DNA from: Halorubrum salinum
GTDB lineage: Archaea > Halobacteriota > Halobacteria > Halobacteriales > Haloferacaceae
Direction of reading: 5' to 3'
Length of the DNA: 64,000 nucleotides
Assembly: GCF_024494575.1 (NCBI RefSeq)
Contig: NZ_JANHDO010000003.1
Span: 62,001 to 126,000 of the forward strand
Shown here: positions 1 to 64,000 of the stretch, piece by piece
How positions within the stretch are numbered: position 1 is the stretch's first letter
How the letters are laid out: the number at the start of each line of letters is the position of its first letter
Notes under the pieces: generated by a model
What the model saw: only the letters and a program-made list of their open reading frames with translations
Databases searched by the model: none
What the model was told of the DNA's origin: nothing
Translations under genes and position numbers: made by a program

Positions 1-81
1 GACGGCGGCGACGGCGGATCTGGCGGTGACGGCGGCGACGGCGGATCCGGCGGTGATGGTGGCGACGGCGGATCCGGCGTC
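1..81 (+). repeat. Three imperfect 27-base tandem repeats coding a Gly/Asp linker
   Basis: Three consecutive 27-base units (1-27, 28-54, 55-81) each encode a DGGDGGSGG-like nonapeptide in the linker of the phosphate-binding protein. The units differ at only a few positions. Such a tract can change length by slippage and would alter the tether between lipid anchor and binding domain. More copies may lie before the window edge. Confidence 0.8.
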
Positions 82-1140
82 GACGGTGACGACGGCTCCG
101 GGCAGAGCACGGCGCTGCTCAACGCCGAGGGCTCCTCGACGGTGTACCCCATCTCGAACACGGGGAGCTCGTACTGGAACTCCAACGCGCCGCCGAGCGA
201 CGGCGAGTACTGGGGCGCCAATGACGAGACCTCCGTCCCCGGCTGGGATCAGCTCGCCGACGACGGCGCGGGCGACATGCTCATCGCCGACTACTTCGCC
301 TCGAAGTTCGGCTTCGAGCCGACCGACCAGCGCTCCTCGCCGCCGTTCCCGACCACGGTCGGCCTGAGCCACTCCGGGACCGGCTGTGAAGCCGTTACCG
401 ACGGCCTCGTCGACATCGGCAACTCCTCCGGTCCGATCACGGCGGAACTCGACTGGAGCGAGGAGAAGGCCCAGAACACGGTCGTCGACAACGTCGTCGG
501 TCGCGACGGCCAGCCCGTCGTCGTCAGCTCCGACGTCTCCGACGCTGGCGTCACGCAGCTGACCGGCGAGGATATCCGCGGCATATACCAGAACGAGATT
601 ACCAACTGGAACCAGATCGACGGCGTCGACTACGATCAAGAGATCTACGCCATCGGCCGCGCCGAGGGCTCCGGGACGGACACCTCGTTCCGCCTGAACA
701 TGCTCGGCGCCGCCGACGCCTCGATGTCGGGCGTCGACACGCGTTTCGGGCAGAACCAACAGGTCGCGCAGGCAGTCTCCCAGAACGAGGGCGCCATCGC
801 CTACATGGCGCTCGCGTTCACCAGCGAAACGGTCATCCCGATCTCCATCGAGTTCGATGGCACGCTGTACGAGACCAGCCGCGACGCGGAGAACACCATC
901 TTCGACAGCGAGTACCCGCTCAACCGCGACCTCCACATGTACACGCTCATCGAGGAGAACAACCCCGACGGCGGCGGCTACGACCGGCGCGAGGCGGCGT
1001 TCGTCAATATGTTCCTCAACGAGTTCGGACAGACCGTCTTCGTTGAGGGGAACAACTACATCCCGCTCCCGACGAGCGACCTCCAGTCGATGAAAGACAA
1101 GGTCTCGTCCGTCGCCACGGAGGACCTCCTCTCGCCGTAG
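1..1140 (+). CDS. pstS: Phosphate ABC transporter substrate-binding protein PstS (5' partial)
   Basis: Binds phosphate outside the cell and delivers it to the PstCA channel. The reading frame is open from the first base, so the start, signal peptide and lipobox lie before the window. What is visible is a Gly/Asp/Ser linker of about 35 residues, as expected after a lipobox, then a PBP fold of about 340 residues. The fold opens with GSSTVYPIS, the typical phosphate-binding loop, and has SGTGCEAV and GRAEGSGTDTSF motifs further on. A GTG at 142 is internal, not a start. It is followed by pstC, pstA, pstB and two PhoU-type genes on the same strand, which makes the family call firm. Confidence 0.93.
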   Translation, partial: DGGDGGSGGDGGDGGSGGDGGDGGSGVDGDDGSGQSTALLNAEGSSTVYPISNTGSSYWNSNAPPSDGEYWGANDETSVPGWDQLADDGAGDMLIADYFASKFGFEPTDQRSSPPFPTTVGLSHSGTGCEAVTDGLVDIGNSSGPITAELDWSEEKAQNTVVDNVVGRDGQPVVVSSDVSDAGVTQLTGEDIRGIYQNEITNWNQIDGVDYDQEIYAIGRAEGSGTDTSFRLNMLGAADASMSGVDTRFGQNQQVAQAVSQNEGAIAYMALAFTSETVIPISIEFDGTLYETSRDAENTIFDSEYPLNRDLHMYTLIEENNPDGGGYDRREAAFVNMFLNEFGQTVFVEGNNYIPLPTSDLQSMKDKVSSVATEDLLSP

Positions 1141-1295
1141 TCCGACGACCGACGGTCGGTCGACCCGAGACGGGCGCCGTCCCCGCCGACTGACCCCCCG
1201 CGACCGCCCGTCGCTCCGCGGCCGCCGGCGTTCACGCTACATACGAATATCGCTTCTACGACACACAACACGCGAATGCTCTCGATAACAGACAG

Positions 1296-2429
1296 ATGCC
1301 AACTGTAACAGACGCTCTCGGCGGCCGGGTGATCGACGCGCTCGGCGCGCAGCTCAGACGGGTCATGGAGTTCGCCGACGAGACGGAACCCCCCGCGCTG
1401 GCGATCATCTCCGCGATGACGCTGTCGCTTCTGGCCACGCTCGTCGGGTTCCTCGCCGTCTCCGACCTCACCATCGTTCCCTTCTCCGTCTTCCTCGCCG
1501 CCGCGGGGATCGGCTGGTTCCGGTATCAGGAGGAGACCGCGTACACGATCGCGCTGATGATGACGGTGTCGACGATCCTCATCCTCGGCCTGATCATCGT
1601 GTTCATCTTCCGGGAGTCGATCCCGGTGATCCGGTACGAGAGCGCGACGGTGTTCGGGATCACGGTCCCGGGGATCCGGATGTTCATCCAGCCTGAGTGG
1701 GACGCCGTCTCGCCGCCGATCCGGTACTCGATGGTGCCGATGATCCACGGGACGGTGATGGTCACGCTCATCGCGTCGGCCGTCGCCGCGCCCCTCGGCG
1801 TCTCCGCGGCGCTCTTCCTCTCGGAGATCGCCCCCGCGACCGTCCGCGAGGTCGTCAAGCCCGGCGTCGAGATCCTCGCCGGGATCCCCTCGATCGTCTA
1901 CGGGTTCATCGGGTTCACCGTGCTCGGCCCGTGGGCTTCCGACCAGTTCCGGACGACCGGGCAGGGGTCGTACCTGTTCGTCGGCATCGTCGTCGGGCTG
2001 ATGGCGCTCCCGACCGTCGTCTCCGTGGCCGAAGACGCCCTGAGCAGCGTCCCGGAGTCGATGAAGAGCGGCTCGTTGGCGATGGGGACGACGGACTGGC
2101 AGACGATGACTTCGATCACGCTGCCGGCCGCGTTCTCCGGCGTCTCCGCGGCGGTTCTGCTCGGCGTCGGTCGCGCCATCGGCGAGACGATGGCCGCCAC
2201 GGTGATGCTCCGCGGCGTGCCGCGGCTGACGGAGCCGCTCGTCAACGTCTTCTACGGACAGGAGACGCTGACGTCGATCATCGCGCGGAACTACGGCGAG
2301 GCGGACGGGCTCCAGATGGACGCGCTGTTCGTCGCGGGCGTGATCCTGTTCATCACCGTTCTCGTCATCTCCGTCGGCGCGCAGTACATCGAATGGCGGA
2401 TGCACAAGCGGCTCGGGGGTGAGATCTGA
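1296..2429 (+). CDS. pstC: Phosphate ABC transporter permease PstC
   Basis: Membrane subunit of the high-affinity phosphate importer, 377 residues. There are several hydrophobic segments in the first 130 residues. A BPD_transp_1 permease domain follows, with the cytoplasmic EAA-type loop around residues 262-290 (GTTDWQTMTSITLPAAF, then GVGRAIGETMA), where PstB docks. The start is the ATG at 1296, 155 bases after pstS. The TGA stop shares one base with the ATG of the next gene (TGATG), pointing to coupled translation with pstA. Confidence 0.93.
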   Translation: MPTVTDALGGRVIDALGAQLRRVMEFADETEPPALAIISAMTLSLLATLVGFLAVSDLTIVPFSVFLAAAGIGWFRYQEETAYTIALMMTVSTILILGLIIVFIFRESIPVIRYESATVFGITVPGIRMFIQPEWDAVSPPIRYSMVPMIHGTVMVTLIASAVAAPLGVSAALFLSEIAPATVREVVKPGVEILAGIPSIVYGFIGFTVLGPWASDQFRTTGQGSYLFVGIVVGLMALPTVVSVAEDALSSVPESMKSGSLAMGTTDWQTMTSITLPAAFSGVSAAVLLGVGRAIGETMAATVMLRGVPRLTEPLVNVFYGQETLTSIIARNYGEADGLQMDALFVAGVILFITVLVISVGAQYIEWRMHKRLGGEI

Positions 2430-4057
2430 TGGCTGACGCGAGCCAGACGGACGCCAAGCTGGTCGAGTCGGAGACCACGGAGACGGACGCCGTTGCCGGC
2501 GTGGCTGTCGGGCTCTCCGCGGTCCTTTTCTCGCTCTCCGTCGCGGCGATGTTCGAGCGAGTCAGTCTCACCGGGTCGCTGCTTGGGCTACCGACCGTGA
2601 CGCTGCTCGGCGGGCTCCTGACCGCGCTCGGCGTCGCGGTGGTCGCCTTCGGGGCCGGGTCGCGGTTGGGGTACGTCGAGACCGACCCCGACCCGAGCGC
2701 CGGGCTCGTCGCTGGCTTCGGCGCCGCCGTTCCGTGGATCGTTGTCGGCGGGAGCGTTGCGAGCCAGACGCTCGCCCTCGGGACGGCCGTCGGTGTCGTC
2801 GCCGGGATGGCCGTCGGCGGCGTCGCGTTCGCGCTCACCGTCCTCCCGCGCGAGGACGTCGGATCGACGCTCCCGCTCGGGAGCCTCCTCGCGCTGACGG
2901 GGCTCGTCTTCCTCACCGGCGTTATCGGGCCGGCGTGGGTGTGGGAGCTGGACTGGGCCCAGCAGGCCGCAATCACCGCGGAGTTCCTCATCCCGGTGGC
3001 GACGCTTTTCAGCGCGCTGTACGGGGGCTGGGCCTCGGCGAAGGCGTACGGCGGCTTCGGCGCCCGCGGTCGGCACATGGGCGCGTACGTCCTCGTGTAC
3101 CTGAACGCGCTCTCGATCGTCGCCTTCCTGTTCATCCTCGTCGCCTTCGTGGTCGTTCAGGGGATTCCCGGGCTGTTGAACGGCGTCGAACTCGGCCTCG
3201 GCTCCGGGCCGCAGACGACGATCCTCGGCGTCTCGGTCACGCTACCGGTGTCCGTCCCGTTCGTGATGAACGGCGTCGCCCTCTTCAACGACTTCCAGGG
3301 CGTGTTGCCAGCGATCGTCGGAACGGTCTGGCTCGTCCTCGGCGCCGTCGTGCTGGCGGTCCCGCTCGGCGTCGGCGCGGCCCTCTTCCTCACCGAGTAC
3401 GCGGACCGCGGTCGGTTCACGCAGGTCGTCGAGATCGCGACCAACGGGTTATGGAGTACCCCCAGTATCGTCTTCGGGCTGTTCGGGTTCGCCTTCCTCA
3501 TCCCGCGGTTCGGCAACGGGAAGTCGCTCCTTTCCGGGATGGTCACGCTCGGGTTCATGCTCCTCCCGCTCGTGGTGATCACTTCCCGCGAGGCGATGCT
3601 CTCGGTCCCCGACGAGTACCGCGACGCGAGCGCCGCGCTCGGGGTGTCGAAGTGGCAGACGATCCGGAGCGTTGTTCTCCCGGCGGCGCTGCCGGGCGTC
3701 GTCACCGGCGTCATCCTCGGCGTCGGTCGGATCGCCGGCGAGACGGCGCCGATCCTGCTGACGATGGCCGGCGGGACGTTCGTTCCCGGCTCGCAGACGG
3801 TCGATGTCCTCGGGAGCTTCCAGTTCACGTCCGCGCCGCCGTTCGTCGCCAACCCGGCCCTTCTGGAGGCCACGTCGGCGCTCCCCTACCAGCTGTACGC
3901 CCTCATCTCGGCCGGCGTCGGTGCCAGCAGCAACGTCGGCAACGCGGACGAGTTCCGGTGGGCGACGGCGCTGGTGCTGCTCGTCGTCGTCCTCTCCTTC
4001 TACGCGATCGGGATCGCGACGCGCTACTACTTCCGGCGGCGGCTCAAGCACACTTGA
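2429..4057 (+). CDS. pstA: Phosphate ABC transporter permease PstA, long form
   Basis: Second membrane subunit of the phosphate importer, 542 residues. Bacterial PstA is usually about 290-300 residues. The extra length is an N-terminal part of about 220 residues with several hydrophobic stretches (for instance near residues 25-45, 60-80, 90-110 and 150-170). The permease domain is C-terminal, with an EAA loop near residues 400-425 ([19 protein letters not shown]) followed by [11 protein letters not shown]. It starts in the stop codon of pstC and ends 5 bases before pstB. The role of the N-terminal part is unknown to me. Confidence 0.92.
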
Positions 4058-4062
4058 TCACA

Positions 4063-4980
4063 ATGAGCGAGAAAACCACCCAACAGACGCAGACCGCACA
4101 GCCAGACGCCGACCCCTCGCCCACCACGACGACCGGCGAGACCGTCGAGCAGACCCGCGACGAGTGGACCGACTACGAGTTCCGGGGAGAGACGAAGATA
4201 GCCGTCGAGGACCTCGATGTCCACTACGGCGACGATCATGCCCTGAAGGGCGTCTCGATGGAGATCCCCGAGAAGAGCGTCACCGCCCTGATTGGTCCCT
4301 CCGGCTGCGGGAAGTCGACGTATCTCCGGAGTCTCAACCGGATGAACGACCGGGTTAGCTCCGCCCGGATCGACGGCTCGGTGAGGCTCGACGGCCGAGA
4401 GATCTACCAGGACGGCGTCAACCTCGTGGAGCTCCGGAAGCGGGTCGGGATGGTGTTCCAGTCGCCGAACCCATTCCCCAAGACGATCCGCGAGAACATC
4501 GCCTACGGGCCGAAGAAGCACGGCGACCTCGAAACGGGCCTCCTCGCCCGCCTGCTGAACCGGAGCGACGCCGACGAGCGCGACGAGCTCGTCGAGCGGT
4601 GTCTCCGCGACGCCGCCCTCTGGGACGAGGTGAGTGACCGGCTCGACGACAACGCGCTCGGGCTCTCGGGCGGGCAACAGCAGCGGCTCTGTATCGCCCG
4701 CTGTCTCTCCGTCGACCCCGAGGTCATCCTGATGGACGAGCCGGCGTCCGCGCTCGATCCGATCGCCACCGCGAAGATCGAGGACCTGATCGACGACCTC
4801 GCGGAGGAGTACACGGTCGTCATCGTCACGCACAACATGCAGCAGGCGGCGCGCATCTCGGACCAGACCGCCGTGTTCCTCACCGGCGGCGAGCTGGTCG
4901 AGTACGGCGACACCGACCAGGTGTTCGAGAACCCGCACAGCGAGCGCGTCGAAGACTACATCACGGGGAAGTTCGGGTAA
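4063..4980 (+). CDS. pstB: Phosphate ABC transporter ATP-binding protein PstB
   Basis: ATPase of the phosphate importer, 305 residues from the ATG at 4063. The reading frame stays open far upstream, but that part overlaps pstA in another frame and is a shadow. After a polar Thr/Gln/Asp-rich tail of about 40 residues come Walker [10 protein letters not shown] (78-86), a Q-loop in [11 protein letters not shown], the signature LSGGQQQR (about 200-207), Walker [14 protein letters not shown] and the switch His in VIVTHNMQQ. The stop at 4978-4980 is 4 bases before phoU. Confidence 0.95.
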
Positions 4981-4984
4981 CCGC

Positions 4985-5656
4985 ATGCCACGGGAACGCT
5001 ATCAGGAGTCGCTCGACGAGCTCCGGGCCGAGGTGCTCACGATGGGCGAGCTGGTGACCGAGCGGCTTGACGAGAGCCTCGACGCCGTCGAGGCCGGCGA
5101 CCGGTCGCTGGCCCGGGCGGTCGCCGACGGCGACGACGAGATAAACGAGACGTACCTGCGGCTGGAGGACCGATGCGTCGACCTGTTCGCGCTCCAGCAG
5201 CCCGTCGCGAGCGATCTCCGGTTCGTCACCGCCTCGTTCAAGATCATCACCGACCTCGAGCGGATCGGTGACCTCGCGGTCAACCTCGCGAACTACTCGC
5301 GGGCCGAGAGCCGAGCGGCTCCGGAGGCGCCGGAGATCGACGCGATCGGCGAGGCTGCGAAGTCGCTGCTCGAACGGAGCCTCGCGGCGTACGAGTCGGA
5401 AGCCGCCGACGCGTGTCGGGCGATCGCGGCGGACGACGACGAGGTCGACGCGCTCTGTCAGCGCGCCAGCGAGGGTGTCACTCGAGAGCTGATAGCGCAG
5501 GGTGACGACGACTCGTGGACAGTCGAGCGACTGTTGGACGACGTCTCTCGGGTACTGTTGACGATCAGGGACTTAGAACGGGTCGCGGACCACGCCGTGA
5601 ACATCGCGGCACGGACGCTGTACATGGTCGAAAGCGACCCGGAGCTGATATACTGA
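4985..5656 (+). CDS. phoU: Phosphate signalling complex protein PhoU
   Basis: Negative modulator of phosphate uptake that acts on the PstB complex in the family. The 223 residues form two PhoU three-helix repeats, with the usual acidic motifs (DDEINETYLRLEDRCVDLFALQQPVASDLRF in the first, DDDEVDALCQ in the second) that bind metal clusters. The length matches the family. It lies 4 bases after pstB and 2 bases before the next, AbrB-fused PhoU gene, so all six genes probably share one transcript induced by low phosphate. Confidence 0.93.
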   Translation: MPRERYQESLDELRAEVLTMGELVTERLDESLDAVEAGDRSLARAVADGDDEINETYLRLEDRCVDLFALQQPVASDLRFVTASFKIITDLERIGDLAVNLANYSRAESRAAPEAPEIDAIGEAAKSLLERSLAAYESEAADACRAIAADDDEVDALCQRASEGVTRELIAQGDDDSWTVERLLDDVSRVLLTIRDLERVADHAVNIAARTLYMVESDPELIY

Positions 5657-5658
5657 CC

Positions 5659-6705
5659 ATGGAAACGCGCAAGGTCCAGACGGTCGGAAACGGAACGTAC
5701 ACCGTCTCGCTCCCGAAGGAGTGGGCCGAGTCGCAGGGCGTCGATGCCGGCGACACTGTGACGCTCCACGAGCACATCGACGGGGTGCTCGCGGTACAGA
5801 CGCGCGACCGGACCGATGACGGCGCGACGGTGGCAGTCCGGATCGAGGCCGGAGACGCGACGGCGATCGAACGTACGCTGCACGCGGCGTACACCGCCGG
5901 TGTGCGGGAAGTCATTCTCGAACGGGACAGATCGTTCTCCGCGGAGCGACGACGCGTCGTGGACCGCGTCGCACGGGGCCGGATCGGGATGTCCGTGACC
6001 GAAGAGTCGGACACAGACACGACCGTGCGCATGCTGTTGAACTCCGAGGAGGTCTCGGTCGGCCAGTCGGTCCGCCAGCTCGGGTTCGTCGTGCGCTCGA
6101 TGCACCGCGACGCGGTCGAGGCCCTCGCGAGTGCAGACGCAGCGGGAGGGAAGTCGACGTTCGACTCCCGGGACGAGCAGGCCGATCGGCTGTCGGCGAT
6201 GATCGAGCGATCCGTTACCCGCGGAACGGCCGATCTAGCCGAGGTCGACGCGCTCGGGACGAGCCGGTCGGAGCTTTTCGAGGCGTGGACCGCGATGCGC
6301 GAGCTGATACGCGTCCGCGAGGCCGCCGCGGAGATCTGTGCCGCCGCGGAGCGGTTGGACGCGCCGACGTCCGAGCCTCGGCTGGAGTCGTGTCGAGAGA
6401 TTGGCCGCGCTGCTCGCGACATCGTGTCCGACGGCGTGAGCGTGGTCCTCGACGACGCCGGCGTCGGCGCCGCCCGGCGTGCGCTCGACGACCTCGACGG
6501 GACCCGCGAGCGGCTCGACGCGTTCGATCGGGACCTGGCGGGGGCCGACGCAGACGCCGCAGACGTCGCGGAGCTTCGATGCGTCTCGCGTCGGCTGCGG
6601 CGGACCGCGGAGTGTGGCGGCAACGTCGCGGAGGTCGGGATACGTCGCGCAATCCGGCGCGGGGAACCGATCTCCGGCCGGCGACCGGAGCAGCCGAGCA
6701 GGTAG
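5659..6705 (+). CDS. AbrB-PhoU fusion phosphate regulator
   Basis: A 348-residue protein with an N-terminal AbrB/SpoVT swapped-hairpin DNA-binding domain (about residues 1-48, VQTVGNGTYTVSLPKEWAES) followed by degenerate PhoU-like helical repeats. Archaeal proteins of this design accompany pst operons and are thought to link phosphate state to transcription. I chose the ATG at 5659, two bases after the phoU stop. The same frame is open further upstream, but that overlaps phoU. The C-terminal 100 residues are very Arg/Ala-rich. The regulator's target sites were not identified; the operon promoter lies outside the window. Confidence 0.85.
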   Translation: METRKVQTVGNGTYTVSLPKEWAESQGVDAGDTVTLHEHIDGVLAVQTRDRTDDGATVAVRIEAGDATAIERTLHAAYTAGVREVILERDRSFSAERRRVVDRVARGRIGMSVTEESDTDTTVRMLLNSEEVSVGQSVRQLGFVVRSMHRDAVEALASADAAGGKSTFDSRDEQADRLSAMIERSVTRGTADLAEVDALGTSRSELFEAWTAMRELIRVREAAAEICAAAERLDAPTSEPRLESCREIGRAARDIVSDGVSVVLDDAGVGAARRALDDLDGTRERLDAFDRDLAGADADAADVAELRCVSRRLRRTAECGGNVAEVGIRRAIRRGEPISGRRPEQPSR

Positions 6706-6765
6706 CGTCGAGAGTGGGGACGGCCAAGCGCAACGCCTGTAAGCACGCGGAGAGAGGAGGTTCGT

Positions 6766-7782
6766 ATGACCGTCTGTGACGCGCCGGGGAAGGTGTACCT
6801 CTTCGGCGAACACGCCGTGGTGTACGGCGAGCCGGCCGTCCCCGCGGCGATCGAACGCCGGGCGACCGTGAGCGCGGAGCTCCGCGACGACGACCACGTC
6901 CGCGTCGAGGCCGAGGACCTCTCTCTCGACGGGTTCACCGTGGAGTACGCCGGCGGGACCGACGATCGACCGGACGTCGACGTGCCCACCCCGCTCGTCG
7001 AGGCCGCTATGGGCTACGTCGACGCCGCGGTCCGTCAGGCCCGCGACGCGGCGAACGCGCCCGAGGCCGGGTTCGACATCACCGTCGAGAGCGACATCCC
7101 GCTCGGGGCCGGACTGGGTTCCTCCGCGGCCGTGGTCGTCGCCGGAATCGACGCGGCGACCCGCGCGCTCGGTGAACCGCTCGACCCACGGGAGCTGGCC
7201 GACAGGGCCTATCGCGCCGAACACGAGGTGCAGGACGGGCAGGCCTCCCGGGCCGACACGTTCTGTTCGACGATGGGCGGTGCGGTGCGAGTGGAAGGCG
7301 ACGACTGCGACCCGATAGACGCACCCAACCTCCCGTTCGTCGTCGGTTTCGACGGCGGGGCGGGCGACACGGGTGAGCTCGTGGCCGGCGTCGGCCAGCT
7401 CAGGGACGAGTACGCGTTCGCCGCCGACACGGTCACCGCGATCGGCGACGTGGTCCGGACCGGCGAAGACCTGCTCGCCGACGCCGAGCCGGGCGAGGCT
7501 CCTTCGGCGGCCCTCCTCTCCGAACTCGGTGATCTGATGGACTTCAACCACGGCCTTCTGGCCGCCCTCGGCGTCTCCGCGCGCTCGCTCGACACGATGG
7601 TGTGGGCCGCTCGGGACGCGGGCGCACACGGCGCGAAGCTCACCGGTGCGGGCGGCGGCGGCTGTATCGTCGCACTCGACCCGAGCGACGAGACGGAGAC
7701 CGCGCTCTCGTTCACGCAGGGCTGTGAGGAGACGTTTCGGGCGGCGCTCGCGACGGAGGGAGTCCGGGTGGTGGAGCCGTGA
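6766..7782 (+). CDS. mvk: Mevalonate kinase
   Basis: Phosphorylates mevalonate to mevalonate 5-phosphate in the route to archaeal isoprenoid lipids; GHMP kinase family, 338 residues. Visible motifs are GKVYLFGEHAVVYG at the N-terminus, the ATP-binding IPLGAGLGSSAAVV around residues 110-123, and KLTGAGGGGCIVAL near the C-terminus. Length and motif order fit the family. Its stop overlaps the GTG start of isopentenyl phosphate kinase by 3 bases, and the two form the start and end of the archaeal (modified) mevalonate pathway. Confidence 0.94.
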   Translation: MTVCDAPGKVYLFGEHAVVYGEPAVPAAIERRATVSAELRDDDHVRVEAEDLSLDGFTVEYAGGTDDRPDVDVPTPLVEAAMGYVDAAVRQARDAANAPEAGFDITVESDIPLGAGLGSSAAVVVAGIDAATRALGEPLDPRELADRAYRAEHEVQDGQASRADTFCSTMGGAVRVEGDDCDPIDAPNLPFVVGFDGGAGDTGELVAGVGQLRDEYAFAADTVTAIGDVVRTGEDLLADAEPGEAPSAALLSELGDLMDFNHGLLAALGVSARSLDTMVWAARDAGAHGAKLTGAGGGGCIVALDPSDETETALSFTQGCEETFRAALATEGVRVVEP

Positions 7783-8591
7783 CGGGCGATTCGGCGGTCC
7801 CGAACTCCGACGCGTCGACGTCGCCCGTCGTGCTCAAGCTCGGCGGGAGCCTGATCACGGAGAAAGGTCGTCCCGAAACCCTCGATACGGCCGCGCTCGA
7901 CGCGGCCTGCGACGCGATCGCCGCGGCCCGCGACGCCGGATCCGTCTCCCGTCTCGTGGTCGTCCACGGCGGCGGTAGCTTCGGCCACCACCACGCGAGC
8001 GAGCACGGCGTCTCGACGACCGCCGGCACGAGCGACGTAACGGCGGTGATGGACGTCCACGGCGCGATGACGACGCTGAACCGACACGTCCTCTCTCGGC
8101 TTCACGACCGCGACGTGCCGGCCGTTCCGGTCCACCCCCTCTCGGTCTCTTCCCGCCCGGACGGCGCGGGCGGGGATCTGGACCTGCCGATCGGCTCGAC
8201 GGCGACCCTGCTCGACGAGGAGTTCGTTCCCGTCCTCCACGGCGACGGCGTCGCGACCGCCGGCGCGGGCGTGACCGTCGTCTCGGGCGACGAACTGGTC
8301 GTCGAACTGGCCGACGCGCTCGGGGCGGAGCGCGTCGGCGTTTGTTCGACGGTCTCCGGGGTTCTCGACGCAGACGGCGACGTGATCGACGCGATCGACG
8401 CGTTCGATCCGGTCGCGGACGCGCTCGGCGCGAGTGACGAGACGGACGTCTCCGGCGGGATGGCGGGAAAGGTCCGCGAACTGCTCGCTCTCGACGCGCC
8501 GGCACAGGTGTTCGGTGCCGACGGACTCGCGGCGTTCCTGCGGGGCGAGGACGCCGGTACGCGGATCGACGGCGGGACGGGTCGGCCGTAG
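7779..8591 (+). CDS. ipk: Isopentenyl phosphate kinase
   Basis: Converts isopentenyl phosphate to isopentenyl diphosphate, the last phosphorylation in the archaeal mevalonate pathway. Amino acid kinase fold, 270 residues, with LKLGGSLITEKG near residue 20, HGGGSFGHHHA (the His-containing loop that distinguishes this family) near residue 65, and SGGMAGKVREL near the C-terminus. It starts with GTG inside the mevalonate kinase stop (GTGA), so the two are translationally coupled. Confidence 0.94.
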   Translation: MTGDSAVPNSDASTSPVVLKLGGSLITEKGRPETLDTAALDAACDAIAAARDAGSVSRLVVVHGGGSFGHHHASEHGVSTTAGTSDVTAVMDVHGAMTTLNRHVLSRLHDRDVPAVPVHPLSVSSRPDGAGGDLDLPIGSTATLLDEEFVPVLHGDGVATAGAGVTVVSGDELVVELADALGAERVGVCSTVSGVLDADGDVIDAIDAFDPVADALGASDETDVSGGMAGKVRELLALDAPAQVFGADGLAAFLRGEDAGTRIDGGTGRP

Positions 8592-8687
8592 CTCCCGATA
8601 TCGTCGCTGATACCTGGGGGAAACAGTATATGCCGCGGGACCGCGGACCCCTCGACAGCGCAGTGCGTGTTCTGTGTGACAGCGTCA

Positions 8688-9380
8688 ATGACCGACCTAC
8701 CGAACCGCGGACAGTCCTCGATCGTCGGATCCATTCTACTCCTCGGTCTCGTAGTCGTGGGTGCGACGCTCGTCGGTGGATACGGTCTCTACACGCTCAC
8801 ACAGGCTCCCGAGTCGTCCGAGCACTTCGTCGACTGCGAGATCGAGTACGTCGACGACGCGGTCGTGGTGACCCAGACCGGCGGTGATCCCGTCGACGAA
8901 TCGGCCCTCGACGTGGTGTTCCGAAACGCCTCTGGCGAATCGCGTGTCGGTTTCGCCGTCGACGACGGAGACGGTGATACCACCTTCGAGACCGGCGAGT
9001 CCGCGAGGCTCGGACCGGTCGGATCCCAGACGGAGGTGCTGGTCGTCACCGAGCAGTCGGTGATCTGTCGGGCGACCGTGACACCGTCCGACGAGGACGA
9101 GACCGGTGACGAGGACGACGGGGGAGACGAAGACGAGACCGGCGACGAGGACGACGAGAGTGACGAAACCGGCGACGGCGGAGACGACGAGGACGACGGG
9201 GATGACGACAGCGACGACAGCGACGACGGCTATCCGTGGTGGTGGGAATGGCTGACCGGTGGTGGTGACGACGCCAGTGGTGACGACCGCGACGGCGATG
9301 CTGATGACAATGACGGCGAAGAAGACGACGGTGATGACGGGGACGGCGGCTGGTGGGATTGGCGGGGATGGTGGCCGTGA
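8688..9380 (+). CDS. Type IV pilin-like protein with acidic Trp-rich tail
   Basis: Predicted surface protein of 230 residues. The N-terminus, MTDLPNRGQSSIVGSILLL, has the short positive leader, Gly and hydrophobic helix of haloarchaeal pilin-like proteins processed by PibD. A small beta-rich domain covers about residues 30-140. The last 90 residues are almost only Asp, Glu, Gly and Ser, broken by Trp clusters (PWWWEW in the middle, WWDWRGWWP at the very end). I start at the ATG at 8688; a GTG at 8667 is in frame. No partner pilus genes are nearby. Function unknown. Confidence 0.75.
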   Translation: MTDLPNRGQSSIVGSILLLGLVVVGATLVGGYGLYTLTQAPESSEHFVDCEIEYVDDAVVVTQTGGDPVDESALDVVFRNASGESRVGFAVDDGDGDTTFETGESARLGPVGSQTEVLVVTEQSVICRATVTPSDEDETGDEDDGGDEDETGDEDDESDETGDGGDDEDDGDDDSDDSDDGYPWWWEWLTGGGDDASGDDRDGDADDNDGEEDDGDDGDGGWWDWRGWWP

Positions 9381-9425
9381 TAGCGTCGCGTCTCGCCGAC
9401 CGCCGAGCGGGACGGCGAGCCCGCG

Positions 9426-10187
9426 CTACGAATCGGTGATCCGGTCTGTCTTTCGAATGATACACACGTGGCCGCCGTCGGTCGTGTGGGTCAACGAGAG
9501 GGTCTCGCGGACGCGATGTCCCTCCGTCGTCTCGACCGTCGCCTCGCCGCTCCAGTGACCGTCGGCGGCCACGCGCGGCAAGACCGTGTCGGTGAAACGC
9601 TCGATCTCGCTTTCGGGGTAGAACTCCTCCCAGTGGGTGCCCACCAGCTCGGCGGCACCGACGCCGTACACTGACGCGTACGGCTCGTTGGCGAACAGGT
9701 ACTCTCCCTCAGAGCCCAAGATTGCGATGGGTTCGCTCGCCGCCTCCAGCGCGGCGATGCTCCGATCGACGTGTTTCATCAGCCGGTGACGGTCGACGGT
9801 GTTACGTATCCGGTTGACGAGCACCTCGTACTGGTTCGTTCCGCCCCGCTTCTGCAGGTAGTCCGTGACCCCCGCAGAGATCGCTTCGCTCGCAACCTCT
9901 TCGCTTCCCTTTCCGGTGAAAAGCACGAACGGAAACTCGGGATCGCTCTCGCGCACGTCTTCGAGAAAACCGATTCCCGTCCCGTCGGGAAGGTCGTAAT
10001 CGGAAACGACGGCGTCGAACGACCCCTCGTCGAACCGGCGGTTTGCGTCGGCGACCGTCCGCACCGACTCGTGGTCGAACCCCGAACCGAGGCGATCGAG
10101 ATACGACGCGGTGAGGTCTGCGAACGCGGTGTCGTCTTCGACGTGGAGGACGTCTATCGCTTCGTCCGACCTCACTCGCTTGAGCAT
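9426..10187 (-). CDS. Response regulator with receiver and PAS domains
   Basis: A 253-residue single protein of the haloarchaeal receiver-PAS type. The receiver domain (about residues 8-125) has the acidic pair in VLHVEDD, the phosphoacceptor Asp in VVSDYDLPDGTG and the conserved Thr and Lys in LFTGKGS and DYLQK. A PAS domain follows (about 150-250: ILGSEGEYLFANEPYASVYG). No DNA-binding or kinase domain is seen, so output is probably through protein contacts. The ATG at 10187 puts the receiver at the usual distance; the frame extends to 10241 but that adds no conserved sequence. Confidence 0.88.
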   Translation of the reverse strand: MLKRVRSDEAIDVLHVEDDTAFADLTASYLDRLGSGFDHESVRTVADANRRFDEGSFDAVVSDYDLPDGTGIGFLEDVRESDPEFPFVLFTGKGSEEVASEAISAGVTDYLQKRGGTNQYEVLVNRIRNTVDRHRLMKHVDRSIAALEAASEPIAILGSEGEYLFANEPYASVYGVGAAELVGTHWEEFYPESEIERFTDTVLPRVAADGHWSGEATVETTEGHRVRETLSLTHTTDGGHVCIIRKTDRITDS

Positions 10188-10282
10188 GTGTGAGCCTGTA
10201 TCGAGCCGGACAATAAACGCTTGTCTCGAATTATCGGCCACCGTACCGAACCCTTATTCGACCCACCACCCTCCGTTCGGAC

Positions 10283-11326
10283 ATGAACGAAGCGGACGTG
10301 CGAGAGCGCCTTGCGACCGTGCAGGACCCCGATCTCGGCGACGACATCGTCTCTCTCGGCTTGGTGAACGACATCGACGTCGACGCCGAAGCGGCCGTCG
10401 TCCGCGTGTCGTTGGCGCTCGGTGCACCCTTCTCGCCACACGAGTCCGAGATCGCGGGCGACGTGCGAGACGCGCTCGCCGACGCGTCCTTCGAGGTCGA
10501 ACTCTCCGCGTCGATTCCGGACGATCTCTCGACGGACGATCAGGTCCTCCCGGGCGTCCAGAACGTGATCGCGGTCGCCTCCGGGAAGGGCGGCGTCGGG
10601 AAGTCGACGATGGCCGTCAACATCGCCGCGGGACTCTCGGAGATCGGCGCGCGCGTCGGGCTCTTTGATGCCGACGTGTACGGACCGAACGTCCCGCGGA
10701 TGGTCTCCGCCGAGGAGCGCCCGCAGACGGACGGAGAGACGATCGTCCCGCCCGAGAAGTTCGGCGTGAAACTGATGAGCATGGACTTTCTCACCGGCGA
10801 GGACGACCCCGTCATCTGGCGCGGCCCGATGGTCCACAAGATCATCACGCAGCTCGTCGAAGACGTCGAGTGGGGCGAACTCGACTACCTCGTGATGGAC
10901 CTGCCGCCCGGCACCGGCGACACGCAACTCACCATCCTCCAGACGCTCCCGCTCACCGGGGCCGTGATCGTCACGACTCCACAGGAGGTCGCGCTCGACG
11001 ACGCGGTGAAGGGGCTGCGGATGTTCGGCAAACACGACACGAACGTGCTCGGCGTCGCGGAGAACATGGCCGGCTTCAGGTGTCCCGACTGCGGCGGCTT
11101 CCACGAGATATTCGGCTCCGGCGGCGGGAAGGCCCTCGCGACCGAACACGACCTCCCGTTCCTCGGCGGCGTCCCCCTCGATCCCGCGGTCCGCACCGGC
11201 GGCGACGACGGCGATCCGGTCGTGCTCGACGACGGCGAAACCGCCGACGCGTTCAAACTGATAGTCGAGAACGTCGCGAACAACGCCGGGGTCGTCCGCC
11301 GCCGGAAGGCGTCCGAGAAGCGATGA
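10283..11326 (+). CDS. mrp: Mrp/NBP35 (ApbC) family iron-sulfur carrier ATPase
   Basis: Carries and transfers Fe-S clusters to apo-proteins; 347 residues. An N-terminal DUF59/MIP18-like domain (1-85, with VQDPDLGDDIVSLGL) precedes a MinD-type P-loop ATPase: deviant Walker A ASGKGGVGKST at about 102-112, Walker B VMDLPPGTGDTQLT, and CPDCGG, whose CxxC binds the bridging cluster. The domain pair and CxxC are standard for archaeal Mrp. The start at 10283 follows an AT-containing promoter shared with the divergent regulator. The stop overlaps the next small gene. Confidence 0.93.
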   Translation: MNEADVRERLATVQDPDLGDDIVSLGLVNDIDVDAEAAVVRVSLALGAPFSPHESEIAGDVRDALADASFEVELSASIPDDLSTDDQVLPGVQNVIAVASGKGGVGKSTMAVNIAAGLSEIGARVGLFDADVYGPNVPRMVSAEERPQTDGETIVPPEKFGVKLMSMDFLTGEDDPVIWRGPMVHKIITQLVEDVEWGELDYLVMDLPPGTGDTQLTILQTLPLTGAVIVTTPQEVALDDAVKGLRMFGKHDTNVLGVAENMAGFRCPDCGGFHEIFGSGGGKALATEHDLPFLGGVPLDPAVRTGGDDGDPVVLDDGETADAFKLIVENVANNAGVVRRRKASEKR

Positions 11327-11652
11327 CCGGGGAAGACAATATCGACGGAGACGGACGGAACGACGATCCCGCAGATCCGCTCGACGCCGCGGGCGTCGAT
11401 CCGGTCGTTCCCGAGGCCGCGGCGGCGGACGCGGCGTCCGACGAGTTCGCGGACGACGCCGAGGTCCGAGCGTTCCTCCGCACCGTCGCCGACGACGTCC
11501 GATCCGACAGTTCCGAGAGCAAACAGCTCTCGGCGATCCTCTATCGAGTGTCGGACCTGTACGACACCGACGAGCAGACGTCGCCCGAAGAGATTTACCT
11601 CAACGTCCGTCACATCATGCAGATCAAAGCGCAGGGCGGGATCGAGCGGTGA
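11323..11652 (+). CDS. Conserved haloarchaeal protein downstream of mrp
   Basis: A 109-residue acidic protein starting at the ATG that overlaps the mrp stop (ATGA). The first 45 residues are Asp/Ala-rich and low in complexity. The last 65 form a predicted helical domain (AEVRAFLRTVADDVRSD, then SAILYRVSDLYD and SPEEIYLNVRHIMQIK). I do not recognise a named family. Coupling to mrp suggests a helper role in Fe-S transfer, but this is inference only. Confidence 0.7.
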   Translation: MTGEDNIDGDGRNDDPADPLDAAGVDPVVPEAAAADAASDEFADDAEVRAFLRTVADDVRSDSSESKQLSAILYRVSDLYDTDEQTSPEEIYLNVRHIMQIKAQGGIER

Positions 11653-11772
11653 GCGCTTCGTTCCGTTCGCTTCACTCGCCTCTGTGAGTTCCTACTCTTC
11701 AGAGATATCACCGTCTGAAACAGCTGCTCGCTGAAGACTGCGAACCGACCACCAAGATAGTACGTCCCGCTG

Positions 11773-12066
11773 TCATTCGGAGGATTTCATTGTCAACCCA
11801 ACGGACCGATACGCCCGATACAGACGAATTATCCAGAACCACGCGATACTGGACAGGGCCAAGAGAACCAGTATTTGGACAATGGACTCGGTCACTGTGT
11901 TCGTCAGTAATTGAACGATGAGGATCGCTGGATAGAGAGCTAAAAACAGAGCGAGAACCAACCCAACTCCCTTCAGATAGGTGAATGGATTTTGTTCCAC
12001 TGTTGTAGATATTTCTATCTCGATTAAGTATCTTCGGTCGACGATCGCGTACTCTGTACCGGCCAC
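11773..12066 (-). CDS. Small two-helix membrane protein in a low-GC patch
   Basis: A 97-residue hypothetical with two long hydrophobic segments (about residues 33-55 and 62-82) and a basic C-terminal end. It starts with GTG at 12066. The stretch 11,660-12,120 has clearly lower GC and different codon use from its neighbours. It lies between mrp and a partial copy of the tRNA-Leu 3' end, so it may be left over from an integrated element. No family recognised. Confidence 0.5.
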   Translation of the reverse strand: MAGTEYAIVDRRYLIEIEISTTVEQNPFTYLKGVGLVLALFLALYPAILIVQLLTNTVTESIVQILVLLALSSIAWFWIIRLYRAYRSVGLTMKSSE

Positions 12067-12131
12067 GCGGGCTCAAAACGTACCGCCTGTTGAGGATTTC
12101 AACAGAGCCCTTCTCGCAGAACCCGTTGCAC

Positions 12132-12152
12132 GCGCGGGACCGGATTCGAACC
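12132..12152 (-). repeat. Partial copy of tRNA-Leu 3' end (att-like direct repeat)
   Basis: Twenty-one bases are identical to 12232-12252, the last part of the tRNA-Leu gene (acceptor 3' strand and T arm), exactly 100 bases apart. Integrases of archaeal elements commonly use the 3' end of tRNA genes and leave such a duplicated end. The next bases diverge fully. It may be a remnant attachment site bounding the low-GC stretch to its left. Confidence 0.6.
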
Positions 12153-12230
12153 TCAGTCACTCCGCTTCACTCCGTTCCCTGCTTCGAATCCGCTCCTGCT
12201 CTCGCTCTGCCCTTGTGCTCCGTCGCTCAG

Positions 12231-12315
12231 TGCGCGGGACCGGATTCGAACCGGCGGACCCCTACGGGATAGCGTCCTAAGCGCTACGCCTTTGGCCTGG
12301 CTCGGCAACCCGCGC
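12231..12315 (-). tRNA. tRNA-Leu (UAG anticodon)
   Basis: Reading the minus strand, a 7-base acceptor stem GCGCGGG pairs with CCCGCGC, with discriminator A. The D arm contains GCCGAGCCAGGCCAAAGGC. The anticodon stem TAGCG/CGCTA encloses the loop CTTAGGA, giving anticodon TAG. A long variable arm, typical of leucine tRNAs, is followed by the T arm GGTTCGAATCC. No intron is present and CCA is not encoded. Confidence 0.95.
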
Positions 12316-12375
12316 GCGAGCTATCGTACCCGGGTGGCCCAAAAATAGCTGTCGCTCCGGACTCGGGGCCGCCGA

Positions 12376-12936
12376 TCAGCGGTTCGCGTCGAACGGCAGC
12401 CTATCCACCAGCACGTCGACGTCGATCCGATCGAGAATCCGCTCGGCGACCAACACCGCCGCGATCCCGAGTCCGACCCCGAAGACGGTGTCAGAGAGGT
12501 AGTGCGTGCCGAGGTAGATCCGCGAGAACGCGATCAGCGCCGCGAGCGCGGCCGTGGCCGCGAACGGCAGCTCCTCGGAGGTGCGAGCCACCATCGCGTA
12601 CGCGGTCACGGCGGCCGCGTGACCCGACGGGAACGAGCTCGTCGTGCCCGAGGACCCCTCGGTCACGCAGACCGGATTCGACGGGAACGGACGCTCGACG
12701 ACCGACATCAGTCCCCAGACCACGACGCCGAGCATCGACAGCGCCACCACGCTCGTGCGGAACTCCTCGCGCCACCCGGCGAGGTGGAACAGTCCGACGA
12801 GCACGACGCCCGCCGTGACCGACCCGAGGCCCGTCATCGACGTCATCGCCTCCGTGAGCGCCGGCGTCCGTATCGCGGTGACGAACTCGGCGGCGCGCAG
12901 GTCGATCCACCGAACGTAGCTCAGCAGGTCGTTCAC
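12376..12936 (-). CDS. PAP2 superfamily membrane phosphatase
   Basis: Predicted membrane lipid phosphatase, 186 residues with about five hydrophobic segments. The two visible catalytic motifs are SSFPSGHAAAVTAYA (about 100-115) and SRIYLGTHYLSDTVFG (about 138-153), with the catalytic His residues in SGH and in GTHYLSD. It starts with GTG at 12936 inside the stop region of the endonuclease III gene (GTGA overlap), so translation is coupled. Substrate unknown; isoprenoid diphosphates are plausible for an archaeon. Confidence 0.88.
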   Translation of the reverse strand: MNDLLSYVRWIDLRAAEFVTAIRTPALTEAMTSMTGLGSVTAGVVLVGLFHLAGWREEFRTSVVALSMLGVVVWGLMSVVERPFPSNPVCVTEGSSGTTSSFPSGHAAAVTAYAMVARTSEELPFAATAALAALIAFSRIYLGTHYLSDTVFGVGLGIAAVLVAERILDRIDVDVLVDRLPFDANR

Positions 12937-13634
12937 GGACAGAACTCGCAGTCGCAGTACGTCTCACATACCGGGTTCGCGCAGTCGGCGTCGCGGGCCG
13001 AACAGCGCTCTCGACCGTGGCGGATCAACAGCACGTGAAGCGGGTAGATCAGGTCGTCGGGAACCAGCTCGTCGAGCCGGTCGTGGGCGGCCGAGTTCGA
13101 GGCCGATTCGGGAATCAGCCCGAACCGCTTCGAGACGCGCTCGACGTGGGTGTCGACCGCCATCGTCGGCTTGCCGAAGTGGAAGTTCAACACGACGCTC
13201 GCGGTCTTCGGTCCGACCCCCTTGATCTCTGTCAACCACGCCTTCGCCTCCTCGGTCTCCATGGCGTCGAGAAACGCCAGCGAGTACGCACCGCCCGTCT
13301 CCTCGCGGACCGCGGCCAGCGCTCGCTGGATGCGAGCTGCCTTCTGGTCGGCGAGGCCGGCGACGCGGATCGTCTCGGCCAGCTCGTCGTGATCCGCCGC
13401 CTCGATCGCGGCGAAGTCCGTGTAGCGGTCGAAAAGCGCCGCAGACGCGCGGGTCGTGTTCTCGTCAGCGACGTTCTGTGAGAGGATCGTCGTCACCAGC
13501 TGTCTGACTCCTTCGCCGGGATCCGCGGTCGGGTCCGCGCCGTGTTCGGCCTCTCGATCGACGGGCTCGTACTGGTCCACGAGGTCGTCGTGGAGCGCGC
13601 GAACCCGTGATTCCGTCCACGCTTGCGTCGGCAT
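12933..13634 (-). CDS. nth: Endonuclease III (DNA glycosylase/AP lyase)
   Basis: Base-excision repair enzyme removing oxidised pyrimidines, 233 residues from the ATG at 13634. The longer frame to 14105 is a shadow of the fibrillarin region. The helix-hairpin-helix EIKGVGPKTASVV holds the catalytic Lys, and AVDTHVERVSKRFGL holds the catalytic Asp. The C-terminus is Cys-rich (CSARDADCANPVCETYCDCEFCP), with spare cysteines beyond the four needed for the 4Fe-4S cluster. It leads the nth-PAP2 pair. Confidence 0.93.
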   Translation of the reverse strand: MPTQAWTESRVRALHDDLVDQYEPVDREAEHGADPTADPGEGVRQLVTTILSQNVADENTTRASAALFDRYTDFAAIEAADHDELAETIRVAGLADQKAARIQRALAAVREETGGAYSLAFLDAMETEEAKAWLTEIKGVGPKTASVVLNFHFGKPTMAVDTHVERVSKRFGLIPESASNSAAHDRLDELVPDDLIYPLHVLLIRHGRERCSARDADCANPVCETYCDCEFCP

Positions 13635-13712
13635 AGGGTTCTTACGAACGGGGTCGACTTGAGCGCGGCGGCCACGCGGGCACTTATGTACCTCACGCCG
13701 CGTACTCCGGGT

Positions 13713-14021
13713 ATGTATCGCGCGAGCGAGCGCGTCGACAACGCGGCCTGGATCGACCGGCTCGACGACGCCTGTACGACCCTCGAACTCGACGAGGAAG
13801 CGCTCTCGACCGCGACCGACCTCTTCCTCTCCAGAGCGCCCGACGACGAGCGAGGGAAACGCGTCACAGCCGCCGGCAGTCTCTACGCCGCCGCGCTGAT
13901 CCGCGGTCAGGAGCGTTCGCAGTCCGCCGTCGCCGACGCGATGGACGTCTCGCGGCTCTCGGTTCAGAAGCGCTGGAAACCGATCCTGAAGGACGCCGGC
14001 TTCACGCCGCCGACGTGGTGA
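13713..14021 (+). CDS. Short TFIIB-like (cyclin-fold) protein
   Basis: A 102-residue protein resembling one cyclin repeat of archaeal transcription factor B. It starts at the ATG at 13713 (MYRASERVDNAAWIDRLDD); an ATG at 13686 is in frame. The end reads as a helix-turn-helix (RSQSAVADAMDVSRLSVQKRWKPILKDAGF), as in the second TFB cyclin repeat that reads the BRE. There is no N-terminal zinc ribbon, so it cannot recruit polymerase as normal TFB does. It may be a regulator. It lies divergently from nth and convergent with fibrillarin. Confidence 0.78.
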   Translation: MYRASERVDNAAWIDRLDDACTTLELDEEALSTATDLFLSRAPDDERGKRVTAAGSLYAAALIRGQERSQSAVADAMDVSRLSVQKRWKPILKDAGFTPPTW

Positions 14022-14022
14022 G

Positions 14023-14661
14023 CTACTTCGGCGTCGCGACGACGCCGAGGTGGTCCTCGTGGAACCGGTCGAGCCGCCGCGTCTCCAGTACGTCGTAGGC
14101 GTCACGGAGCCGATCCAGTGCCTCGCTGAAGACCTCGTCGGGTGCGGCGGTCACGTCCTCGCTGCGCGCTTTGATCGCGAGCAGTAGCCGCCCGTCGTCC
14201 GCGAGGAACTGCGCGTTGCGAACTGCGACCGTCGCCTGCCCTCGGGTCGCCACGTCCTGTACGATCACGTCCACGTCGGCCTCCACGACGTGCGCGTACG
14301 TCTGCGGCTTCCGGGCGTCCTTGAGGAGCGGGAACAGCCGGTCGCGGGGCTCTGCGGCGTCGAGGAGGTCGCGCACCGGTCGCGGCGCGAACTCGACGGC
14401 GTAGGTCGGTCCCGCGAAGTCCGCGACGTGGCTAACCGTCGTCCCGCTCGCGGCGCCGAGATAGAGGACGGTCTCGCCGCCGCAGAGCCCGGTGTCGAAG
14501 CCGAGTTCGAGCATGCCGCCGAGCTTCGACCGTCGGGGGTCCCAGGCCCGCCAGCCGCCGGCGGTCGGCTCGCCGTACACCGGCTCGCCGCGGGTCGCGA
14601 GCCGGTTCTCGCCGTCCATCTCGCGGCGCTCGACCCCGTCCGGGAGCGTCGGTTCGGTCAT
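14023..14661 (-). CDS. flpA: Fibrillarin-like rRNA/tRNA 2'-O-methyltransferase
   Basis: Catalytic subunit of the C/D box guide RNA 2'-O-methylation complex, 212 residues. The archaeal fibrillarin motif WDPRRSKLGGML is near residue 42, the SAM-binding loop VLYLGAASGTTVSHVAD is near 65-80, and the acidic motif VDVIVQDVA and the Lys in LLLAIKARS follow. The start at 14661 overlaps the Nop5 stop (ATGA), so guide-complex genes are coupled as in other archaea. Confidence 0.95.
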   Translation of the reverse strand: MTEPTLPDGVERREMDGENRLATRGEPVYGEPTAGGWRAWDPRRSKLGGMLELGFDTGLCGGETVLYLGAASGTTVSHVADFAGPTYAVEFAPRPVRDLLDAAEPRDRLFPLLKDARKPQTYAHVVEADVDVIVQDVATRGQATVAVRNAQFLADDGRLLLAIKARSEDVTAAPDEVFSEALDRLRDAYDVLETRRLDRFHEDHLGVVATPK

Positions 14662-15563
14662 CGGCTCCCCTCCGACTCGTCTCCGTCGGTCGCCCCTTCG
14701 GAGCCGTCCCCTCCGTTCGGACCGTCGGCGCGCCCGCGGATCGTCGCCATCCGCTCGCGGAGGTCGTCGTGGAGCGTCTCGCGGCGCTCGCCCGCGTAGT
14801 GGTCCGCCCGAGCCGCGAGCGTCAGTTTCCCCGCGAGCGCTCGCGCGGCCGACCCGCGGTCTTCGGGTCGCGTGCCGCGGACGTACTCGTGGGTGTAGAT
14901 GATGCCGTGTTTCGGGGACGGGGCGCGCCCGGAGAGGTGCGCGAACAGCGCGTCCTCGGCACCGAGCACCTGCACGGTGCCCGACGGCTTTTTCGCCAGC
15001 GACTCCAGTCCCCCCGCGAGCGCGATCAGCCGCGCCGCGAGCTCCGGTCCGGCCATCTCCGCGAGGTTCGGCGCGACCGCCGGCGCGACCCGCTCGATCG
15101 TCGCCGCGATCGCGTCGCGCTCGTCGCTCACGTCGGCCGCGCGCGCCGCGAGCGAGACCGCTCGCTCTTCTATCTCTCCGGTCGGCTCGCGCTCGGCAAC
15201 CTCGCGTGCGCCCTCGATCCCGGGCTCCACGTCGTCGAACAGGCTGCCAGCCCACTCGATCGCGCGTTCGGCCAGCTCGTTCGCGGTGCGCTCGCAGTCG
15301 TCCATCGCCCGAACGCCGTGTATCAACTGCTGATCGTCCGCTCGCTCTCGCTCTTCGACGGCCTCGCGCGTGGCGTGGAGGGTGGCATCGTGAAGGGCGT
15401 CGTAGTACGCCGACTCGTCTTCTGCGAAGCCGGAGTCGACGGCGCGGGCGGGCCAGTCTTCCGGCCCGTCTGCGTCGCCGCTATCGATAGCGTTCCGCGC
15501 CGCGTCGCGGTCGTCGGGCGGTCCGGTCTCGAACCAGCCCGCCCCCGCCGTGTCGTTGCTCAT
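14658..15563 (-). CDS. nop5: Nop5/Nop56 family C/D box RNP scaffold
   Basis: Scaffold that bridges fibrillarin and L7Ae on C/D guide RNA; 301 residues. The C-terminal Nop domain is clear: LEMAGPELAARLIALAGGLESLAK-like text (MAGPELAARLIALAGGL), KPSGTVQVLGAEDALFAHL, and GIIYTHEYVRGTRPEDRGSAARALAGKL. The N-terminus is shorter and more acidic than in Nop56. A TATA-like box (15587-15594, reverse strand) sits 24-31 bases before the ATG, suggesting a leaderless transcript covering nop5 and fibrillarin. Confidence 0.94.
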   Translation of the reverse strand: MSNDTAGAGWFETGPPDDRDAARNAIDSGDADGPEDWPARAVDSGFAEDESAYYDALHDATLHATREAVEERERADDQQLIHGVRAMDDCERTANELAERAIEWAGSLFDDVEPGIEGAREVAEREPTGEIEERAVSLAARAADVSDERDAIAATIERVAPAVAPNLAEMAGPELAARLIALAGGLESLAKKPSGTVQVLGAEDALFAHLSGRAPSPKHGIIYTHEYVRGTRPEDRGSAARALAGKLTLAARADHYAGERRETLHDDLRERMATIRGRADGPNGGDGSEGATDGDESEGSR

Positions 15564-15586
15564 ACTCCGAACCCTGCGGCCGAAAT

Positions 15587-15594
15587 CGTATATG
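15587..15594 (-). promoter_or_regulatory. TATA-like box of nop5-flpA
   Basis: The reverse-strand sequence CATATACG lies 24-31 bases upstream of the nop5 ATG, the spacing expected for a leaderless haloarchaeal transcript. Confidence 0.55.
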
Positions 15595-15702
15595 CGTCCC
15601 GGTGTGGCGGCCGGAGCGCGTTCGCTGCCCGGATAAACGAGGGTGTCAGGTCAGGTTCCCGCCGACGCTCTTTCGAGACGACACGCCCTCAGCACACCCG
15701 CC

Positions 15703-16296
15703 TCAGACCGACGCGAGGAAGTTCGCGATGAGGTCGTGGCCAGACGGGGTGAGCACGCTCTCCGGGTGGAACTGCACCGCCTCGATCGGGTGCTCGCGGT
15801 GTCGGACGCCCATCACGATGGACTCACCGTCGTGATCGGTCGTCGCGGTCACCTCGAAGACGTCCGGCACCTCGACCGCGGCGAGCGAGTGGTACCGCCC
15901 GGCGCGGAACTCCTGATCGAGTCCTTCGAAGACGCCCTCGCCGTCGTGGTCGACGGGGAACGCCTTCCCGTGGATCGGTTCCGGCGCGTGTCCCACCACG
16001 CCACCGTACTCGTAGACGGCGGCTTCGAGGCCGAGACAGACGCCGAGCGTGGGTACCGTGGGAGACAGCTCCCGCAGAACCTCCGCAGTGACGCCCACGT
16101 CGCGTTCGTTCTTCGGGTGGCCGGGACCGGGGCTGATGAGGATCGCGTCGGGCTCTGCTCCCTCGACGTCGGCGAGCGACGCGGTGTTTTTGAACACCTC
16201 GATCTCGATCGCTTCGTCGTCGTCGGGTTGGTCGGAGACGTACTCGACGAGGTTGTAGGTGAACGAGTCGAAGTTGTCGATCACGACGACCTTCAT
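15703..16296 (-). CDS. trpG: Anthranilate synthase glutamine amidotransferase subunit
   Basis: Supplies ammonia from glutamine to TrpE; 197 residues, class I amidotransferase. The nucleophile Cys is in GVCLGLEAAVYEYGG, and the catalytic His and Glu are in AVQFHPES. The residues after CLG are LE instead of the usual HQ, which is unusual but leaves the catalytic triad intact. Its ATG overlaps the trpE stop by 4 bases. Last gene of trpD-F-E-G. Confidence 0.92.
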   Translation of the reverse strand: MKVVVIDNFDSFTYNLVEYVSDQPDDDEAIEIEVFKNTASLADVEGAEPDAILISPGPGHPKNERDVGVTAEVLRELSPTVPTLGVCLGLEAAVYEYGGVVGHAPEPIHGKAFPVDHDGEGVFEGLDQEFRAGRYHSLAAVEVPDVFEVTATTDHDGESIVMGVRHREHPIEAVQFHPESVLTPSGHDLIANFLASV

Positions 16297-17981
16297 TCGT
16301 CGACCTCCGTGCCGGGGGCGAGCGGGTCGATCTCGGGCGAGTCGCCCTCCCGAATGCGGTCGATCGCGGCCAACACGCCGTCCATCTTCTGTTCGGTCTC
16401 CTCGTACTCGGCGGTTGGATCGGAGTCGGCCACGAGTCCCGCGCCGGCCCGGACGGTCACGACCGATTCCTCGCCCGCGTCCTCCAGCGTCGCCGTCCGG
16501 ATCACGATCGCGAAGTCGGCGTCACCGCTCCACGCGTAGTACCCGACGCCGCCGCCGTACGCCTCGCGGGGAGTCGTTTCGAGCTCCTCTATGATCTCCA
16601 TCGCCCGCACCTTCGGCGCGCCCGTGAGCGTGCCGGCGGGAAACGTCGCGCGCGTCGCGTCGAAGGCGTCCGCGTCGTCCGCGAGGGTGCCCGTCACCGT
16701 CGACTCGATGTGCTGGACGTGGCTGTACTTCAGCACGTTCATGAACTCCTCGACGCGGACCGAGCCGGGCTCCGAGACGCGGCGCACGTCGTTGCGCGCG
16801 AGGTCGACCAACATCGTGTGTTCCGCGCGCTCTTTCGCGTCCGCGAGCATCTCGCCCGCGAGTCGGCGGTCCTCGACGGGGCTCGTCCCGCGCGGACAGG
16901 TGCCGGCGATCGGATTCGAGACGACGCGGTCGCCCCGGACCGACACCAGCGTCTCGGGGCTCGCGCCGACGATGCTGCGGTCGTCGTGGCGCAGCACGTA
17001 CATGTACGGCGAGGGGTTCACCTCGCGCAGCGCCGCGTACAGCCCCAGCGAATCGACCTCGCCGCGAAGCTCGCGGCTCCGCGAGATGACGCCCTGGTAG
17101 ATGTCGCCGTCGAGGACGTGCTGTTTCGCCGTTCTGACGGCCGCCTCGTAGTCGGCCTGCGCGCCGGCCGACTCGGACTCGACGCGAACGCCGTCGGGGT
17201 CGGGCTGAGACGCCGCCCGCAGTTCGTCGGCGACGCGCTCGGCCTCGGCGACGAGGTCGTCGTACACCGCCTCCGGGTCGTCGTCCCCGCCGACCACGGG
17301 CGTGAAGACGAGTTCGACCGTCCCCTCCACCTCGTCGAAGACGACCGTCCGGGTCGTGAGCGCGAACTCGGCGTCCGGGAACTCGGTCTCGGGGCGGTCG
17401 ACGCCGACCTCGTCCAACCAGAGGTCGTAGACGGCCTCGTACGCGAGGAAGCCGACGAACCCCCCGGAGAGTATCTGCCGGTCGGTGTCGGGAAAGCCGC
17501 GGAGGCGCACGTCCGGAAACGCCGCCCGGATCCGGTCGATCGCGTCTCCCTCGGCGGGGCCGAGGTCGGTCGCTCCCGCCGCGGCGGTCCCGCCGCCGCC
17601 CGTTTCGCCGTCGACATCTCCGCCGTCCGCGCCTCCGACGAACGACGCGGCCGGTCCGAGCTCGGTCACTTCGGTTCGGTCGGGGTGGACGGAGACGATG
17701 GCCTCCGGGTCGTAGCCGACGAACGAGTAGCGGGCGTGTTTGTCCGCCTTTCCGCCCGCGGTGAACGCGCCGTCGGGGTCGCTCGACGCGACCTTCTCGC
17801 CGGATTCGAGCAAGAACCCGTACGGGCTGTCGCCGACCAGCGTCGCGTACGCCGCGAGCGGCGTGACGTCCGCGTCGAGCGACGCGGCGACGCGCACGAC
17901 GACCGGTCCCTCGGCGTCGGCGTCGCTCGCGAGGTCGACGAACGTCTCCCTGTCGGTGTCGAGAGGCGTCGAGTCGCTCAT
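16293..17981 (-). CDS. trpE: Anthranilate synthase component I
   Basis: Makes anthranilate from chorismate with TrpG; 562 residues from the ATG at 17981. The chorismate-binding domain fills the C-terminal half: GDIYQGVISRSRELRG, NPSPYMYVLR, SPETLVSVRGDRVVSNPIAGTCPRG, LVDLARNDVRRV and FPAGTLTGAPKVRAMEIIEEL. An N-terminal YGFLLES-type motif suggests the usual tryptophan feedback site. An acidic/Gly insert at about 150-175 looks like a haloarchaeal linker. It overlaps trpF by 4 bases. Confidence 0.94.
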   Translation of the reverse strand: MSDSTPLDTDRETFVDLASDADAEGPVVVRVAASLDADVTPLAAYATLVGDSPYGFLLESGEKVASSDPDGAFTAGGKADKHARYSFVGYDPEAIVSVHPDRTEVTELGPAASFVGGADGGDVDGETGGGGTAAAGATDLGPAEGDAIDRIRAAFPDVRLRGFPDTDRQILSGGFVGFLAYEAVYDLWLDEVGVDRPETEFPDAEFALTTRTVVFDEVEGTVELVFTPVVGGDDDPEAVYDDLVAEAERVADELRAASQPDPDGVRVESESAGAQADYEAAVRTAKQHVLDGDIYQGVISRSRELRGEVDSLGLYAALREVNPSPYMYVLRHDDRSIVGASPETLVSVRGDRVVSNPIAGTCPRGTSPVEDRRLAGEMLADAKERAEHTMLVDLARNDVRRVSEPGSVRVEEFMNVLKYSHVQHIESTVTGTLADDADAFDATRATFPAGTLTGAPKVRAMEIIEELETTPREAYGGGVGYYAWSGDADFAIVIRTATLEDAGEESVVTVRAGAGLVADSDPTAEYEETEQKMDGVLAAIDRIREGDSPEIDPLAPGTEVDE

Positions 17982-18622
17982 GCTAGCTCCATCTCCCGAC
18001 CCGCGTTCGCGACGAAGCGGGCGACCGCGTTGTGGTCCTTCCGGCCGCCCTCCAGTTCGACGCCGGAGGCCACGTCGACAGCGAACGGGTCGGCGGCTCG
18101 GATCGCTTCCGCGACGGTGTCGGGCGTCAGCCCGCCCGCGAGGACGACGGGCGAGGTGAGCCGGTCGGCGAGTTCTCCGGCGCGCGTCCAGTCGTGCGTC
18201 TCGCCGGTTCCGCCCGCGCCCGACTCGTCCGTCGAATCGAGCACGAGCGCGTCGGCGACCGCGTCGAGTTCCTCCGCGCGCCCCGGCTCCGCGGCGTCGA
18301 CGGCGAGGAGCACCTTCCGCTGGGTCTCCGCGCGGATGTACCGGATCTCGTCGGGCGTCCACTCGCCGTGGATCTGAACCGCGTCGGGACCGATCGTCCG
18401 GACGAGTTCGACGACGCGTTCGGCGGAGTCCGGCATCGTGACGAGCGTCGCCGTCACGAACGGCGGCACGTCCGCGAGGAGGTCTGCCGCCGCGGCGGGC
18501 TCCACCTCTCGGGGGGAGTCGACGGGCACCTCGGTGATGACGCCGACCGCGTCGGCTCCGGCGTCGATCGCCGCCCGGAGGTCGGCGTCGCGGGCGAGCC
18601 CGCAGACCTTCACCCGAGCCAT
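17978..18622 (-). CDS. trpF: Phosphoribosylanthranilate isomerase
   Basis: Third step of tryptophan synthesis, a TIM barrel of 214 residues. Visible motifs: the catalytic Cys in ARVKVCGLARDADL, DAVQIHGEW, the catalytic Asp in LLAVDAAEPG, VLAGGLTPDTVAEAI and AVDVASGVELEGGRKD, which binds phosphate. The ATG at 18622 shares one base with the trpD stop (TGATG). Confidence 0.94.
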   Translation of the reverse strand: MARVKVCGLARDADLRAAIDAGADAVGVITEVPVDSPREVEPAAAADLLADVPPFVTATLVTMPDSAERVVELVRTIGPDAVQIHGEWTPDEIRYIRAETQRKVLLAVDAAEPGRAEELDAVADALVLDSTDESGAGGTGETHDWTRAGELADRLTSPVVLAGGLTPDTVAEAIRAADPFAVDVASGVELEGGRKDHNAVARFVANAGREMELA

Positions 18623-19680
18623 CAGTCGTCCTCCGAGGCCGGAGACGCCGTATCCCCGCTGGCCCCGTCCGTCGCCGAATCGTCGCCACAGAGCGCCGCG
18701 AACTTCGTCGCGGCCCCGCCGGAGTCGATCGCGTCGGCGGCGCGCTCGCCGCCGGCGTCGAGCGACTCGGCCTCGCCCGCGACGTAGATCGCCGCGCCGG
18801 CGTTCGCGAGCACGAGGTCCCGTTTCGGCCCCGTCACCGTTCCCTCGACGATCCCGCGGAGGTCCGCGGCGTTCTCCTCGGGCGTCCCGCCCGCGACCGC
18901 CTCGATCGGGGCGCGTTCGAGTCCGAGGTCGGCGGGCTCGATCGTGAACTCCCGCACGTCCTCGCCGTCGACCTCGGCGGCGACCGTCTCGCCGTGGATG
19001 CCGATCTCGTCCATGCCGTCGCCGTGGACGACGAGCGCACGCTCGACCGGCATGTGCGCGAGCGATCGGGCGATCGTCCCGACCAGGTCGGGGTCGTAGA
19101 CGCCGAGCACCTGCGCTTCGGCACCGGCGGGGTTCGTCAGGGGGCCCAGCACGTTGAATATCGTCCGCATGCCGAGCTCCTTCCGCGGGCCGATGACGGC
19201 CTTCATCGCCGGGTGGAACACGGGCGCGAGCATGAACCCGATCCCGTCTCGCTCGATTGCGGCTTCGACCGCGGGCGGTTCGGCCTCGATGTCGGCCCCC
19301 GCGACCTCCAGCACGTCCGCGCTCCCTGAGGACGACGACACCGAGTAGTTGCCGTGCTTGGCGATCGGAACGCCGGCGCCCGCGGCGACGATAGCCGCCG
19401 TCGTCGAGACGTTGATCGTGTTGTAGTCGTCCCCGCCGGTCCCGCAGGTGTCGACGAGCGGTGCTCGATCGGGGTCGATCGTCCGCGCGGCGTCGCGCAT
19501 ACCCTGTGCGAAGCCGGCGATCTCGGCCTCCGTTTCCCCCTTCGCTCGAAGCGCAGCCAGAAGGGCACCGATCTGCGCCTCCGTCGCCTCCTCGAAGACG
19601 AGGCTCGCGGCCTCTCGCGCCTGTTCGACCGTCAGGTCTTCTCCCTCGGTCACGCGTTCGACCGTCTCGTTGAGATTCAT
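18622..19680 (-). CDS. trpD: Anthranilate phosphoribosyltransferase
   Basis: Second step of tryptophan synthesis; 352 residues. Family motifs are DTCGTGGDDYNTINVST (about 77-93), AKHGNYSVSSSSGSADVLE and MFNVLGPLTNPA-like IFNVLGPLTNPA. I chose the ATG at 19680: a GGTGA ribosome-binding site (reverse of 19686-19690) lies 5 bases upstream and the family N-terminus fits. An in-frame ATG at 19719 would start inside the predicted operator. First gene of trpDFEG; trpCBA are not in the window. Confidence 0.94.
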   Translation of the reverse strand: MNLNETVERVTEGEDLTVEQAREAASLVFEEATEAQIGALLAALRAKGETEAEIAGFAQGMRDAARTIDPDRAPLVDTCGTGGDDYNTINVSTTAAIVAAGAGVPIAKHGNYSVSSSSGSADVLEVAGADIEAEPPAVEAAIERDGIGFMLAPVFHPAMKAVIGPRKELGMRTIFNVLGPLTNPAGAEAQVLGVYDPDLVGTIARSLAHMPVERALVVHGDGMDEIGIHGETVAAEVDGEDVREFTIEPADLGLERAPIEAVAGGTPEENAADLRGIVEGTVTGPKRDLVLANAGAAIYVAGEAESLDAGGERAADAIDSGGAATKFAALCGDDSATDGASGDTASPASEDD

Positions 19681-19685
19681 CGTGT

Positions 19686-19690
19686 TCACC
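19686..19690 (-). promoter_or_regulatory. Ribosome binding site of trpD
   Basis: Reverse-strand GGTGA, 5 bases before the ATG at 19680, supports that start over the in-frame ATG at 19719. Confidence 0.5.
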
Positions 19691-19712
19691 AATGTAGTAT
19701 TCCGCGTTGTGA

Positions 19713-19728
19713 TGTACAAGTATGTACA
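19713..19728 (-). promoter_or_regulatory. Paired TGTACA boxes, candidate TrpY-type operator of trpDFEG
   Basis: Two copies of the palindrome TGTACA (19713-19718 and 19723-19728) have centres 10 bases apart, one helical turn. They sit just downstream of the TATA-like box (reverse strand TTAAATTA at 19730-19737) and over the expected transcription start near 19708. In Methanothermobacter the repressor TrpY binds TRP boxes with this consensus. A bound repressor here would block initiation. Confidence 0.6.
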
Positions 19729-19729
19729 C

Positions 19730-19737
19730 TAATTTAA
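19730..19737 (-). promoter_or_regulatory. TATA-like box of trpDFEG
   Basis: Reverse-strand TTAAATTA is the only AT-rich octamer upstream of trpD. It predicts initiation near 19708 and a leader of about 28 bases, consistent with the ribosome-binding site present before trpD. Confidence 0.55.
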
Positions 19738-19797
19738 CGCTGTCGCCGCCGCTGTCCGTGCGTCGATGTCGCAAGCACGGCCGCCGGGGCCAACCGG

Positions 19798-20490
19798 TCA
19801 GTCGCCGACGATCGGTGTCGGCCCGTCCGCCTCGACGACGACGACCGGGACCGCCGCCTCGTCGACCACGGCGTCGGTCGTCGAGCCGAACACGAACCGC
19901 CCGACCGTTCCCGTCGTCGTCTCGCCGACGACGACGAGGTCGTAGTACGGCGACTGCTCGACTATCGCGTCCGCCGCCCGCTGGTCTTCGACCAGCCACC
20001 GGTCGACGCGCTCGAAGTCGTCGACGCGGTCGCACGCGGCCGAGAGCAAGTCGTCACCGGTCGTCGGACCGTCACCGGTTGCCGGGTCGTCGTCGCTCGT
20101 CGTCGTGTCGGTCGTCGCTTCGCCGGCGGTGTCGGCCGCGGGGTCAGCGTCCCGAGGGACGGACTCGTCGCTCTCCGACGTCGGTGCGTCCTCGGGGACG
20201 ACGTGGAACAGGTCGAGCCACGCGTCGGCCGCTTCGGCGACCGACCGGGCGAAGTCGACCGTCGCGCCCGAGTGCGGTCCCGGACCGACCGCGACGAGGA
20301 TCGAGGCGACTCTGTCCCCTCGATTGAACCGATCTACCCCCTCGATCCGGGCGTGCGTCGCGGTCGGGGTCACCTCGGCCGCCTCCCTGACGGCTCGTTC
20401 GACGATCGGTTCGCCGGGGTCCGGGGTCGCACCGGCCGCTTCGACGGCCGCGTCGTCCGCGGCTCCGCCGTCGGCGTCGCGCCCGTTCAT
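19798..20490 (-). CDS. UspA-like stress protein with acidic insert
   Basis: A 230-residue protein of the universal stress family. The USP fold is recognisable from ASILVAVGPGPHSGATVDFARSVAE (about 62-85) and YDLVVVGETTTGTVGRFVFGSTTDAVV (about 180-206), the latter matching the G-x-G nucleotide-binding loop. Between them is a Thr/Asp/Glu-rich insert of about 35 residues. The first 50 residues are not USP-like. It is monocistronic, upstream of trpD with no evident link. Role unknown. Confidence 0.8.
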   Translation of the reverse strand: MNGRDADGGAADDAAVEAAGATPDPGEPIVERAVREAAEVTPTATHARIEGVDRFNRGDRVASILVAVGPGPHSGATVDFARSVAEAADAWLDLFHVVPEDAPTSESDESVPRDADPAADTAGEATTDTTTSDDDPATGDGPTTGDDLLSAACDRVDDFERVDRWLVEDQRAADAIVEQSPYYDLVVVGETTTGTVGRFVFGSTTDAVVDEAAVPVVVVEADGPTPIVGD

Positions 20491-20541
20491 GCGCGGGACG
20501 TCTGACGCGCGTCGGATAAATCCCGGCGGTCCGCCGGCTCG

Positions 20542-21825
20542 TCACTCGCGGAAGAACGCCTCGTCCTCGAACGGCTCTTCCTCGCCTTCGACGGCCACGA
20601 CGTCGAGCGCGGTGACGTCGGCACCGACGCCCAAGAGTCCGGAGAGGCTCGGCTCCGTCCGCCCCTCGTCTCCCGATATCAGCTCCTTGATGTAGAGCCC
20701 GCCGGCCCCGTGGATCTCCACGGTCGCGTGTCGCGGGTCGTCGAGGTCCGCGCTCGCCTCGTACACGTCGCGCTCGCGGGTGAGCCCCGCCCGCCGGTGG
20801 TCGACCCGGTTCGGCGTGTACTGCTCGACCGTCGTCCCCTCCAGACTCTCGACCGCGTCCGCGAGGGCGTCGGCGTCGACGTCGGCGTCGAAGGCGACCT
20901 GCGCCCGGTAGCGCTTCGAGGCGTCGTGTTCCTTCACGCGCTCGACCATGTCGTACGTCGCGAGCGTGAGCCCCTCGACCTCGACGGCCCCGTCGGCGAA
21001 CGCGTTGATGTCCGACTGGAGCCGATCGGTGTCGACGCGCCGGCGACGCGGCTCCTCCACCTCGATCACGAACGGCCGGCCCGTCCCGAGCATGAGCGCG
21101 TCGACGTCCTCGCGGCCCGCGCCGTGGAACGTCGCCTCCGTCCCGTCCATCACGTCCTCGACGACCAGTGCCGTGTACTCCTCCACGCTGTCGTCGTAGA
21201 GGTATCCCGAGCCGCCGCAGTGGTCACACGGGTCCGCGCCCTGCCGGCCGGAGCCGCTACACTCTCGACACGGCCACTCGGTCTGCGGGATGTCGCGCTC
21301 CAGCTTCCGGTACCGACCGTAGACGAACGTCGAGTTCACCTTCGCGTCGACCGCGTCCTCGGCCAGATCGATCGTGAACTGCACGTCGGGGCGGTCGAAG
21401 GAGACCTCCGTGTCCGTGAGGCGACCCACGCGCTTGCCGACCTCGCGGTTGAACTCCGATTTGAACGGCTCGCCCGCGTCGGCGTCGAGGCCGGCCTCCT
21501 CGCGGAGCAGCGCCTCGTTCTCCTCGATCAGCGGCGGCGTCCGCGTCCCGACGTTGTACGTCTCGAACTCGGCGTCGCCGACCGCGTCGGCCGCGCGTTC
21601 GGCCCACGCGTCGAACTCCCCGCACCGACCTTCACAGACCCAGCAGTCGACCGTCTCGACCGGCTCGTAGTCCTCGTCGTCGCGCAGCGCCAGCGCGGTG
21701 CGCAGCGCGGACCCCCGCTCGGCGTTCGATAACCCGAAGCTCCGCTCAGCGACGAGCCGGCCGAGGCAGGCGTCACAGACCGGGCCGGTCTCGGCCGCTC
21801 GCGCCGCGACGTCGAGTACGTCCAT
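20542..21825 (-). CDS. pus10: tRNA pseudouridine synthase Pus10
   Basis: Makes pseudouridine 54 and 55 in archaeal tRNA T loops; 427 residues. The N-terminal zinc site is seen as CDACLGRL and CWVCEGRC. A THUMP-type region follows, with an extra pair of CxxC motifs (CRECSGSG, CDHCGGSG) that resembles a DnaJ zinc finger. The catalytic Asp is in GAGREDVDALMLGTGRPFVIEV. The C-terminus has the conserved GAGGLYIKELISGDEGRTEPSLS. Length fits the family. Confidence 0.93.
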   Translation of the reverse strand: MDVLDVAARAAETGPVCDACLGRLVAERSFGLSNAERGSALRTALALRDDEDYEPVETVDCWVCEGRCGEFDAWAERAADAVGDAEFETYNVGTRTPPLIEENEALLREEAGLDADAGEPFKSEFNREVGKRVGRLTDTEVSFDRPDVQFTIDLAEDAVDAKVNSTFVYGRYRKLERDIPQTEWPCRECSGSGRQGADPCDHCGGSGYLYDDSVEEYTALVVEDVMDGTEATFHGAGREDVDALMLGTGRPFVIEVEEPRRRRVDTDRLQSDINAFADGAVEVEGLTLATYDMVERVKEHDASKRYRAQVAFDADVDADALADAVESLEGTTVEQYTPNRVDHRRAGLTRERDVYEASADLDDPRHATVEIHGAGGLYIKELISGDEGRTEPSLSGLLGVGADVTALDVVAVEGEEEPFEDEAFFRE

Positions 21826-21941
21826 ACGAACTCCAGCGTCCCACCCGATAACTGTCTTACGGGACTTCGATCGGCTGACGGCTCGGACGACGCGCCCGCG
21901 ACAGCACCACTCTCGGGACGATGGGGGCCGACAGTGTGGAA

Positions 21942-21947
21942 GTTAAG
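21942..21947 (+). promoter_or_regulatory. TATA-like element before the 21972 gene
   Basis: The GTTAAG core in a locally AT-rich stretch lies 25-30 bases before the GTG at 21972, favouring that codon as a leaderless start. Confidence 0.4.
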
Positions 21948-21971
21948 AGGCTCGCCGTCGTGGTGGCGGCT

Positions 21972-22361
21972 GTGACCGCGCCGTCGACGCGCACCGAGAC
22001 GGTCGAACTCGGCGTGGAGCTTCTCGCACACCTCGAACGCGAGGAGCTGACGCTCCCGGAGGCGATCGACCGGATCGAGACGGTGACCACGAGCCCCGCG
22101 CTCACCCGAGAGATCCTCGACACCGCCGAGAAACGCGGCGTCATCGACCGCGACGGTGCCCGCCTCCGCGTCGAGCGCGGCGGCACCCACGTGAACTACG
22201 AGACGCAGGTGGTGACCCGGGAGGGCTCCTTCGAGTGTCGCCGCTGCGGCTCGGGGCTCACCACCGGCCACTTCGTGCGCTTGGACGCCGGCGAACTCGG
22301 GCCGTTCGGCTCCTCGTGCATCCGGAAGGTGACCGGGCGTGAGGAGTCGGCTGACGAGTAG
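21972..22361 (+). CDS. Haloarchaeal zinc-ribbon protein (DUF5830-like)
   Basis: A 129-residue protein. The N-terminal half is helical (LLAHLEREELTLPEAIDRIETV). The C-terminal half has a zinc-ribbon Cys pair, ECRRCGSGLTTGHFV, followed by LGPFGSSCIRKVTG. It resembles conserved haloarchaeal proteins annotated DUF5830; the family number is from memory. I chose GTG 21972 from TATA spacing; an ATG at 21921 in the same frame would add 17 residues that overlap the promoter. Function unknown. Confidence 0.7.
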   Translation: MTAPSTRTETVELGVELLAHLEREELTLPEAIDRIETVTTSPALTREILDTAEKRGVIDRDGARLRVERGGTHVNYETQVVTREGSFECRRCGSGLTTGHFVRLDAGELGPFGSSCIRKVTGREESADE

Positions 22362-22448
22362 TGAGGGATCGGCTGACGAGCAGTGATCTGACGACGGGTC
22401 GGAAAAAGCGCGTTCGGGTCACGCCGCGTCGAGAGCGTGTCTTCCCGA

Positions 22449-23357
22449 CTACGACGGCGACATCTGGATGTTGAGGCTCTTCTGGACGAGCTGGGTGAAC
22501 GCCATCGAACACAGGAAATACCAGAGGATCCACATCTGGATCGGGCCGACGATCCCCGTGTCCCACGTGACGGTGCCGGCGATCGGGACGATCATCTCCT
22601 GCGCGGCGACCGCCGGGTACGCGGCGTCCGAGCCGCGGTAGCCGATCACCCAGAACATCCAGAGGAACGCCGGGATCGTGAGGAACATGATCCACACCAT
22701 CGGGCGGAACTGCTCTTTGAACATGCCGAGCTGGTCGCCCATCGCGTCCATCTGCTCCTCTTGGATGGCGTCGAGTTCGGCCTGGTCGTCGCGCTCTTTC
22801 GCGTCCTTGCGCCGCTCCTGGATCTCTTTCATCCGGTCTTGGTACGCGCTCATCTTCTCCATATCCATGAGCCCCGCGCGCAACAGCGTGGAGTACAGGC
22901 CGGTCGCGAGCGCGATCACCATCACCACGACGTAGAACGGGACGATGTTCAGGAGCGGACCGAGCACGACGTCGATCGCGCCGGCGATCGCGTTCCGGAC
23001 CGGGTTGACCGCGTAGCCGACGAAGGCACCGATCGTCGCGACGCCAGCGATCTTGTCCCACTTCGTCCACGACGTCGTCTCCGGCGTCTCGGCGTCGCCG
23101 CCGGACGCGCCGTCGCCGCCGTCGTCTTCGAGCCCCGATTCGATGGCGTCCGGGTCGGCCAGCGCGAACCCGGTCTCGCCGTCGACGAGGATCTCCTTTT
23201 CGATGAGCCGACCCCACTGTCCGCTCGTGATCTCGTCGCGGACGTCGATCCACTGGACCTCGCCGTCGGTGGCGCGGTCGAGGACGACCTCGATCGCGTC
23301 CCGCATCTCGCTGTCCCCGCTGACGAGCGAGCGGACTCTCCGTTCGACCTTGCTCAT
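22449..23357 (-). CDS. DUF106 / EMC3-YidC-like membrane insertase
   Basis: A 302-residue membrane protein of the archaeal YidC-like (DUF106, Oxa1 superfamily) group, thought to insert membrane proteins. An N-terminal soluble part of about 100 residues is followed by three or four hydrophobic segments. Between the first ones is the cytoplasmic coiled coil (MSAYQDRMKEIQERRKDAKERDDQAELDAIQEEQMDAMG), and FRPMVWIMFLTIPAFLWMFWVIG follows, all typical. Adenylate kinase lies just upstream on the same strand, an order seen near the sec/ribosomal cluster in archaea. Confidence 0.9.
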   Translation of the reverse strand: MSKVERRVRSLVSGDSEMRDAIEVVLDRATDGEVQWIDVRDEITSGQWGRLIEKEILVDGETGFALADPDAIESGLEDDGGDGASGGDAETPETTSWTKWDKIAGVATIGAFVGYAVNPVRNAIAGAIDVVLGPLLNIVPFYVVVMVIALATGLYSTLLRAGLMDMEKMSAYQDRMKEIQERRKDAKERDDQAELDAIQEEQMDAMGDQLGMFKEQFRPMVWIMFLTIPAFLWMFWVIGYRGSDAAYPAVAAQEMIVPIAGTVTWDTGIVGPIQMWILWYFLCSMAFTQLVQKSLNIQMSPS

Positions 23358-23458
23358 TACCGGCCGGTTAGCGGCCGACTGTTAAGAACCTTGTAGGATC
23401 GGCGGCGGCCGTCTCGACGATCTCGCGCGGTCATCGCGGCGATCTCGCGCGGCCGTCG

Positions 23459-24082
23459 CTACTCGTCGAGCACGTCGCGGATTCGGTCGAAGACCTCGTC
23501 CGGGGCCGCCTCGCCGTCGACCTCGACGAGGTCGCCCTCGTCGCGGAAGTGCTCGATGACGGGCTCGGTGTTCTCGTAGAAGACGCCCAGCCGCTCGCGG
23601 GCGGTCTCCTCGGTGTCGTCGTCGCGCTGGATCAGGTCGCCGCCGCACTCGTCGCAGACGCCCGGCTCTTCCGGCGGCTGGAAGTCGACGTGGAAGTTCG
23701 CGCCGCAGTCGTCACAGACCCGGCGACCGGTGAGCCGATCGACGAGCACCTCGTCGTCGACGTCGAGGAGGATGACGGCGTCGAGATCCGTGATCTCGGA
23801 GAGGTACTCGGCCTGATCGAGGTTGCGCGGGTAGCCGTCGAGGACGAACCCGTCGGCGTCGGCGAGCGCGGCCTCGACGATCTCGTTGACGACCGGATCG
23901 GGGACGAGTTCGCCGGCCTCCATGAACGAGCGCGGCGTGCCGTACTCCGTCTCCATGTCCTTGTTCGCGCGGAGCGCGTCGCCCGTCGTGACGTGCTCGA
24001 CGCCGTACTCGTCGGCGAGCTTCGCGCTCTGCGTCCCCTTTCCGGCACCCGGTGCACCCAGCAGAAGGATTCGGTGACTCAT
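23459..24082 (-). CDS. adk: Adenylate kinase
   Basis: Interconverts AMP, ATP and ADP; 207 residues. P-loop [10 protein letters not shown] is at residues 8-17, the AMP-binding stretch [15 protein letters not shown] and [13 protein letters not shown] follow, and the LID carries four cysteines ([10 protein letters not shown] and CDECGG) that bind zinc. This is the bacterial-type Adk used by haloarchaea. The start at 24082 is 4 bases from the conserved N-terminus [12 protein letters not shown]. Confidence 0.95.
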
Positions 24083-24149
24083 ACCGGGGCGCTCGCTCGC
24101 CTGACGTAAAAGCGTTGAAGATCCCGCCTCGGTCCCGCCGGCGAGGAGT

Positions 24150-24692
24150 TCACTCCGCGTCGTCGGTCAGCCGAAGCCCCATCTCGAGTTCGAAGCTCTC
24201 GGCGTTCGAGGTCTCGAAGCCGATCTTTTTGTACAGCGAGACGGCGGCGCGGTTCCACCGCTCGACGGTGAGCCACACCTTCCCGACGCCGACCGCCTGC
24301 CCGTGCCCGAGCAGTCCTCGGATGAGGTAGGTACCGATCCCGGCGCGCTGGTACGTCTGATGGACGAAGATAGCGAGTTCGTAGGCGTCTTCGTCGGGAA
24401 CGAGCGTCGCGTGGCCGGCCACCTCGTCGTCACACCACGCGATGACGTTGTAACAGTCGTCACCGAGGATCGCGTCGAGCCACTCGCGGATGCGAGACTC
24501 GCCGCTCGGGGGGATCCCCTGCGCGCGGTCGGCGGGGTCGAACGAGTCGTACATCTCGACGAGCGCCTCGTCTTCCTCGTCCGTCCCCTCGTACGGGCGT
24601 ATCTCGATAGTCCGTCCCTCCCGATCGGTGAACGAACTCGGGGGGGCGGGGAAGTCGTCTGCCACCGCGTCCGGATACGTTCGATCGGTCAT
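24150..24692 (-). CDS. GNAT family N-acetyltransferase
   Basis: A 180-residue acetyltransferase of unknown target. The GNAT core is visible in [40 protein letters not shown], where QRAGIG is the acetyl-CoA pyrophosphate loop, and [25 protein letters not shown] ends the fold. I start at the ATG at 24692, which overlaps the stop of the upstream stress-protein gene by 4 bases. The longer frame to 25922 is a shadow. Confidence 0.88.
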
Positions 24693-25057
24693 CGGACCAG
24701 CGTGACTGACGTCTTGGCGTTCAACAAGACGAACTCGGCGATCGACCCGAGCGTGATCTTCCCCATCGGGCTCGTGTGACCGCCGCCGAGAACGATCTCG
24801 TCGAACCCCTCGGTCTCGGCGAGCTCGACGAGACGACTCCCCGGGTCGCCTTCGACACGGCGGACCTCGGCGTCGACGCCGGCCTCGGAGACGGCGTTTT
24901 CGACGCGCGTGACGACCTCCTCTACCGTCGGATCGGCGTCTTCGTTGTCGACCACGACGACGGTGAGATCGTCGCCGGCGATCGCCGCGCGATCGACGGT
25001 CCGATCGAGCGCCCGGAACGAATCGTCGCTGCCACCGATCCCGCAGAGCACCTTCAT
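24689..25057 (-). CDS. Universal stress protein, single domain
   Basis: A compact 122-residue USP. It begins MKVLCGIGGSDDSFRALDRTVDRA and ends with the nucleotide-binding loop [32 protein letters not shown], which keeps the G-x2-G-x9-G(S/T) pattern. The ATG at 25057 is chosen because it gives the standard N-terminus; upstream frame to 25177 overlaps the next promoter. Coupled to the GNAT gene by ATGA. Confidence 0.88.
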   Translation of the reverse strand: MKVLCGIGGSDDSFRALDRTVDRAAIAGDDLTVVVVDNEDADPTVEEVVTRVENAVSEAGVDAEVRRVEGDPGSRLVELAETEGFDEIVLGGGHTSPMGKITLGSIAEFVLLNAKTSVTLVR

Positions 25058-25208
25058 AGGTCCACGTCCAGTCCCCGATACAAAAATCGTTCTCCGAGAG
25101 GCGAGCGCGGTCGTCGGATCGACCCGTGGAGAGAGATCCTCGGGCAACGCGGCACAGCGCGGAAAATCCACCGACAACCCTTTTGTTCAGGGTGGGGTTG
25201 TTATTGAT

Positions 25209-25940
25209 ATGAACGACCCGACCGATCCGTCGCCCGAGGTTACTGGCGACGGATCGGACCCCCCCGAGACGTCGAACGCGGATCCCCCTGCGGATGCGGA
25301 GACGGACGGGCCGACCGGCGAGACCGACGCGGAAGCGCCCGCCGGAGACGATCCGGGTCATGAGGGCGCGGGAGACGAGAGGGGAGACGGCAACGCGGAC
25401 GGCGACGAGGTTCCCCCGGACGTCCGAAAGTACGAGCGGTTCAAGAAGATGGACGGAGCCCGGTACGAGCGCGTCAACGAGTTCCTCCGCGATCGGACGT
25501 ACATCACCGCCCGCGAGTGGGCGATCGCCCGGCTGTGTGCCGACTTCCGGACCGAAACCGGCGTCGAGATGACGAAGATCGGCGAGAACCTTCCCGAACT
25601 CGTCCCGTTCATGACGGACACCTACACGCCGCAGGCGGTCAATCAGGCGCGGTACTCCTTCGAGCAGAAGGTGACGAAGGCGGGGGCGACGTTCCTCTAC
25701 GGCGCGATGTCGGGGTTCTTCACCGCGGAGGACGTAGACGAGATGATGTACGAAGTCACGGAGGTCGCGAAGTTCCTCCTCGAAGTCGAGGACGTGGACC
25801 TCGCGGTCGCGGACGAACTCGACGCCGAAGACCGGATCAGCGAGGTGATGCGCGAGGTCCGGGCCTCCTCCGCCGACCTCCGCGGCGAGGAAGTCCGCTG
25901 CCCCGAGTGCGGGCACGTCCACGAACCGAGCGAAGAGTGA
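25209..25940 (+). CDS. Haloarchaeal conserved protein (DUF5806-like)
   Basis: A 243-residue protein. Residues 1-70 are an acidic, Pro/Gly-rich disordered tail. From about 72 on is a helical domain (YERFKKMDGARYERVNEFLRDRTYITAREWAIARLCADF), and the C-terminus is a short zinc-ribbon-like CPECGHVHEPSEE. It matches haloarchaeal proteins listed as DUF5806, recalled rather than searched. The start at 25209 follows an AT-rich stretch. The next gene begins two bases after its stop, so it is probably cotranscribed with the histidine kinase. Confidence 0.78.
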   Translation: MNDPTDPSPEVTGDGSDPPETSNADPPADAETDGPTGETDAEAPAGDDPGHEGAGDERGDGNADGDEVPPDVRKYERFKKMDGARYERVNEFLRDRTYITAREWAIARLCADFRTETGVEMTKIGENLPELVPFMTDTYTPQAVNQARYSFEQKVTKAGATFLYGAMSGFFTAEDVDEMMYEVTEVAKFLLEVEDVDLAVADELDAEDRISEVMREVRASSADLRGEEVRCPECGHVHEPSEE

Positions 25941-25942
25941 CC

Positions 25943-27487
25943 ATGGACCGATTTCCGGATGCGCTCGACGGACTCCCGGACCCGGTCGTCATCGTCGACA
26001 CCGACGGAACGATTCAGGCCGGAAACGACCGGACAACCGACGTTCTCGGGTACCGTCCCGACGAACTCGAAGGGACCGCGATCGAATCCCTGATCTTCGA
26101 TCCCGACGAGGGGTCGGCCGGCGACACGCTCCACCGATACGTCACGGACCCCGAGCCGCGGTCGATGTCTGCCAGCCTCGACCTCTGTGCCCGTCGCGAC
26201 GACGACACCGTCATCCCCGTGACGCTCAGCCTCGGCCCATTCGAGCAGGACGGCCAGACGTTCCTCGTAGTCACCATCGTCGACGTGAGAGCGGAGAAGG
26301 CCGAGCGCGCGGCGCTCCACCGCCGGACCGAAATTCTCGAAGCGCTCCACACGGCGACACAGGACCTTCTGAAGACGACCGACAGGGAGGTCGCGGCGCA
26401 GGCCGCCATCACGTACGTCGAGGAGACGCTGGGGCACTCGATCGCCGGACTCTGGCTCTACGACGAGCCGGAAAACGTCCTCGAACCGATCGTCTGGACC
26501 GATCCCGCGGACGAACTCATCGGCGATCACCCGACGTTCGACGCCGACGAGCGGAGCATCACGTGGGAGGCGTTCGACTCCGGCGATCCGATATACGTCC
26601 CCGACACTCACGCCGACCCCGACCGGTACAACCTGAGTTCCCCGATCCGAAGCGAACTCGTGCTTCCCCTCGGGCGGTACGGCGTCATCAACATCGGCGC
26701 GACGGAGGCCGACGCGTTCGGCGAGTCGGCGCTCGCGGTCGCTCGCCTCTGGGCTGCGACCGTGACGATGGTGTTCGTTCGCATCGAACGGGAACAGCAG
26801 CTCCGAGAGCGCGAGGCGGAGGTCGCTCGCGAGCGAGACCGGCTGGAGGAGTTCGCCAGTCTGGTGTCACACGACCTCCGAAACCCGCTCAACGTCGCCC
26901 GCGGTAACCTCGCGTTGATCACCGACCGACTCGACTCGGAACACACGGACCAGCCCGAACTCGACGCGGTCATTCGATCGCTCGACCGGATGGAGGCGCT
27001 CGTCGAGGACATGCTGACGCTCGCTCGACAGGGCGCTGCGATAGACGACCTCGAATGGGTCTCTCTCGAATCGGCCGCCGCGGAGGCGTGGGGCGGCGTC
27101 GACACCGCCGACGCCGAACTCACCGTGGCGAGCGACTGTCGCCTGCGCGCCGATCGGAGCCGACTCAGACAGGCGTTAGAGAACCTGTTCGCGAACGCGG
27201 TCGAACACGTCGGCGAGTCGGTCCGCGTCACCGTCGGGCGCCTCGACGACCGCGGCGGGTTCTACGTCGCCGACGACGGCCCGGGCATACCCTCGGACCG
27301 CCGCGAGGAGGTGTTCGAAGCCGGCGTGTCGACGGAACCCGACGGCACGGGATTCGGCCTGAAGATCGTCGACGAGGTGACGCAGGCCCACGGTTGGACC
27401 GTGACCATCGCCGCCGGCGAGGACGGCGGAACCAGATTCGAGTTCCGCGACGTCGATACCGCCGACGTCGTCGCGGCCGACAACTGA
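25943..27487 (+). CDS. PAS-GAF sensor histidine kinase
   Basis: A 514-residue soluble kinase with no membrane segment. PAS domain at about 10-115 (VIVDTDGTIQAGNDRTTDVLGY), GAF domain at about 130-270 (ITYVEETLGHSIAGLWLYDE), HisKA with the phosphoaccepting His in FASLVSHDLRNPLNVARGN near residue 310, and an HATPase with NLFANAVEHVG, VADDGPGIP and GTGFGLKIV. The order is typical of haloarchaeal light/redox-type kinases, but the signal is not known. The ATG at 25943 lies two bases after the preceding gene; no response regulator is adjacent. Confidence 0.92.
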   Translation: MDRFPDALDGLPDPVVIVDTDGTIQAGNDRTTDVLGYRPDELEGTAIESLIFDPDEGSAGDTLHRYVTDPEPRSMSASLDLCARRDDDTVIPVTLSLGPFEQDGQTFLVVTIVDVRAEKAERAALHRRTEILEALHTATQDLLKTTDREVAAQAAITYVEETLGHSIAGLWLYDEPENVLEPIVWTDPADELIGDHPTFDADERSITWEAFDSGDPIYVPDTHADPDRYNLSSPIRSELVLPLGRYGVINIGATEADAFGESALAVARLWAATVTMVFVRIEREQQLREREAEVARERDRLEEFASLVSHDLRNPLNVARGNLALITDRLDSEHTDQPELDAVIRSLDRMEALVEDMLTLARQGAAIDDLEWVSLESAAAEAWGGVDTADAELTVASDCRLRADRSRLRQALENLFANAVEHVGESVRVTVGRLDDRGGFYVADDGPGIPSDRREEVFEAGVSTEPDGTGFGLKIVDEVTQAHGWTVTIAAGEDGGTRFEFRDVDTADVVAADN

Positions 27488-27569
27488 CTCGGCCGGACCG
27501 TCGAGCGAGGCCTGCTCGCCACGCGGTCACGCCGACGGTGGTCTGACCGACGCGCTCGCCGCGCGGTGA

Positions 27570-29294
27570 TCAGTCGTCGGCGCTCGCCTCTCCGCCGGTC
27601 GCGCCGCGGTCCGCGTCGCGGTCCGGCACCGTCCCGTCGTCGTTCCAGCCGCGGAGGGCGTAGTACTCGGAGAGGGCGGCCTCGAATCCCGCGATCTCGT
27701 CCGCGTACGGGAGCGTGTCGTCGTCGCGGTCGAAGCCGCGGGCGTTGTTGAACGCGCGCTCTCGTTCGACGACGCGCGCGCCGAGCGCCTGGAGGTCCGC
27801 GTAGTCGGCGTCGAGGAGCGCCGCGAGCTGGTCGTCCGTGACGATCCCGCGCGAGAACTTGCAGACGATCGCCGAGTCGAGCACGGCGTTTCGGTTCTCC
27901 TTTTCGACGAGCTTCGGCGGCTTCCCCTCGAGCCCCGTCGGATCGAGCGCCTCGTCGGGGTCGACGAGCGGGTACTCGTACGGATAAAACTCGCCGTACA
28001 TGTGGTCTGCGCCGCGGTTCGCGGTCGCGAACGCGAGCCCCTGCCCGTTGAGGTGTCTCCCGTCGTGCCCGGAGAAGGAGAGCCCCTTGACCGTCCAGTC
28101 GGCGGCTCCGAACTCCTCGTGGGCGCGGTGGACCCCCTCGGCGAGCTTGTCACCGACTCCTTCCCGATAGGCGATCTGTTCGACGATCGACCGGACCAAC
28201 TCGGCGTTGCCGAACTCGTCCTCGCTCTCTAAGAACATCGAGACGACGTCGCCACACGAGATTGTGTCCATCCCGAGCTCGTCACAGAGCTCGTTCGCGC
28301 GCATCACGTCGACGATGTCGTCGACGCCGGCGTTCGAGCCGAACGCCATCACGGTCTCGAACTCGGGTCCCTCGGTCTCGACGCCGGCCTCCTCGTCGCG
28401 GGTCGGGAGCTTGCAGGCGAACGCGCACTGCGAACACGTTCCCTTCTTGTGTTTTTTCTCCTCGACGCGGTCGCCGGAGATCCCCTCCACGCCGTCGAAC
28501 GAGCTTTCGGAGAAGTAGTACGACGGGAGCGCGCCGACCTCGTTCGCGAGTTCCGTCACGCTCGCGGTGCCCTGCCGCTTCATGATCGAGTCCGACGTGG
28601 CGGCGTCGCGGTGGACCGTAGCGGCGTCGTCGGGCCAGTCGAGGTCGACGTCGGCCGCCGCGTCGCCGTCGAACGTGAGCGCCTTCACGCCCTTCGAACC
28701 GAGGACGGCCCCGAGCCCGCCCCGGCCGAACGCACGGGTGTCGGAGGTCATGATCGACGCGAACCGGACGCCGTTCTCTCCCGCCGGCCCGATGCAGGCG
28801 ACGTGTTCGGCCGAGAGGCCGTGGCTCTCGGCGAACCGGTCCGAGACGGCCGACACCTCGGCCTGTTCGAGGTCGGACGCCGGCTCGAACGTCACGTCGG
28901 GCTCGCCGTCGCCGCCGATCTCGCGCACGTGGACCGCGAGCAGCTCGTCGCTCTCTCCGACGATCTCGACGGCGGCGTAGCCGGCACCGGTGACGTTCCG
29001 CGAGAGGAACCCGCCGGCGTTCGACGAACAGAGTCCGTTCGTGAGCGGTGAGAGCGCCGTGGCGGCCATCCTCCCGGTGAAGGAGGTCGAGGAGTGCTGC
29101 ATCGGTCCCGTCGAGAGGTACAGCCTGTTCGCGGGACCGAGCGGGTCGGCGTCGAACGGGATTCGGTCGTACGCGAGCGACGTGTTGAGCCCGCGCCCAC
29201 CGACGAACTCGGAGAGTCGGTCGTCGATCGAGGTCGTCGTGGCCGTCCGCTCGGACATATCGACCGTGAGGAGCGGCCCCTGCGCGTGTCTCAT
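27570..29294 (-). CDS. Aldehyde ferredoxin oxidoreductase family protein
   Basis: Tungsten-pterin enzyme family oxidising aldehydes with ferredoxin; 574 residues, slightly short of the usual 600-620. The N-terminal domain has GGRGLNTSLAYDRIP. The 4Fe-4S ligands are in CSQCAFACKLP (CxxCxxxC) near residue 285, with a later Cys in AIVCKFSRG. GQGLAFATANRGADHMYGEFYPYE matches the pterin-binding domain 2/3. The substrate cannot be told from sequence. No ferredoxin or pterin genes are adjacent. Confidence 0.9.
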   Translation of the reverse strand: MRHAQGPLLTVDMSERTATTTSIDDRLSEFVGGRGLNTSLAYDRIPFDADPLGPANRLYLSTGPMQHSSTSFTGRMAATALSPLTNGLCSSNAGGFLSRNVTGAGYAAVEIVGESDELLAVHVREIGGDGEPDVTFEPASDLEQAEVSAVSDRFAESHGLSAEHVACIGPAGENGVRFASIMTSDTRAFGRGGLGAVLGSKGVKALTFDGDAAADVDLDWPDDAATVHRDAATSDSIMKRQGTASVTELANEVGALPSYYFSESSFDGVEGISGDRVEEKKHKKGTCSQCAFACKLPTRDEEAGVETEGPEFETVMAFGSNAGVDDIVDVMRANELCDELGMDTISCGDVVSMFLESEDEFGNAELVRSIVEQIAYREGVGDKLAEGVHRAHEEFGAADWTVKGLSFSGHDGRHLNGQGLAFATANRGADHMYGEFYPYEYPLVDPDEALDPTGLEGKPPKLVEKENRNAVLDSAIVCKFSRGIVTDDQLAALLDADYADLQALGARVVERERAFNNARGFDRDDDTLPYADEIAGFEAALSEYYALRGWNDDGTVPDRDADRGATGGEASADD

Positions 29295-29364
29295 GGGCGT
29301 CCCTGAGCGCCTCCGGGGATAAATCTCCGGGTGGCGGGCGGATCGGCGCTGTGATCCCGGCGCG

Positions 29365-29877
29365 TCACCGCTCGATCTCGTGGTGCGTCACCGCGCCGGC
29401 CCCGATCGGCGCGTCGGTGTCGAGCGTCGCCCCTCTGAAGGCGTCGTCTGCCCCGTCGACGGGGATCGGGAGCCCGCCGGGGTTCACGCGGACCGTCTCG
29501 TCCCGCTCTTCGACGCCGTGTGCGTGGGTGTGGCCGTGGAGGACGTAGTCGTAGTCGCCGCAGTCGACGAGGGCGTCCACCACGACGCCGCTCGTGCCGT
29601 GGGTGACCGCGACGTCGACGGTCCCGAACGAGATCACTCCGGCCTCGCCGAGATACGTGCCGAACGACTCGACGGTGGACTGGACCGCCCACTCGCCGTC
29701 GTTGTTCCCCCGAACGGCGTAGAAGTCGAACCCGGCGTCGAACGGCGTCACCGAAAACGGCGCGACGAAGTCGCCGCAGTGGACGACGGCGTCGGCGTCA
29801 AGCCGGTCGAACAGCGAGACGGCCGCCTCCACGGCGGCGAGGTCGTCGTGGGTATCCGAGACGATACCAATACGCAT
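29365..29877 (-). CDS. YfcE/MJ0936-type metallophosphodiesterase
   Basis: A 170-residue calcineurin-fold phosphodiesterase. The metal ligands are visible: MRIGIVSDTHDDL, VVHCGDFVAPF, AVRGNNDGEW, THGTSG and DYVLHGHTHAH. Length and motif order match the MJ0936/YfcE subfamily. I take the ATG at 29877 because it gives the canonical N-terminus; 21 extra codons upstream in the frame are unlikely. Substrate unknown. Confidence 0.92.
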   Translation of the reverse strand: MRIGIVSDTHDDLAAVEAAVSLFDRLDADAVVHCGDFVAPFSVTPFDAGFDFYAVRGNNDGEWAVQSTVESFGTYLGEAGVISFGTVDVAVTHGTSGVVVDALVDCGDYDYVLHGHTHAHGVEERDETVRVNPGGLPIPVDGADDAFRGATLDTDAPIGAGAVTHHEIER

Positions 29878-29972
29878 GGATAGGCCGTCGCGCGCCCGGC
29901 TGATAAAAGCCTCGCGCCGGTCAGACCGCCGGTCCCGCAACGCGCTCGACAGACCGTGGGCCGGTCACGCGG

Positions 29973-30893
29973 TCAGCGCCGCGCGACCTCGTGGCGACCG
30001 AACCCGTACCGGAGTCGGTTAGCGAGCCGCCGAGAGAACCGGCCCTCGTTCCGGGAGTCGAACCGCTCCGCGAGCGCCTGATAGATGAGCGGCACCGGGA
30101 CCTCCTGTTCGAGCGCCTCCTCGACGGTCCACGTCCCCGTCGAGCCGCCGGCGACGTGGTCTGCGACGTCGCCGAGATCCGACCCCTCCTCGCGGAACGC
30201 CTCCTCGCAGAGTTCGAGAAGCCACGACCGGATCACCGCGCCGTTGTTCCACGTCCGCGCGACCGACTCCATGTCGAGGTCGTACCGGCCCTCGGTGAGC
30301 AGTTCGAACCCCTCGCCGTACGCCTGCATCAGCGCGTATTCGACGCCGTTGTGCACCATCTTCACGTAGTGGCCCGACCCGGACGCGCCCATCCGGTCGT
30401 GGCCGTCCGGGCCCGTCGCCACCGCGTCGAAGACGGGGACCATCGCCTCGTAGGCCCACTCGGGGCCGCCGACCATGAGCGAGAACCCCTCCTCCGCGCT
30501 GGCCGGCCCCCCGGACGTGCCGCAGTCGAGGTACGCCGCGTCCGTCTCCTCGGCGCGGCGGACCGACTCGTGGAACCGCGAGTTCCCGCCGTCGACGACC
30601 ACGTCGTCGCCGTCGAGGTGCGGTTCGAGGTCGGCGAGCGTGGCGTCGACCGCGTCGCCGGCGGGCACCATGAGCCAGATCCGCTTGCCGCCGTCGTCGT
30701 CGCGCTCACCGCCATCCTCGGTGAGCCGGTCACAGAGGTCGGCAACCGAGTCCGCCGGCTCCGCGCCGTTCTCCGCCGCCGTCGCGGTCGCCTCCGCCGA
30801 GAGGTCGAACGCGACCACGTCGTGGCCCGCGTCCATCGAGCGGTTCACGACGATCTGTCCCATCCGTCCGAGTCCGATGACGCCGAGTTCCAT
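29973..30893 (-). CDS. gnd: 6-phosphogluconate dehydrogenase, short type
   Basis: Oxidises 6-phosphogluconate to ribulose 5-phosphate with NAD(P); 306 residues, the single-domain GndA length rather than the 470 of E. coli. Dinucleotide loop GVIGLGRMG is at residues 4-12, the substrate motif is CGTSGGPASAEEGFS, and the catalytic Lys is in SGHYVKMVHNGVEYALMQAYGEG. Haloferax volcanii uses an enzyme of this type in an oxidative pentose phosphate pathway, so the assignment fits haloarchaeal biochemistry. Confidence 0.93.
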   Translation of the reverse strand: MELGVIGLGRMGQIVVNRSMDAGHDVVAFDLSAEATATAAENGAEPADSVADLCDRLTEDGGERDDDGGKRIWLMVPAGDAVDATLADLEPHLDGDDVVVDGGNSRFHESVRRAEETDAAYLDCGTSGGPASAEEGFSLMVGGPEWAYEAMVPVFDAVATGPDGHDRMGASGSGHYVKMVHNGVEYALMQAYGEGFELLTEGRYDLDMESVARTWNNGAVIRSWLLELCEEAFREEGSDLGDVADHVAGGSTGTWTVEEALEQEVPVPLIYQALAERFDSRNEGRFSRRLANRLRYGFGRHEVARR

Positions 30894-31017
30894 GTGCGCG
30901 GGGTGGGTACCCCCGGCCGTAGTGGTTCCGATCCGACCGCCGACCCCGGCGGGCGGCCGCTCGGCCGATCGACGCCCGCCCGACCTGTGCGCGCCTGTTC
31001 TCTCGCCCGGCGCTCTG

Positions 31018-32448
31018 CTACTCCTCGTCGAGCGCCTGCCACGAGAGCCGCGGGCTCCGCGCGGCCGCGACTTGATCGATCCGCCCCGCCGCAGTGCGGT
31101 TCGGCGAGGTGGAGAGCGCCTCGTCGGTGTCGGCGTACGCGAGGTTGAACGCCTCGGCGAGGTCGTCGAGCGACGACTTCCCCTCGATCTCCGTGGGCTC
31201 CGTCAGCATGGCTTCCGGCACCATCTCCGGCCACTTCGTCGTCGGCGGGTGGACGCCGAAATCCAGCATGCGCTTCGCCACGTCGGCGGCGTCGCGGTCG
31301 CCCGCCGTCGCCGCGAACTCGTGGTGGAACGGGCCGTACGGCACGTCGAGGTCGATCCGCTCTGCGAGGTAGTTCGCGTTGAGTACGGCCTTCGCGGCCG
31401 CGTCCGCGAGCCCCTCGTCGCCGAGACGGGCGATGTACGCGTACGCCTTTATCAGGACGAGCCAGTTGCCCGCGAACCCGTGGACCTTTCCGATCGTGTT
31501 GTCGGGCTCGAACCGCTCGTAGCCGCCGTCTCCCTCGGTCTTCCGGACGCGGGGCGTGGGCAGGAACTCCGCCAGCTCGTCGACGACGCCGACGGGACCC
31601 GCTCCGGGACCACCGCCGCCGTGCGGGGTCGCGAACGTCTTGTGGACGTTGTAGTGCATCACGTCGAACCCCATGTCGCCGGGGCGACCGCGGCCGAGCA
31701 GCGCGTTGAGGTTCGCGCCGTCGTAATACAGGAGTCCGCCGGCGTCGTGGACGATGTCTGCGATCTCCGTGATGTCGCGCTCGAAGAGTCCGACCGTGTT
31801 CGGGTTCGTTAACATCAGGGCGGCGGTGTCGTCGCCGACGGCCGCCTCCAATGCCTCGACGTCGACGCGGCCGTCCTCGCCGGAGGGCAACTCGACCACG
31901 TCGTACCCCGCCGTGGCGGCCGTCGCGAAGTTCGTCCCGTGTGCCGACGCCGGGATGACGACCTCCGAGCGGTCGTTACCGTGGTGCTCGTGGTACGCCT
32001 TCGCGACGAGGATCCCGGTCAGCTCGCCGGCCGCGCCCGCGGGCGGCTGAAGCGTGACCGCGTCCATGCCCCCGATGTCGCCGAGGAACTCCTGTAAGCG
32101 GTACTGGAGTTCGAGGGACCCCTGAACCGACCGCTCGGAGCGGTCCGGATGGACGGCCGCGTTCGGGTCGGCCGCGACGTCCTCGGTGAACTTCGGGTTG
32201 TACTTCATCGTACAGCTCCCGAGCGGATACGGTCCCGAGTCGATCGCCCAGTTCATCTGCGAGAGCCGGGTGTAGTGGCGGGCGACCTCCGGCTCTGACG
32301 GCGCGGGCAGCGTGAGCGAGTCGCGCGTCAGGTCGTCCGGCAGCGGCGAGGCGTCGCTCGCGTCGACGGACTCCTCCGTCTTCTCCGAGAGCAGCGGCTC
32401 GTGGACGGCCTCGTCCTCGCGCGTGTATCGCGCCTGATCGTGGATCAA
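31018..32448 (-). CDS. gcvPB: Glycine dehydrogenase (decarboxylating) subunit 2
   Basis: PLP-binding half of the split P protein of the glycine cleavage system; 476 residues. The PLP Lys is in MHYNVHKTFATPHGGGGPGAG, preceded by LMLTNPNTVGLFERDI and YYDGANLNALLG. MNWAIDSGPYPLGSCTMKYNPK marks the N-terminal part. It lies one base after the subunit 1 stop, so the halves are made together. Confidence 0.95.
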   Translation of the reverse strand: MIHDQARYTREDEAVHEPLLSEKTEESVDASDASPLPDDLTRDSLTLPAPSEPEVARHYTRLSQMNWAIDSGPYPLGSCTMKYNPKFTEDVAADPNAAVHPDRSERSVQGSLELQYRLQEFLGDIGGMDAVTLQPPAGAAGELTGILVAKAYHEHHGNDRSEVVIPASAHGTNFATAATAGYDVVELPSGEDGRVDVEALEAAVGDDTAALMLTNPNTVGLFERDITEIADIVHDAGGLLYYDGANLNALLGRGRPGDMGFDVMHYNVHKTFATPHGGGGPGAGPVGVVDELAEFLPTPRVRKTEGDGGYERFEPDNTIGKVHGFAGNWLVLIKAYAYIARLGDEGLADAAAKAVLNANYLAERIDLDVPYGPFHHEFAATAGDRDAADVAKRMLDFGVHPPTTKWPEMVPEAMLTEPTEIEGKSSLDDLAEAFNLAYADTDEALSTSPNRTAAGRIDQVAAARSPRLSWQALDEE

Positions 32449-32449
32449 C

Positions 32450-33778
32450 TCAGATCACCTCCTCGACCGCGGCGACGAGGTCGTCAGCCCGCCCCGCGTT
32501 CAGGTCGGTCACGCACACCTGCAGCAGGTGCTCGCCTATCACGTGCACCGCGAACCCCCTCGTCTCCAGGTCCTCGGCGACGGCCGCCGCCGGCTGGTCG
32601 ACGTGAACCGCGAACTCGCGGACGTGATGTCGGTCGTGCACCGGCGCGGCCGCGCCGACGACGTCGTCGATTCGCTCGGCGAGGTCGGCCGCCTCGCGGA
32701 CGCAGTCGTTCGCGAGGTCGACGAGCCCGCCCGGCCCGAGCGTCGCCGCGTGGATCGCCGCGCGCAGCGCGACCCACGCCTGGTTCGTGCAGATGTTCGA
32801 CGTCGCCCGCTCCTTGCGGATGTGCTGTTCGCGAGTCTGAAGCGTGAGCGTGAACGCCCGGTCGCCGCGAGCGTCCTCGCTCGCGCCAACGAGCCGCCCG
32901 GGGACCTGCCGGATGAAGTCGTCGCTGCACGCGAAGATCCCGAGCCCCATACCGTACGCGGTCGGGAGTCCGAGCGCGCCGGCCTCGCCGACGACGACGT
33001 CGGCCCCGACGCTCGCGGGCTCCTGGAGCACCGCGAGCGAGACCACGTCCGAGCCGAGCGTGAACAGCGCGCCGGCGTCGTCGGCCACCTCGCCGATCGC
33101 CGCGAGCCGCTCCTCGACGCAGCCGCGGACGGTCGGGTTCTCGGCGTACACCATCACCGCGTCCGCGTCCGCCCGTTCCGCGAGCGCGTCCACGTCGGCG
33201 TTCCCGTCGTCCATGGGGTACGACTCGACCGTCAGGTCCGCTCCCGCACAGTAGTTCTCAAGCACCGCGCGCTTCCCCTCGCGCAGCTGTTCGGGGACGA
33301 GCACGACGTCGCCCGAGGTCGACCGGACGCGGTCGGCGAGCGTCGCCGCCTCGCCGAGCGCGGTCGCGGCGTCGTACATCGAGCAGTTCGCCACCTCGAG
33401 CCCGGTGAGTTCGACGAGCATCGACTGGTACTCGAAGAGCGCCTGCAAGAACCCCTGTGAGATCTCCGGCTGGTACTGCGTGTAGCTGGTGAGGAACTCG
33501 GCGCGGTCCGAGAGGTGGTCGACGACGCTCGGCACGTAGTGGCCGTAGTGACCGCGTCCGAGGAACTCCGTGAGGTCACGGTTGCGGCCGAACAGCCGGG
33601 AACACTCGTCCCGGATGTCGCGTTCGCTGCGCGCGTCGATCCCGAACTCGCCGTCGAACGCGACCGCGTCTGGGATGTCGAAGAGCGCCTCCTCGTCGGC
33701 GACGCCGACGGCGTCGAGCATCGCCGCGGTCTCGGCGTCGGTGTGGGGCGCGTACGGGCTGCCGTCGGCTCCGCTCAT
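32450..33778 (-). CDS. gcvPA: Glycine dehydrogenase (decarboxylating) subunit 1
   Basis: First half of the split P protein; 442 residues. Family motifs include [64 protein letters not shown] and [20 protein letters not shown]. It decarboxylates glycine together with subunit 2 and passes the aminomethyl group to lipoyl-GcvH, encoded 112 bases upstream on the same strand. Confidence 0.95.
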
Positions 33779-33889
33779 CGGCCCGCCTCGGTGTTCTCCA
33801 CTCGGCCGTCGGTCACGCGCTCGGCATCGGGCCGTCCGCGTCGTCCGGTCTCGGTCCGTCCGTCGGAAGGTTGCGTTATCATCGTTGTG

Positions 33890-34267
33890 TCAGGCGATCT
33901 GGTCGCGGTACGCGTCCGCGTCGAGGAGGTCGTCGGACTCCGAGTCGCGCTCGACTTCGAGCAGCCAGCCGTCTCCGTACGGGTCGTCGTTGACGAGTTC
34001 GGGACGATCGAACAGGTCCTCGTTGACCGCGACGACCTCGCCGGAGACGGGGGCGTACAGGTCGGAGACGGCCTTGATCGACTCGACCACGCCGAACGCC
34101 TCGCCGGCGGCGACCTCGTCGCCGACGTCCGGAAGCTCGACGAACACGACGTCGCCGAGCTCGTCCTGTGCGAAGTCGGAGACGCCGATCCGAACGGTGT
34201 CGCTGTCCGTCGTGGTCCACTCGTGCGATTCCAGGTATCGTAACTCGTCGAGAACTTCGAAGCTCAT
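33890..34267 (-). CDS. gcvH: Glycine cleavage system H protein
   Basis: Lipoyl carrier of the glycine cleavage system; 125 residues. The lipoylated Lys is in [43 protein letters not shown] is the conserved beta domain. It leads gcvH-gcvPA-gcvPB. The usual gcvT partner is not upstream; FEN1 is there instead. A TATA-like box (reverse strand of about 34420-34432) would give an unusually long leader of about 130 bases. Confidence 0.95.
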
Positions 34268-34524
34268 TGGTAAGGGGGGTCGTCGCGGCGCGCTCTGGCC
34301 GTGGCGATCGGACGCGTCTCGGAGCCGCGGGCGTGCCGACTCGGCCGGCCGTCAACGGACTGGTGTCGCCGTCGAGCGCTGGTCCACGACACGTGTGGGC
34401 TACCGTTCTGACGACGAGGAAATAAAAGGTATGTTCCGACTCTCGGTCGCACTGCGCCGCCTCGCGGCCCGCGAGGAGTTCGCGAGACCCGCGCCCGTCC
34501 TCGGGAGTCGGTCCTCTACAGCCG

Positions 34525-35502
34525 TCACGTCCACCGGTCGAGCCCGGTCTGGACCTGCGATTCGGCGATCCGCTCGAACCCCCGTTCCACCTCGTCGGCC
34601 GCGACGCCCCACTCGTCGACGACGTACGCCCGGGCGGCCTCGACGTCGGGGTTCACCGACGTGTCGACCTCGACGTCGACCGCCGGCGGGTCCATGAACA
34701 GCTCGCGGATCGCCTCGGCGTTCGGGATATCGGCGTCGCGGTCCGCGAGAACGCCCCACAGGTCGCCGTGCTCTCTCACCGCCGTCACCGCCGTCTTCGG
34801 GCCGATCCCGTGGACCCCCTCGTTGAAGTCGGTCCCGCACAGCATGGCGGCGTCGACCAGCCCCTGCCGGTCGAGTTCGAGTTCGTCGAGCGTCGCCGCG
34901 AGATCCATCAGCTCCGGGTCGCCCTTGCTCGTCAGCTGTCGGAGCGTCGTGGGCGCGCCGAAAAGCAGCGTGTCGTAGTCCTCGCTGCCGGCGTGGTCGA
35001 CCGTTCCCGTCGCGGCCATGTGCGCGCACTGCGCCTCCCCCTCGGCCGGAGCCTCGATAATCGGGACGTCGAGCAGCCGGAGCAGTTCGCGTGTCGTCTC
35101 GTGGATCGCGTCCGTGAGCCGCTGCGTGCGCGCGTCGAGCCGGGCGGCCTCGACGGCGTCGCCGCGCTCCTCGGCGGCGACCCGGCGCTCCTCTGCCGCC
35201 TCGCGTTTCGCCCGGCGGTCGGCCACCTCGTCCGCTTTGAGGTCCGTCACGTCGCCGTCGAACACCATCACGGGGATCAGGTCGTGTTCGAAGAACTTCG
35301 GGAGCCCCTGCACGATGCCGATCAGGTTCGCGACCTCGGTGCCGTCCGCGGTCGTGTACGCCCCGTCGGCCGTCCACTTCACGGTCGTCGTGAGGTAGCG
35401 GTACAGCCAGTTGTGCGCGTCGACGGCGACGACGCTCCCTTCGATCTCCGCGAAGGAGACGTCGCGAACGGCGGCGAGGTCGCGCAGGTCCGCGTTTCCC
35501 AT
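34525..35502 (-). CDS. fen1: Flap endonuclease 1
   Basis: Structure-specific nuclease for Okazaki fragment processing and repair; 325 residues. Metal-site motifs are [51 protein letters not shown] and [19 protein letters not shown]. The C-terminus ends QTGLDRWT, matching a PCNA-interacting PIP box (Q-x2-L-x2-aromatic). Length fits archaeal FEN1. Confidence 0.95.
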
Positions 35503-35595
35503 GCCCGGTACTCGTGGCGGTCGGTGAAATATCGACCGCTCCGCCTGCCGATTGTGAGGCGTTTATGTGCGTCTGTCGACTAGGACGGGTATCGA

Positions 35596-36261
35596 ATGGT
35601 CTCGCCGTTCGACGTGTTGGAAGTCGACGAGGACGCCGACGAGGCGACGATCGAACGGGCCTACCGCGAGCGAATCAAGCAGGCGCACCCAGACCAAGGA
35701 GGTACCCTCGAAGAGTTCCAGCTCGTCAGGCGCGCGTACCGCGAACTCGACGACAGAGACGAGAACGACGACGCGAGCGCGGCCGACGCGGCCGACACCG
35801 ACGTCGCCGACATCGACCTGACCGACGAGGAGGGCGACGCCGAAGTCGAGCCGGTCCGCGTGGAGTTCCTCGATTACGAGGTGCTCGACGACTACGGCTG
35901 GTCGCTCGACGACGACGACCTGTTCCGGAAGGCCGAACACGCCGACCTCGACGAGAGCGAGCACGGGAGGCTGCTCGTTCAGCCGGACGAGAGCCTGCTC
36001 GAAGGGGCCGAAAACCGCGGTTTCGGGTGGCCCTTCTCGTGTCGGGGCGGGGCCTGTGCGAACTGCGCCGTCTACCTCGTCGACGGGGAGATCTCACAGC
36101 CCGCCAACCACATCATGCCCGACGACCTCGCGGAGCGCGGGTTCCGGCTCTCCTGTAACGGCTATCCGGTGAGCGACGAGCTACAAGTCGTGTTCAACGT
36201 GAAACACCTCGCCGAACTCGACGACCTCATCCTCCCGCCGGGACCGTTCACGCGGCGGTGA
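35596..36261 (+). CDS. DnaJ domain-[2Fe-2S] ferredoxin fusion
   Basis: A 221-residue protein joining an N-terminal J domain (1-50: PFDVLEVDEDADEATIERAYRERIKQAHPDQGG, with the HPD tripeptide that activates DnaK) to a plant-type ferredoxin (about 95-220). The ferredoxin has the cluster ligands in CRGGACANCAVYLVDGE and a last Cys in LSCNGYPVS. It retains the haloarchaeal ferredoxin layout around the cluster. The combination hints at Fe-S loading with chaperone help, or electron transfer to a client. I believe similar fusions exist in other haloarchaea. Confidence 0.9.
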   Translation: MVSPFDVLEVDEDADEATIERAYRERIKQAHPDQGGTLEEFQLVRRAYRELDDRDENDDASAADAADTDVADIDLTDEEGDAEVEPVRVEFLDYEVLDDYGWSLDDDDLFRKAEHADLDESEHGRLLVQPDESLLEGAENRGFGWPFSCRGGACANCAVYLVDGEISQPANHIMPDDLAERGFRLSCNGYPVSDELQVVFNVKHLAELDDLILPPGPFTRR

Positions 36262-36312
36262 GCGTCCCCGCCGGAGCCGCTTCGGGTCTCCCTAGCGTCT
36301 CGGTTCGACCGC

Positions 36313-38487
36313 TCAGAACGCGTCTGCGACCGCGGCGACGATGGCGTCCTCGACGGCGTCGCGCTCGCCGGAGAGGAACTCGATTTTGCCCTCGCGGAGG
36401 CCGGCCGTGGCGACGTCGGCGGCGGGCGCAAGCTCCGACGCCCGCTCGGCCACGTCGCGAACCGACACGTCCGCTGTCGTCCGCAGGTACAGTTCGTCCG
36501 TCCCGATGCCGACGGTCGCGTACGCCTCGCCGTTCGCGTTCCGGCGGTGCAGGTCGTCCAAGAGCAGCGGCGTCGGCGGGAAGTCGTAGCGGTGGGTGTA
36601 GCCGTCGGTGTCGAGGAGCGCGAACTCGACGCCGTCGACCGCCTCGGTGACGACGTTCTCGGTCGCGGTGTGAACCTCCGTCTCCAGCTTCTCGCGGAAC
36701 TGCTCGGAGACGTGCGCGGCGAGGTTGCCGCCGTCATCGAACAGCAGGTCGGTGACGAGTTCGCGTTTGTCCTGATACGACTGGTAGTACGCTTCGAGGG
36801 CGATGGCCTCGCGAAGCTCCGCGACGCGCTCCGCGTCGTATCCGGCGTCACGCGCGAGGTCGACGTAGCGGTCGGGCGCGTCGTCCCAGTAGCTCACCGC
36901 GGGGAGGTGCCGGAGGTCGGCGCGGACCTCGTCGTTGACCGCCGAGGCCAGCGACGCGACGAGCGCACCCGTCGAGAGGTTCGCGTCGACGCCGTCGATC
37001 TCGGGCGAGACGAGCGTGTCGACCGCCTCTCGCGTCTCTGCGTCGGCGACCTCCGCGTCGACGACGACCGCGTCGACGCCGTAGACGGACAGGAGGTCGA
37101 TCCCGTCCGCCGACTCGACCGTGGAGCCCGTACCGACGAGCAAGAACAGCGGGAGCTTCTCGTCGTGCCGGTCGCGGTCCTGTAACATTCGGGTCGCGTC
37201 GTTCGTCGCCGCGTCCATGTCGTACACCGGGTCCTCCAGCGGCCGGCGGGTGAAGTAGTGGTACTCGGCGTCGCTTTTGGCGTGTTCCTCGCGGATCAGC
37301 GGGAGGACGGCGCGCTCGACGGCCGCGCCGGCGACGTAGCCGTCTGCGGTCGCCGGGTGACGCACGACGATCGGGCGCGATTCGAGGACGGCGCGGCGGA
37401 GCGCCTCCGCGGCGTCGAGCAACCCGTCGGCGAGTTCGGCGACCGCCTCGTCGCCGGCCAGCGGTTGGAGCCCGTCGGGACGCGCCTCGTCGGTGAGCGC
37501 CTCGGCGAGCCGACGGCGGACCGCCTCGGCCTCGTCGCCGTCGAGGAGGACGAGCGCCTCCGATTCGACCTGCACGTCGCCGCGGTGGCTCTCGACGTCG
37601 CCGTCGATCCGCACCGCGTCGCCGACCTCGACGTTCGGGTGCGCCCGCACGCCCGGTTCGACGAACGCCGCCACGTCGACGACACCGGTCTCGTCGCCGA
37701 TCTCGAACACCGTCGGGCCGCCGGTCTGTCGGACGCCGACGACCTCCCCGTCGATCCGGATCGACTCGCCGATCGCCTCGGAGAGCGTGCCGATCTCGAC
37801 CCGCTCGCGCTCGTCTTCGAGGTCGTCGCTTTCCGCACCGGCGTCGTCGTCGGACTGCGAGTCGTCGCCGTCGTCGGACTGCGAGTCGTCGTCGACACCG
37901 TCGCTCACGGCGTCGGAGGCGGCCGCCTCGCTCGTCTCGGCGCCAGCGTCGGTCGCCTCGCTCGTCTCGCCCGCGTCGTCAGCGTCGGCGGGCTCCGACT
38001 CGCTCGCGTCTGACGCGGCCGAGTCGGCCTCTTTCGACTCCGTCTCGGCCGGTTCGTCCCGATCGGCGGCGTCTCCGTCCGACCCGTCTTCGCCGTCGAT
38101 CTCTTCGGGGAGGTGCTCGGTGTCGCCGTCCTGCACGAGGACGCCGCGGAACTCGCGGTCGGCCTGTCGGATCGACCACGCCAGGTCGATGTTTCCGTTG
38201 TCGCGGACGCCCTTCACTTGGACGAACACGTCGTCGCCCGGCTCCCAGTCGAGGCTGTCGAGCCGCCGGTCGAGTTCGGAGCGGTGGAGGAGCCCGGTCA
38301 CGCCGGGCGCGAGGTCGATGAAGACGCCGAACTCGGCGTACCCGTCGACCACGCCGCGGTAGAATCTGCTCGGAACGAGCTGGTTCGGGGAGTTCCCTCG
38401 AAAGTCGAAGGCGACGTCCTCTTGGTGTGACTCGCAGATGCGACCGCCACCGTCGACGTCGACGCCACAGATGATACAGGATCCCAT
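36313..38487 (-). CDS. S1/OB-fold and degenerate DHH (RecJ-like) protein
   Basis: A 724-residue nucleic-acid-binding protein. Order: zinc motif CIICGVDVDGGGRICESH (1-21), S1-like RNA-binding domain (about 40-110), acidic linker of Asp/Ser/Glu/Ala (about 115-225) with a tandem DDDSQSDDGD repeat, an OB-fold (about 235-310: EVVGVRQTGGPTVFEIGDETGVVDV), and a DHH phosphoesterase-like domain. The first DHH motif is altered (VVRHPATADGYVAGAAVERA) compared with the HxDxDG form of active RecJ. It may be a non-nuclease partner, as Cdc45/GAN complexes have, or have a changed active site. Confidence 0.82.
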   Translation of the reverse strand: MGSCIICGVDVDGGGRICESHQEDVAFDFRGNSPNQLVPSRFYRGVVDGYAEFGVFIDLAPGVTGLLHRSELDRRLDSLDWEPGDDVFVQVKGVRDNGNIDLAWSIRQADREFRGVLVQDGDTEHLPEEIDGEDGSDGDAADRDEPAETESKEADSAASDASESEPADADDAGETSEATDAGAETSEAAASDAVSDGVDDDSQSDDGDDSQSDDDAGAESDDLEDERERVEIGTLSEAIGESIRIDGEVVGVRQTGGPTVFEIGDETGVVDVAAFVEPGVRAHPNVEVGDAVRIDGDVESHRGDVQVESEALVLLDGDEAEAVRRRLAEALTDEARPDGLQPLAGDEAVAELADGLLDAAEALRRAVLESRPIVVRHPATADGYVAGAAVERAVLPLIREEHAKSDAEYHYFTRRPLEDPVYDMDAATNDATRMLQDRDRHDEKLPLFLLVGTGSTVESADGIDLLSVYGVDAVVVDAEVADAETREAVDTLVSPEIDGVDANLSTGALVASLASAVNDEVRADLRHLPAVSYWDDAPDRYVDLARDAGYDAERVAELREAIALEAYYQSYQDKRELVTDLLFDDGGNLAAHVSEQFREKLETEVHTATENVVTEAVDGVEFALLDTDGYTHRYDFPPTPLLLDDLHRRNANGEAYATVGIGTDELYLRTTADVSVRDVAERASELAPAADVATAGLREGKIEFLSGERDAVEDAIVAAVADAF

Positions 38488-38621
38488 TTGAGTACACCGA
38501 GAGTCTCGGGCCTAAAACGGTTGTCGAAACCCGTGTGAGAGCACGCGGCGGAAAACTGCGTGGCGGCTCCGACGCCGACCGTGACAGATCGCGTGTCGCA
38601 CGGAGTCCGGTCGCGCCGCCC

Positions 38622-39236
38622 TCACCCGAGCACGGTTCGAACCGACGCGATGACCCGGTATCCGACGCCGTATCCGAGCACGGCCGGCGGGAGTCCGGCA
38701 ACGACCGCCCGAGGAAGCGTGGTTCGGTGGACGGTCTGGACTCCGACCACGAAAAGCGCCGCCGCGTACACGCCGCAGGCGATGCGAAGGGCGGGGATCG
38801 GCGGCCCGGCGAGCGCCATCGGCGAACTCGCGTACGCGACCACCTGCACCGTCTCGCTCACGCCGGCCCGGTCGCGGAAACCCCACCCGTCGTCGTACGC
38901 GACGCTGGCGATCACGACAGACAGCGTCGCGACCGCCGCGGTCAGGTGGAGCCCGACCGGTGCCGCGAGCGCGGCGACGAGGAGCAGTACCACGACCGCT
39001 GAGACCGCGACGGATCCGACCACACCGGGTACGGCCGCCGGCTCTGCGAGGATCCATCCCAGCGTGTACGCGGCGGCGACGGTGACCGCGAACGTCAGCG
39101 CGGGGGCCTGATCGCCGGGACTCACGCCGTTCGCGAACAGCCGCCGCGGGCGGACCAGCGACTCGGCCCACGCGCGAGCTATCCCGCGCGGCCCGCGAGC
39201 GCGCCCACCGGCCGGATCGTCGATCCACGAAGTCAC
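38622..39236 (-). CDS. YIP1-family membrane protein
   Basis: A 204-residue protein with five hydrophobic segments beginning about residue 48. The N-terminal WAESLVRPRRLFANGVSPGDQAPALTFAVTV resembles haloarchaeal YIP1 (DUF1282) proteins. SPMALAGPPIPALRIACGVYAAALFVVGVQTVH is the conserved C-terminal part. Role not known; the family is loosely tied to membrane traffic in eukaryotes. Confidence 0.82.
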   Translation of the reverse strand: MTSWIDDPAGGRARGPRGIARAWAESLVRPRRLFANGVSPGDQAPALTFAVTVAAAYTLGWILAEPAAVPGVVGSVAVSAVVVLLLVAALAAPVGLHLTAAVATLSVVIASVAYDDGWGFRDRAGVSETVQVVAYASSPMALAGPPIPALRIACGVYAAALFVVGVQTVHRTTLPRAVVAGLPPAVLGYGVGYRVIASVRTVLG

Positions 39237-39342
39237 GTCGACCGGTTGGGGCGGACGGAATAACCCCGTTCCGATCTCGGAGTATCACTCGTGATAGTCG
39301 GCGGGCAAACGATTATACAGAGCACGTCGGAGATACGGTCGA

Positions 39343-39810
39343 ATGCGCGCGCTCCGAGACGACGATCGAGGGTTCACGCCGCTCGCCGGGTCGGGGCTGC
39401 TCGTCGGCATCGTCGTGGTTCTCTTGGCGCTCGTCGGTGCCGCGATGATCGGCCTCATCGACGGCGTCGCCCCGCCGGACGCCGAGTTCGAGGCCGAACG
39501 GGACGGTGCGGACCTCGTCATCGTCGCCAACGGTCCCGACCCGGTCCCCGCACAGGAGCTGTACGTCCGCGGCGAGGATCCGGACGGAAACGTTCAGTTC
39601 GGGCGGTGGCCCGGTGACGGTGTCGTCCGGCCGGGAGACCGAGTGACGGTCCCGAACGCGACCGGCAACGAGCAGTTCGATATCGTCTGGGAGCCGGTGG
39701 CGTTCGACACCCGCGAGACGCTTGGGAGGTACAACGGCGAGGATTCCGACATCGAGTCGTGGAGCGAGGAGGGCTCCGGACGCGACCCGCTCGGCGCGAC
39801 CGGAGTCTGA
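39343..39810 (+). CDS. Type IV pilin N-terminal domain protein
   Basis: A 155-residue surface protein. The N-terminus RALRDDDRGFTPLAGSGLLVGIVVVLLALVGAAMIG is a pilin-type helix following a charged leader. The rest is a small beta-rich domain (FEAERDGADLVIVANGPDPVPAQELYVRG), as in haloarchaeal DUF1628 pilins. No pilus assembly genes are close. It probably has its own promoter in the AT-containing stretch 39290-39340. Confidence 0.82.
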   Translation: MRALRDDDRGFTPLAGSGLLVGIVVVLLALVGAAMIGLIDGVAPPDAEFEAERDGADLVIVANGPDPVPAQELYVRGEDPDGNVQFGRWPGDGVVRPGDRVTVPNATGNEQFDIVWEPVAFDTRETLGRYNGEDSDIESWSEEGSGRDPLGATGV

Positions 39811-39852
39811 GGCCGGCATTTTCGGGCTTCGGCCGCTCTCGCTTGGCGCGGT

Positions 39853-40986
39853 CTACCCCAGAGACACCCACGCCCCCCGCTCGTCGGCCGTCGCGATCGC
39901 ATCGAGCACCCGTTGAACCTCGTAGCCGTCGGCGAACGACGGCGAGAACTCACAGCCCTCGGCGACCGCCGAGAGGAACTCGTAGCTCTCGTGGACGAAG
40001 GCGTGCTCCCAGCCGATCACGTGTCCGGGCGGCCACCAGCGGCCGACGTAGGGATCGGTCTCCTCCGTGACGAGCACCGTTTCGTACCCCCGGTTCCCCT
40101 CCCGGAGCACCTTCAGCTCGTTGAGCCGCTCCAGAGAGAACGTCAGGCTCCCCTTCGACCCGTGCACCGCTATCGTGTGGTCGTTCTTGTGGCCCGCGGC
40201 GACGCGGCTGGCCTCGAAGCTCCCGGTCGCGCCCGAGTCGTACGCGACCTGTGCGGCGTACGCGTCGTCGACGGTCACGTCCCGGTACTCCGTGACATCG
40301 CCCGCGTCGTCGTACACCGGACGCTCGTCGACGAACGTGGTCAGCTGGCCGGACACTCGATCCACCGCCCCGACGCGGTCGCCGACGAGGAAGTTCGCGA
40401 GGTCGATCGTGTGCGCCCCCAGGTCGCCGAGCGCGCCCGAACCGGCGAGGTCGGCGTCCATCCGCCACGCCCAAGCCGCCTCCGGATCGACGAGCCAGTC
40501 CTGCAGGTACCGGCCGCGGACCTGTCGAATCTCTCCGAGTTCGCCGTCCCTGATGATCTCTCTCGCGCGCCGGATCGCGGGGACGAAGCGATAGTTGAAC
40601 GCGGTCCCCGCCGGAACGTCTGCCGCCGCCGCCGCGTCACGCATGGCCGCGGCCTCCTCAAGCGTGGGCGCGAGCGGCTTCTCACAGAGGACCGGGACGC
40701 CGGCGTCGAGGGCCGCGATCGACGGCTCCGCGTGCACGTGGTTCGGCCCGAGGTTGTAGAACACGTCCACCTCGTCGAGCGCGTCTTCCCAGTCGGTCGC
40801 GACGTTCGCGAAGCCGAACCGATCGGCCGCGGCCGCGAGGGCCTCCTCGTCGCGCCCGACGAGCGTGTGACGCTCGACAGCCGGCGCTTCGGGAAAGAAC
40901 ATCGGAAGCCGCGCCAGCGCGTTCGCGTGCGCCTTTCCCATGAACCGATACCCCAAGACGCCGATCCGCAATGGTTCCCGCGTCAT
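39853..40986 (-). CDS. Gfo/Idh/MocA family oxidoreductase
   Basis: NAD(P)-dependent sugar or cyclitol dehydrogenase of 377 residues. The Rossmann part starts RIGVLGYRFMGKAHANAL (the Gly motif is altered from GxGxxG to GYRFMG). The catalytic Lys is in VLCEKPLAPTLEEA, and the C-terminal GALGDLGAHTIDLANFLVG supplies the DxGxH motif. Substrate unknown. Its ATG overlaps the stop of a tiny upstream reading frame by 4 bases. Confidence 0.92.
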   Translation of the reverse strand: MTREPLRIGVLGYRFMGKAHANALARLPMFFPEAPAVERHTLVGRDEEALAAAADRFGFANVATDWEDALDEVDVFYNLGPNHVHAEPSIAALDAGVPVLCEKPLAPTLEEAAAMRDAAAAADVPAGTAFNYRFVPAIRRAREIIRDGELGEIRQVRGRYLQDWLVDPEAAWAWRMDADLAGSGALGDLGAHTIDLANFLVGDRVGAVDRVSGQLTTFVDERPVYDDAGDVTEYRDVTVDDAYAAQVAYDSGATGSFEASRVAAGHKNDHTIAVHGSKGSLTFSLERLNELKVLREGNRGYETVLVTEETDPYVGRWWPPGHVIGWEHAFVHESYEFLSAVAEGCEFSPSFADGYEVQRVLDAIATADERGAWVSLG

Positions 40987-41108
40987 GATCGCCTCTCGCT
41001 CGGCCCGGCGGCCGTTGTCGGGCCGGGTCTCGACGCCGGCGCGGTGAGCCGGTCCGGCGTCGCGTCGTCCGATGGGCCGTCCCGATGAGGGAACCCGTCG
41101 ACAGTCAT
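40983..41108 (-). CDS. Possible 41-residue upstream ORF coupled to the Gfo/Idh/MocA gene
   Basis: A short frame starts at ATG 41108 (MTVDGFPHRDGPSDD) and ends at 40983, overlapping the oxidoreductase start in an ATGA. A TATA-like CTTATTC (reverse of 41131-41137) lies 23-29 bases upstream, where a leaderless transcript would begin exactly at this ATG. The peptide has no hydrophobic segment or known motif. It could be a real microprotein or a leader for coupling. Confidence 0.35.
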   Translation of the reverse strand: MTVDGFPHRDGPSDDATPDRLTAPASRPGPTTAAGPSERRS

Positions 41109-41130
41109 ACGGATATTAGTACCACGTATC

Positions 41131-41137
41131 GAATAAG
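41131..41137 (-). promoter_or_regulatory. TATA-like box of the Gfo/Idh/MocA transcript
   Basis: Reverse-strand CTTATTC sits 23-29 bases before the small ATG at 41108. The rest of 40987-41293 holds only this promoter, the short frame and the pspA promoter. Confidence 0.4.
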
Positions 41138-41264
41138 CCTTCAGGATACGTCCGAGGACGTCCCAACTCGGGACCCGAGCGTGCACCGGTACGCCGACGG
41201 AGATCCCGCGCCGAAACGGCTGAAATCCCGGCACACCCGCTCTTCCGGGGCGGACCACATGAGG

Positions 41265-41270
41265 TTTTAA
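41265..41270 (+). promoter_or_regulatory. TATA-like box of pspA
   Basis: TTTTAA lies 24-29 bases before the ATG at 41294, the spacing for a leaderless start. The alternative ATG at 41285 would be too close. Confidence 0.5.
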
Positions 41271-41293
41271 CCGGTGGAGCGTGTATGCCGGAT

Positions 41294-42181
41294 ATGGGAA
41301 TCCTCTCTCGCGCCTCCTACGTCATCCGATCGAAGGTGAACGCCCTCCTCAACCGGGCGGAGGACCCGACGGAGTCGCTCGACTACTCGTACGAACAGAT
41401 GCGCGACGAACTCCAGGACGTCAAACAGGGGATCGCGGATCTGACGACCCAGAAGAAGCGCCTGGAGATTCAAAAGCGCAAGCTGGAAGAGAACGTCGAG
41501 AAGCACAACCGACAGGCGCGCGAGGCGGTCCAGCAGGACCGCGACGACCTCGCCCGTCAGGCCCTCGAAAAGAAGAAGTCGAAGATGAGCCAGATAGAGG
41601 AGCTGGAAGGGCAGATCGCAGACCTGAACGACACCCAAGAGCAGCTCGTCGAGAAGAAGAACAAGCTCCAGAACCGGATCGAGGAGTTCCGCACCAAAAA
41701 GGAGACGATGAAGGCCCGCTACGAGGCCGCCGAGGCGTCCTCGCGCGTCTCCGAGGCGATGACGGGCGTCGGCGACGAGATGGAGGACGTGAGCCGCTCC
41801 ATCGAGCGCGCCGAAGAGCGAACCGAGGAGATGGAGGCGCGCGCGGAGGCGATGGACGAGCTCGAAGACTCCGGGGCCTTCGAGGACGCGCTCTCGGATA
41901 AAGACAGCATCGACCGAGAGCTCGAAAGCCTCTCGACGAACAGCGAGGTCGACGCCGAACTGGAGACGCTCAAGGGCGAACTCGGCAAGAGCGACGGGGC
42001 GGCGGACGCCGAGTCCGAGAGCACCGACGAGGAGATCGACGCCGAACTCTCGGACATCGAGAGCGACATCGACGCGGACGACCTCGAGGCCGACCTCGAC
42101 GGCGACGCGAGCGTCGACGACGCCGACCTCGACGTCGAGCTCGAGGAGTCCGAGGCCGACGCAGACGAGCCGCGGAACTGA
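41294..42181 (+). CDS. pspA: PspA/IM30 (ESCRT-III-like) membrane-remodelling protein
   Basis: A 295-residue homologue of PspA/Vipp1, which coats and repairs membranes. It begins MGILSRASYVIRSKVNALLNRAEDP, the usual haloarchaeal start, followed by about 200 residues of charged coiled coil (YEQMRDELQDVKQGIADLTTQKKRLEIQKRKLEENVEKHN). The last 70 residues are a very acidic tail (Asp/Glu/Ser/Ala), not seen in bacterial PspA. The ATG at 41285 is in frame but the TATA spacing and family alignment favour 41294. Confidence 0.9.
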   Translation: MGILSRASYVIRSKVNALLNRAEDPTESLDYSYEQMRDELQDVKQGIADLTTQKKRLEIQKRKLEENVEKHNRQAREAVQQDRDDLARQALEKKKSKMSQIEELEGQIADLNDTQEQLVEKKNKLQNRIEEFRTKKETMKARYEAAEASSRVSEAMTGVGDEMEDVSRSIERAEERTEEMEARAEAMDELEDSGAFEDALSDKDSIDRELESLSTNSEVDAELETLKGELGKSDGAADAESESTDEEIDAELSDIESDIDADDLEADLDGDASVDDADLDVELEESEADADEPRN

Positions 42182-42202
42182 CGCCGTACCGCACGGAGCG
42201 GC

Positions 42203-43252
42203 TCACTCCTCCGGACGTCTCCGGGCTCCGGTCCCCGCCCGGCGCTGGTCCCCGAGCCGGATGTCGCCGTTATCCACGCTGATCCCGTCGTACGGGTCTT
42301 CGGCGAGCAACAGCGATCCGTCGAGGTCGGCGTAGTCGACGAGCGGAGCGAGCTGCGCGGCCGCCGCGATCGACGCGTTCGACTCGATCATACACCCGCA
42401 CATCACCTCCAGCCCGTGTGCGCGCGCCGCCGCGATCAGCCGTCTCGCCTCCAGCAGCCCGCCGGTCTTCATCAGCTTCAGGTTCGCGATGTCACACCGG
42501 TCGGCGATCGCGGGGATATCGGAGGAGGTCACGCACGACTCGTCGGCGGCGATCGGGAGCGCAGACCGCTCGTAGACGAAGCGGAGGCCCTCTGGGTCCT
42601 CGGCGGGTACCGGCTGCTCGACGAACTCCACGTCGCGGTCGGCGAGCCACTCGCTCTTCTCGACGGCCTCCCGCGGCGTCCACGCCTCGTTGGCGTCGAC
42701 GCGGAGCCGGGCGTCCGGAGCGGCCTCTCGGACCGCGTGGACGAGCTCGCGGTCGCGGTCCGTACCGAGCTTGAGCTTGAGTATCGGGTAACCTGCCGCG
42801 GCCGCGTCGGCGGCCTTCTCTCTGACGCGGTCGGTCTCGTCGAGCCCAACGGTAAACGACGTGGCCGGCGACGACGACGGATCGAGCCCCCACAGCCGGT
42901 ACAGCGGGACGCCGAGCCGCTTGGCCGCGAGGTCGTGGACGGCGATCGACACGGCACAGCGGGCGGCCGGATTGTCGTTCACGACGCCCGCCATCCGCGA
43001 TTCGATCTCGTGGAGCGCGTGCGGGTCGCCGACCGCCTCGACGACCGCGAGCAGGTCGGGGAGCACGGCCTCGACCGTGGCTGCGGTCTCGCCGTAGTGC
43101 GCCGACGGGGCGGCACCGCCGACGCCCGTCATGCCCCCCTCGTCGGTGACGCGGACGATCACGTTCTCCGCCTCGGTCTGGGTCCCCCGCGAGATGGTGA
43201 ACGGGTCAGAGAGCGGCAGCGACACCCGGTCGAACTCGGTGTCGAGGCTCAT
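42203..43252 (-). CDS. Enolase-superfamily epimerase, DgcA type (N-acetyl-D-glutamate racemase-like)
   Basis: A 349-residue muconate-lactonizing subgroup enzyme annotated by family as dipeptide (L-Ala-D/L-Glu) epimerase. The catalytic Lys pair is in YPILKLKLGTDRD, metal ligands are in RVDANEAW, VEFVEQPV and IAADESC, and the second catalytic Lys is in IANLKLMKTGG; the active-site loop CGCMIESNASIAAAAQLA is kept. It overlaps a DUF1611 gene by 4 bases. That pairing matches DgcA/DgcN, which handle D-glutamate through N-acetyl-D-glutamate, so that role is more likely than peptide epimerisation. Inferred from context. Confidence 0.82.
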   Translation of the reverse strand: MSLDTEFDRVSLPLSDPFTISRGTQTEAENVIVRVTDEGGMTGVGGAAPSAHYGETAATVEAVLPDLLAVVEAVGDPHALHEIESRMAGVVNDNPAARCAVSIAVHDLAAKRLGVPLYRLWGLDPSSSPATSFTVGLDETDRVREKAADAAAAGYPILKLKLGTDRDRELVHAVREAAPDARLRVDANEAWTPREAVEKSEWLADRDVEFVEQPVPAEDPEGLRFVYERSALPIAADESCVTSSDIPAIADRCDIANLKLMKTGGLLEARRLIAAARAHGLEVMCGCMIESNASIAAAAQLAPLVDYADLDGSLLLAEDPYDGISVDNGDIRLGDQRRAGTGARRRPEE

Positions 43253-44349
43253 TCGTCGGCGGAGCCCTCGTCCGCGCTCGCCGCGCTCTCGTCGGAGATC
43301 CCGAGTCCCGCGTCGACGATACCGTCGACGATCGCCTCCGCGCCGTCGCGGACCGGATCGGCGGCCGGAGCGCCCGCGTCGTCCGCGAACGAGGCGACCG
43401 CGTCGGCCGCCGCCTCGTCGTCCGCGACGTCCTTCGTGTTGAGCGCTCCGGCGACGACCGCCGTCTCGTTGATCGGGTCGGCGAGCCCCTCGTACAGGTC
43501 GACGTACTCGGTGACGGGTCGGAGGTCGAACGACTCGTACCCGTGGATCGCCTCGCGGCCGGCCGCGTGACAGAGGACGAGCCCGTCGGCCATCGACCCG
43601 TGGAGGATCCCGCAGGTGACAGCCGAGTAGGCGGGGTGGACGATGCTGCCCTGTCCCTCGACGACGAGCAGGTCGTGGTCGTCGCCGACCTCGACGAGCA
43701 TGTCCTCGACCGCGCCCGCGGTGAAGTCGGAGACGACCCGGTCGATCGGGTTCCCCCAGCCTGCGATCATGATGCCGGTCTGGCCGGTCGGGACGAACGC
43801 CGCGTCTATCCCTCGATCGCGAGCCGCAGAGACGATCTCCAGCGACGCCGTCATCTTCCCGACCGAGCAGTCGGTCCCTACCGTCAGTACCACGTCGGCG
43901 TCGACGTCGCCGGAGGCCCCGGTCGCGACCGTGAGGTCGTCGTCGGGCTCGCGGACGTCCACGAGGTCGACGCCGTGTTCGTCGGCCAACGCGGCCAGCT
44001 CGTCGTCCTCGTTGAGGAAGTAGTGGAGGCCGCTCACCACGTCGCAGCCGGCCTCGATCGCGGCCTCGACGTCGTCGCGCCACGACTCGTCGAAGCCGCC
44101 GCCGATAGGGGCTATCCCGATGTATAAGGCGTCGAGAGCGCCGTCGGCGGCCGCGTGCGCGTCCGCGAACGACTCGACTATCGGCGCGTCCGCGACGTCG
44201 GGGACGTGGTCGCTCACGCGGTCGCCGGCGCGGTCGCGGTCGAGGATAGCGCGAACGTCTTGGTCGCCGTAGCGCATCACGCCGAGGGCAGTCTTCGCGC
44301 GCTCGGGGAACTTCTCGTGGGCGAGGATGACGATCCGTTCGTCGCTCAT
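43249..44349 (-). CDS. DUF1611 protein, DgcN-type D-glutamate N-acetyltransferase-like
   Basis: A 366-residue DUF1611 protein. A Rossmann-like N-terminal half (RIVILAHEKFPERAKTALGVMRYG) precedes a P-loop-like domain with LTVGTDCSVGKMTAS near residue 155, GQTGIMIAGWGNPIDRVVSDFTAGAVEDM and VVEGQGSIVHPAYSAVTCGILHGS. Family members named DgcN acetylate D-glutamate before DgcA racemises it. The ATG at 44349 gives the conserved N-terminus. Its stop is coupled to the epimerase. The last 60 residues are an acidic Ala-rich tail. Confidence 0.82.
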   Translation of the reverse strand: MSDERIVILAHEKFPERAKTALGVMRYGDQDVRAILDRDRAGDRVSDHVPDVADAPIVESFADAHAAADGALDALYIGIAPIGGGFDESWRDDVEAAIEAGCDVVSGLHYFLNEDDELAALADEHGVDLVDVREPDDDLTVATGASGDVDADVVLTVGTDCSVGKMTASLEIVSAARDRGIDAAFVPTGQTGIMIAGWGNPIDRVVSDFTAGAVEDMLVEVGDDHDLLVVEGQGSIVHPAYSAVTCGILHGSMADGLVLCHAAGREAIHGYESFDLRPVTEYVDLYEGLADPINETAVVAGALNTKDVADDEAAADAVASFADDAGAPAADPVRDGAEAIVDGIVDAGLGISDESAASADEGSADE

Positions 44350-44490
44350 GGTCGGTTCGTCGTCCCGGGAACGCTTAAAAGAGTCGAGGCGGCGATGGCG
44401 TCGCCCTCTCGGTCCTGAACCGTGTTTAATGTCGCCGAGGATCGCGAGTGGTGTGGACACTCACCACGTCGGCGACGAGAAGGGCAAACG

Positions 44491-44500
44491 TATTATTCTA
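44491..44500 (+). promoter_or_regulatory. TATA-like box of the Nramp-like gene
   Basis: TATTATTCTA lies 19-28 bases before the ATG at 44519. It is the only AT-rich stretch in the intergenic region between the divergent dgcN-like and transporter genes. Confidence 0.45.
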
Positions 44501-44518
44501 GGGTGTTACCACCGGAGT

Positions 44519-45844
44519 ATGTCTCAGACAGTCTCGGGTGCGACCGCGCCGTGGGGCGACCGCCTTCGCGAGTATCTCAGCGGCATGGGACCGTCGTGGA
44601 TCGCCGGTGCCATCGCCGCCGGGCCGGCGTCGATGGCGAGCCTGATCACCGCTGGCGCGCGGTTCGACTACGCCTTGCTCTGGGTCGTCGTCCTCTCGGC
44701 CGCCGCGGGCACGCTCGCACAGTACCTCGCGATGCGGCTGGGGCTGCTGACCGAGCGCGGCATCGTCGCGGTCGTCGAGCGCCACCTCGGCGAGTGGTGG
44801 GCGTGGATCCTCGTCGCCGACGTGGTCATCGCCGCCGGAGTCGCACAGCTCGTGATAATGAACACCGTGGCGACCGTCTCGGCGACCATCACGGGCGTCG
44901 ACGCGCGGATCTGTGGCGCGGTGTGGGCGCTCGTCCTCGTGGTGGGACTCGCGGGCAAGGGGTATCGGTTCGTCGAGTTCGTCGCGAAGGCGCTCGTCAC
45001 CGCGGTCGTCGTCGCGTTCGTCGCGTCGCTTTTCGTCGTCCCGATCGAGCCGTCACGGGCTGTCGCGGGGCTCGTCCCGACGCTGCCCGCCGGAAGCGGG
45101 GTCGTCGCCGCGGGCATCCTCGGCGGTGCGGTCCACATCACGCTCATCACCATGCACTCGTACACGATGCGGGCGCGCAGGTGGACCGGCGGCGAGTACG
45201 GCCTCGCGACGGTCGACGTGGTCGCCTCGATGCTCGTCGCCTTCGGCGTCTACAGCGTGGCGACGTTCCTCGTCACCGCGAGCGTCCTCACCGACCCGAG
45301 CCTCTCGACGGTGGGCGCGGCGCAGGCGCTCGGTCCGCTGGCGGGCCCGGCGGCCCAGTGGCTGTTCCTCCTCGGGCTCGGCGGCGCGGCCGTCTCGACG
45401 CTCGGCGGCAACACGCTCGTTCCGCCGTTCCTCGTCGCGGACAAGCTCGGCTGGGAGACCACGGTCGATGACCCGCGGTACCGCGGGCTGCTCGTGGCGG
45501 TCGCGCTGCTCTCCGCCCCGGGCGCGTTCATCGGCGGCGAGGTCCTCGGACAGCTCGTGCTCGTCCTCGCGCTCGGCACCGTCGGAACTCCCTTCGCGAT
45601 CGTCGTCGTGATGTACCTGCTGAACTCCGAGGCCGTGCCTCAGGGCACCTCGACGCTCGCGAACCTCGGCGGCGTCGCGCTGCTCGCGGTCTCGGGGGGG
45701 CTGGCCGTCAACTTCGTCGTCGAACAGGTGGGCGGCGGGGTCGACCTCCTCACCGGGCTCGTCGTCGCCTTCGCGGCGGCGCTCGGGCTCGCGACGGTCG
45801 GACTGCTCGCAAAGCTCCTCGGAGAGACGTACCGCGGGGCCTGA
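44519..45844 (+). CDS. Nramp-superfamily transporter lacking canonical metal-site residues
   Basis: A 441-residue membrane protein with about 11 hydrophobic segments and the Nramp layout. GPSWIAGAIAAGPASMASLITAGARFDYALLWVVV aligns with the first helix of MntH, but the metal-binding DPGN is replaced by GPAS. In helix 6 the MPH motif is replaced by HIT (LGGAVHITLITMHSYTM). The start is the ATG at 44519 with a TATA-like box upstream; the frame to 44327 overlaps dgcN. Loss of Asp, Asn and Met ligands argues against ordinary Mn/Fe transport. Substrate unknown. Confidence 0.82.
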   Translation: MSQTVSGATAPWGDRLREYLSGMGPSWIAGAIAAGPASMASLITAGARFDYALLWVVVLSAAAGTLAQYLAMRLGLLTERGIVAVVERHLGEWWAWILVADVVIAAGVAQLVIMNTVATVSATITGVDARICGAVWALVLVVGLAGKGYRFVEFVAKALVTAVVVAFVASLFVVPIEPSRAVAGLVPTLPAGSGVVAAGILGGAVHITLITMHSYTMRARRWTGGEYGLATVDVVASMLVAFGVYSVATFLVTASVLTDPSLSTVGAAQALGPLAGPAAQWLFLLGLGGAAVSTLGGNTLVPPFLVADKLGWETTVDDPRYRGLLVAVALLSAPGAFIGGEVLGQLVLVLALGTVGTPFAIVVVMYLLNSEAVPQGTSTLANLGGVALLAVSGGLAVNFVVEQVGGGVDLLTGLVVAFAAALGLATVGLLAKLLGETYRGA

Positions 45845-45894
45845 CGCAGGCGGCTGGTCGGCGACTCACCGCGAAAACCGGGAGCGAACCCGCC

Positions 45895-46212
45895 TCAGGC
45901 GTCGCCGCTAACGAACTGCTCTGCGCCCTCGTAGAACCAGTAGCCGTTCTCGCGCATCGCTCGTCCGAGTTCCTGGTGGAACTCCACGAAATCCGCGAAC
46001 TCCTCTTTCTCGACGCTGTCGAATATCTCCTCGACGGAAACGACGGTCTCGAAGTCGATCCGGACGGGATGGTCGCCGTACTGCTCGACGTACTCCGTCG
46101 CCGTCAGCGGGAAGTCCTCCTCCTCGTCGATCTTCTTCGCGAGGACGGCGTGGCCGTACTTCCGTCCTCCCTCGCTCCCCTGTTCTCCGTCGGGGTCGTG
46201 TGGCCAGTCCAT
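45895..46212 (-). CDS. Haloarchaeal conserved protein (DUF5785-like)
   Basis: A 105-residue acidic protein beginning MDWPHDPDGEQGSEGGRKYGHAVLAKKIDEEEDFPL, a start I recall as typical of DUF5785. The C-terminal part reads FHQELGRAMRENGYWFYEGAEQF. The same frame runs on to 46392, but that upstream 60 codons lie in the junction with the mobile element and include the integrase terminator, so they are not coding. No function known. It is the last clearly chromosomal gene on this side. Confidence 0.75.
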   Translation of the reverse strand: MDWPHDPDGEQGSEGGRKYGHAVLAKKIDEEEDFPLTATEYVEQYGDHPVRIDFETVVSVEEIFDSVEKEEFADFVEFHQELGRAMRENGYWFYEGAEQFVSGDA

Positions 46213-46320
46213 GCGGGCCGGTTCGTCGGTCCGAGGCATAGTCATTTCGGAACCCGTGACGCACCAGGAACCGGTGAGACTCGCGGTGTCACGGTCACTC
46301 CGCTCGCGGTTGCGGGGTCG

Positions 46321-46350
46321 ACAAAAATGGGTTGGGGCGGATTTGCCCCA
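46321..46350 (-). terminator. Hairpin and T-run after the integrase
   Basis: Reverse strand: TGGGGC pairs with GCCCCA around a 6-base loop (46333-46350) and is followed by TTTTTGT (46321-46327). It lies 35 bases beyond the integrase stop on the strand of the integrase operon, a good position for its terminator. The hairpin may also mark the junction of element and chromosome. Confidence 0.6.
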
Positions 46351-46384
46351 TCCGTCTCGCGATTCCTCTGTTCTTGTTGTGTCG

Positions 46385-47428
46385 TCACTCATTTTGATCT
46401 TCCTCGTTGAACTGCAGTTTTTTCAGATGCCGTTGCCGCCGCTGCCGGAACTCATCAACCGGCGACGCCTGATCGTAGTGCGCCTCGATCACGTCGACCG
46501 ACGCGTTCACCCTCTCCGAGACAACATCCGCCCGCATGCCCCGATTCAACTGCCACGTGATAGACCCGGAACGGATCTGGTGCGGGCTCCTCGATGACGG
46601 GCATTTGCTCGCCTGATTCACCGAGAAGAACTCACACGTCTCCCGATCCTTGTCGTGTGGACAGTCACCAAACCGACACGGAACCGTCGCGTAGTAGCTC
46701 GTTGTCCGCATTGCGTTTCGCGAGATGCGGCCATGTGGAGTCGTGAACAGCGGCCGATCTCCGTATTCGTCCGTCGAGTCGACCCGAGACTTCCGGATGT
46801 ACTTCCGGAGCGCATCGCACACGTCTTGTGAGATACCGACGACACGCTCTCCGTCGATCGTATTCTTCAGTGGCGTGTCCTTGTCCGGCTGATGCCGGAA
46901 ATGGACGTGGCCAGCCTCCAAATCCACGTCTGAAAGGTTGAGCCCCCGAAGAGCACCCATCCGGGCACCCGTGTACCACGCCAGTTCGAGGAAGGCGTGA
47001 CCTCGGTCGAAACTCGTCTCGCCATTCCGGAACGCCTCTATCAGCGAGCGAGCGTTATCTTCACCGAGGAACGTGTCGTCCGTCTGCTCGGACTTTTTCA
47101 CATCAGGGAGCTCAACCTTCTCCGGAAGATCTTCGTCAACAACGCCGATCGAAGCGAAGTACTGGAGGAACTGGCGGAACGTGAGCATCTCGTTTCGAAG
47201 CGTTATCGTCGCCAGATCCCGAGAGCGTCTCGCGGTCTCGTAACTCTCGATATCCCACGCCGTCAGCTCCCCCATCGACTCGATCCTGTTCTCCTCAGAC
47301 CAGTCCACGAAGTGCTTGAGCCGACCTCTGTAACCTATCACTGTCTGGTCTGCCTTGTCGATCCGCTGCCTGTCGATCCACCTGTCGACGGCCTCACGTG
47401 GAGTGAAATCCGGAGTCTCACGACTCAT
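46385..47428 (-). CDS. Tyrosine recombinase/integrase with zinc-like insert
   Basis: A 347-residue phage-type integrase. An N-terminal SAM-like DNA-binding domain (about 1-95) precedes the catalytic domain with Arg156 (TGARMGALRGL), His283 and Arg286 (SPHQIRSGS) and the nucleophile Tyr318 (IEAHYDQ). Between residues 251 and 276 is an insert with Cys251, 256, 265 and 276 that could bind zinc. I take the ATG at 47428, which overlaps the stop of a small zinc-ribbon gene; upstream frame to 47548 covers that gene. It is the last gene of the leftward operon and sits at the element edge. Confidence 0.92.
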   Translation of the reverse strand: MSRETPDFTPREAVDRWIDRQRIDKADQTVIGYRGRLKHFVDWSEENRIESMGELTAWDIESYETARRSRDLATITLRNEMLTFRQFLQYFASIGVVDEDLPEKVELPDVKKSEQTDDTFLGEDNARSLIEAFRNGETSFDRGHAFLELAWYTGARMGALRGLNLSDVDLEAGHVHFRHQPDKDTPLKNTIDGERVVGISQDVCDALRKYIRKSRVDSTDEYGDRPLFTTPHGRISRNAMRTTSYYATVPCRFGDCPHDKDRETCEFFSVNQASKCPSSRSPHQIRSGSITWQLNRGMRADVVSERVNASVDVIEAHYDQASPVDEFRQRRQRHLKKLQFNEEDQNE

Positions 47429-47541
47429 GCGAACCTCACGCTCTGGCCACAGTACCACCCGCAATCCGGGCACAGACAGCCGTTCACGAATCGGTTTACG
47501 AGCCGATCGCACTGGTCGCACCGCCACAGCTTCGCGCTCAC
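47425..47541 (-). CDS. Tiny zinc-ribbon protein
   Basis: A 38-residue frame from GTG 47541: SAKLWRCDQCDRLVNRF, then CLCPDCGWYCGQS. Two CxxC pairs (CDQC and CPDC) plus extra Cys make a plausible zinc ribbon. Start overlaps the preceding stop (GTGA) and its stop overlaps the integrase ATG (ATGA). Proteins like this are common in archaeal viruses. Too short for family assignment. Confidence 0.6.
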   Translation of the reverse strand: MSAKLWRCDQCDRLVNRFVNGCLCPDCGWYCGQSVRFA

Positions 47542-47702
47542 GGCTCAACCACCCGACCAGATCTGAACTCGCTTGGCGAGATTCCGGCCTGTCGACGGCC
47601 GTGGTCGACGATCGCGTCGTCCGTCGCGACCACCGGAGCCTCGACCTCCTCGACGATCCGACCGCGAGCCGTCCGCAGTTCGACGGTGGCCCGCCGGCTC
47701 AT
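47538..47702 (-). CDS. Small element protein, 54 residues
   Basis: Starts at ATG 47702 (MSRRATVELRTARGRIVEE) and reads ATDDAIVDHGRRQAGISPSEF further on. Basic N-terminus, no hydrophobic segment. Both ends overlap neighbours by 4 bases, which supports translation. No family recognised. Confidence 0.55.
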   Translation of the reverse strand: MSRRATVELRTARGRIVEEVEAPVVATDDAIVDHGRRQAGISPSEFRSGRVVEP

Positions 47703-47797
47703 CGCCAGCCCTCCACTGCCTGCGTCACCGTCACGTCGTCGAGGCGGCCCTCCCGAACGTCGCGGGCGTCGAACCCGTCGCGATCGTCTCGGCTCAC
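47699..47797 (-). CDS. Very small element protein, 32 residues
   Basis: GTG at 47797 (SRDDRDGFDARDVREGRLDD) to TGA at 47699, filling exactly the space between two coupled genes: GTGTGA overlap upstream and ATGA overlap downstream. The tight fit argues that it is translated. No motif seen. Confidence 0.45.
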   Translation of the reverse strand: MSRDDRDGFDARDVREGRLDDVTVTQAVEGWR

Positions 47798-48051
47798 ACT
47801 GCCACCTCGAAGTACTCCTGTTCGAGTTCGAGCAGCGCATCGGTTACCCATGAGGCGTCGCCGGGCAGCTCCCGAGCGATCGCGTAGCGGTCGTGGGACG
47901 CGTACGTCTCACCGCCTGCCATGACGACATACAGCGTCGTCTCCGAATGGTATCCCGCGCGCTTCAGGCACTTCTCCACGTCCGGGTGCAGCCGTTCGAC
48001 GCCCGCTGTGTAGGCCGTCGCCTTGCCGTCTTGGATGCGACCGAACTTCAT
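47794..48051 (-). CDS. Element protein, 85 residues, unknown
   Basis: Begins MKFGRIQDGKATAYTAGVERLHPDVEKCLKRAGY at ATG 48051, overlapping the winged-helix stop by 4 bases, with a GGAGGT ribosome-binding site just upstream. The end is ELEQEYFEVAV. No hydrophobic segment. No family recognised. Confidence 0.65.
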   Translation of the reverse strand: MKFGRIQDGKATAYTAGVERLHPDVEKCLKRAGYHSETTLYVVMAGGETYASHDRYAIARELPGDASWVTDALLELEQEYFEVAV

Positions 48052-48377
48052 GCGCCACCTCCGTCGATCCACTGATCGTGGCGCTTCAGCGCGCGCTGAC
48101 CCCGAGTAGTCAGCGCGTAGTCGTTCGTCCGCTCGTCGCGCTTCGACTTCTCGACGAGTTCGCGATCTACCAGCGTGTCGAGATTCGGGTACAGCCTTCC
48201 GTGGTGGACCTTCGTCCCGTAGTACGCTTCGAGCTTCCCCTTGATCGAGAGTCCCTTCTGGTGGTTCTCCCGAGCCAGGAGCCGCAGAATGTCCCGCTGG
48301 AACGCGGTCAGATCCGCGACCGAGCCCGGTCCGCTCAGCTCGACGTCGTCGCCGTCACCCCGTGTCGCGCTACTCAT
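48048..48377 (-). CDS. PadR-like winged-helix regulator
   Basis: A 109-residue DNA-binding protein. After an acidic 20-residue tail, LTAFQRDILRLLARENHQKGLSIKGKLEAYYG and VHHGRLYPNLDTLVDRELVEKSKRDERTNDYALTTRGQRAL form a PadR-type winged helix (YPNLDTLVDRGLV-like recognition and wing). It may control the integrase operon that contains it or the divergent operon. It overlaps the preceding gene by 8 bases. Confidence 0.82.
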   Translation of the reverse strand: MSSATRGDGDDVELSGPGSVADLTAFQRDILRLLARENHQKGLSIKGKLEAYYGTKVHHGRLYPNLDTLVDRELVEKSKRDERTNDYALTTRGQRALKRHDQWIDGGGA

Positions 48378-48567
48378 CGCGCACCCCCAGCACGTTGACG
48401 CGGAACGACTCGAACGCGTCAGAACACTCCTTGCACAGCGCCGCCTCTGCGGCAGCGTCGTAGCCGTCGGCGTCCGCTGGGCAAAACGCGCAGCCGCCGT
48501 TGTTATGTCCGCTCGGTTCCTCGACCGTCGCGCGGGCTGTCACGCCCGCAGTTGCCTTCGATGGCAT
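48370..48567 (-). CDS. Small zinc-finger protein heading the integrase operon
   Basis: A 65-residue protein from ATG 48567. The motif CAFCPADADGYDAAAEAALCKEC (CxxC, 15 residues, CxxC) is a likely zinc site; the flanks are hydrophilic. First gene of the leftward chain that ends with the integrase. The start codon touches the inverted repeat 48568-48592. Confidence 0.7.
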   Translation of the reverse strand: MPSKATAGVTARATVEEPSGHNNGGCAFCPADADGYDAAAEAALCKECSDAFESFRVNVLGVRDE

Positions 48568-48592
48568 GGTTCTGTGGTATCGGCACAGAACC
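48568..48592. promoter_or_regulatory. Perfect 9-base inverted repeat abutting the integrase operon start
   Basis: GGTTCTGTG (48568-48576) and CACAGAACC (48584-48592) are separated by 7 bases, immediately upstream of the ATG at 48567. The dyad is suited to a dimeric repressor, which would block the leftward operon. The half-site ACAGAACC recurs at 63005-63012 by the other control region. Confidence 0.55.
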
Positions 48593-48692
48593 CGACCCGG
48601 CCGGGTGCTCCAACACCGCGGCCGGGATTCCTACTAGATCTCGCGAGCCGTCGGTTTCTCACTCGGGCTCCGTGATTTCGTCAACGAAAGCT

Positions 48693-48779
48693 GATGTTAT
48701 AAATCTAATGGAAAGTTGCCAGCAACTCGGTAATTTGTCTATAACAAATCCGATGAAACAAAGATGCATCTATAACATC
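48693..48779. promoter_or_regulatory. Divergent AT-rich control region with inverted repeats
   Basis: GATGTTATA (48693-48701) and TATAACATC (48771-48779) form a 9-base inverted pair about 69 bases apart, each containing a TATA-like element on the outward strand. Smaller dyads lie between (AGTTGCCAGCAACT; ATTTG..CAAAT). The pair sits between the leftward integrase operon and the rightward regulator genes, so it looks like the lysogeny-type switch of the element. The 48568-48787 stretch has no other gene. Confidence 0.5.
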
Positions 48780-48787
48780 TCGTGAAT

Positions 48788-49078
48788 ATGAGGAAAAGTG
48801 CCGACTGGATGACCATCTGGGATGACCGGATCCTTGAGATTATCCGGGAGGAGGGTTCCGGAAGCCCGACTGCACTTTCGGAGCACGACTACGTGCATAT
48901 CTCAGCCTCTCAAGTCTCAAAGCGACTGAAAAAGCTCTCCGAGCACGGCCTCCTCCAACCTCTCGGAAACGGTGTTTACGTCACAACTCCCGAAGGTGAG
49001 AGTTATCTCGACGGCGAACTTGACCCAGAGACAATCACCGACGGGCCCGAAAACGGCGACGAGAGCGCTCACACCTGA
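48788..49078 (+). CDS. Winged-helix repressor-like protein (phiH1 type), copy 1
   Basis: A 96-residue protein beginning MRKSADWMTIWDDRILEIIREEG and followed by ASQVSKRLKKLSEHGLLQPLGNGVYVTTPEG, a MarR/ArsR-like winged helix as in haloviral phiH1-type repressors. I choose ATG 48788 over GTG 48782 because it aligns with the next gene's start. The next gene is its diverged tandem copy. Confidence 0.78.
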   Translation: MRKSADWMTIWDDRILEIIREEGSGSPTALSEHDYVHISASQVSKRLKKLSEHGLLQPLGNGVYVTTPEGESYLDGELDPETITDGPENGDESAHT

Positions 49079-49079
49079 T

Positions 49080-49397
49080 ATGAAAAAGTCCTCCAACTGG
49101 ATGGTCAACGAAGACGATCGCATCCTTGAGTACCTCGACCGAGAGGGTGCGTCCTCGTGGTGGCAGATCGCTCACGACTGCGAGCTGCTCGGCGGGCTCG
49201 TCAGAACTCGACTCCGCGTGCTCGCTAAGGCCGGCTGGGTCGCGCACCACGATCGCGGTGACCTCGACGACTACTGGTCGATCACGACGTGGGGCCTCGC
49301 GTACCTCGCCGGGCACCTCGACGCCGATCTCGTCCGCCCGCTTCCCGCTCTTCGGCCGCCGCACGCGACGCGCCCTGAACGGTGGGCGGGTTTCTGA
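49080..49397 (+). CDS. Winged-helix repressor-like protein, copy 2
   Basis: A 105-residue protein that starts MKKSSNWMVNEDDRILEYLDREG, matching the first copy's N-terminus residue by residue, followed by a winged helix (GGLVRTRLRVLAKAGWVAHHDRGDLDDYWSITTWG). The last 25 residues differ (Pro/Arg-rich). ATG at 49080 lies 1 base after the first stop. The last base of its stop is the first base of the next gene. Confidence 0.78.
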   Translation: MKKSSNWMVNEDDRILEYLDREGASSWWQIAHDCELLGGLVRTRLRVLAKAGWVAHHDRGDLDDYWSITTWGLAYLAGHLDADLVRPLPALRPPHATRPERWAGF

Positions 49398-49729
49398 TGA
49401 CACTTCGGAAAACCGCCGGCAAGTGGATCGAAGAAGGTGGGACGCTTTTGCTCCTTGCTGGATTAGTGTTGAAACTCGTGTTTGAGATTGCCCTCACTGC
49501 AATTATCGCGTACCCGCTTTCATTTATACTCGGATTTATTGTTCCACTTGAGAGCCTTCTAGAAGCTGCTGCAGGTGTTCCCCCAGATGCACCGGCGTTT
49601 ACCGTCGCAGGCGCTATCGCTGGAATATTCGTTTTCTGTCGGTGGAACCAGACCGAAGCGACAGGCCCGAATGCCCTCACAGAACGGTTCGGTCAGTGGG
49701 TTAACGAAATGAATGACGAGAGGAGTTGA
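49397..49729 (+). CDS. Small membrane protein following the repressors
   Basis: A 110-residue protein with two or three hydrophobic segments (about 20-50 with LLLLAGLVLKLVFEIALTAII and 75-90). ATG 49397 overlaps the repressor stop (TGATG), so it is in the same operon. Low GC. Its 3' end overlaps the convergent 49701 gene by 29 bases. Function unknown; superinfection exclusion or a holin-like role are only guesses. Confidence 0.6.
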   Translation: MTLRKTAGKWIEEGGTLLLLAGLVLKLVFEIALTAIIAYPLSFILGFIVPLESLLEAAAGVPPDAPAFTVAGAIAGIFVFCRWNQTEATGPNALTERFGQWVNEMNDERS

Positions 49730-50294
49730 ACAGACGTAGCACAGGCTTCCCGATTCCGGCGAATACGTCTTTTTCGACATCTATCACGATTTCGATTATG
49801 CGCAGTGCCACGTAGGCGAGCCCGAATCCAAGAACGAAAATCGAGTAGCCAGTCTTTCTCGCGAGAGCCATGTCCGCGAGGCTCACCACAAGTGGCAAAA
49901 CCACTACGATAGAGGCAGGCATCACGGATGTGAGCCCCGCCGAGATTATCGCTACCCCGATAACGTGTGATGAGATCATGGCTGCGACCGTGATTAACAA
50001 CGCGAAGAGGGCCACTAGTGCATCTGTCGGTTGCTCAGCTTCAATACTGCCATCCGTGGCTTCCCCTATATCTGCTCCACGGGCGATTTTTGTTCCTGAG
50101 AGCGCTCCGACCCACAGAGTCGTGATTACTCCCGCGGTGAATGCCACCTCGGAATAAAGCCAGAGTAGTAGAAGTGCCGGCGACGCCATCATCCCGACCG
50201 TGAGCACACCAAAGGGTAGCAGGACCGCTATCTCAACGATCCTTCTTACCGCCCATGTTGGCGTCCCGTCAACTTGGTACTGAGCGTTGCTCAT
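49701..50294 (-). CDS. Multi-pass membrane protein, unknown
   Basis: A 197-residue protein with four or five hydrophobic segments (for example IAVLLPFGVLTVGMMASPALLLLWLY and ALVALFALLITVAAMISSHVIGVAIISAGL). Low GC, codon use unlike the chromosome. Own promoter likely in 50295-50400. No family recognised. Confidence 0.62.
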   Translation of the reverse strand: MSNAQYQVDGTPTWAVRRIVEIAVLLPFGVLTVGMMASPALLLLWLYSEVAFTAGVITTLWVGALSGTKIARGADIGEATDGSIEAEQPTDALVALFALLITVAAMISSHVIGVAIISAGLTSVMPASIVVVLPLVVSLADMALARKTGYSIFVLGFGLAYVALRIIEIVIDVEKDVFAGIGKPVLRLFNSSRHSFR

Positions 50295-50438
50295 CTCGGG
50301 TAGCCGTCTGTCTACTTGTCTATCGATTCGCGTCTGTGTTAGTCTAATCGGTTATTTGATCATAGAGTCGGTCTGGATGTTATTCGAATTTAGAGCCAAG
50401 CGACGGGCCCCGACTGGTGGTTCGGATTCGGGTAGCTC

Positions 50439-50705
50439 TTAGATGATTCCCGTGCTCGACGCCCAATAGAGCGCAGCGAGGACGAGAATCAGCAAAATAA
50501 CTGCGCCTCCAGCTCCGCCGCCTGTGTCTTCTTCTGTGACCTCGACGTGATCTTCGTACTCACGGCGGGTTTTACCCACGTACGAGACCGACGAGTCCGT
50601 TTCCTCTGCTACCTCCTCGTGCGTCATGTCGGGATTCTCGACGGCCGTTTCGATAATGTCCTGCTCTTTGTCTGTGAGATCCTCCCAACTCGTCTTCTTA
50701 GGCAT
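50439..50705 (-). CDS. Membrane-anchored helix-turn-helix protein
   Basis: An 88-residue protein: PKKTSWEDLTDKEQDIIETAVENPDMTHEEVAEETDSS is a sigma-region-4-like helix-turn-helix, then an acidic/Gly linker, then a single C-terminal hydrophobic segment (VILLILVLAALYWAS). The DNA- or RNA-binding head would face the cytoplasm. ATG 50705 chosen; upstream frame to 50777 lacks a sensible start. Low-GC element region. Confidence 0.65.
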   Translation of the reverse strand: MPKKTSWEDLTDKEQDIIETAVENPDMTHEEVAEETDSSVSYVGKTRREYEDHVEVTEEDTGGGAGGAVILLILVLAALYWASSTGII

Positions 50706-50849
50706 TCGAGACACCCAGACGGTGGTTTTTCTTGTATGAAGCGTGTAGCCCTCGCTGCGCGGGGATAACCCCGCCATCCTGTTTACTCATACCACAAATT
50801 CAATCTGACAGGTACTACTTTAGAATTTCGTCCCGGATATCAGTCTGCG

Positions 50850-51473
50850 TTACTCCGCGTAGTAGACGTACTGGTCCTGCTCGGGCGGTGATTCGAGCGC
50901 GTCGGTCACGTTGATCGCCCACTCGATCGGCTCGGAACCCACATCGAATAGGAGATTAACCTGTGCAGATGTATCTGCCTCAGTCTCAGAAGTCACGTAC
51001 CACGATCCGGGATCGATTGAGAATCCGATATAGCTCTCTCTTGTGTCTTCGAAACCGAACTCATCGCTCGGGAGCTGTGTTATCCTCGTGTGCTCTTCTC
51101 CGTCGTGATAGAGACTGAATCGGTCTCGTCCGGGAACCGACATCACGTCACCGCCAGCGTTGTACACCGTGAGTGAGACCTCTAGAAACCACCCGTTCTC
51201 TGCGTCGACGAACGCGACATCGTCCTCAGATTCATCGTAGACTCGAATTTGCTCTTTCCGCGTCCACGTCAGGATACCGAACTCTGCAAGCGAATCAGAG
51301 AGGTACGCCTCATGGAGTTGCTCGTCGCTCAGACCGTCGATCGAGACTCCGCCCTCGGTCTGCTCCGTCGTGTTAGGCCCGCCGCTCTGTTCGACAGTCG
51401 AACTATCCGCGCATCCTGCTACTGACGCCGCACCACCGACGCCGAGCGCTTGGAGGAGACTTCTACGTTGCAC
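50850..51473 (-). CDS. Tat-type lipoprotein, unknown
   Basis: A 207-residue exported protein. The N-terminus MQRRSLLQALGVGGAASVAGCADS combines a twin-arginine start with a lipobox ending in Cys21, so it is likely exported by Tat and lipid-anchored. The mature part is beta-rich (NGWFLEVSLTVYNAGGDVMSV). A TATA-like box at 51497-51506 supports an independent transcript. No family recognised. Confidence 0.68.
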   Translation of the reverse strand: MQRRSLLQALGVGGAASVAGCADSSTVEQSGGPNTTEQTEGGVSIDGLSDEQLHEAYLSDSLAEFGILTWTRKEQIRVYDESEDDVAFVDAENGWFLEVSLTVYNAGGDVMSVPGRDRFSLYHDGEEHTRITQLPSDEFGFEDTRESYIGFSIDPGSWYVTSETEADTSAQVNLLFDVGSEPIEWAINVTDALESPPEQDQYVYYAE

Positions 51474-51496
51474 GTTGAGAACTGTTGAGCCGTTGA

Positions 51497-51506
51497 GTAA
51501 AATAAC
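51497..51506 (-). promoter_or_regulatory. TATA-like box of the lipoprotein gene
   Basis: Reverse-strand GTTATTTTAC, 24-33 bases before the ATG at 51473, fits a leaderless start. Confidence 0.45.
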
Positions 51507-51602
51507 CGGGGTTTGTGGAATACGTCCGTAACCCCTCGTCGCTCGCCGAACGCTCTCAGCGCGCCAGCACGCGCCGAGAAATGGCCGATATTCTGAGAGC
51601 GC

Positions 51603-51938
51603 CTACGCGCCAGCCAGCGAGTCGAGCCGCCCCAGCGTCTGCTCGACGAGCCACTCGCCAGCGAACGACCACAGCGCTCGCCCCGCGCCGAGCGCGTCAC
51701 CGACGATCTCCGAGACCGGCGGATCCCAGTAGCCGAGCGCCACGATCAGCAGCAGCGACACCACCACCCCCGTCACGACCGTCGCCGCCGACCCAGCTGC
51801 CGCAGCGCCGCCAGCCGCGACCGACTTGTACCGCCGGACCCGCAGCAGCACGACACCCGCGAGGATCGCGACGACGACGCTCTCTCGGAAGTAGTCCGAG
51901 AGAATCCCGGCCACGAGGAGCGGCACCTCAGTTGCCAT
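51603..51938 (-). CDS. Small membrane protein ending the structural operon
   Basis: A 111-residue protein with two or three hydrophobic segments (VVVAILAGVVLLRV, then AAGSAATVVTGVVVSLLLIVALGYW) and an amphipathic C-terminus. It overlaps the 997-residue gene by 11 bases and closes the long operon. Unknown function; it would belong to the particle membrane if the operon encodes one. Confidence 0.62.
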   Translation of the reverse strand: MATEVPLLVAGILSDYFRESVVVAILAGVVLLRVRRYKSVAAGGAAAAGSAATVVTGVVVSLLLIVALGYWDPPVSEIVGDALGAGRALWSFAGEWLVEQTLGRLDSLAGA

Positions 51939-54921
51939 CGTCGTCCTCCGACGTCTGGATTTCGAGGTTTGTCACCGAGTCTGGTGTCGACGCTTCTGCG
52001 CGCCACGCAGAGATGGCCTGATACGCCAGATACCCGGCGACGACGACGATCACGATCCCCGCTTCCTCGGCGATCGTCTCGAACACCTCCGGTGCGATCG
52101 CCGCGATACCGAGCCCCGCGACGAGCAGCGTCGAACCGATCCACACGCGGATGTCGAACGAGTCGAACTGCTGCAAGACGAGGAACATCGCGACCGGAAC
52201 CGTCGCGATCGAAATGATAAGCCGCTCCGTGGGCGTGAACGCCCCCGACGTGAGCAACCACACGCCGCCCCCGAGCGTCAGAGCCGCGAGCACAAGCTCG
52301 TTCGAGAGCGCGCGGCCGAGCAACCCGCCAGCGCGCTCGCCCACGTCCTCGGCCGAGTTCGCGACCGCGCCCGTGGCAGTCCCGTCGTCGAACAGCCGCG
52401 TCTGCCTCGCCACGACGCCGAGCCCGGCGAGTCCGATGAGCCCGACGAGGAACACGTTCGGTCCCGGCAGCAGCCCCGTGAGCCCGCTGAACGGCGACGA
52501 GGTCGTGACCATCGGACCGATCGCTCCGACCGGTCCCGTCCCGCCGTCGCTCGTGACGGCCCCGTCGTCCTCGCGGAACTGGATGATCTGAGTCTCGTCG
52601 GAGTCGCTCGCCGACAGCGTCAACGGACTCGACGCGATCCCCTCGTCGAGGACGATCTCTCGCGTCTCCGACCACAGGATGTACGGCTGTCCGTCCGCCG
52701 CGTCGACGAACGTCACGTCGTAGCTGTCGCCCGTGCTATCACCGGCCGACACCCGGTATACCGGCTCCTCCTCGTTGAGCCGTCCGTCCGGTATGTCCAC
52801 GTCGATCGCTCCGGTCTCGACATCGAACGCGAGCGGGAGCGTCCGCAGCTGTGCCTCGCCGTTATCCGGCGCGTTCGGTATGCGGATCTCGTTCTCGCCG
52901 CCCGCCGTGATCTGCGACGCCTCCTCGTTGCTCCACGACGCGTTCGCGAGGTAGTGGAGTTGCTGACCCTGTTCGGTCTCGCCCACTCGCAGGTAGACAT
53001 CCGACGACGGGTTGTTCAGCCGGATACGACTGTCGAGGTCGTCGCCCGCGGCCGTCGCGTTCACCACTTCGAGGTCCGCGCCGTCGACCTGCACCTTCGA
53101 GCCCGTCGCCGAGATCGTGGTTGTCCACCCGGCTTGCACGTCGCCGAGTTCGACGACCACCGAGCCGTTTTCGAGGCGGTGTGTCGGCGTCGGTCGCGGC
53201 GACGGCTCCGAGCCCGTCGAGTCCTCGTAGGTGACCGAAACGTCCCGTACGGAGACGACGCTCGACGACGCCCACGGGACCGTCAGCGTCGCGTTCGACG
53301 TGTTCTCGCTCCACGTCTTACTCGTTGTGTACCGTTCGCTGAACGCCTCCGCGGAGTAGTCGATCGTCCGACTCTCCGAGACATCGTGAGCCACGTCGAC
53401 GCCGACCTGCGGCACCGGTCCGCTCGACACCGACGGCAGCGAGACCGAGAGGTCGTTCGTCCCCTCGTTGATCCACGAGTCGTTCACTGCGAGCGACGTG
53501 GTTTCGCCTTCCGCGAGCGTGCCGGTGTAGCCGACAGAGTTGCCGTTATATTCCACGACGGGATCAGTCGTCTCGACAGTCGCATTGTAATCGAGTGACC
53601 ACGACTCTAAACTATCGCCGTTGTGTGAGACCGTCAGGCTCGTCTCGTCTCCTGTTAGATCAATCGGTTGTGAGCCTGATCCTGTGATGGTCGCCGACCG
53701 TCCTGTGTCTGTTTCGATCGTCGTGTCATAGTCATAATCGGTCGTCACTTCGACGGACCTGAAGATCGGATCGTTGCCGCTCGACACAGACGCCGTGAGT
53801 GTGTCTCCCGGAGCCGTCGATATTCCCGACCATTCCGCGTTAGCGTAGCCGATCCCGTCAGTCTCAACGGTTTTTGTTCCGACCGAGTTCCCATTTTTAA
53901 ACAGCTCAATATCTATGTTTGTGTTTGCTGCTCCTTCTCCGGTCACTCTCACAAACGTCGATCCCGATTCCCAATCAGACGGGATGGTATAATCCGCTGG
54001 GCCACTTATCGACCACCCCTCCGAGTATGTGACCGTCGACGGAGTTGAGACTGATATTTGTGGCTCTCCGCCCGCCGGTCCTGTCGGCTCTTGGGTGCCG
54101 GCCACGTCGATCGCCGTTGATCCTGTCGACGATCCGCTCTCGGAGACGGACCCGGTATTCGCGACGCCCGTCAGATCGATCGATAGGTCGTCGCCGCCGT
54201 TCGGCGCGTCGTAGCTGATCGTGTCGCCGTCGACCGCCGGGCTCGCGCTCACCGAGAGCACGCCGTCGAAGGTGACGGTGTTCGTCGAGAAGCCCTCGAC
54301 GTAGAACGTCGCCTCGTCGCCACGCACCTCAACCGGCGTCGAGTACGTCCCGTCGCTCTCGTGCTCGATCCGCGCGGTCTGCGGCACCTCGCCGATCTCG
54401 CTCTCGAACCACGCCGTGTCGATCGCGACCCAGCGCCCCTCGTGCGTCCGGTCGTCCTCAAGCACGAGCGCCGGATCGCCGTCGACGACGCTCGTCTCTA
54501 CGCGCATCGTCTGTGAGCCCGCACTTGTCCGCACCTCGCTCGGAGCCTGCGGAGCCTGCGTCGTCGCTGCACGGAGCCGGTCGGCGACCACCTGCCGCAG
54601 GTCGTCACTGCCGACCGATTCGTACGTCTCGCCCGTGACCGGCTCCTGCGTCGAGTTGTTCGTATCTCCCGCGAACGGCGCGGCCGGGAACGCGACCGCG
54701 GCCACGATGAGCACGGTCGCGAGCGCGAGCGGTTTCACCGCGCCCGACGGCACACGCAGCCGACCGAGCGCGCCACGCACCTGCGGCGCGATCTCGTCGA
54801 TCGACTGTTCGACCGCTGTTTTCGACCGCGTGAGGATCGCGACCAGTGTCGCTTTCAGCCACGCGACCAGCTCTCGATTTTGTTCGTCGTCGTCGGAGTT
54901 GCTATCTGTCTCGTCAGTCAT
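51928..54921 (-). CDS. Large membrane glycoprotein-like protein (997 residues)
   Basis: The biggest element gene. A hydrophilic cytoplasmic start, a hydrophobic segment at about 64-84, a long extracellular part (about 90-800) rich in Ser/Thr/Gly with many N-glycosylation sequons (NNST, NATV, NVT-type), and four or five C-terminal hydrophobic segments after about 815. An inner region (about residues 284-450) is markedly lower in GC than the rest. It overlaps the NTPase stop by 8 bases. No homologue recognised; spike or adhesion role is inferred. Confidence 0.7.
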   Translation of the reverse strand: MTDETDSNSDDDEQNRELVAWLKATLVAILTRSKTAVEQSIDEIAPQVRGALGRLRVPSGAVKPLALATVLIVAAVAFPAAPFAGDTNNSTQEPVTGETYESVGSDDLRQVVADRLRAATTQAPQAPSEVRTSAGSQTMRVETSVVDGDPALVLEDDRTHEGRWVAIDTAWFESEIGEVPQTARIEHESDGTYSTPVEVRGDEATFYVEGFSTNTVTFDGVLSVSASPAVDGDTISYDAPNGGDDLSIDLTGVANTGSVSESGSSTGSTAIDVAGTQEPTGPAGGEPQISVSTPSTVTYSEGWSISGPADYTIPSDWESGSTFVRVTGEGAANTNIDIELFKNGNSVGTKTVETDGIGYANAEWSGISTAPGDTLTASVSSGNDPIFRSVEVTTDYDYDTTIETDTGRSATITGSGSQPIDLTGDETSLTVSHNGDSLESWSLDYNATVETTDPVVEYNGNSVGYTGTLAEGETTSLAVNDSWINEGTNDLSVSLPSVSSGPVPQVGVDVAHDVSESRTIDYSAEAFSERYTTSKTWSENTSNATLTVPWASSSVVSVRDVSVTYEDSTGSEPSPRPTPTHRLENGSVVVELGDVQAGWTTTISATGSKVQVDGADLEVVNATAAGDDLDSRIRLNNPSSDVYLRVGETEQGQQLHYLANASWSNEEASQITAGGENEIRIPNAPDNGEAQLRTLPLAFDVETGAIDVDIPDGRLNEEEPVYRVSAGDSTGDSYDVTFVDAADGQPYILWSETREIVLDEGIASSPLTLSASDSDETQIIQFREDDGAVTSDGGTGPVGAIGPMVTTSSPFSGLTGLLPGPNVFLVGLIGLAGLGVVARQTRLFDDGTATGAVANSAEDVGERAGGLLGRALSNELVLAALTLGGGVWLLTSGAFTPTERLIISIATVPVAMFLVLQQFDSFDIRVWIGSTLLVAGLGIAAIAPEVFETIAEEAGIVIVVVAGYLAYQAISAWRAEASTPDSVTNLEIQTSEDDDGN

Positions 54922-56152
54922 CGGCAGGCCCCCCCTGTGCAGTCACTTCCCCACCCGCGCGTGCGTAAGGTTGTGAGAGCGAAATCTTCAGCCAGCGGTG
55001 GTCATCCTCCGGAAATTCGTGGATATCGTCCCACGTTATCGGGTTGAAGTTCCCCTCGGTCCAGAAGATGCAGTGCCCGACGTCTCGCATCGAGAGGAGA
55101 TCGTGTTTCATCGGGATCTGGTTGTAGCCGAGCGGTGGACGATCGTGGTTCTCTTTGCACGGGTTCGACGTCCCGTCCGGCATATCGACACGCCACTGGA
55201 TCGTCCGTCGGATCTTCGAGTGGAGGTTCTCCTCGTGATGCGCGAGGAAAAACAGCGAGAAGTGGAATTTCCGCGAGTCGGCCATCACCCGGCGGAGGGC
55301 GTTCACCTTCTCGTACGACTCGTGTCGATCGGCTCGGACGTTGTCGGGAGCGAAGTCGGCCGTCTCGTCGAAGATGAGAGAGACCCACCCGTACGGTCCG
55401 TATTCGAGCTTCGCGATACAGTACGCGAACCACCAGTGGACCAGTGGCGTCGCGTCGTCGCCCTCTGTCGCGTTCCACTTCGGCGTCCACTCGACCGGCT
55501 GCGCCATGTAGTCGGACTCCGCCATGATCTCGCCGCAACCGCTGAAGGACGGGTCCGGATACACGACGTTGAACGTTCCCGGCTGCAGCTGCTCGTTGAT
55601 GTCGCGTGGGTCCTCGTAGTAGATCACCTCGCGAACGACGTCGTCGAGGTCGGCAGCCTCGCCGTCGAGATCTTCCGTGATCACCTTCGGCTTCCATGTC
55701 GCGTCGACGTCTGCGTTCTCCGGGAGGAACAGCCGCGTCCACGGTTTTAGCGGCAGCCACTCCGAGCGCGTCGGAGCGCCGCGCCAGACGACCGCCTCGT
55801 CGTTCACCTCCATGAGCCGCGTCGCCCAGTAGAGACCCCACGTCGACTTTCCGGAGCCCTTCTCACCGACCGCGAGCCAGTTCGTTCCGCCGACGTGGTC
55901 CGTCCCGCGATCCTCGGTCCGCGTCTCGTGGATCAAACAGTTTGGATACGGATCCCAGTTGTAGTCGTTCTCGAACGGGGCGATACCGAACCGTCGCCGG
56001 ATGTTGTCTGCGTCCGTGTTCTTGTTGTGCCATCCCGGTGGTTTCGGCTCCGGCTCCGGGTACTCCGGGTGCGTCTGTTTCGTGTTCTCGCCCCATTCGA
56101 CTCCGTCTGGCGGTCGTCCCTGCCGTCCGCCGTCCTGATGTTTTGAACTCAT
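54914..56152 (-). CDS. P-loop NTPase of the element (FtsK/HerA or VirB4-like style)
   Basis: A 412-residue ATPase. Walker A VGEKGSGKST is at residues 95-104. Walker B is GWVSLIFDETADF at about 255-267, with an Asp-Glu pair. ADSRKFHFSLFFLAHHEENLHSKIR looks like the sensor helix region. No membrane segment. Pleolipoviruses and archaeal vesicle plasmids carry one such ATPase, and it could power genome loading or particle assembly. Its closest relative cannot be fixed without a search. Overlaps the gene after it by 8 bases; 2-base gap from the gene before it. Confidence 0.75.
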   Translation of the reverse strand: MSSKHQDGGRQGRPPDGVEWGENTKQTHPEYPEPEPKPPGWHNKNTDADNIRRRFGIAPFENDYNWDPYPNCLIHETRTEDRGTDHVGGTNWLAVGEKGSGKSTWGLYWATRLMEVNDEAVVWRGAPTRSEWLPLKPWTRLFLPENADVDATWKPKVITEDLDGEAADLDDVVREVIYYEDPRDINEQLQPGTFNVVYPDPSFSGCGEIMAESDYMAQPVEWTPKWNATEGDDATPLVHWWFAYCIAKLEYGPYGWVSLIFDETADFAPDNVRADRHESYEKVNALRRVMADSRKFHFSLFFLAHHEENLHSKIRRTIQWRVDMPDGTSNPCKENHDRPPLGYNQIPMKHDLLSMRDVGHCIFWTEGNFNPITWDDIHEFPEDDHRWLKISLSQPYARAGGEVTAQGGPADD

Positions 56153-56154
56153 GA

Positions 56155-56922
56155 TTATCCCTGCTGGAACTCTCCGTGGTTCGTGTCAGTCTGCACCTCC
56201 GAACGCTCGCTCCCGTTGAGCGACCGAGCCGCGCTGAAAAACGACGGCATGATGATACCGACAGCGAACCGGTACCGAAGCGCGACTGACTCGCTCGACG
56301 CCTCGTCGAGAAGCGCCTCAAGCATCACCGGCGACGAGATTATCCGTTCGAGGAGCCGTTCGGGTTTCTCCCCATTCGTCGGCGCTGATAGGCTCCGCAC
56401 CCAGCGTCCGAGCGCCTCTCGGTCCGCAAAACCGGACCACAGACTGTCGAGTGCCGACGCCTGCGTGTCGTCGAGCACTTTGAACGCTGGTCTGTTTAGC
56501 GGGTTCTTCTCGTACCCATCCACCTGCCTGTCGTGCTCCGTGTCCGACTCGATCGTCTCCTGCGCTCGCTCGCGGAACTGGCGATACGCCATATCGCACG
56601 TATCGTCAAGTTCCTCCACGAGACGCCGGCGGACGTACTGCGACTCGGGACTGTCCGCGTCGACGAGGTGCTCAAGAACACCCGCCAGCGGGAGCATATA
56701 CTCCGGTTTCAGAACTGTCTCGACGTGTCCGAGCGTTCGCACTCCGGCCGCCTGATACCACACGAGCGCCTCGCGATACGTGTCGAATCCGTCACTCAAC
56801 GACCGTATCGGTGGATCTCGCTGATCGTCGCCATCGTACAAGAGTCGGTCTTGGTCGCGGTCGAGAACTTCGAGCGCCCTCCGCGTTGTCCGCCGATCCT
56901 CGGTGTGTTCGTTAGTCGTCAT
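56155..56922 (-). CDS. Soluble helical element protein, 255 residues
   Basis: An all-helical, charged protein (TRRALEVLDRDQDRLLYDGDDQRDPP, then VRTLGHVETVLKPEYMLPLAGVLEHL) with no signal or membrane segment. ATG 56922 chosen; it overlaps the preceding stop by 11 bases. Encoded just before the NTPase, so a partner of it is plausible. No family recognised. Confidence 0.65.
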   Translation of the reverse strand: MTTNEHTEDRRTTRRALEVLDRDQDRLLYDGDDQRDPPIRSLSDGFDTYREALVWYQAAGVRTLGHVETVLKPEYMLPLAGVLEHLVDADSPESQYVRRRLVEELDDTCDMAYRQFRERAQETIESDTEHDRQVDGYEKNPLNRPAFKVLDDTQASALDSLWSGFADREALGRWVRSLSAPTNGEKPERLLERIISSPVMLEALLDEASSESVALRYRFAVGIIMPSFFSAARSLNGSERSEVQTDTNHGEFQQG

Positions 56923-58762
56923 CGTCAGCCTCCGCACTCCGTGTATCTGTGTCCCTATTCGACAGCGAGCCATCCGTCTCTAACCCGGAGCCAGCGTTCG
57001 AGTCCATCCCGAGGATGTCGAGGTTCATCCCGACCTCGCCCTCGGAGAGCCGCTGCACGAGCGTCTTGTTGCGACGCCGTTCGACCTCGCGGGCTTCCAA
57101 CGCCGTGCGAGACCGCTCGGACCACGCGACCTCCTCTAACTCGTCGATAGTCTTCGCGTCGGCGTGCTCGCTCTGCATGACCGTGAGCGACGCGTCCGCC
57201 GTGATGTCGTGCCGCGGAGCGGGCGTGAAGCTGATCGACCCGTCGACAGCCTCGTAGCTCTCCACTGCGAGGAGCATAGTGCCAACCACAGCGCCCACGA
57301 CAGGCGTGTTGGCCGCCGCAGCCCCCGCCTGCCATCCGATGAGCGGTAACGCCAGCGTCGTGACTGTGAGGAGCCCGTAGAGCCCTCTCGTCACCGGCGA
57401 TAGACTCTCGCCCTCCGCTGGCTCGGGAAGCCGGTGCCACACCGGCATCCGCCGCCGTAGCCGCGCCGGTCTGTGCTCAACTGCACGTTCCTCGTCCGGA
57501 TCGACGTACACCTTCTGTGACGCCGAGCCTCGAACCCGAACTCGAGTCCTAAGGTCCGAGAGGTCAAGCTTTGCTGCGTTCGAGAACAACCGAGCAAAGA
57601 ACGGGCGGAACCCCTTCTTCGGGAGGAGCCGACCGCTTCCGTCCGGTGCTCGGATCGTCTTCAGCAGTGAGAGATCCTCGTACAGCTCATCATGGTAACC
57701 GTCCTCGTCAAGAGTAACGCGGTCCGTCGGCGACGGCGAGGTTTCTCCGCCGTCTGGAACCGCATCCGGGTCCGGCTCTTTGTCCGTCTCACCGCGCCGA
57801 AGCGATAACGCGTCGGTCAGTTCCTTCCGCTCGAAGGCGATGTTCTCCGTCGGCTCTCGCATCCGGAGCCCGCCGCCGTAGGCGATCGGCAGCAACGACA
57901 GCCCGAACAGGATGTCGACGTGCTCCACCACGACCGCCAGCTCGTAGTAGAGTCCGGCGAGCGCGAGGAGGACGCCGACGCCGGTCAAGATCCCGTACGT
58001 CCCGAGCGAGTACCCCGGTCCGCGTCCCGCTCGCTTGAGCGTCCCTCGCGCCGCCGACAGCCCGATCACGATCGACGCCACGCCCGGCAGGATCGCCGTC
58101 CGGAACACGTACCACCACGCGTCAGCCTGCGTCTCTATCTCCACCTGCTGAGACGCCGGAGCCGACGCGTGCGTGAACCGCCAGCGAGCGCCGTCGACGA
58201 CCTCGCCGCCTCGTTCGAGCCACATCGTCGCCTCCACCGACTCGTTGTAGTGCGAGTTCAACGCGATCGGCGCGGTCGCGTACCCCGACTCGACATCGAC
58301 CGTCACACGCTGCACCTCCTGGTCCGCCGCGTACTCGACCGTCGTCCCGTTCACGGTCTGCGTCGACGGCTCCCAGAACACGATGACCGCCTCGTACTCG
58401 CCGGTCGTCTCCTCCCCGAACACCGTCGAGTAGAGTTCTATCTCGTCCGTGTTCAGTGTCTGACCGCGTTCGAGGTGAACACGCTCGTTTTCGAGCGGTC
58501 CCGCCGGTGTGTACCGCAGCGCCATCGCGCCGGTCGGCGGGTTCCCGCCCACGTATCGGACCGCGGGCGGCGCGGCCGCCGGCTGGTTCCCGCCCGTCCG
58601 CAGCTCCGAGATCTCGAACGGTCCCGGTGCGTCGAACTCGACATCGCCGCCCTCGACCTGTGCCGGCACCCCGGCCGCCATCGCGGGCATCGCCGCCCCG
58701 AGCGCGGAGAGCACACACAGGACCGCGAGACTTACCGCGGCGACCGCGGTGCCGCGGCTCAT
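56912..58762 (-). CDS. Secreted-topology membrane protein, 616 residues
   Basis: Sec signal peptide at 1-29 (ending PAMAAG), an extracellular beta-rich domain (about 30-215), and several hydrophobic segments: near 215-240, 250-290 (LTGVGVLLALAGLYYEL, VDILFGLSLLPIAYGG) and 455-495 (ALPLIGWQAGAAAANTPVVGAVVGTML). A long charged cytoplasmic part lies between and after them. It overlaps the 75-residue gene by 4 bases. No family recognised. Confidence 0.68.
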   Translation of the reverse strand: MSRGTAVAAVSLAVLCVLSALGAAMPAMAAGVPAQVEGGDVEFDAPGPFEISELRTGGNQPAAAPPAVRYVGGNPPTGAMALRYTPAGPLENERVHLERGQTLNTDEIELYSTVFGEETTGEYEAVIVFWEPSTQTVNGTTVEYAADQEVQRVTVDVESGYATAPIALNSHYNESVEATMWLERGGEVVDGARWRFTHASAPASQQVEIETQADAWWYVFRTAILPGVASIVIGLSAARGTLKRAGRGPGYSLGTYGILTGVGVLLALAGLYYELAVVVEHVDILFGLSLLPIAYGGGLRMREPTENIAFERKELTDALSLRRGETDKEPDPDAVPDGGETSPSPTDRVTLDEDGYHDELYEDLSLLKTIRAPDGSGRLLPKKGFRPFFARLFSNAAKLDLSDLRTRVRVRGSASQKVYVDPDEERAVEHRPARLRRRMPVWHRLPEPAEGESLSPVTRGLYGLLTVTTLALPLIGWQAGAAAANTPVVGAVVGTMLLAVESYEAVDGSISFTPAPRHDITADASLTVMQSEHADAKTIDELEEVAWSERSRTALEAREVERRRNKTLVQRLSEGEVGMNLDILGMDSNAGSGLETDGSLSNRDTDTRSAEADDDD

Positions 58763-58986
58763 CGGCTCGCCTCCGTCGCTTCCGCTCGGTCGAGCTTACC
58801 AGCGATCAGGTAGGCATCCGTGAACGCCAGCAGCGCCAGAGCGACGCTCCCCACCGCGATTGCTGCACCGAGTGGATCGTCAGCGGCCGTAGTCATGGTC
58901 GCGAAGGTTGCAGTCCCTATGAGTCCCATCACGACCGCGGAGATCCATCCAGTGCGCGACTCCGAGATTGATTGATACGGAGACAC
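58759..58986 (-). CDS. Small two-helix membrane protein, 75 residues
   Basis: Starts at GTG 58986 (SPYQSISESRTGWISAVVMGLIGTATFATM) within the preceding stop (TAGTG). Two hydrophobic segments (about 14-32 and 42-62). Its size and topology resemble small envelope proteins of pleomorphic haloviruses. The longer frame to 59361 is a shadow. Confidence 0.55.
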   Translation of the reverse strand: MSPYQSISESRTGWISAVVMGLIGTATFATMTTAADDPLGAAIAVGSVALALLAFTDAYLIAGKLDRAEATEASR

Positions 58987-59354
58987 TATTCTCCACCTCC
59001 AAACATCGCGTAGCCGACGGCGAACACGCCGAGACCCAGCAAGAGGAACTGCAGCCCCGAGAGGCCGAGGAACCCGCCGGTCCCGAGCGCTCCGAACAGC
59101 CCGGTAACGCCCGCGAGCGCGAACCCCGGCTCCGCGAGGATCGCCGTGATCAGCTCGTTCCCGAACTGCAGTCCGATACCGAGGCCGGCCGCTCCTGCCG
59201 CCACGCTCGACGAGGCCGCCCGCGACGCCGCACCGCCCGCCGTCGAGGCCGCCGAGCCGGCCGTCGACGCCGCCTCGCGAGTCCGCTCGACCCCGAGCGC
59301 GTACACCAGCGCCCCCACTGCGAGGACGCCGAGCCCCACCGTCAGCGCCGACAT
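58986..59354 (-). CDS. Small membrane protein, 122 residues, Ala/Gly-rich
   Basis: Hydrophobic N-terminal helix (ALTVGLGVLAVGALVYALGV), an Ala/Ser-rich central helix (REAASTAGSAASTAGGAASRAAS), then two more hydrophobic segments. GGAGGT lies 6 bases before the ATG. Topology like virion membrane proteins. No family recognised. Confidence 0.6.
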   Translation of the reverse strand: MSALTVGLGVLAVGALVYALGVERTREAASTAGSAASTAGGAASRAASSSVAAGAAGLGIGLQFGNELITAILAEPGFALAGVTGLFGALGTGGFLGLSGLQFLLLGLGVFAVGYAMFGGGE

Positions 59355-59412
59355 GATTCACCTCCGTTCGTTCGTGTCCGATTCGACTCGGTTCGTCCGC
59401 TCTCTGTGGTTG

Positions 59413-59694
59413 TCATGATACCTCTTTGTCGATGTTCTGCAGGATCTGCCGGCCGAGGTAGCCGATGAGGATGATCCCGGCGACCACGACGACCCAGTCG
59501 GTCGTCGAGTCCGGCGGGAACACCTGCGGGAGCGTCAGCCCCGTCACCGTGACCGAGGTGAACAACTGCGGAGCCGACACGAACAGCCCGTCAGCCACCC
59601 CGAGCAGGATCTCCGGCCGCAGCGCCGCGGCGATCCCGCCGAGCCCCGCGGTCACCTGTGCCAGCGGATCCTTCGCGATTTCTTTCAGTGTCAT
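59413..59694 (-). CDS. Small membrane protein, 93 residues
   Basis: Two hydrophobic stretches, the second clear (TTDWVVVVAGIILIGYLGRQI). Short charged ends. Overlaps the preceding gene by 4 bases (ATGA). Part of the operon; no family recognised. Confidence 0.6.
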   Translation of the reverse strand: MTLKEIAKDPLAQVTAGLGGIAAALRPEILLGVADGLFVSAPQLFTSVTVTGLTLPQVFPPDSTTDWVVVVAGIILIGYLGRQILQNIDKEVS

Positions 59695-60167
59695 TCAGTC
59701 AGCCCTCCAAGCTGCAGCCAGTCGGCGAGGAGATACACGAGTCTCTGCAACAGCCAGACCGCGACGACGACCTCGACGACGATCACCGTGACCACGACGA
59801 GCGGCGCGAACGGTCCGAGCGCGCCAGCCGCCTCGAACACGCCCGCGTTGAACCCGCGGATCGTCACGAGGATCGTGGTCCCGAGTGACTCTCCCGCACC
59901 GCCGATACCCTCGGCGATCGCCACGGGGACGTCCGCGAGCCCGATCGTCTCTCCCGGCGCGTTGAACTGACCCGGTCGGGTGCCACCAAAGACCAGCAGC
60001 ACGATGTCGATCAGCTGTGAGACCACGCCGAACACCGCCTCGACGATACCCGACAGCACTGCGCCGAGGATCACCGTCTGCGGATTGTCGATCAGCTGCT
60101 CGATGATCGGCGGCGGCGAGAGGTCAGCCCAGCCGGTGATTCCGCCACCGCCATCAGATCCCGACAT
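59691..60167 (-). CDS. Membrane protein, 158 residues
   Basis: ATG 60167 (SGSDGGGGITGWADLSPPPI); the ATG shares one base with the preceding TGA. Two hydrophobic regions (about 30-60, AVLSGIVEAVFGVVSQLIDIVLLVFGG; and 115-145, FAPLVVVTVIVVEVVVAVWLL). Similar in style to its neighbours, perhaps distant paralogues. No family recognised. Confidence 0.6.
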   Translation of the reverse strand: MSGSDGGGGITGWADLSPPPIIEQLIDNPQTVILGAVLSGIVEAVFGVVSQLIDIVLLVFGGTRPGQFNAPGETIGLADVPVAIAEGIGGAGESLGTTILVTIRGFNAGVFEAAGALGPFAPLVVVTVIVVEVVVAVWLLQRLVYLLADWLQLGGLTE

Positions 60168-60625
60168 CAGGTCACCTCCCGGATCTCTCCGATCCCGCGG
60201 CTCACGATGACGAACGTCCCGAGCACGATCGCGAGGCCGACGGGGTACGCGAGCACGCCGAACGTGTCGACGTTGAACGACCAGATACCGCGGAGCGCCG
60301 CGATCCCGGTCCCGAAGATCACGTCGATGAGGCCGACGCTCTCGGTCTCGACTCGCACCCCGCCGAACCACTCGACGTTCGTCCCGCCGGCGACGAACTC
60401 CCGCACGCCGTCGATAAGACCGGCCACCGCACCCGTCACGCCGGAGACGACGGTGTTCACGCCGAGACCGACGGTGAACAGCGCCGTTCCGACGATCGCC
60501 TGTGCGAGCCGTCGGACGTCGACGCCCGACGCCGCTGAGAAGTCGACGCCTTCGATCGACGAGACGCCCGTGAGGAACGACGACTCGTCGACATCCACGT
60601 CGGTCACGTCGTCGCCGTCAGCCAC
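60167..60625 (-). CDS. Membrane protein, 152 residues
   Basis: N-terminal charged part (DDVTDVDVDESSFLTGVSSIEG), then three hydrophobic stretches, the last VLAYPVGLAIVLGTFVIVSRG. Shares with its neighbours the pattern of a middle amphipathic segment and a terminal helix. No family recognised. Confidence 0.6.
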   Translation of the reverse strand: MADGDDVTDVDVDESSFLTGVSSIEGVDFSAASGVDVRRLAQAIVGTALFTVGLGVNTVVSGVTGAVAGLIDGVREFVAGGTNVEWFGGVRVETESVGLIDVIFGTGIAALRGIWSFNVDTFGVLAYPVGLAIVLGTFVIVSRGIGEIREVT

Positions 60626-60673
60626 CGCTACCCACCCCCGCCAGCGCGCGGTTGGATCGCGATGGGTGCCGCA

Positions 60674-61156
60674 TCAGTCTTCGTCCTCGTTCTCCTCGGT
60701 CACTCCGAGCGGGAGGCCGGGGATGTCCGGTGCGTCGCCGAGCCCCGGAATCGCGAGCGTGTCGCCGGTCTCCGGCTCCTCGAGGTACTGCGTGATCATC
60801 CAGAACGACGCGAGCACGAGCCCGACTCCGACGATGATCGCGAACGGTCCGAACTCCGAAGCCGTCGCCGACGCCGACGCCTCCGCAGTCGTCTCGATGA
60901 TGCCGAGTGGTGCGAGGATCGCCGAATCGACGAACTGACTCACCGACGCCCTAAGCGCGTCGAGCGGTGCGACCACCAGCCCGAACGCGCTCTGGATCAG
61001 GTTCACGCCGCCGGTCGCGAAGCTCACGATCGTCCCGAAGATCGCTCCCTGCAGGAGCGTCCCGAGAGACCCCCCGTTCGAGAGGTACTCGATCGTCCCA
61101 CCGAGCACGGCGTTCGGAGATGGGTTGTCGCCCGACGGCAGTCCCGACGAGGACAT
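60674..61156 (-). CDS. Membrane protein, 160 residues
   Basis: Contains a SLGTLLQGAIFGTIVSFATGGVNLIQSAF hydrophobic region and a C-terminal helix (FGPFAIIVGVGLVLASFWMITQYL) followed by an acidic tail. The ATG shares one base with the stop of the 489-residue gene (TAATG). No family recognised. Confidence 0.62.
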   Translation of the reverse strand: MSSSGLPSGDNPSPNAVLGGTIEYLSNGGSLGTLLQGAIFGTIVSFATGGVNLIQSAFGLVVAPLDALRASVSQFVDSAILAPLGIIETTAEASASATASEFGPFAIIVGVGLVLASFWMITQYLEEPETGDTLAIPGLGDAPDIPGLPLGVTEENEDED

Positions 61157-62625
61157 TACGACCCTCCGCCCAAGGCGCGGATCCCGACGATCCCAGTGAG
61201 TGCCGAGAGGATCATGCCGGGGATCGAGGTGATGAACCCGATGAAGCCAGAGATCGGGCCACCACTGTTCGAGGCCATGATACCCGCGCCGCCCGCTGCC
61301 GAGGCCGCCTCTTCGATCGCCGTGACCTCGTCGTTCGTCAGCGTGACGTCGTAGGCGATCACGTATTCGGTGTCCGTCGACACCGTCGAGTCGAGCGTGA
61401 TCGTCTCCGAGCCGTCGTAGCTCGACGCCACCGAGGAGTAGTCGATCTCGTCGAACGCCGTGTCTCCCGTTCCCTCCGCGAAGTCGACCGCCTTGTACCG
61501 CTCACTCGGGAGCGTCGGCTCGTCGACCAGCGTCGGCGACGCGTAGCTCAGGTCGAACGCGGTCGGCAGTTCGATACGGAACGCCAGCTCACCGAGCTGG
61601 TCCCACTGCGGGTAGTCGCTCGACGCACCGAACTCCGCGCTCACGTCCTCGTCGTCTTCGAGGTCGCTCGCGGCGAACTCCGCGTCCGCGGTCACGCCGT
61701 AGATCGTCGCATCCGACATGACCTCGTCGAACGTGTCCATTCCCGACACCGAGTACGCTCCGCGCGGCTCGGTGATCGTCACCGTTTCGAGTTCGTCGTC
61801 GTCGTCCGTGTCTTCGAGCCGCTCGCCGAACGTCAGCGCTCGCGTCCGCTCCGCGTCGAGCACCGAGACGTCCGCGTCGAGGTCGCCGTGCAGCGAGATC
61901 TCCTCGGTGGAGCCGAAGGAGCCGTCGCCGGTCCCCTGCACGGTCATGTCGCCGACCTGCTGCTGCAGCACCTTGCCCTCGCCCGTCGAGTTCGCGAGGA
62001 CCATGTCCGAGTCTGCGTCAGCGGTCGAGTCGTACAGGGTGACCTCGACGTAGTCGCCGTCACCGTCGGTCAGCCGCAGCGTCGGCGTGCCGCTCGCCGA
62101 GTTGATGTCCGCCGCGATCGTGACGTACGACTTCTCGCCGTCTGCCACGCTCACGTTGCTGTACGTCGCCGAGTCGCTCGATGCGGTCCCGGCGTAGTTC
62201 AGCGCGTCGACGCCCGGCGCGGTCGTCGAGTCGGAGACGGTCGCGCCCGAGGTCGTCCACTCACTCGCGTCGAGTGCCGACGCCGAGTTGTCCCCGTCCT
62301 CGCTGTCGAGGCGCGGGAACTGGTCTCGGTCGTCGAAGTCGATGTCGGTCGCCGTCAGCGTGACCGGGTTGTCGTTCGACTCGTTCAGCGAGGCCGGCAG
62401 TTCAGCCGCCTCACCCGAGTCGTCGTAGTATTCGAGCGCGCTGTCGAACTCCGCGTTCGACCACTCGTCGATCGTCACGTCCGTCTCGATGCCGGGGTTC
62501 GGCGTCTTCGCGTCGCCACCCCAGCCGATCCCGCCGGCCGCCGCGACCGGCATCGCGACCATCGACGAGAGTACCGTCAGCGCCAGCAGCGCCGCGAGTC
62601 CCGCCTTCTTGATGTCGATGTTCAT
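61156..62625 (-). CDS. Secreted C-terminally anchored protein, 489 residues, spike-like
   Basis: Sec signal peptide at 1-30 (ends MPVAAAGG), long acidic beta-rich ectodomain with several sequons (NESN, NVSV, NSTG), and a C-terminal hydrophobic hairpin (about 455-485: GFIGFITSIPGMILSALTGIVGIRAL). The layout matches that of pleolipovirus spike proteins such as VP4, which are of similar length, but no sequence similarity was established. GGAGGT at 62631-62636 is 5 bases before the ATG. Confidence 0.72.
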   Translation of the reverse strand: MNIDIKKAGLAALLALTVLSSMVAMPVAAAGGIGWGGDAKTPNPGIETDVTIDEWSNAEFDSALEYYDDSGEAAELPASLNESNDNPVTLTATDIDFDDRDQFPRLDSEDGDNSASALDASEWTTSGATVSDSTTAPGVDALNYAGTASSDSATYSNVSVADGEKSYVTIAADINSASGTPTLRLTDGDGDYVEVTLYDSTADADSDMVLANSTGEGKVLQQQVGDMTVQGTGDGSFGSTEEISLHGDLDADVSVLDAERTRALTFGERLEDTDDDDELETVTITEPRGAYSVSGMDTFDEVMSDATIYGVTADAEFAASDLEDDEDVSAEFGASSDYPQWDQLGELAFRIELPTAFDLSYASPTLVDEPTLPSERYKAVDFAEGTGDTAFDEIDYSSVASSYDGSETITLDSTVSTDTEYVIAYDVTLTNDEVTAIEEAASAAGGAGIMASNSGGPISGFIGFITSIPGMILSALTGIVGIRALGGGS

Positions 62626-62807
62626 GCGCTACCTCCGTAGCCGCCGCTACTGCGAATTCGTGTCATTGGATTCCGAAAATGCCCGTTTCCGGTGGGCAAA
62701 CCGTATTTTTGTGCCAATTCTGTGTCGAGCGGGTACCGCTGTCTGAAGGTCTGCAGGTACTCGCGGAAGCGATCGCTGACGACGAGCCCTCTAGGCCCGT
62801 CGGTCAC
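62622..62807 (-). CDS. Small element protein, 61 residues
   Basis: GTG at 62807 (TDGPRGLVVSDRFREYLQTFRQRYPLDTELAQKYG). Basic, no hydrophobic segment. It overlaps both neighbours by 4 bases, and its last codons contain the ribosome-binding site of the 489-residue gene. No family recognised. Confidence 0.55.
   Translation of the reverse strand: MTDGPRGLVVSDRFREYLQTFRQRYPLDTELAQKYGLPTGNGHFRNPMTRIRSSGGYGGSA
62631..62636 (-). promoter_or_regulatory. Ribosome binding site of the 489-residue gene
   Basis: Reverse-strand GGAGGT, 5 bases before the ATG at 62625. Supports this start within a coupled operon. Confidence 0.6.
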
Positions 62808-62890
62808 GAGTCAGCCCCCGCAAAAACCACGCTCCAGTCCCTCCAGCGCCGCTCCTCCGCGCCGTCATCGTCGTCGGCGGCGCTGCTCAC
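62804..62890 (-). CDS. Possible 28-residue first gene of the structural operon
   Basis: GTG 62890 (SSAADDDDGAEERRWRDWSV) with GGAGGT upstream and a GTGA overlap with the following gene. Very short and acidic, so it may be a leader frame rather than a functional protein. Confidence 0.3.
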   Translation of the reverse strand: MSSAADDDDGAEERRWRDWSVVFAGADS

Positions 62891-63043
62891 GCGCAGCGCA
62901 CACCTCCGATCGGGTTTACACCGGTCATGGTGCGACCCGAAATCCGGTCGTTGGGGGCCTAAACGTCCGTATTCTGGTAGATCTGCAAAATATGACCAGA
63001 CTGTACAGAACCTATAAGTGAGTTACGTGAATAATATAATTCG
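62891..63043. promoter_or_regulatory. Divergent promoter region of the structural operon and AbrB-like gene
   Basis: Rightward TATAAG at 63013-63018 lies 26-31 bases before the AbrB-like ATG at 63044. Leftward, reverse-strand GTTTAGG (about 62957-62963) is a TATA candidate for the structural operon. TCTGGT at 62974-62979 and ACCAGA at 62996-63001 form an inverted repeat, and CTGTACAGAACC at 63001-63012 contains the ACAGAACC half-site of the 48568 dyad. Confidence 0.45.
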
Positions 63044-63217
63044 ATGTGTGAGATTAGGAAGGTTAGCGATACCGGGAGCGGTAGTGGGCGAGTGACGGTC
63101 CCGAAAGAGACGCTCCGTGAGATGGGACTCGTCGATGACGACGGTAGCATCATCGAGGGTCATCTCGCGTTTGAGGAGACCGACGACGGTTCGGCTCGGG
63201 TCGAGCCTGTTCAGTAG
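63044..63217 (+). CDS. AbrB/SpoVT-like small regulator
   Basis: A 57-residue protein too short for most gene callers. MCEIRKVSDTGSGSGRVTVPKETLREMG has the swapped-hairpin pattern R-x-T-V-P-K-E of AbrB-family DNA-binding proteins. The promoter TATA box at 63013-63018 suits a leaderless ATG at 63044. Divergent from the structural operon, so it probably regulates it. Confidence 0.7.
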   Translation: MCEIRKVSDTGSGSGRVTVPKETLREMGLVDDDGSIIEGHLAFEETDDGSARVEPVQ

Positions 63218-63244
63218 GCCGACTCGGTTCCAGTTTTTAGAGCG

Positions 63245-63958
63245 CTACTTACCGAGGTCAGAGAGATCCTTCTCTCCGGCCTCAACCTTCGCGCGTTCGA
63301 GCGTCCACTCATCGTTATCGAACTCGACGCCGTAGAGCTCGTCGGCGCGTTCGAGGATCGTCGCAATGCTCCCTTCCGGGATCTCGAAGAAGCGTGCCGT
63401 CGGACGCTTCGCCCGTCCCTTCCGTACCTCCCGGATGAACGCCTGCACCCGCTCGAATCCCTCTCCCGGCACCGGAACGCCCATTTCATTCTTGGTCATC
63501 CCGTGCGGTGCCTTTCCGAACTGCACGCCTCGGTCGATTGCCCGCTCGATCCCCTCCTGTCGACGCTCGCGGTTCAGCTTCAGCTCCATCTCCGCGACCA
63601 TCGACATGAACTTCAGCATCATCTGACCCATCTCGTCGTCGGGGTCGACGTTGAACCCCTGTTGCACGAGGTGAAGTCCGACCCCCTGGTCAGAGCACGT
63701 GTCGACGAAGTCGGCAACCTCCGCGGTCGAGCGTCCGAGCCGATCGAGTTTCGCCGCGACCACCTTCTCGGCGTCACCGTCGTCGACGCGATCGCGGAGC
63801 TCGACATACTCGTCACGAGTCGGGTCGTCTCCCGAGCCGACATCGGCGTAGATGTTCTCGGCGGGAAGGTCCGGGTAGTGCTCGCGGATCGAATCGAGCT
63901 GACCGTCGCGGCTCTGGTCGCTAGTCGAAACGCGGGCGTAGGCGAGAATTTCGGCCAT
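63245..63958 (-). CDS. Serine recombinase (resolvase/invertase family)
   Basis: A 237-residue serine recombinase. Catalytic domain MAEILAYARVSTSDQSRDGQLDSI with nucleophile Ser11 and KLDRLGRSTAEVADF with the catalytic Arg residues; a helix (MLKFMSMVAEMELKLNRERRQEGI) leads to a small C-terminal helix-turn-helix (PTARFFEIPEGSIATILERADEL). ATG 63958 sits 24-30 bases from TATA-like reverse-strand CTTTAAG (63982-63988). It could resolve multimers or be cargo of the element; it is unrelated to the tyrosine integrase at the other side. Confidence 0.9.
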   Translation of the reverse strand: MAEILAYARVSTSDQSRDGQLDSIREHYPDLPAENIYADVGSGDDPTRDEYVELRDRVDDGDAEKVVAAKLDRLGRSTAEVADFVDTCSDQGVGLHLVQQGFNVDPDDEMGQMMLKFMSMVAEMELKLNRERRQEGIERAIDRGVQFGKAPHGMTKNEMGVPVPGEGFERVQAFIREVRKGRAKRPTARFFEIPEGSIATILERADELYGVEFDNDEWTLERAKVEAGEKDLSDLGK

Positions 63959-63981
63959 GGGTAGAAACACACGGCCAGTTA

Positions 63982-63988
63982 CTTAAAG
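63982..63988 (-). promoter_or_regulatory. TATA-like box of the serine recombinase
   Basis: Reverse-strand CTTTAAG lies 24-30 bases upstream of the ATG at 63958, consistent with a leaderless transcript. Confidence 0.45.
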
Positions 63989-64000
63989 AACGGTGTTACA

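Follow-up and report, generated by a model that had tools for sequence, protein, structure and literature searches.

Two TGTACA palindromes lie directly before the trpD gene of Halorubrum salinum, and they raise the question of what regulates the tryptophan genes of this haloarchaeon. We addressed it in a window of 64,000 nucleotides, by which we mean the whole stretch of DNA analyzed. TGTACA is the published TRP-box consensus of Methanothermobacter TrpY. In the window, two perfect copies spaced 10 bp from centre to centre occupy positions 19713-19718 and 19723-19728 of the minus-strand trpD promoter (TGTACAAGTATGTACA being the window sequence at 19713-19728). Read on the minus strand, this promoter has the order CGACAG-C-GTTAAAT-TAG-TGTACA-TACT-TGTACA-TCACAACGCGGAATACTACATTGGTGAACACG-ATG, where the ATG is that of trpD. 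The initial annotation had described the pair as lying one helical turn apart between a TATA-like box and the start of trpDFEG, which the coordinates confirm, and its span of 19713-19737 takes in both boxes plus most of the TATA-like element. Downstream of the pair, trpD, trpF, trpE, and trpG form an overlapping operon. The features are as follows:

19739..19745, minus strand: BRE-like CGACAGC, upstream of the TATA box (class consensus CGACANGC)
19732..19738, minus strand: TATA-like box GTTAAAT (class consensus CTTAAG)
19712..19729, no strand assigned: putative operator dyad, here GTGTAC-N6-GTACAT (class consensus ATGTAC-N6-GTACAT)
19723..19728, minus strand: TGTACA unit 1, the TATA-proximal half of the putative operator, kept as ATGTAC in the trpD promoters of 43 genera
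19713..19718, minus strand: TGTACA unit 2, 10 bp from unit 1, GTACAT in most families and degenerate in family f4
19693..19698, minus strand: degenerate third unit, ACTACA, 30 bp from unit 1 in the predicted 5' leader
19687..19690, minus strand: Shine-Dalgarno-like GGTG (class consensus TACATTGGTG)
18622..19680, minus strand: trpD, the first gene of the operon (ATG at 19680-19678; the protein match begins at 19680)
17978..18622, minus strand: trpF (N-terminus MARVKVCG)
16293..17981, minus strand: trpE
15703..16296, minus strand: trpG

The window has a single TGTACA-N4-TGTACA, and 100 dinucleotide shuffles yielded none. The motif is likewise single in the whole genome (2.73 Mb), for which the reversed control gave 0. 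When the genome was searched with spacings of N0-30, the sole other place was a cluster of four TGTACA within 66 bp (G000:C2:111906-111971; L003 1493-1558). This cluster is upstream of a gene for a Tat-type secreted protein and adjoins an IS transposase gene, and no link to tryptophan was seen at the locus.

Among 194 genomes of Halobacteria, the exact pair was found in 40 (versus 4 for the reversed control), and all 22 sampled genomes of the own genus have it. Moreover, 25 of the 30 exact-pair loci fetched (own genome included) are at trpD according to tblastn. We then turn to 80 trpD promoters collected by gene position and blind to the motif, which have a layout common to the sampled families: CGACANGCTTAAG, about 3 bases, ATGTAC-N6-GTACAT, a 5' leader often with CGTACATTGGTG, and the ATG. 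With one promoter counted per genus, at least 10 of the 12 dyad positions are matched in 95% of 43 genera versus 0.8% of shuffled sequences, and the dyad starts 47-60 bases ahead of the aligned protein start. Aligning trpD promoters, a check proposed in the initial annotation, thus found the site conserved across the class Halobacteria. For the most part, it is better described as the imperfect dyad ATGTAC-N6-GTACAT, with the perfect double hexamer belonging to the own genus and a few others. Family f5 has two perfect boxes 20 bp apart. Family f4 has a degenerate second half-site (TTTGRACAT), which counts against a TrpY operator. As for the third unit, its class consensus is CGTACA, with CGTACAT kept in most families; it may be a working part of the operator or, alternatively, reflect a constraint on the leader or on ribosome binding.

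Other recurrent sequences were met along the way. A wider genus regulon marked by TGTAC-N6-GTACA was considered and rejected, as the recurrent matches were the trpD-type pair itself and TGTACGATGAAGTACA (window position 32199), which, judging by its constancy, looks like coding sequence. Separately, TGTACAACCCTGTACA is shared by four genomes of the own genus (L026 1501-1516, G011, G133, and G170); at L026, the only one of these loci that was read, it is flanked by a TFB-like gene and a gene for a membrane protein. Family f4 has a TAATTGAAGGTTTCGAATCGG-like element ahead of the TATA box of trpD, of which f2, f7, and f9 have a variant form (L062, L067, L075, L082-L084, L087, L089, L094, L096, L099, L103, L105, L107, L114, L115, L118, and L123); perhaps it serves as a divergent promoter or as another site of regulation.

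The remaining tryptophan genes of the genome are in a second operon, trpC-trpB-trpA-aroA', whose last gene was identified by tblastn with 2-amino-3,7-dideoxy-D-threo-hept-6-ulosonate synthase. The initial annotation had advised looking for TGTACA pairs before trpCBA and other tryptophan genes, and trpCBA does carry three TGTACA-like units. In 20 genera, the region upstream of trpC reads GCAAGCCTTATGTACA-N4-CGTNCA-N4-TGTACA-NNAATG, its three units following one another every 10 bp exactly. Of these, the first overlaps the TATA box and the last is a few bases ahead of the ATG. At least 14 of the 18 positions of this footprint are matched in 19 of the 20 genera versus 0 of 1000 shuffles, and in the own genome the units are TGCACA, AGTGCA, and TGTACA, again at 10-bp steps. 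Unit spacings are accordingly 0, 10, and 30 at trpD and 0, 10, and 20 at trpC.

A candidate regulator was reached by a Pfam ACT-domain search of the own genome and inspection of the matches. This is a 166-residue protein of the TrpY family (G000:C1:62931-63419), the single copy in the genome, with an HTH and an ACT domain. It scores 232 bits against NCBIfam NF053754 (TrpY family transcription regulator; cut-off 180) over residues 2-164, while the ACT domain (PF01842; 31.2 bits versus a cut-off of 27) covers residues 97-130 in the C-terminal half. The TrpY homolog that the initial annotation advised looking for is therefore present, and in fact NF053754 is found in 194 of 194 Halobacteria, nearly always in single copy, and in 145 of 148 genomes of the phylum sample. 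When 31 proteins of the family were aligned, a vDRRvvdxT motif proved common to members from Methanobacteriaceae through Halobacteria, and this stretch is a putative recognition helix. We looked for a solved structure of the TrpY family and found none.

The own trpY is located away from the trp genes (L038 136-1167), with radA (named from sequence) on one side and an apparent helicase gene on the other. No TGTACA was found upstream of it, and the upstream regions of 30 haloarchaeal trpY genes, used as a control, scored near background. The trpD and trpC footprints are far above shuffles and also above these trpY upstream regions. Autoregulation of trpY is known from Methanothermobacter; for Halobacteria we reject an arrangement of that type, as the trpY promoters are without a box. 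Both the lack of linkage and the box-free promoter of the own trpY count against the TrpY reading, though the lack of linkage lowers the claim of an identical organization rather than that of function.

Since the box and trpY are both universal in Halobacteria, their presence or absence there cannot tie one to the other. In the phylum sample, 13 non-haloarchaeal genomes have the exact pair, versus 6 with the reversed pattern. With one locus examined in each of the 13, seven are at aromatic genes, namely trpD (two), trpC-trpB (two), and trpE, a trpB2-type gene, and aroA' (one each), the trpE locus being divergent from a prephenate dehydratase gene; the other matches may well be background, because the reversed pattern gave 6 genomes. 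Non-aromatic matches to the phylum-wide pattern were set aside: two are CRISPR-looking repeat arrays (L248 and L255), one is inside a gene (L247), one adjoins an ECF-type ATPase gene (L245), one is near a pyruvate carboxylase subunit-like gene (L246), and at one no gene was recognised (L253). Four Methanobacteriaceae genomes were reached through a named protein, and in three of them the NF053754 gene and trpE are divergent. Here, the trpY-trpE intergenic regions have TGTACA-like units at steps of about 10 bp, as exemplified by TGTATA-N4-TGTACA in L263 and TGTACA-N4-TATACA in L265; the arrangement is the one described for Methanothermobacter (PMC6737238). Family f19 (two genomes of one lineage) is without a full TrpY match, and while trpEGDCFB is kept there, no box is found upstream of trpE; this supports the link between TrpY and the box, though from a single lineage. 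Two genomes (G278 and G273) were left out of this comparison of losses as too incomplete, and in another (G232 of family f25; 78% complete) the trpC promoter matches 13 of the 18 positions. Both f19 genomes (L278 and L279) have a common sequence of their own upstream of trpE, approximately ATATATGTCAAAA..AAATAT, which is perhaps a replacement operator.

Taken together, we consider the paired TGTACA to be the operator of trpDFEG, one of two in a class-wide trp/aromatic regulon, and most likely read by TrpY, with a probability of roughly 0.78. The initial annotation's view of a TrpY-like operator gains support from the conservation at trpD and trpC, the universal TrpY family, and the association with trp and aromatic genes in methanogens. 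A class-wide TrpY/TRP-box repressor system is hence the best reading, and a well-supported one, in which we infer the binding of TrpY and the response to tryptophan. Under such a model, TrpY dimers would bind the units on one face of the DNA helix, with tryptophan sensed by and bound to the ACT domain. Tryptophan-loaded TrpY would then occupy the region from the TATA box to the start, and block either the assembly of the preinitiation complex or RNA polymerase. Plentiful tryptophan would thus shut both trp operons, and exhaustion of the aromatic amino acids would open them.

Other readings of the site have to be weighed against this one. That the pair is a chance meeting of two palindromic hexamers could be argued from the single boxes, which are not rare in the window (7 TGTACA versus 1.75 expected), but the uniqueness of the pair in the genome and its conservation over 43 genera refute a chance origin and leave it a negligible probability. 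The initial annotation had held chance to be improbable, and the shuffles bear this out as well. Somewhat less remote, yet still very improbable, is that the conserved sequence merely represents a core promoter and 5' leader (BRE, TATA, initiator, and Shine-Dalgarno) with no regulator site in it. The box is indeed flanked by CGACANGCTTAAG and GGTG, which are ordinary promoter or leader elements and also conserved. However, units at 10-bp steps stand in differing registers to the TATA box and the start at trpD, at trpC, and at the methanogen trp and aroA' genes, and TGTACA units are absent upstream of trpY.

A more serious alternative, although an unlikely one, is a real trp operator bound by some other regulator, for instance the Lrp/AsnC-type LrpA2 (Trh1, OE2776F). 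Withholding aromatic amino acids from Halobacterium salinarum induces LrpA2 14.9-fold, and a role for this protein in regulating their biosynthesis has been proposed (PMC4162585). Moreover, the own trpY is unlinked to the trp genes, and in Thermococcus, trp is not regulated by TkTrpY, which shares 42% identity with MtTrpY (PMC6737238), so that membership in the family alone does not give function. Against LrpA2, the box reaches methanogens and the trpY-trpE intergenic region of Methanobacteriaceae, where the linked regulator is of the TrpY family, and the putative recognition-helix motif is common across that family. The proposal for LrpA2 also leaves its direct control open (PMC4162585).

A regulon of the kind proposed here, with TrpY as its probable reader, is supported by the expression data of H. 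salinarum, in which all seven trp genes and the aroA' homolog OE1472F are induced without aromatic amino acids, such that the operons trpCBA-aroA' and trpDFEG are both in the induced set, and three Na+-dependent transporters are likewise induced (PMC4162585). In two genomes of genus g25 (L005 and L006, 1501-1522), a Na+-dependent transporter gene has the exact pair 3 bases ahead of its ATG, and this gene is possibly a further member of the regulon that encodes an aromatic amino acid transporter. The wider proposition, that the box and TrpY make up a regulon for aromatic amino acids that is older than the divergence of Halobacteriota from Methanobacteriota, includes in Halobacteria aroA', with which the archaeal aromatic pathway begins, and in some genomes a Na+-dependent transporter gene, and has its repression tuned by the number and spacing of the units, has in our estimate an even chance of being right. 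The branch of haloarchaeal TrpY homologs has been described as unexamined, with a function that could not be estimated (PMC6737238). With a candidate operator now specified class-wide for the two trp operons, together with one regulator candidate that is universal, the function of haloarchaeal TrpY and the direct regulator of trp become testable in Haloferax volcanii. The findings also suggest that two archaeal phyla have kept one trp regulatory circuit, and they offer haloarchaeal genetics a possible promoter repressible by tryptophan. In the open-access literature searched, which leaves most subscription papers outside, the haloarchaeal regulon appears undescribed, though the kind of system is known.

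Among known systems, the closest comparison is with Methanothermobacter thermautotrophicus (trpY-trpEGCFBAD), in which a TrpY-family gene is divergent from trpE with TRP boxes between them, and where TrpY binding to these boxes has been described (PMC6737238). Halobacteria resemble it in the TGTACA-like units at steps of about 10 bp at trp promoters, the ACT-domain TrpY-family protein in the genome, and the trp genes as targets. Unlike in M. thermautotrophicus, however, the haloarchaeal trpY lies at a distance from the trp genes and its own promoter is without a box, and the trp genes are in two operons, each with a putative operator and one including aroA'. Tar (TK0271) of Thermococcus kodakarensis is likewise an archaeal regulator of trp and aromatic operons that answers to aromatic amino acids, but it is an activator and not a TrpY protein, and TkTrpY is without control of trp there (PMC6737238). 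LrpA2 (Trh1) of H. salinarum shares with the haloarchaeal TrpY candidate a suggested part in regulating aromatic amino acid biosynthesis (PMC4162585), but it belongs to the Lrp-like family rather than to that of TrpY.
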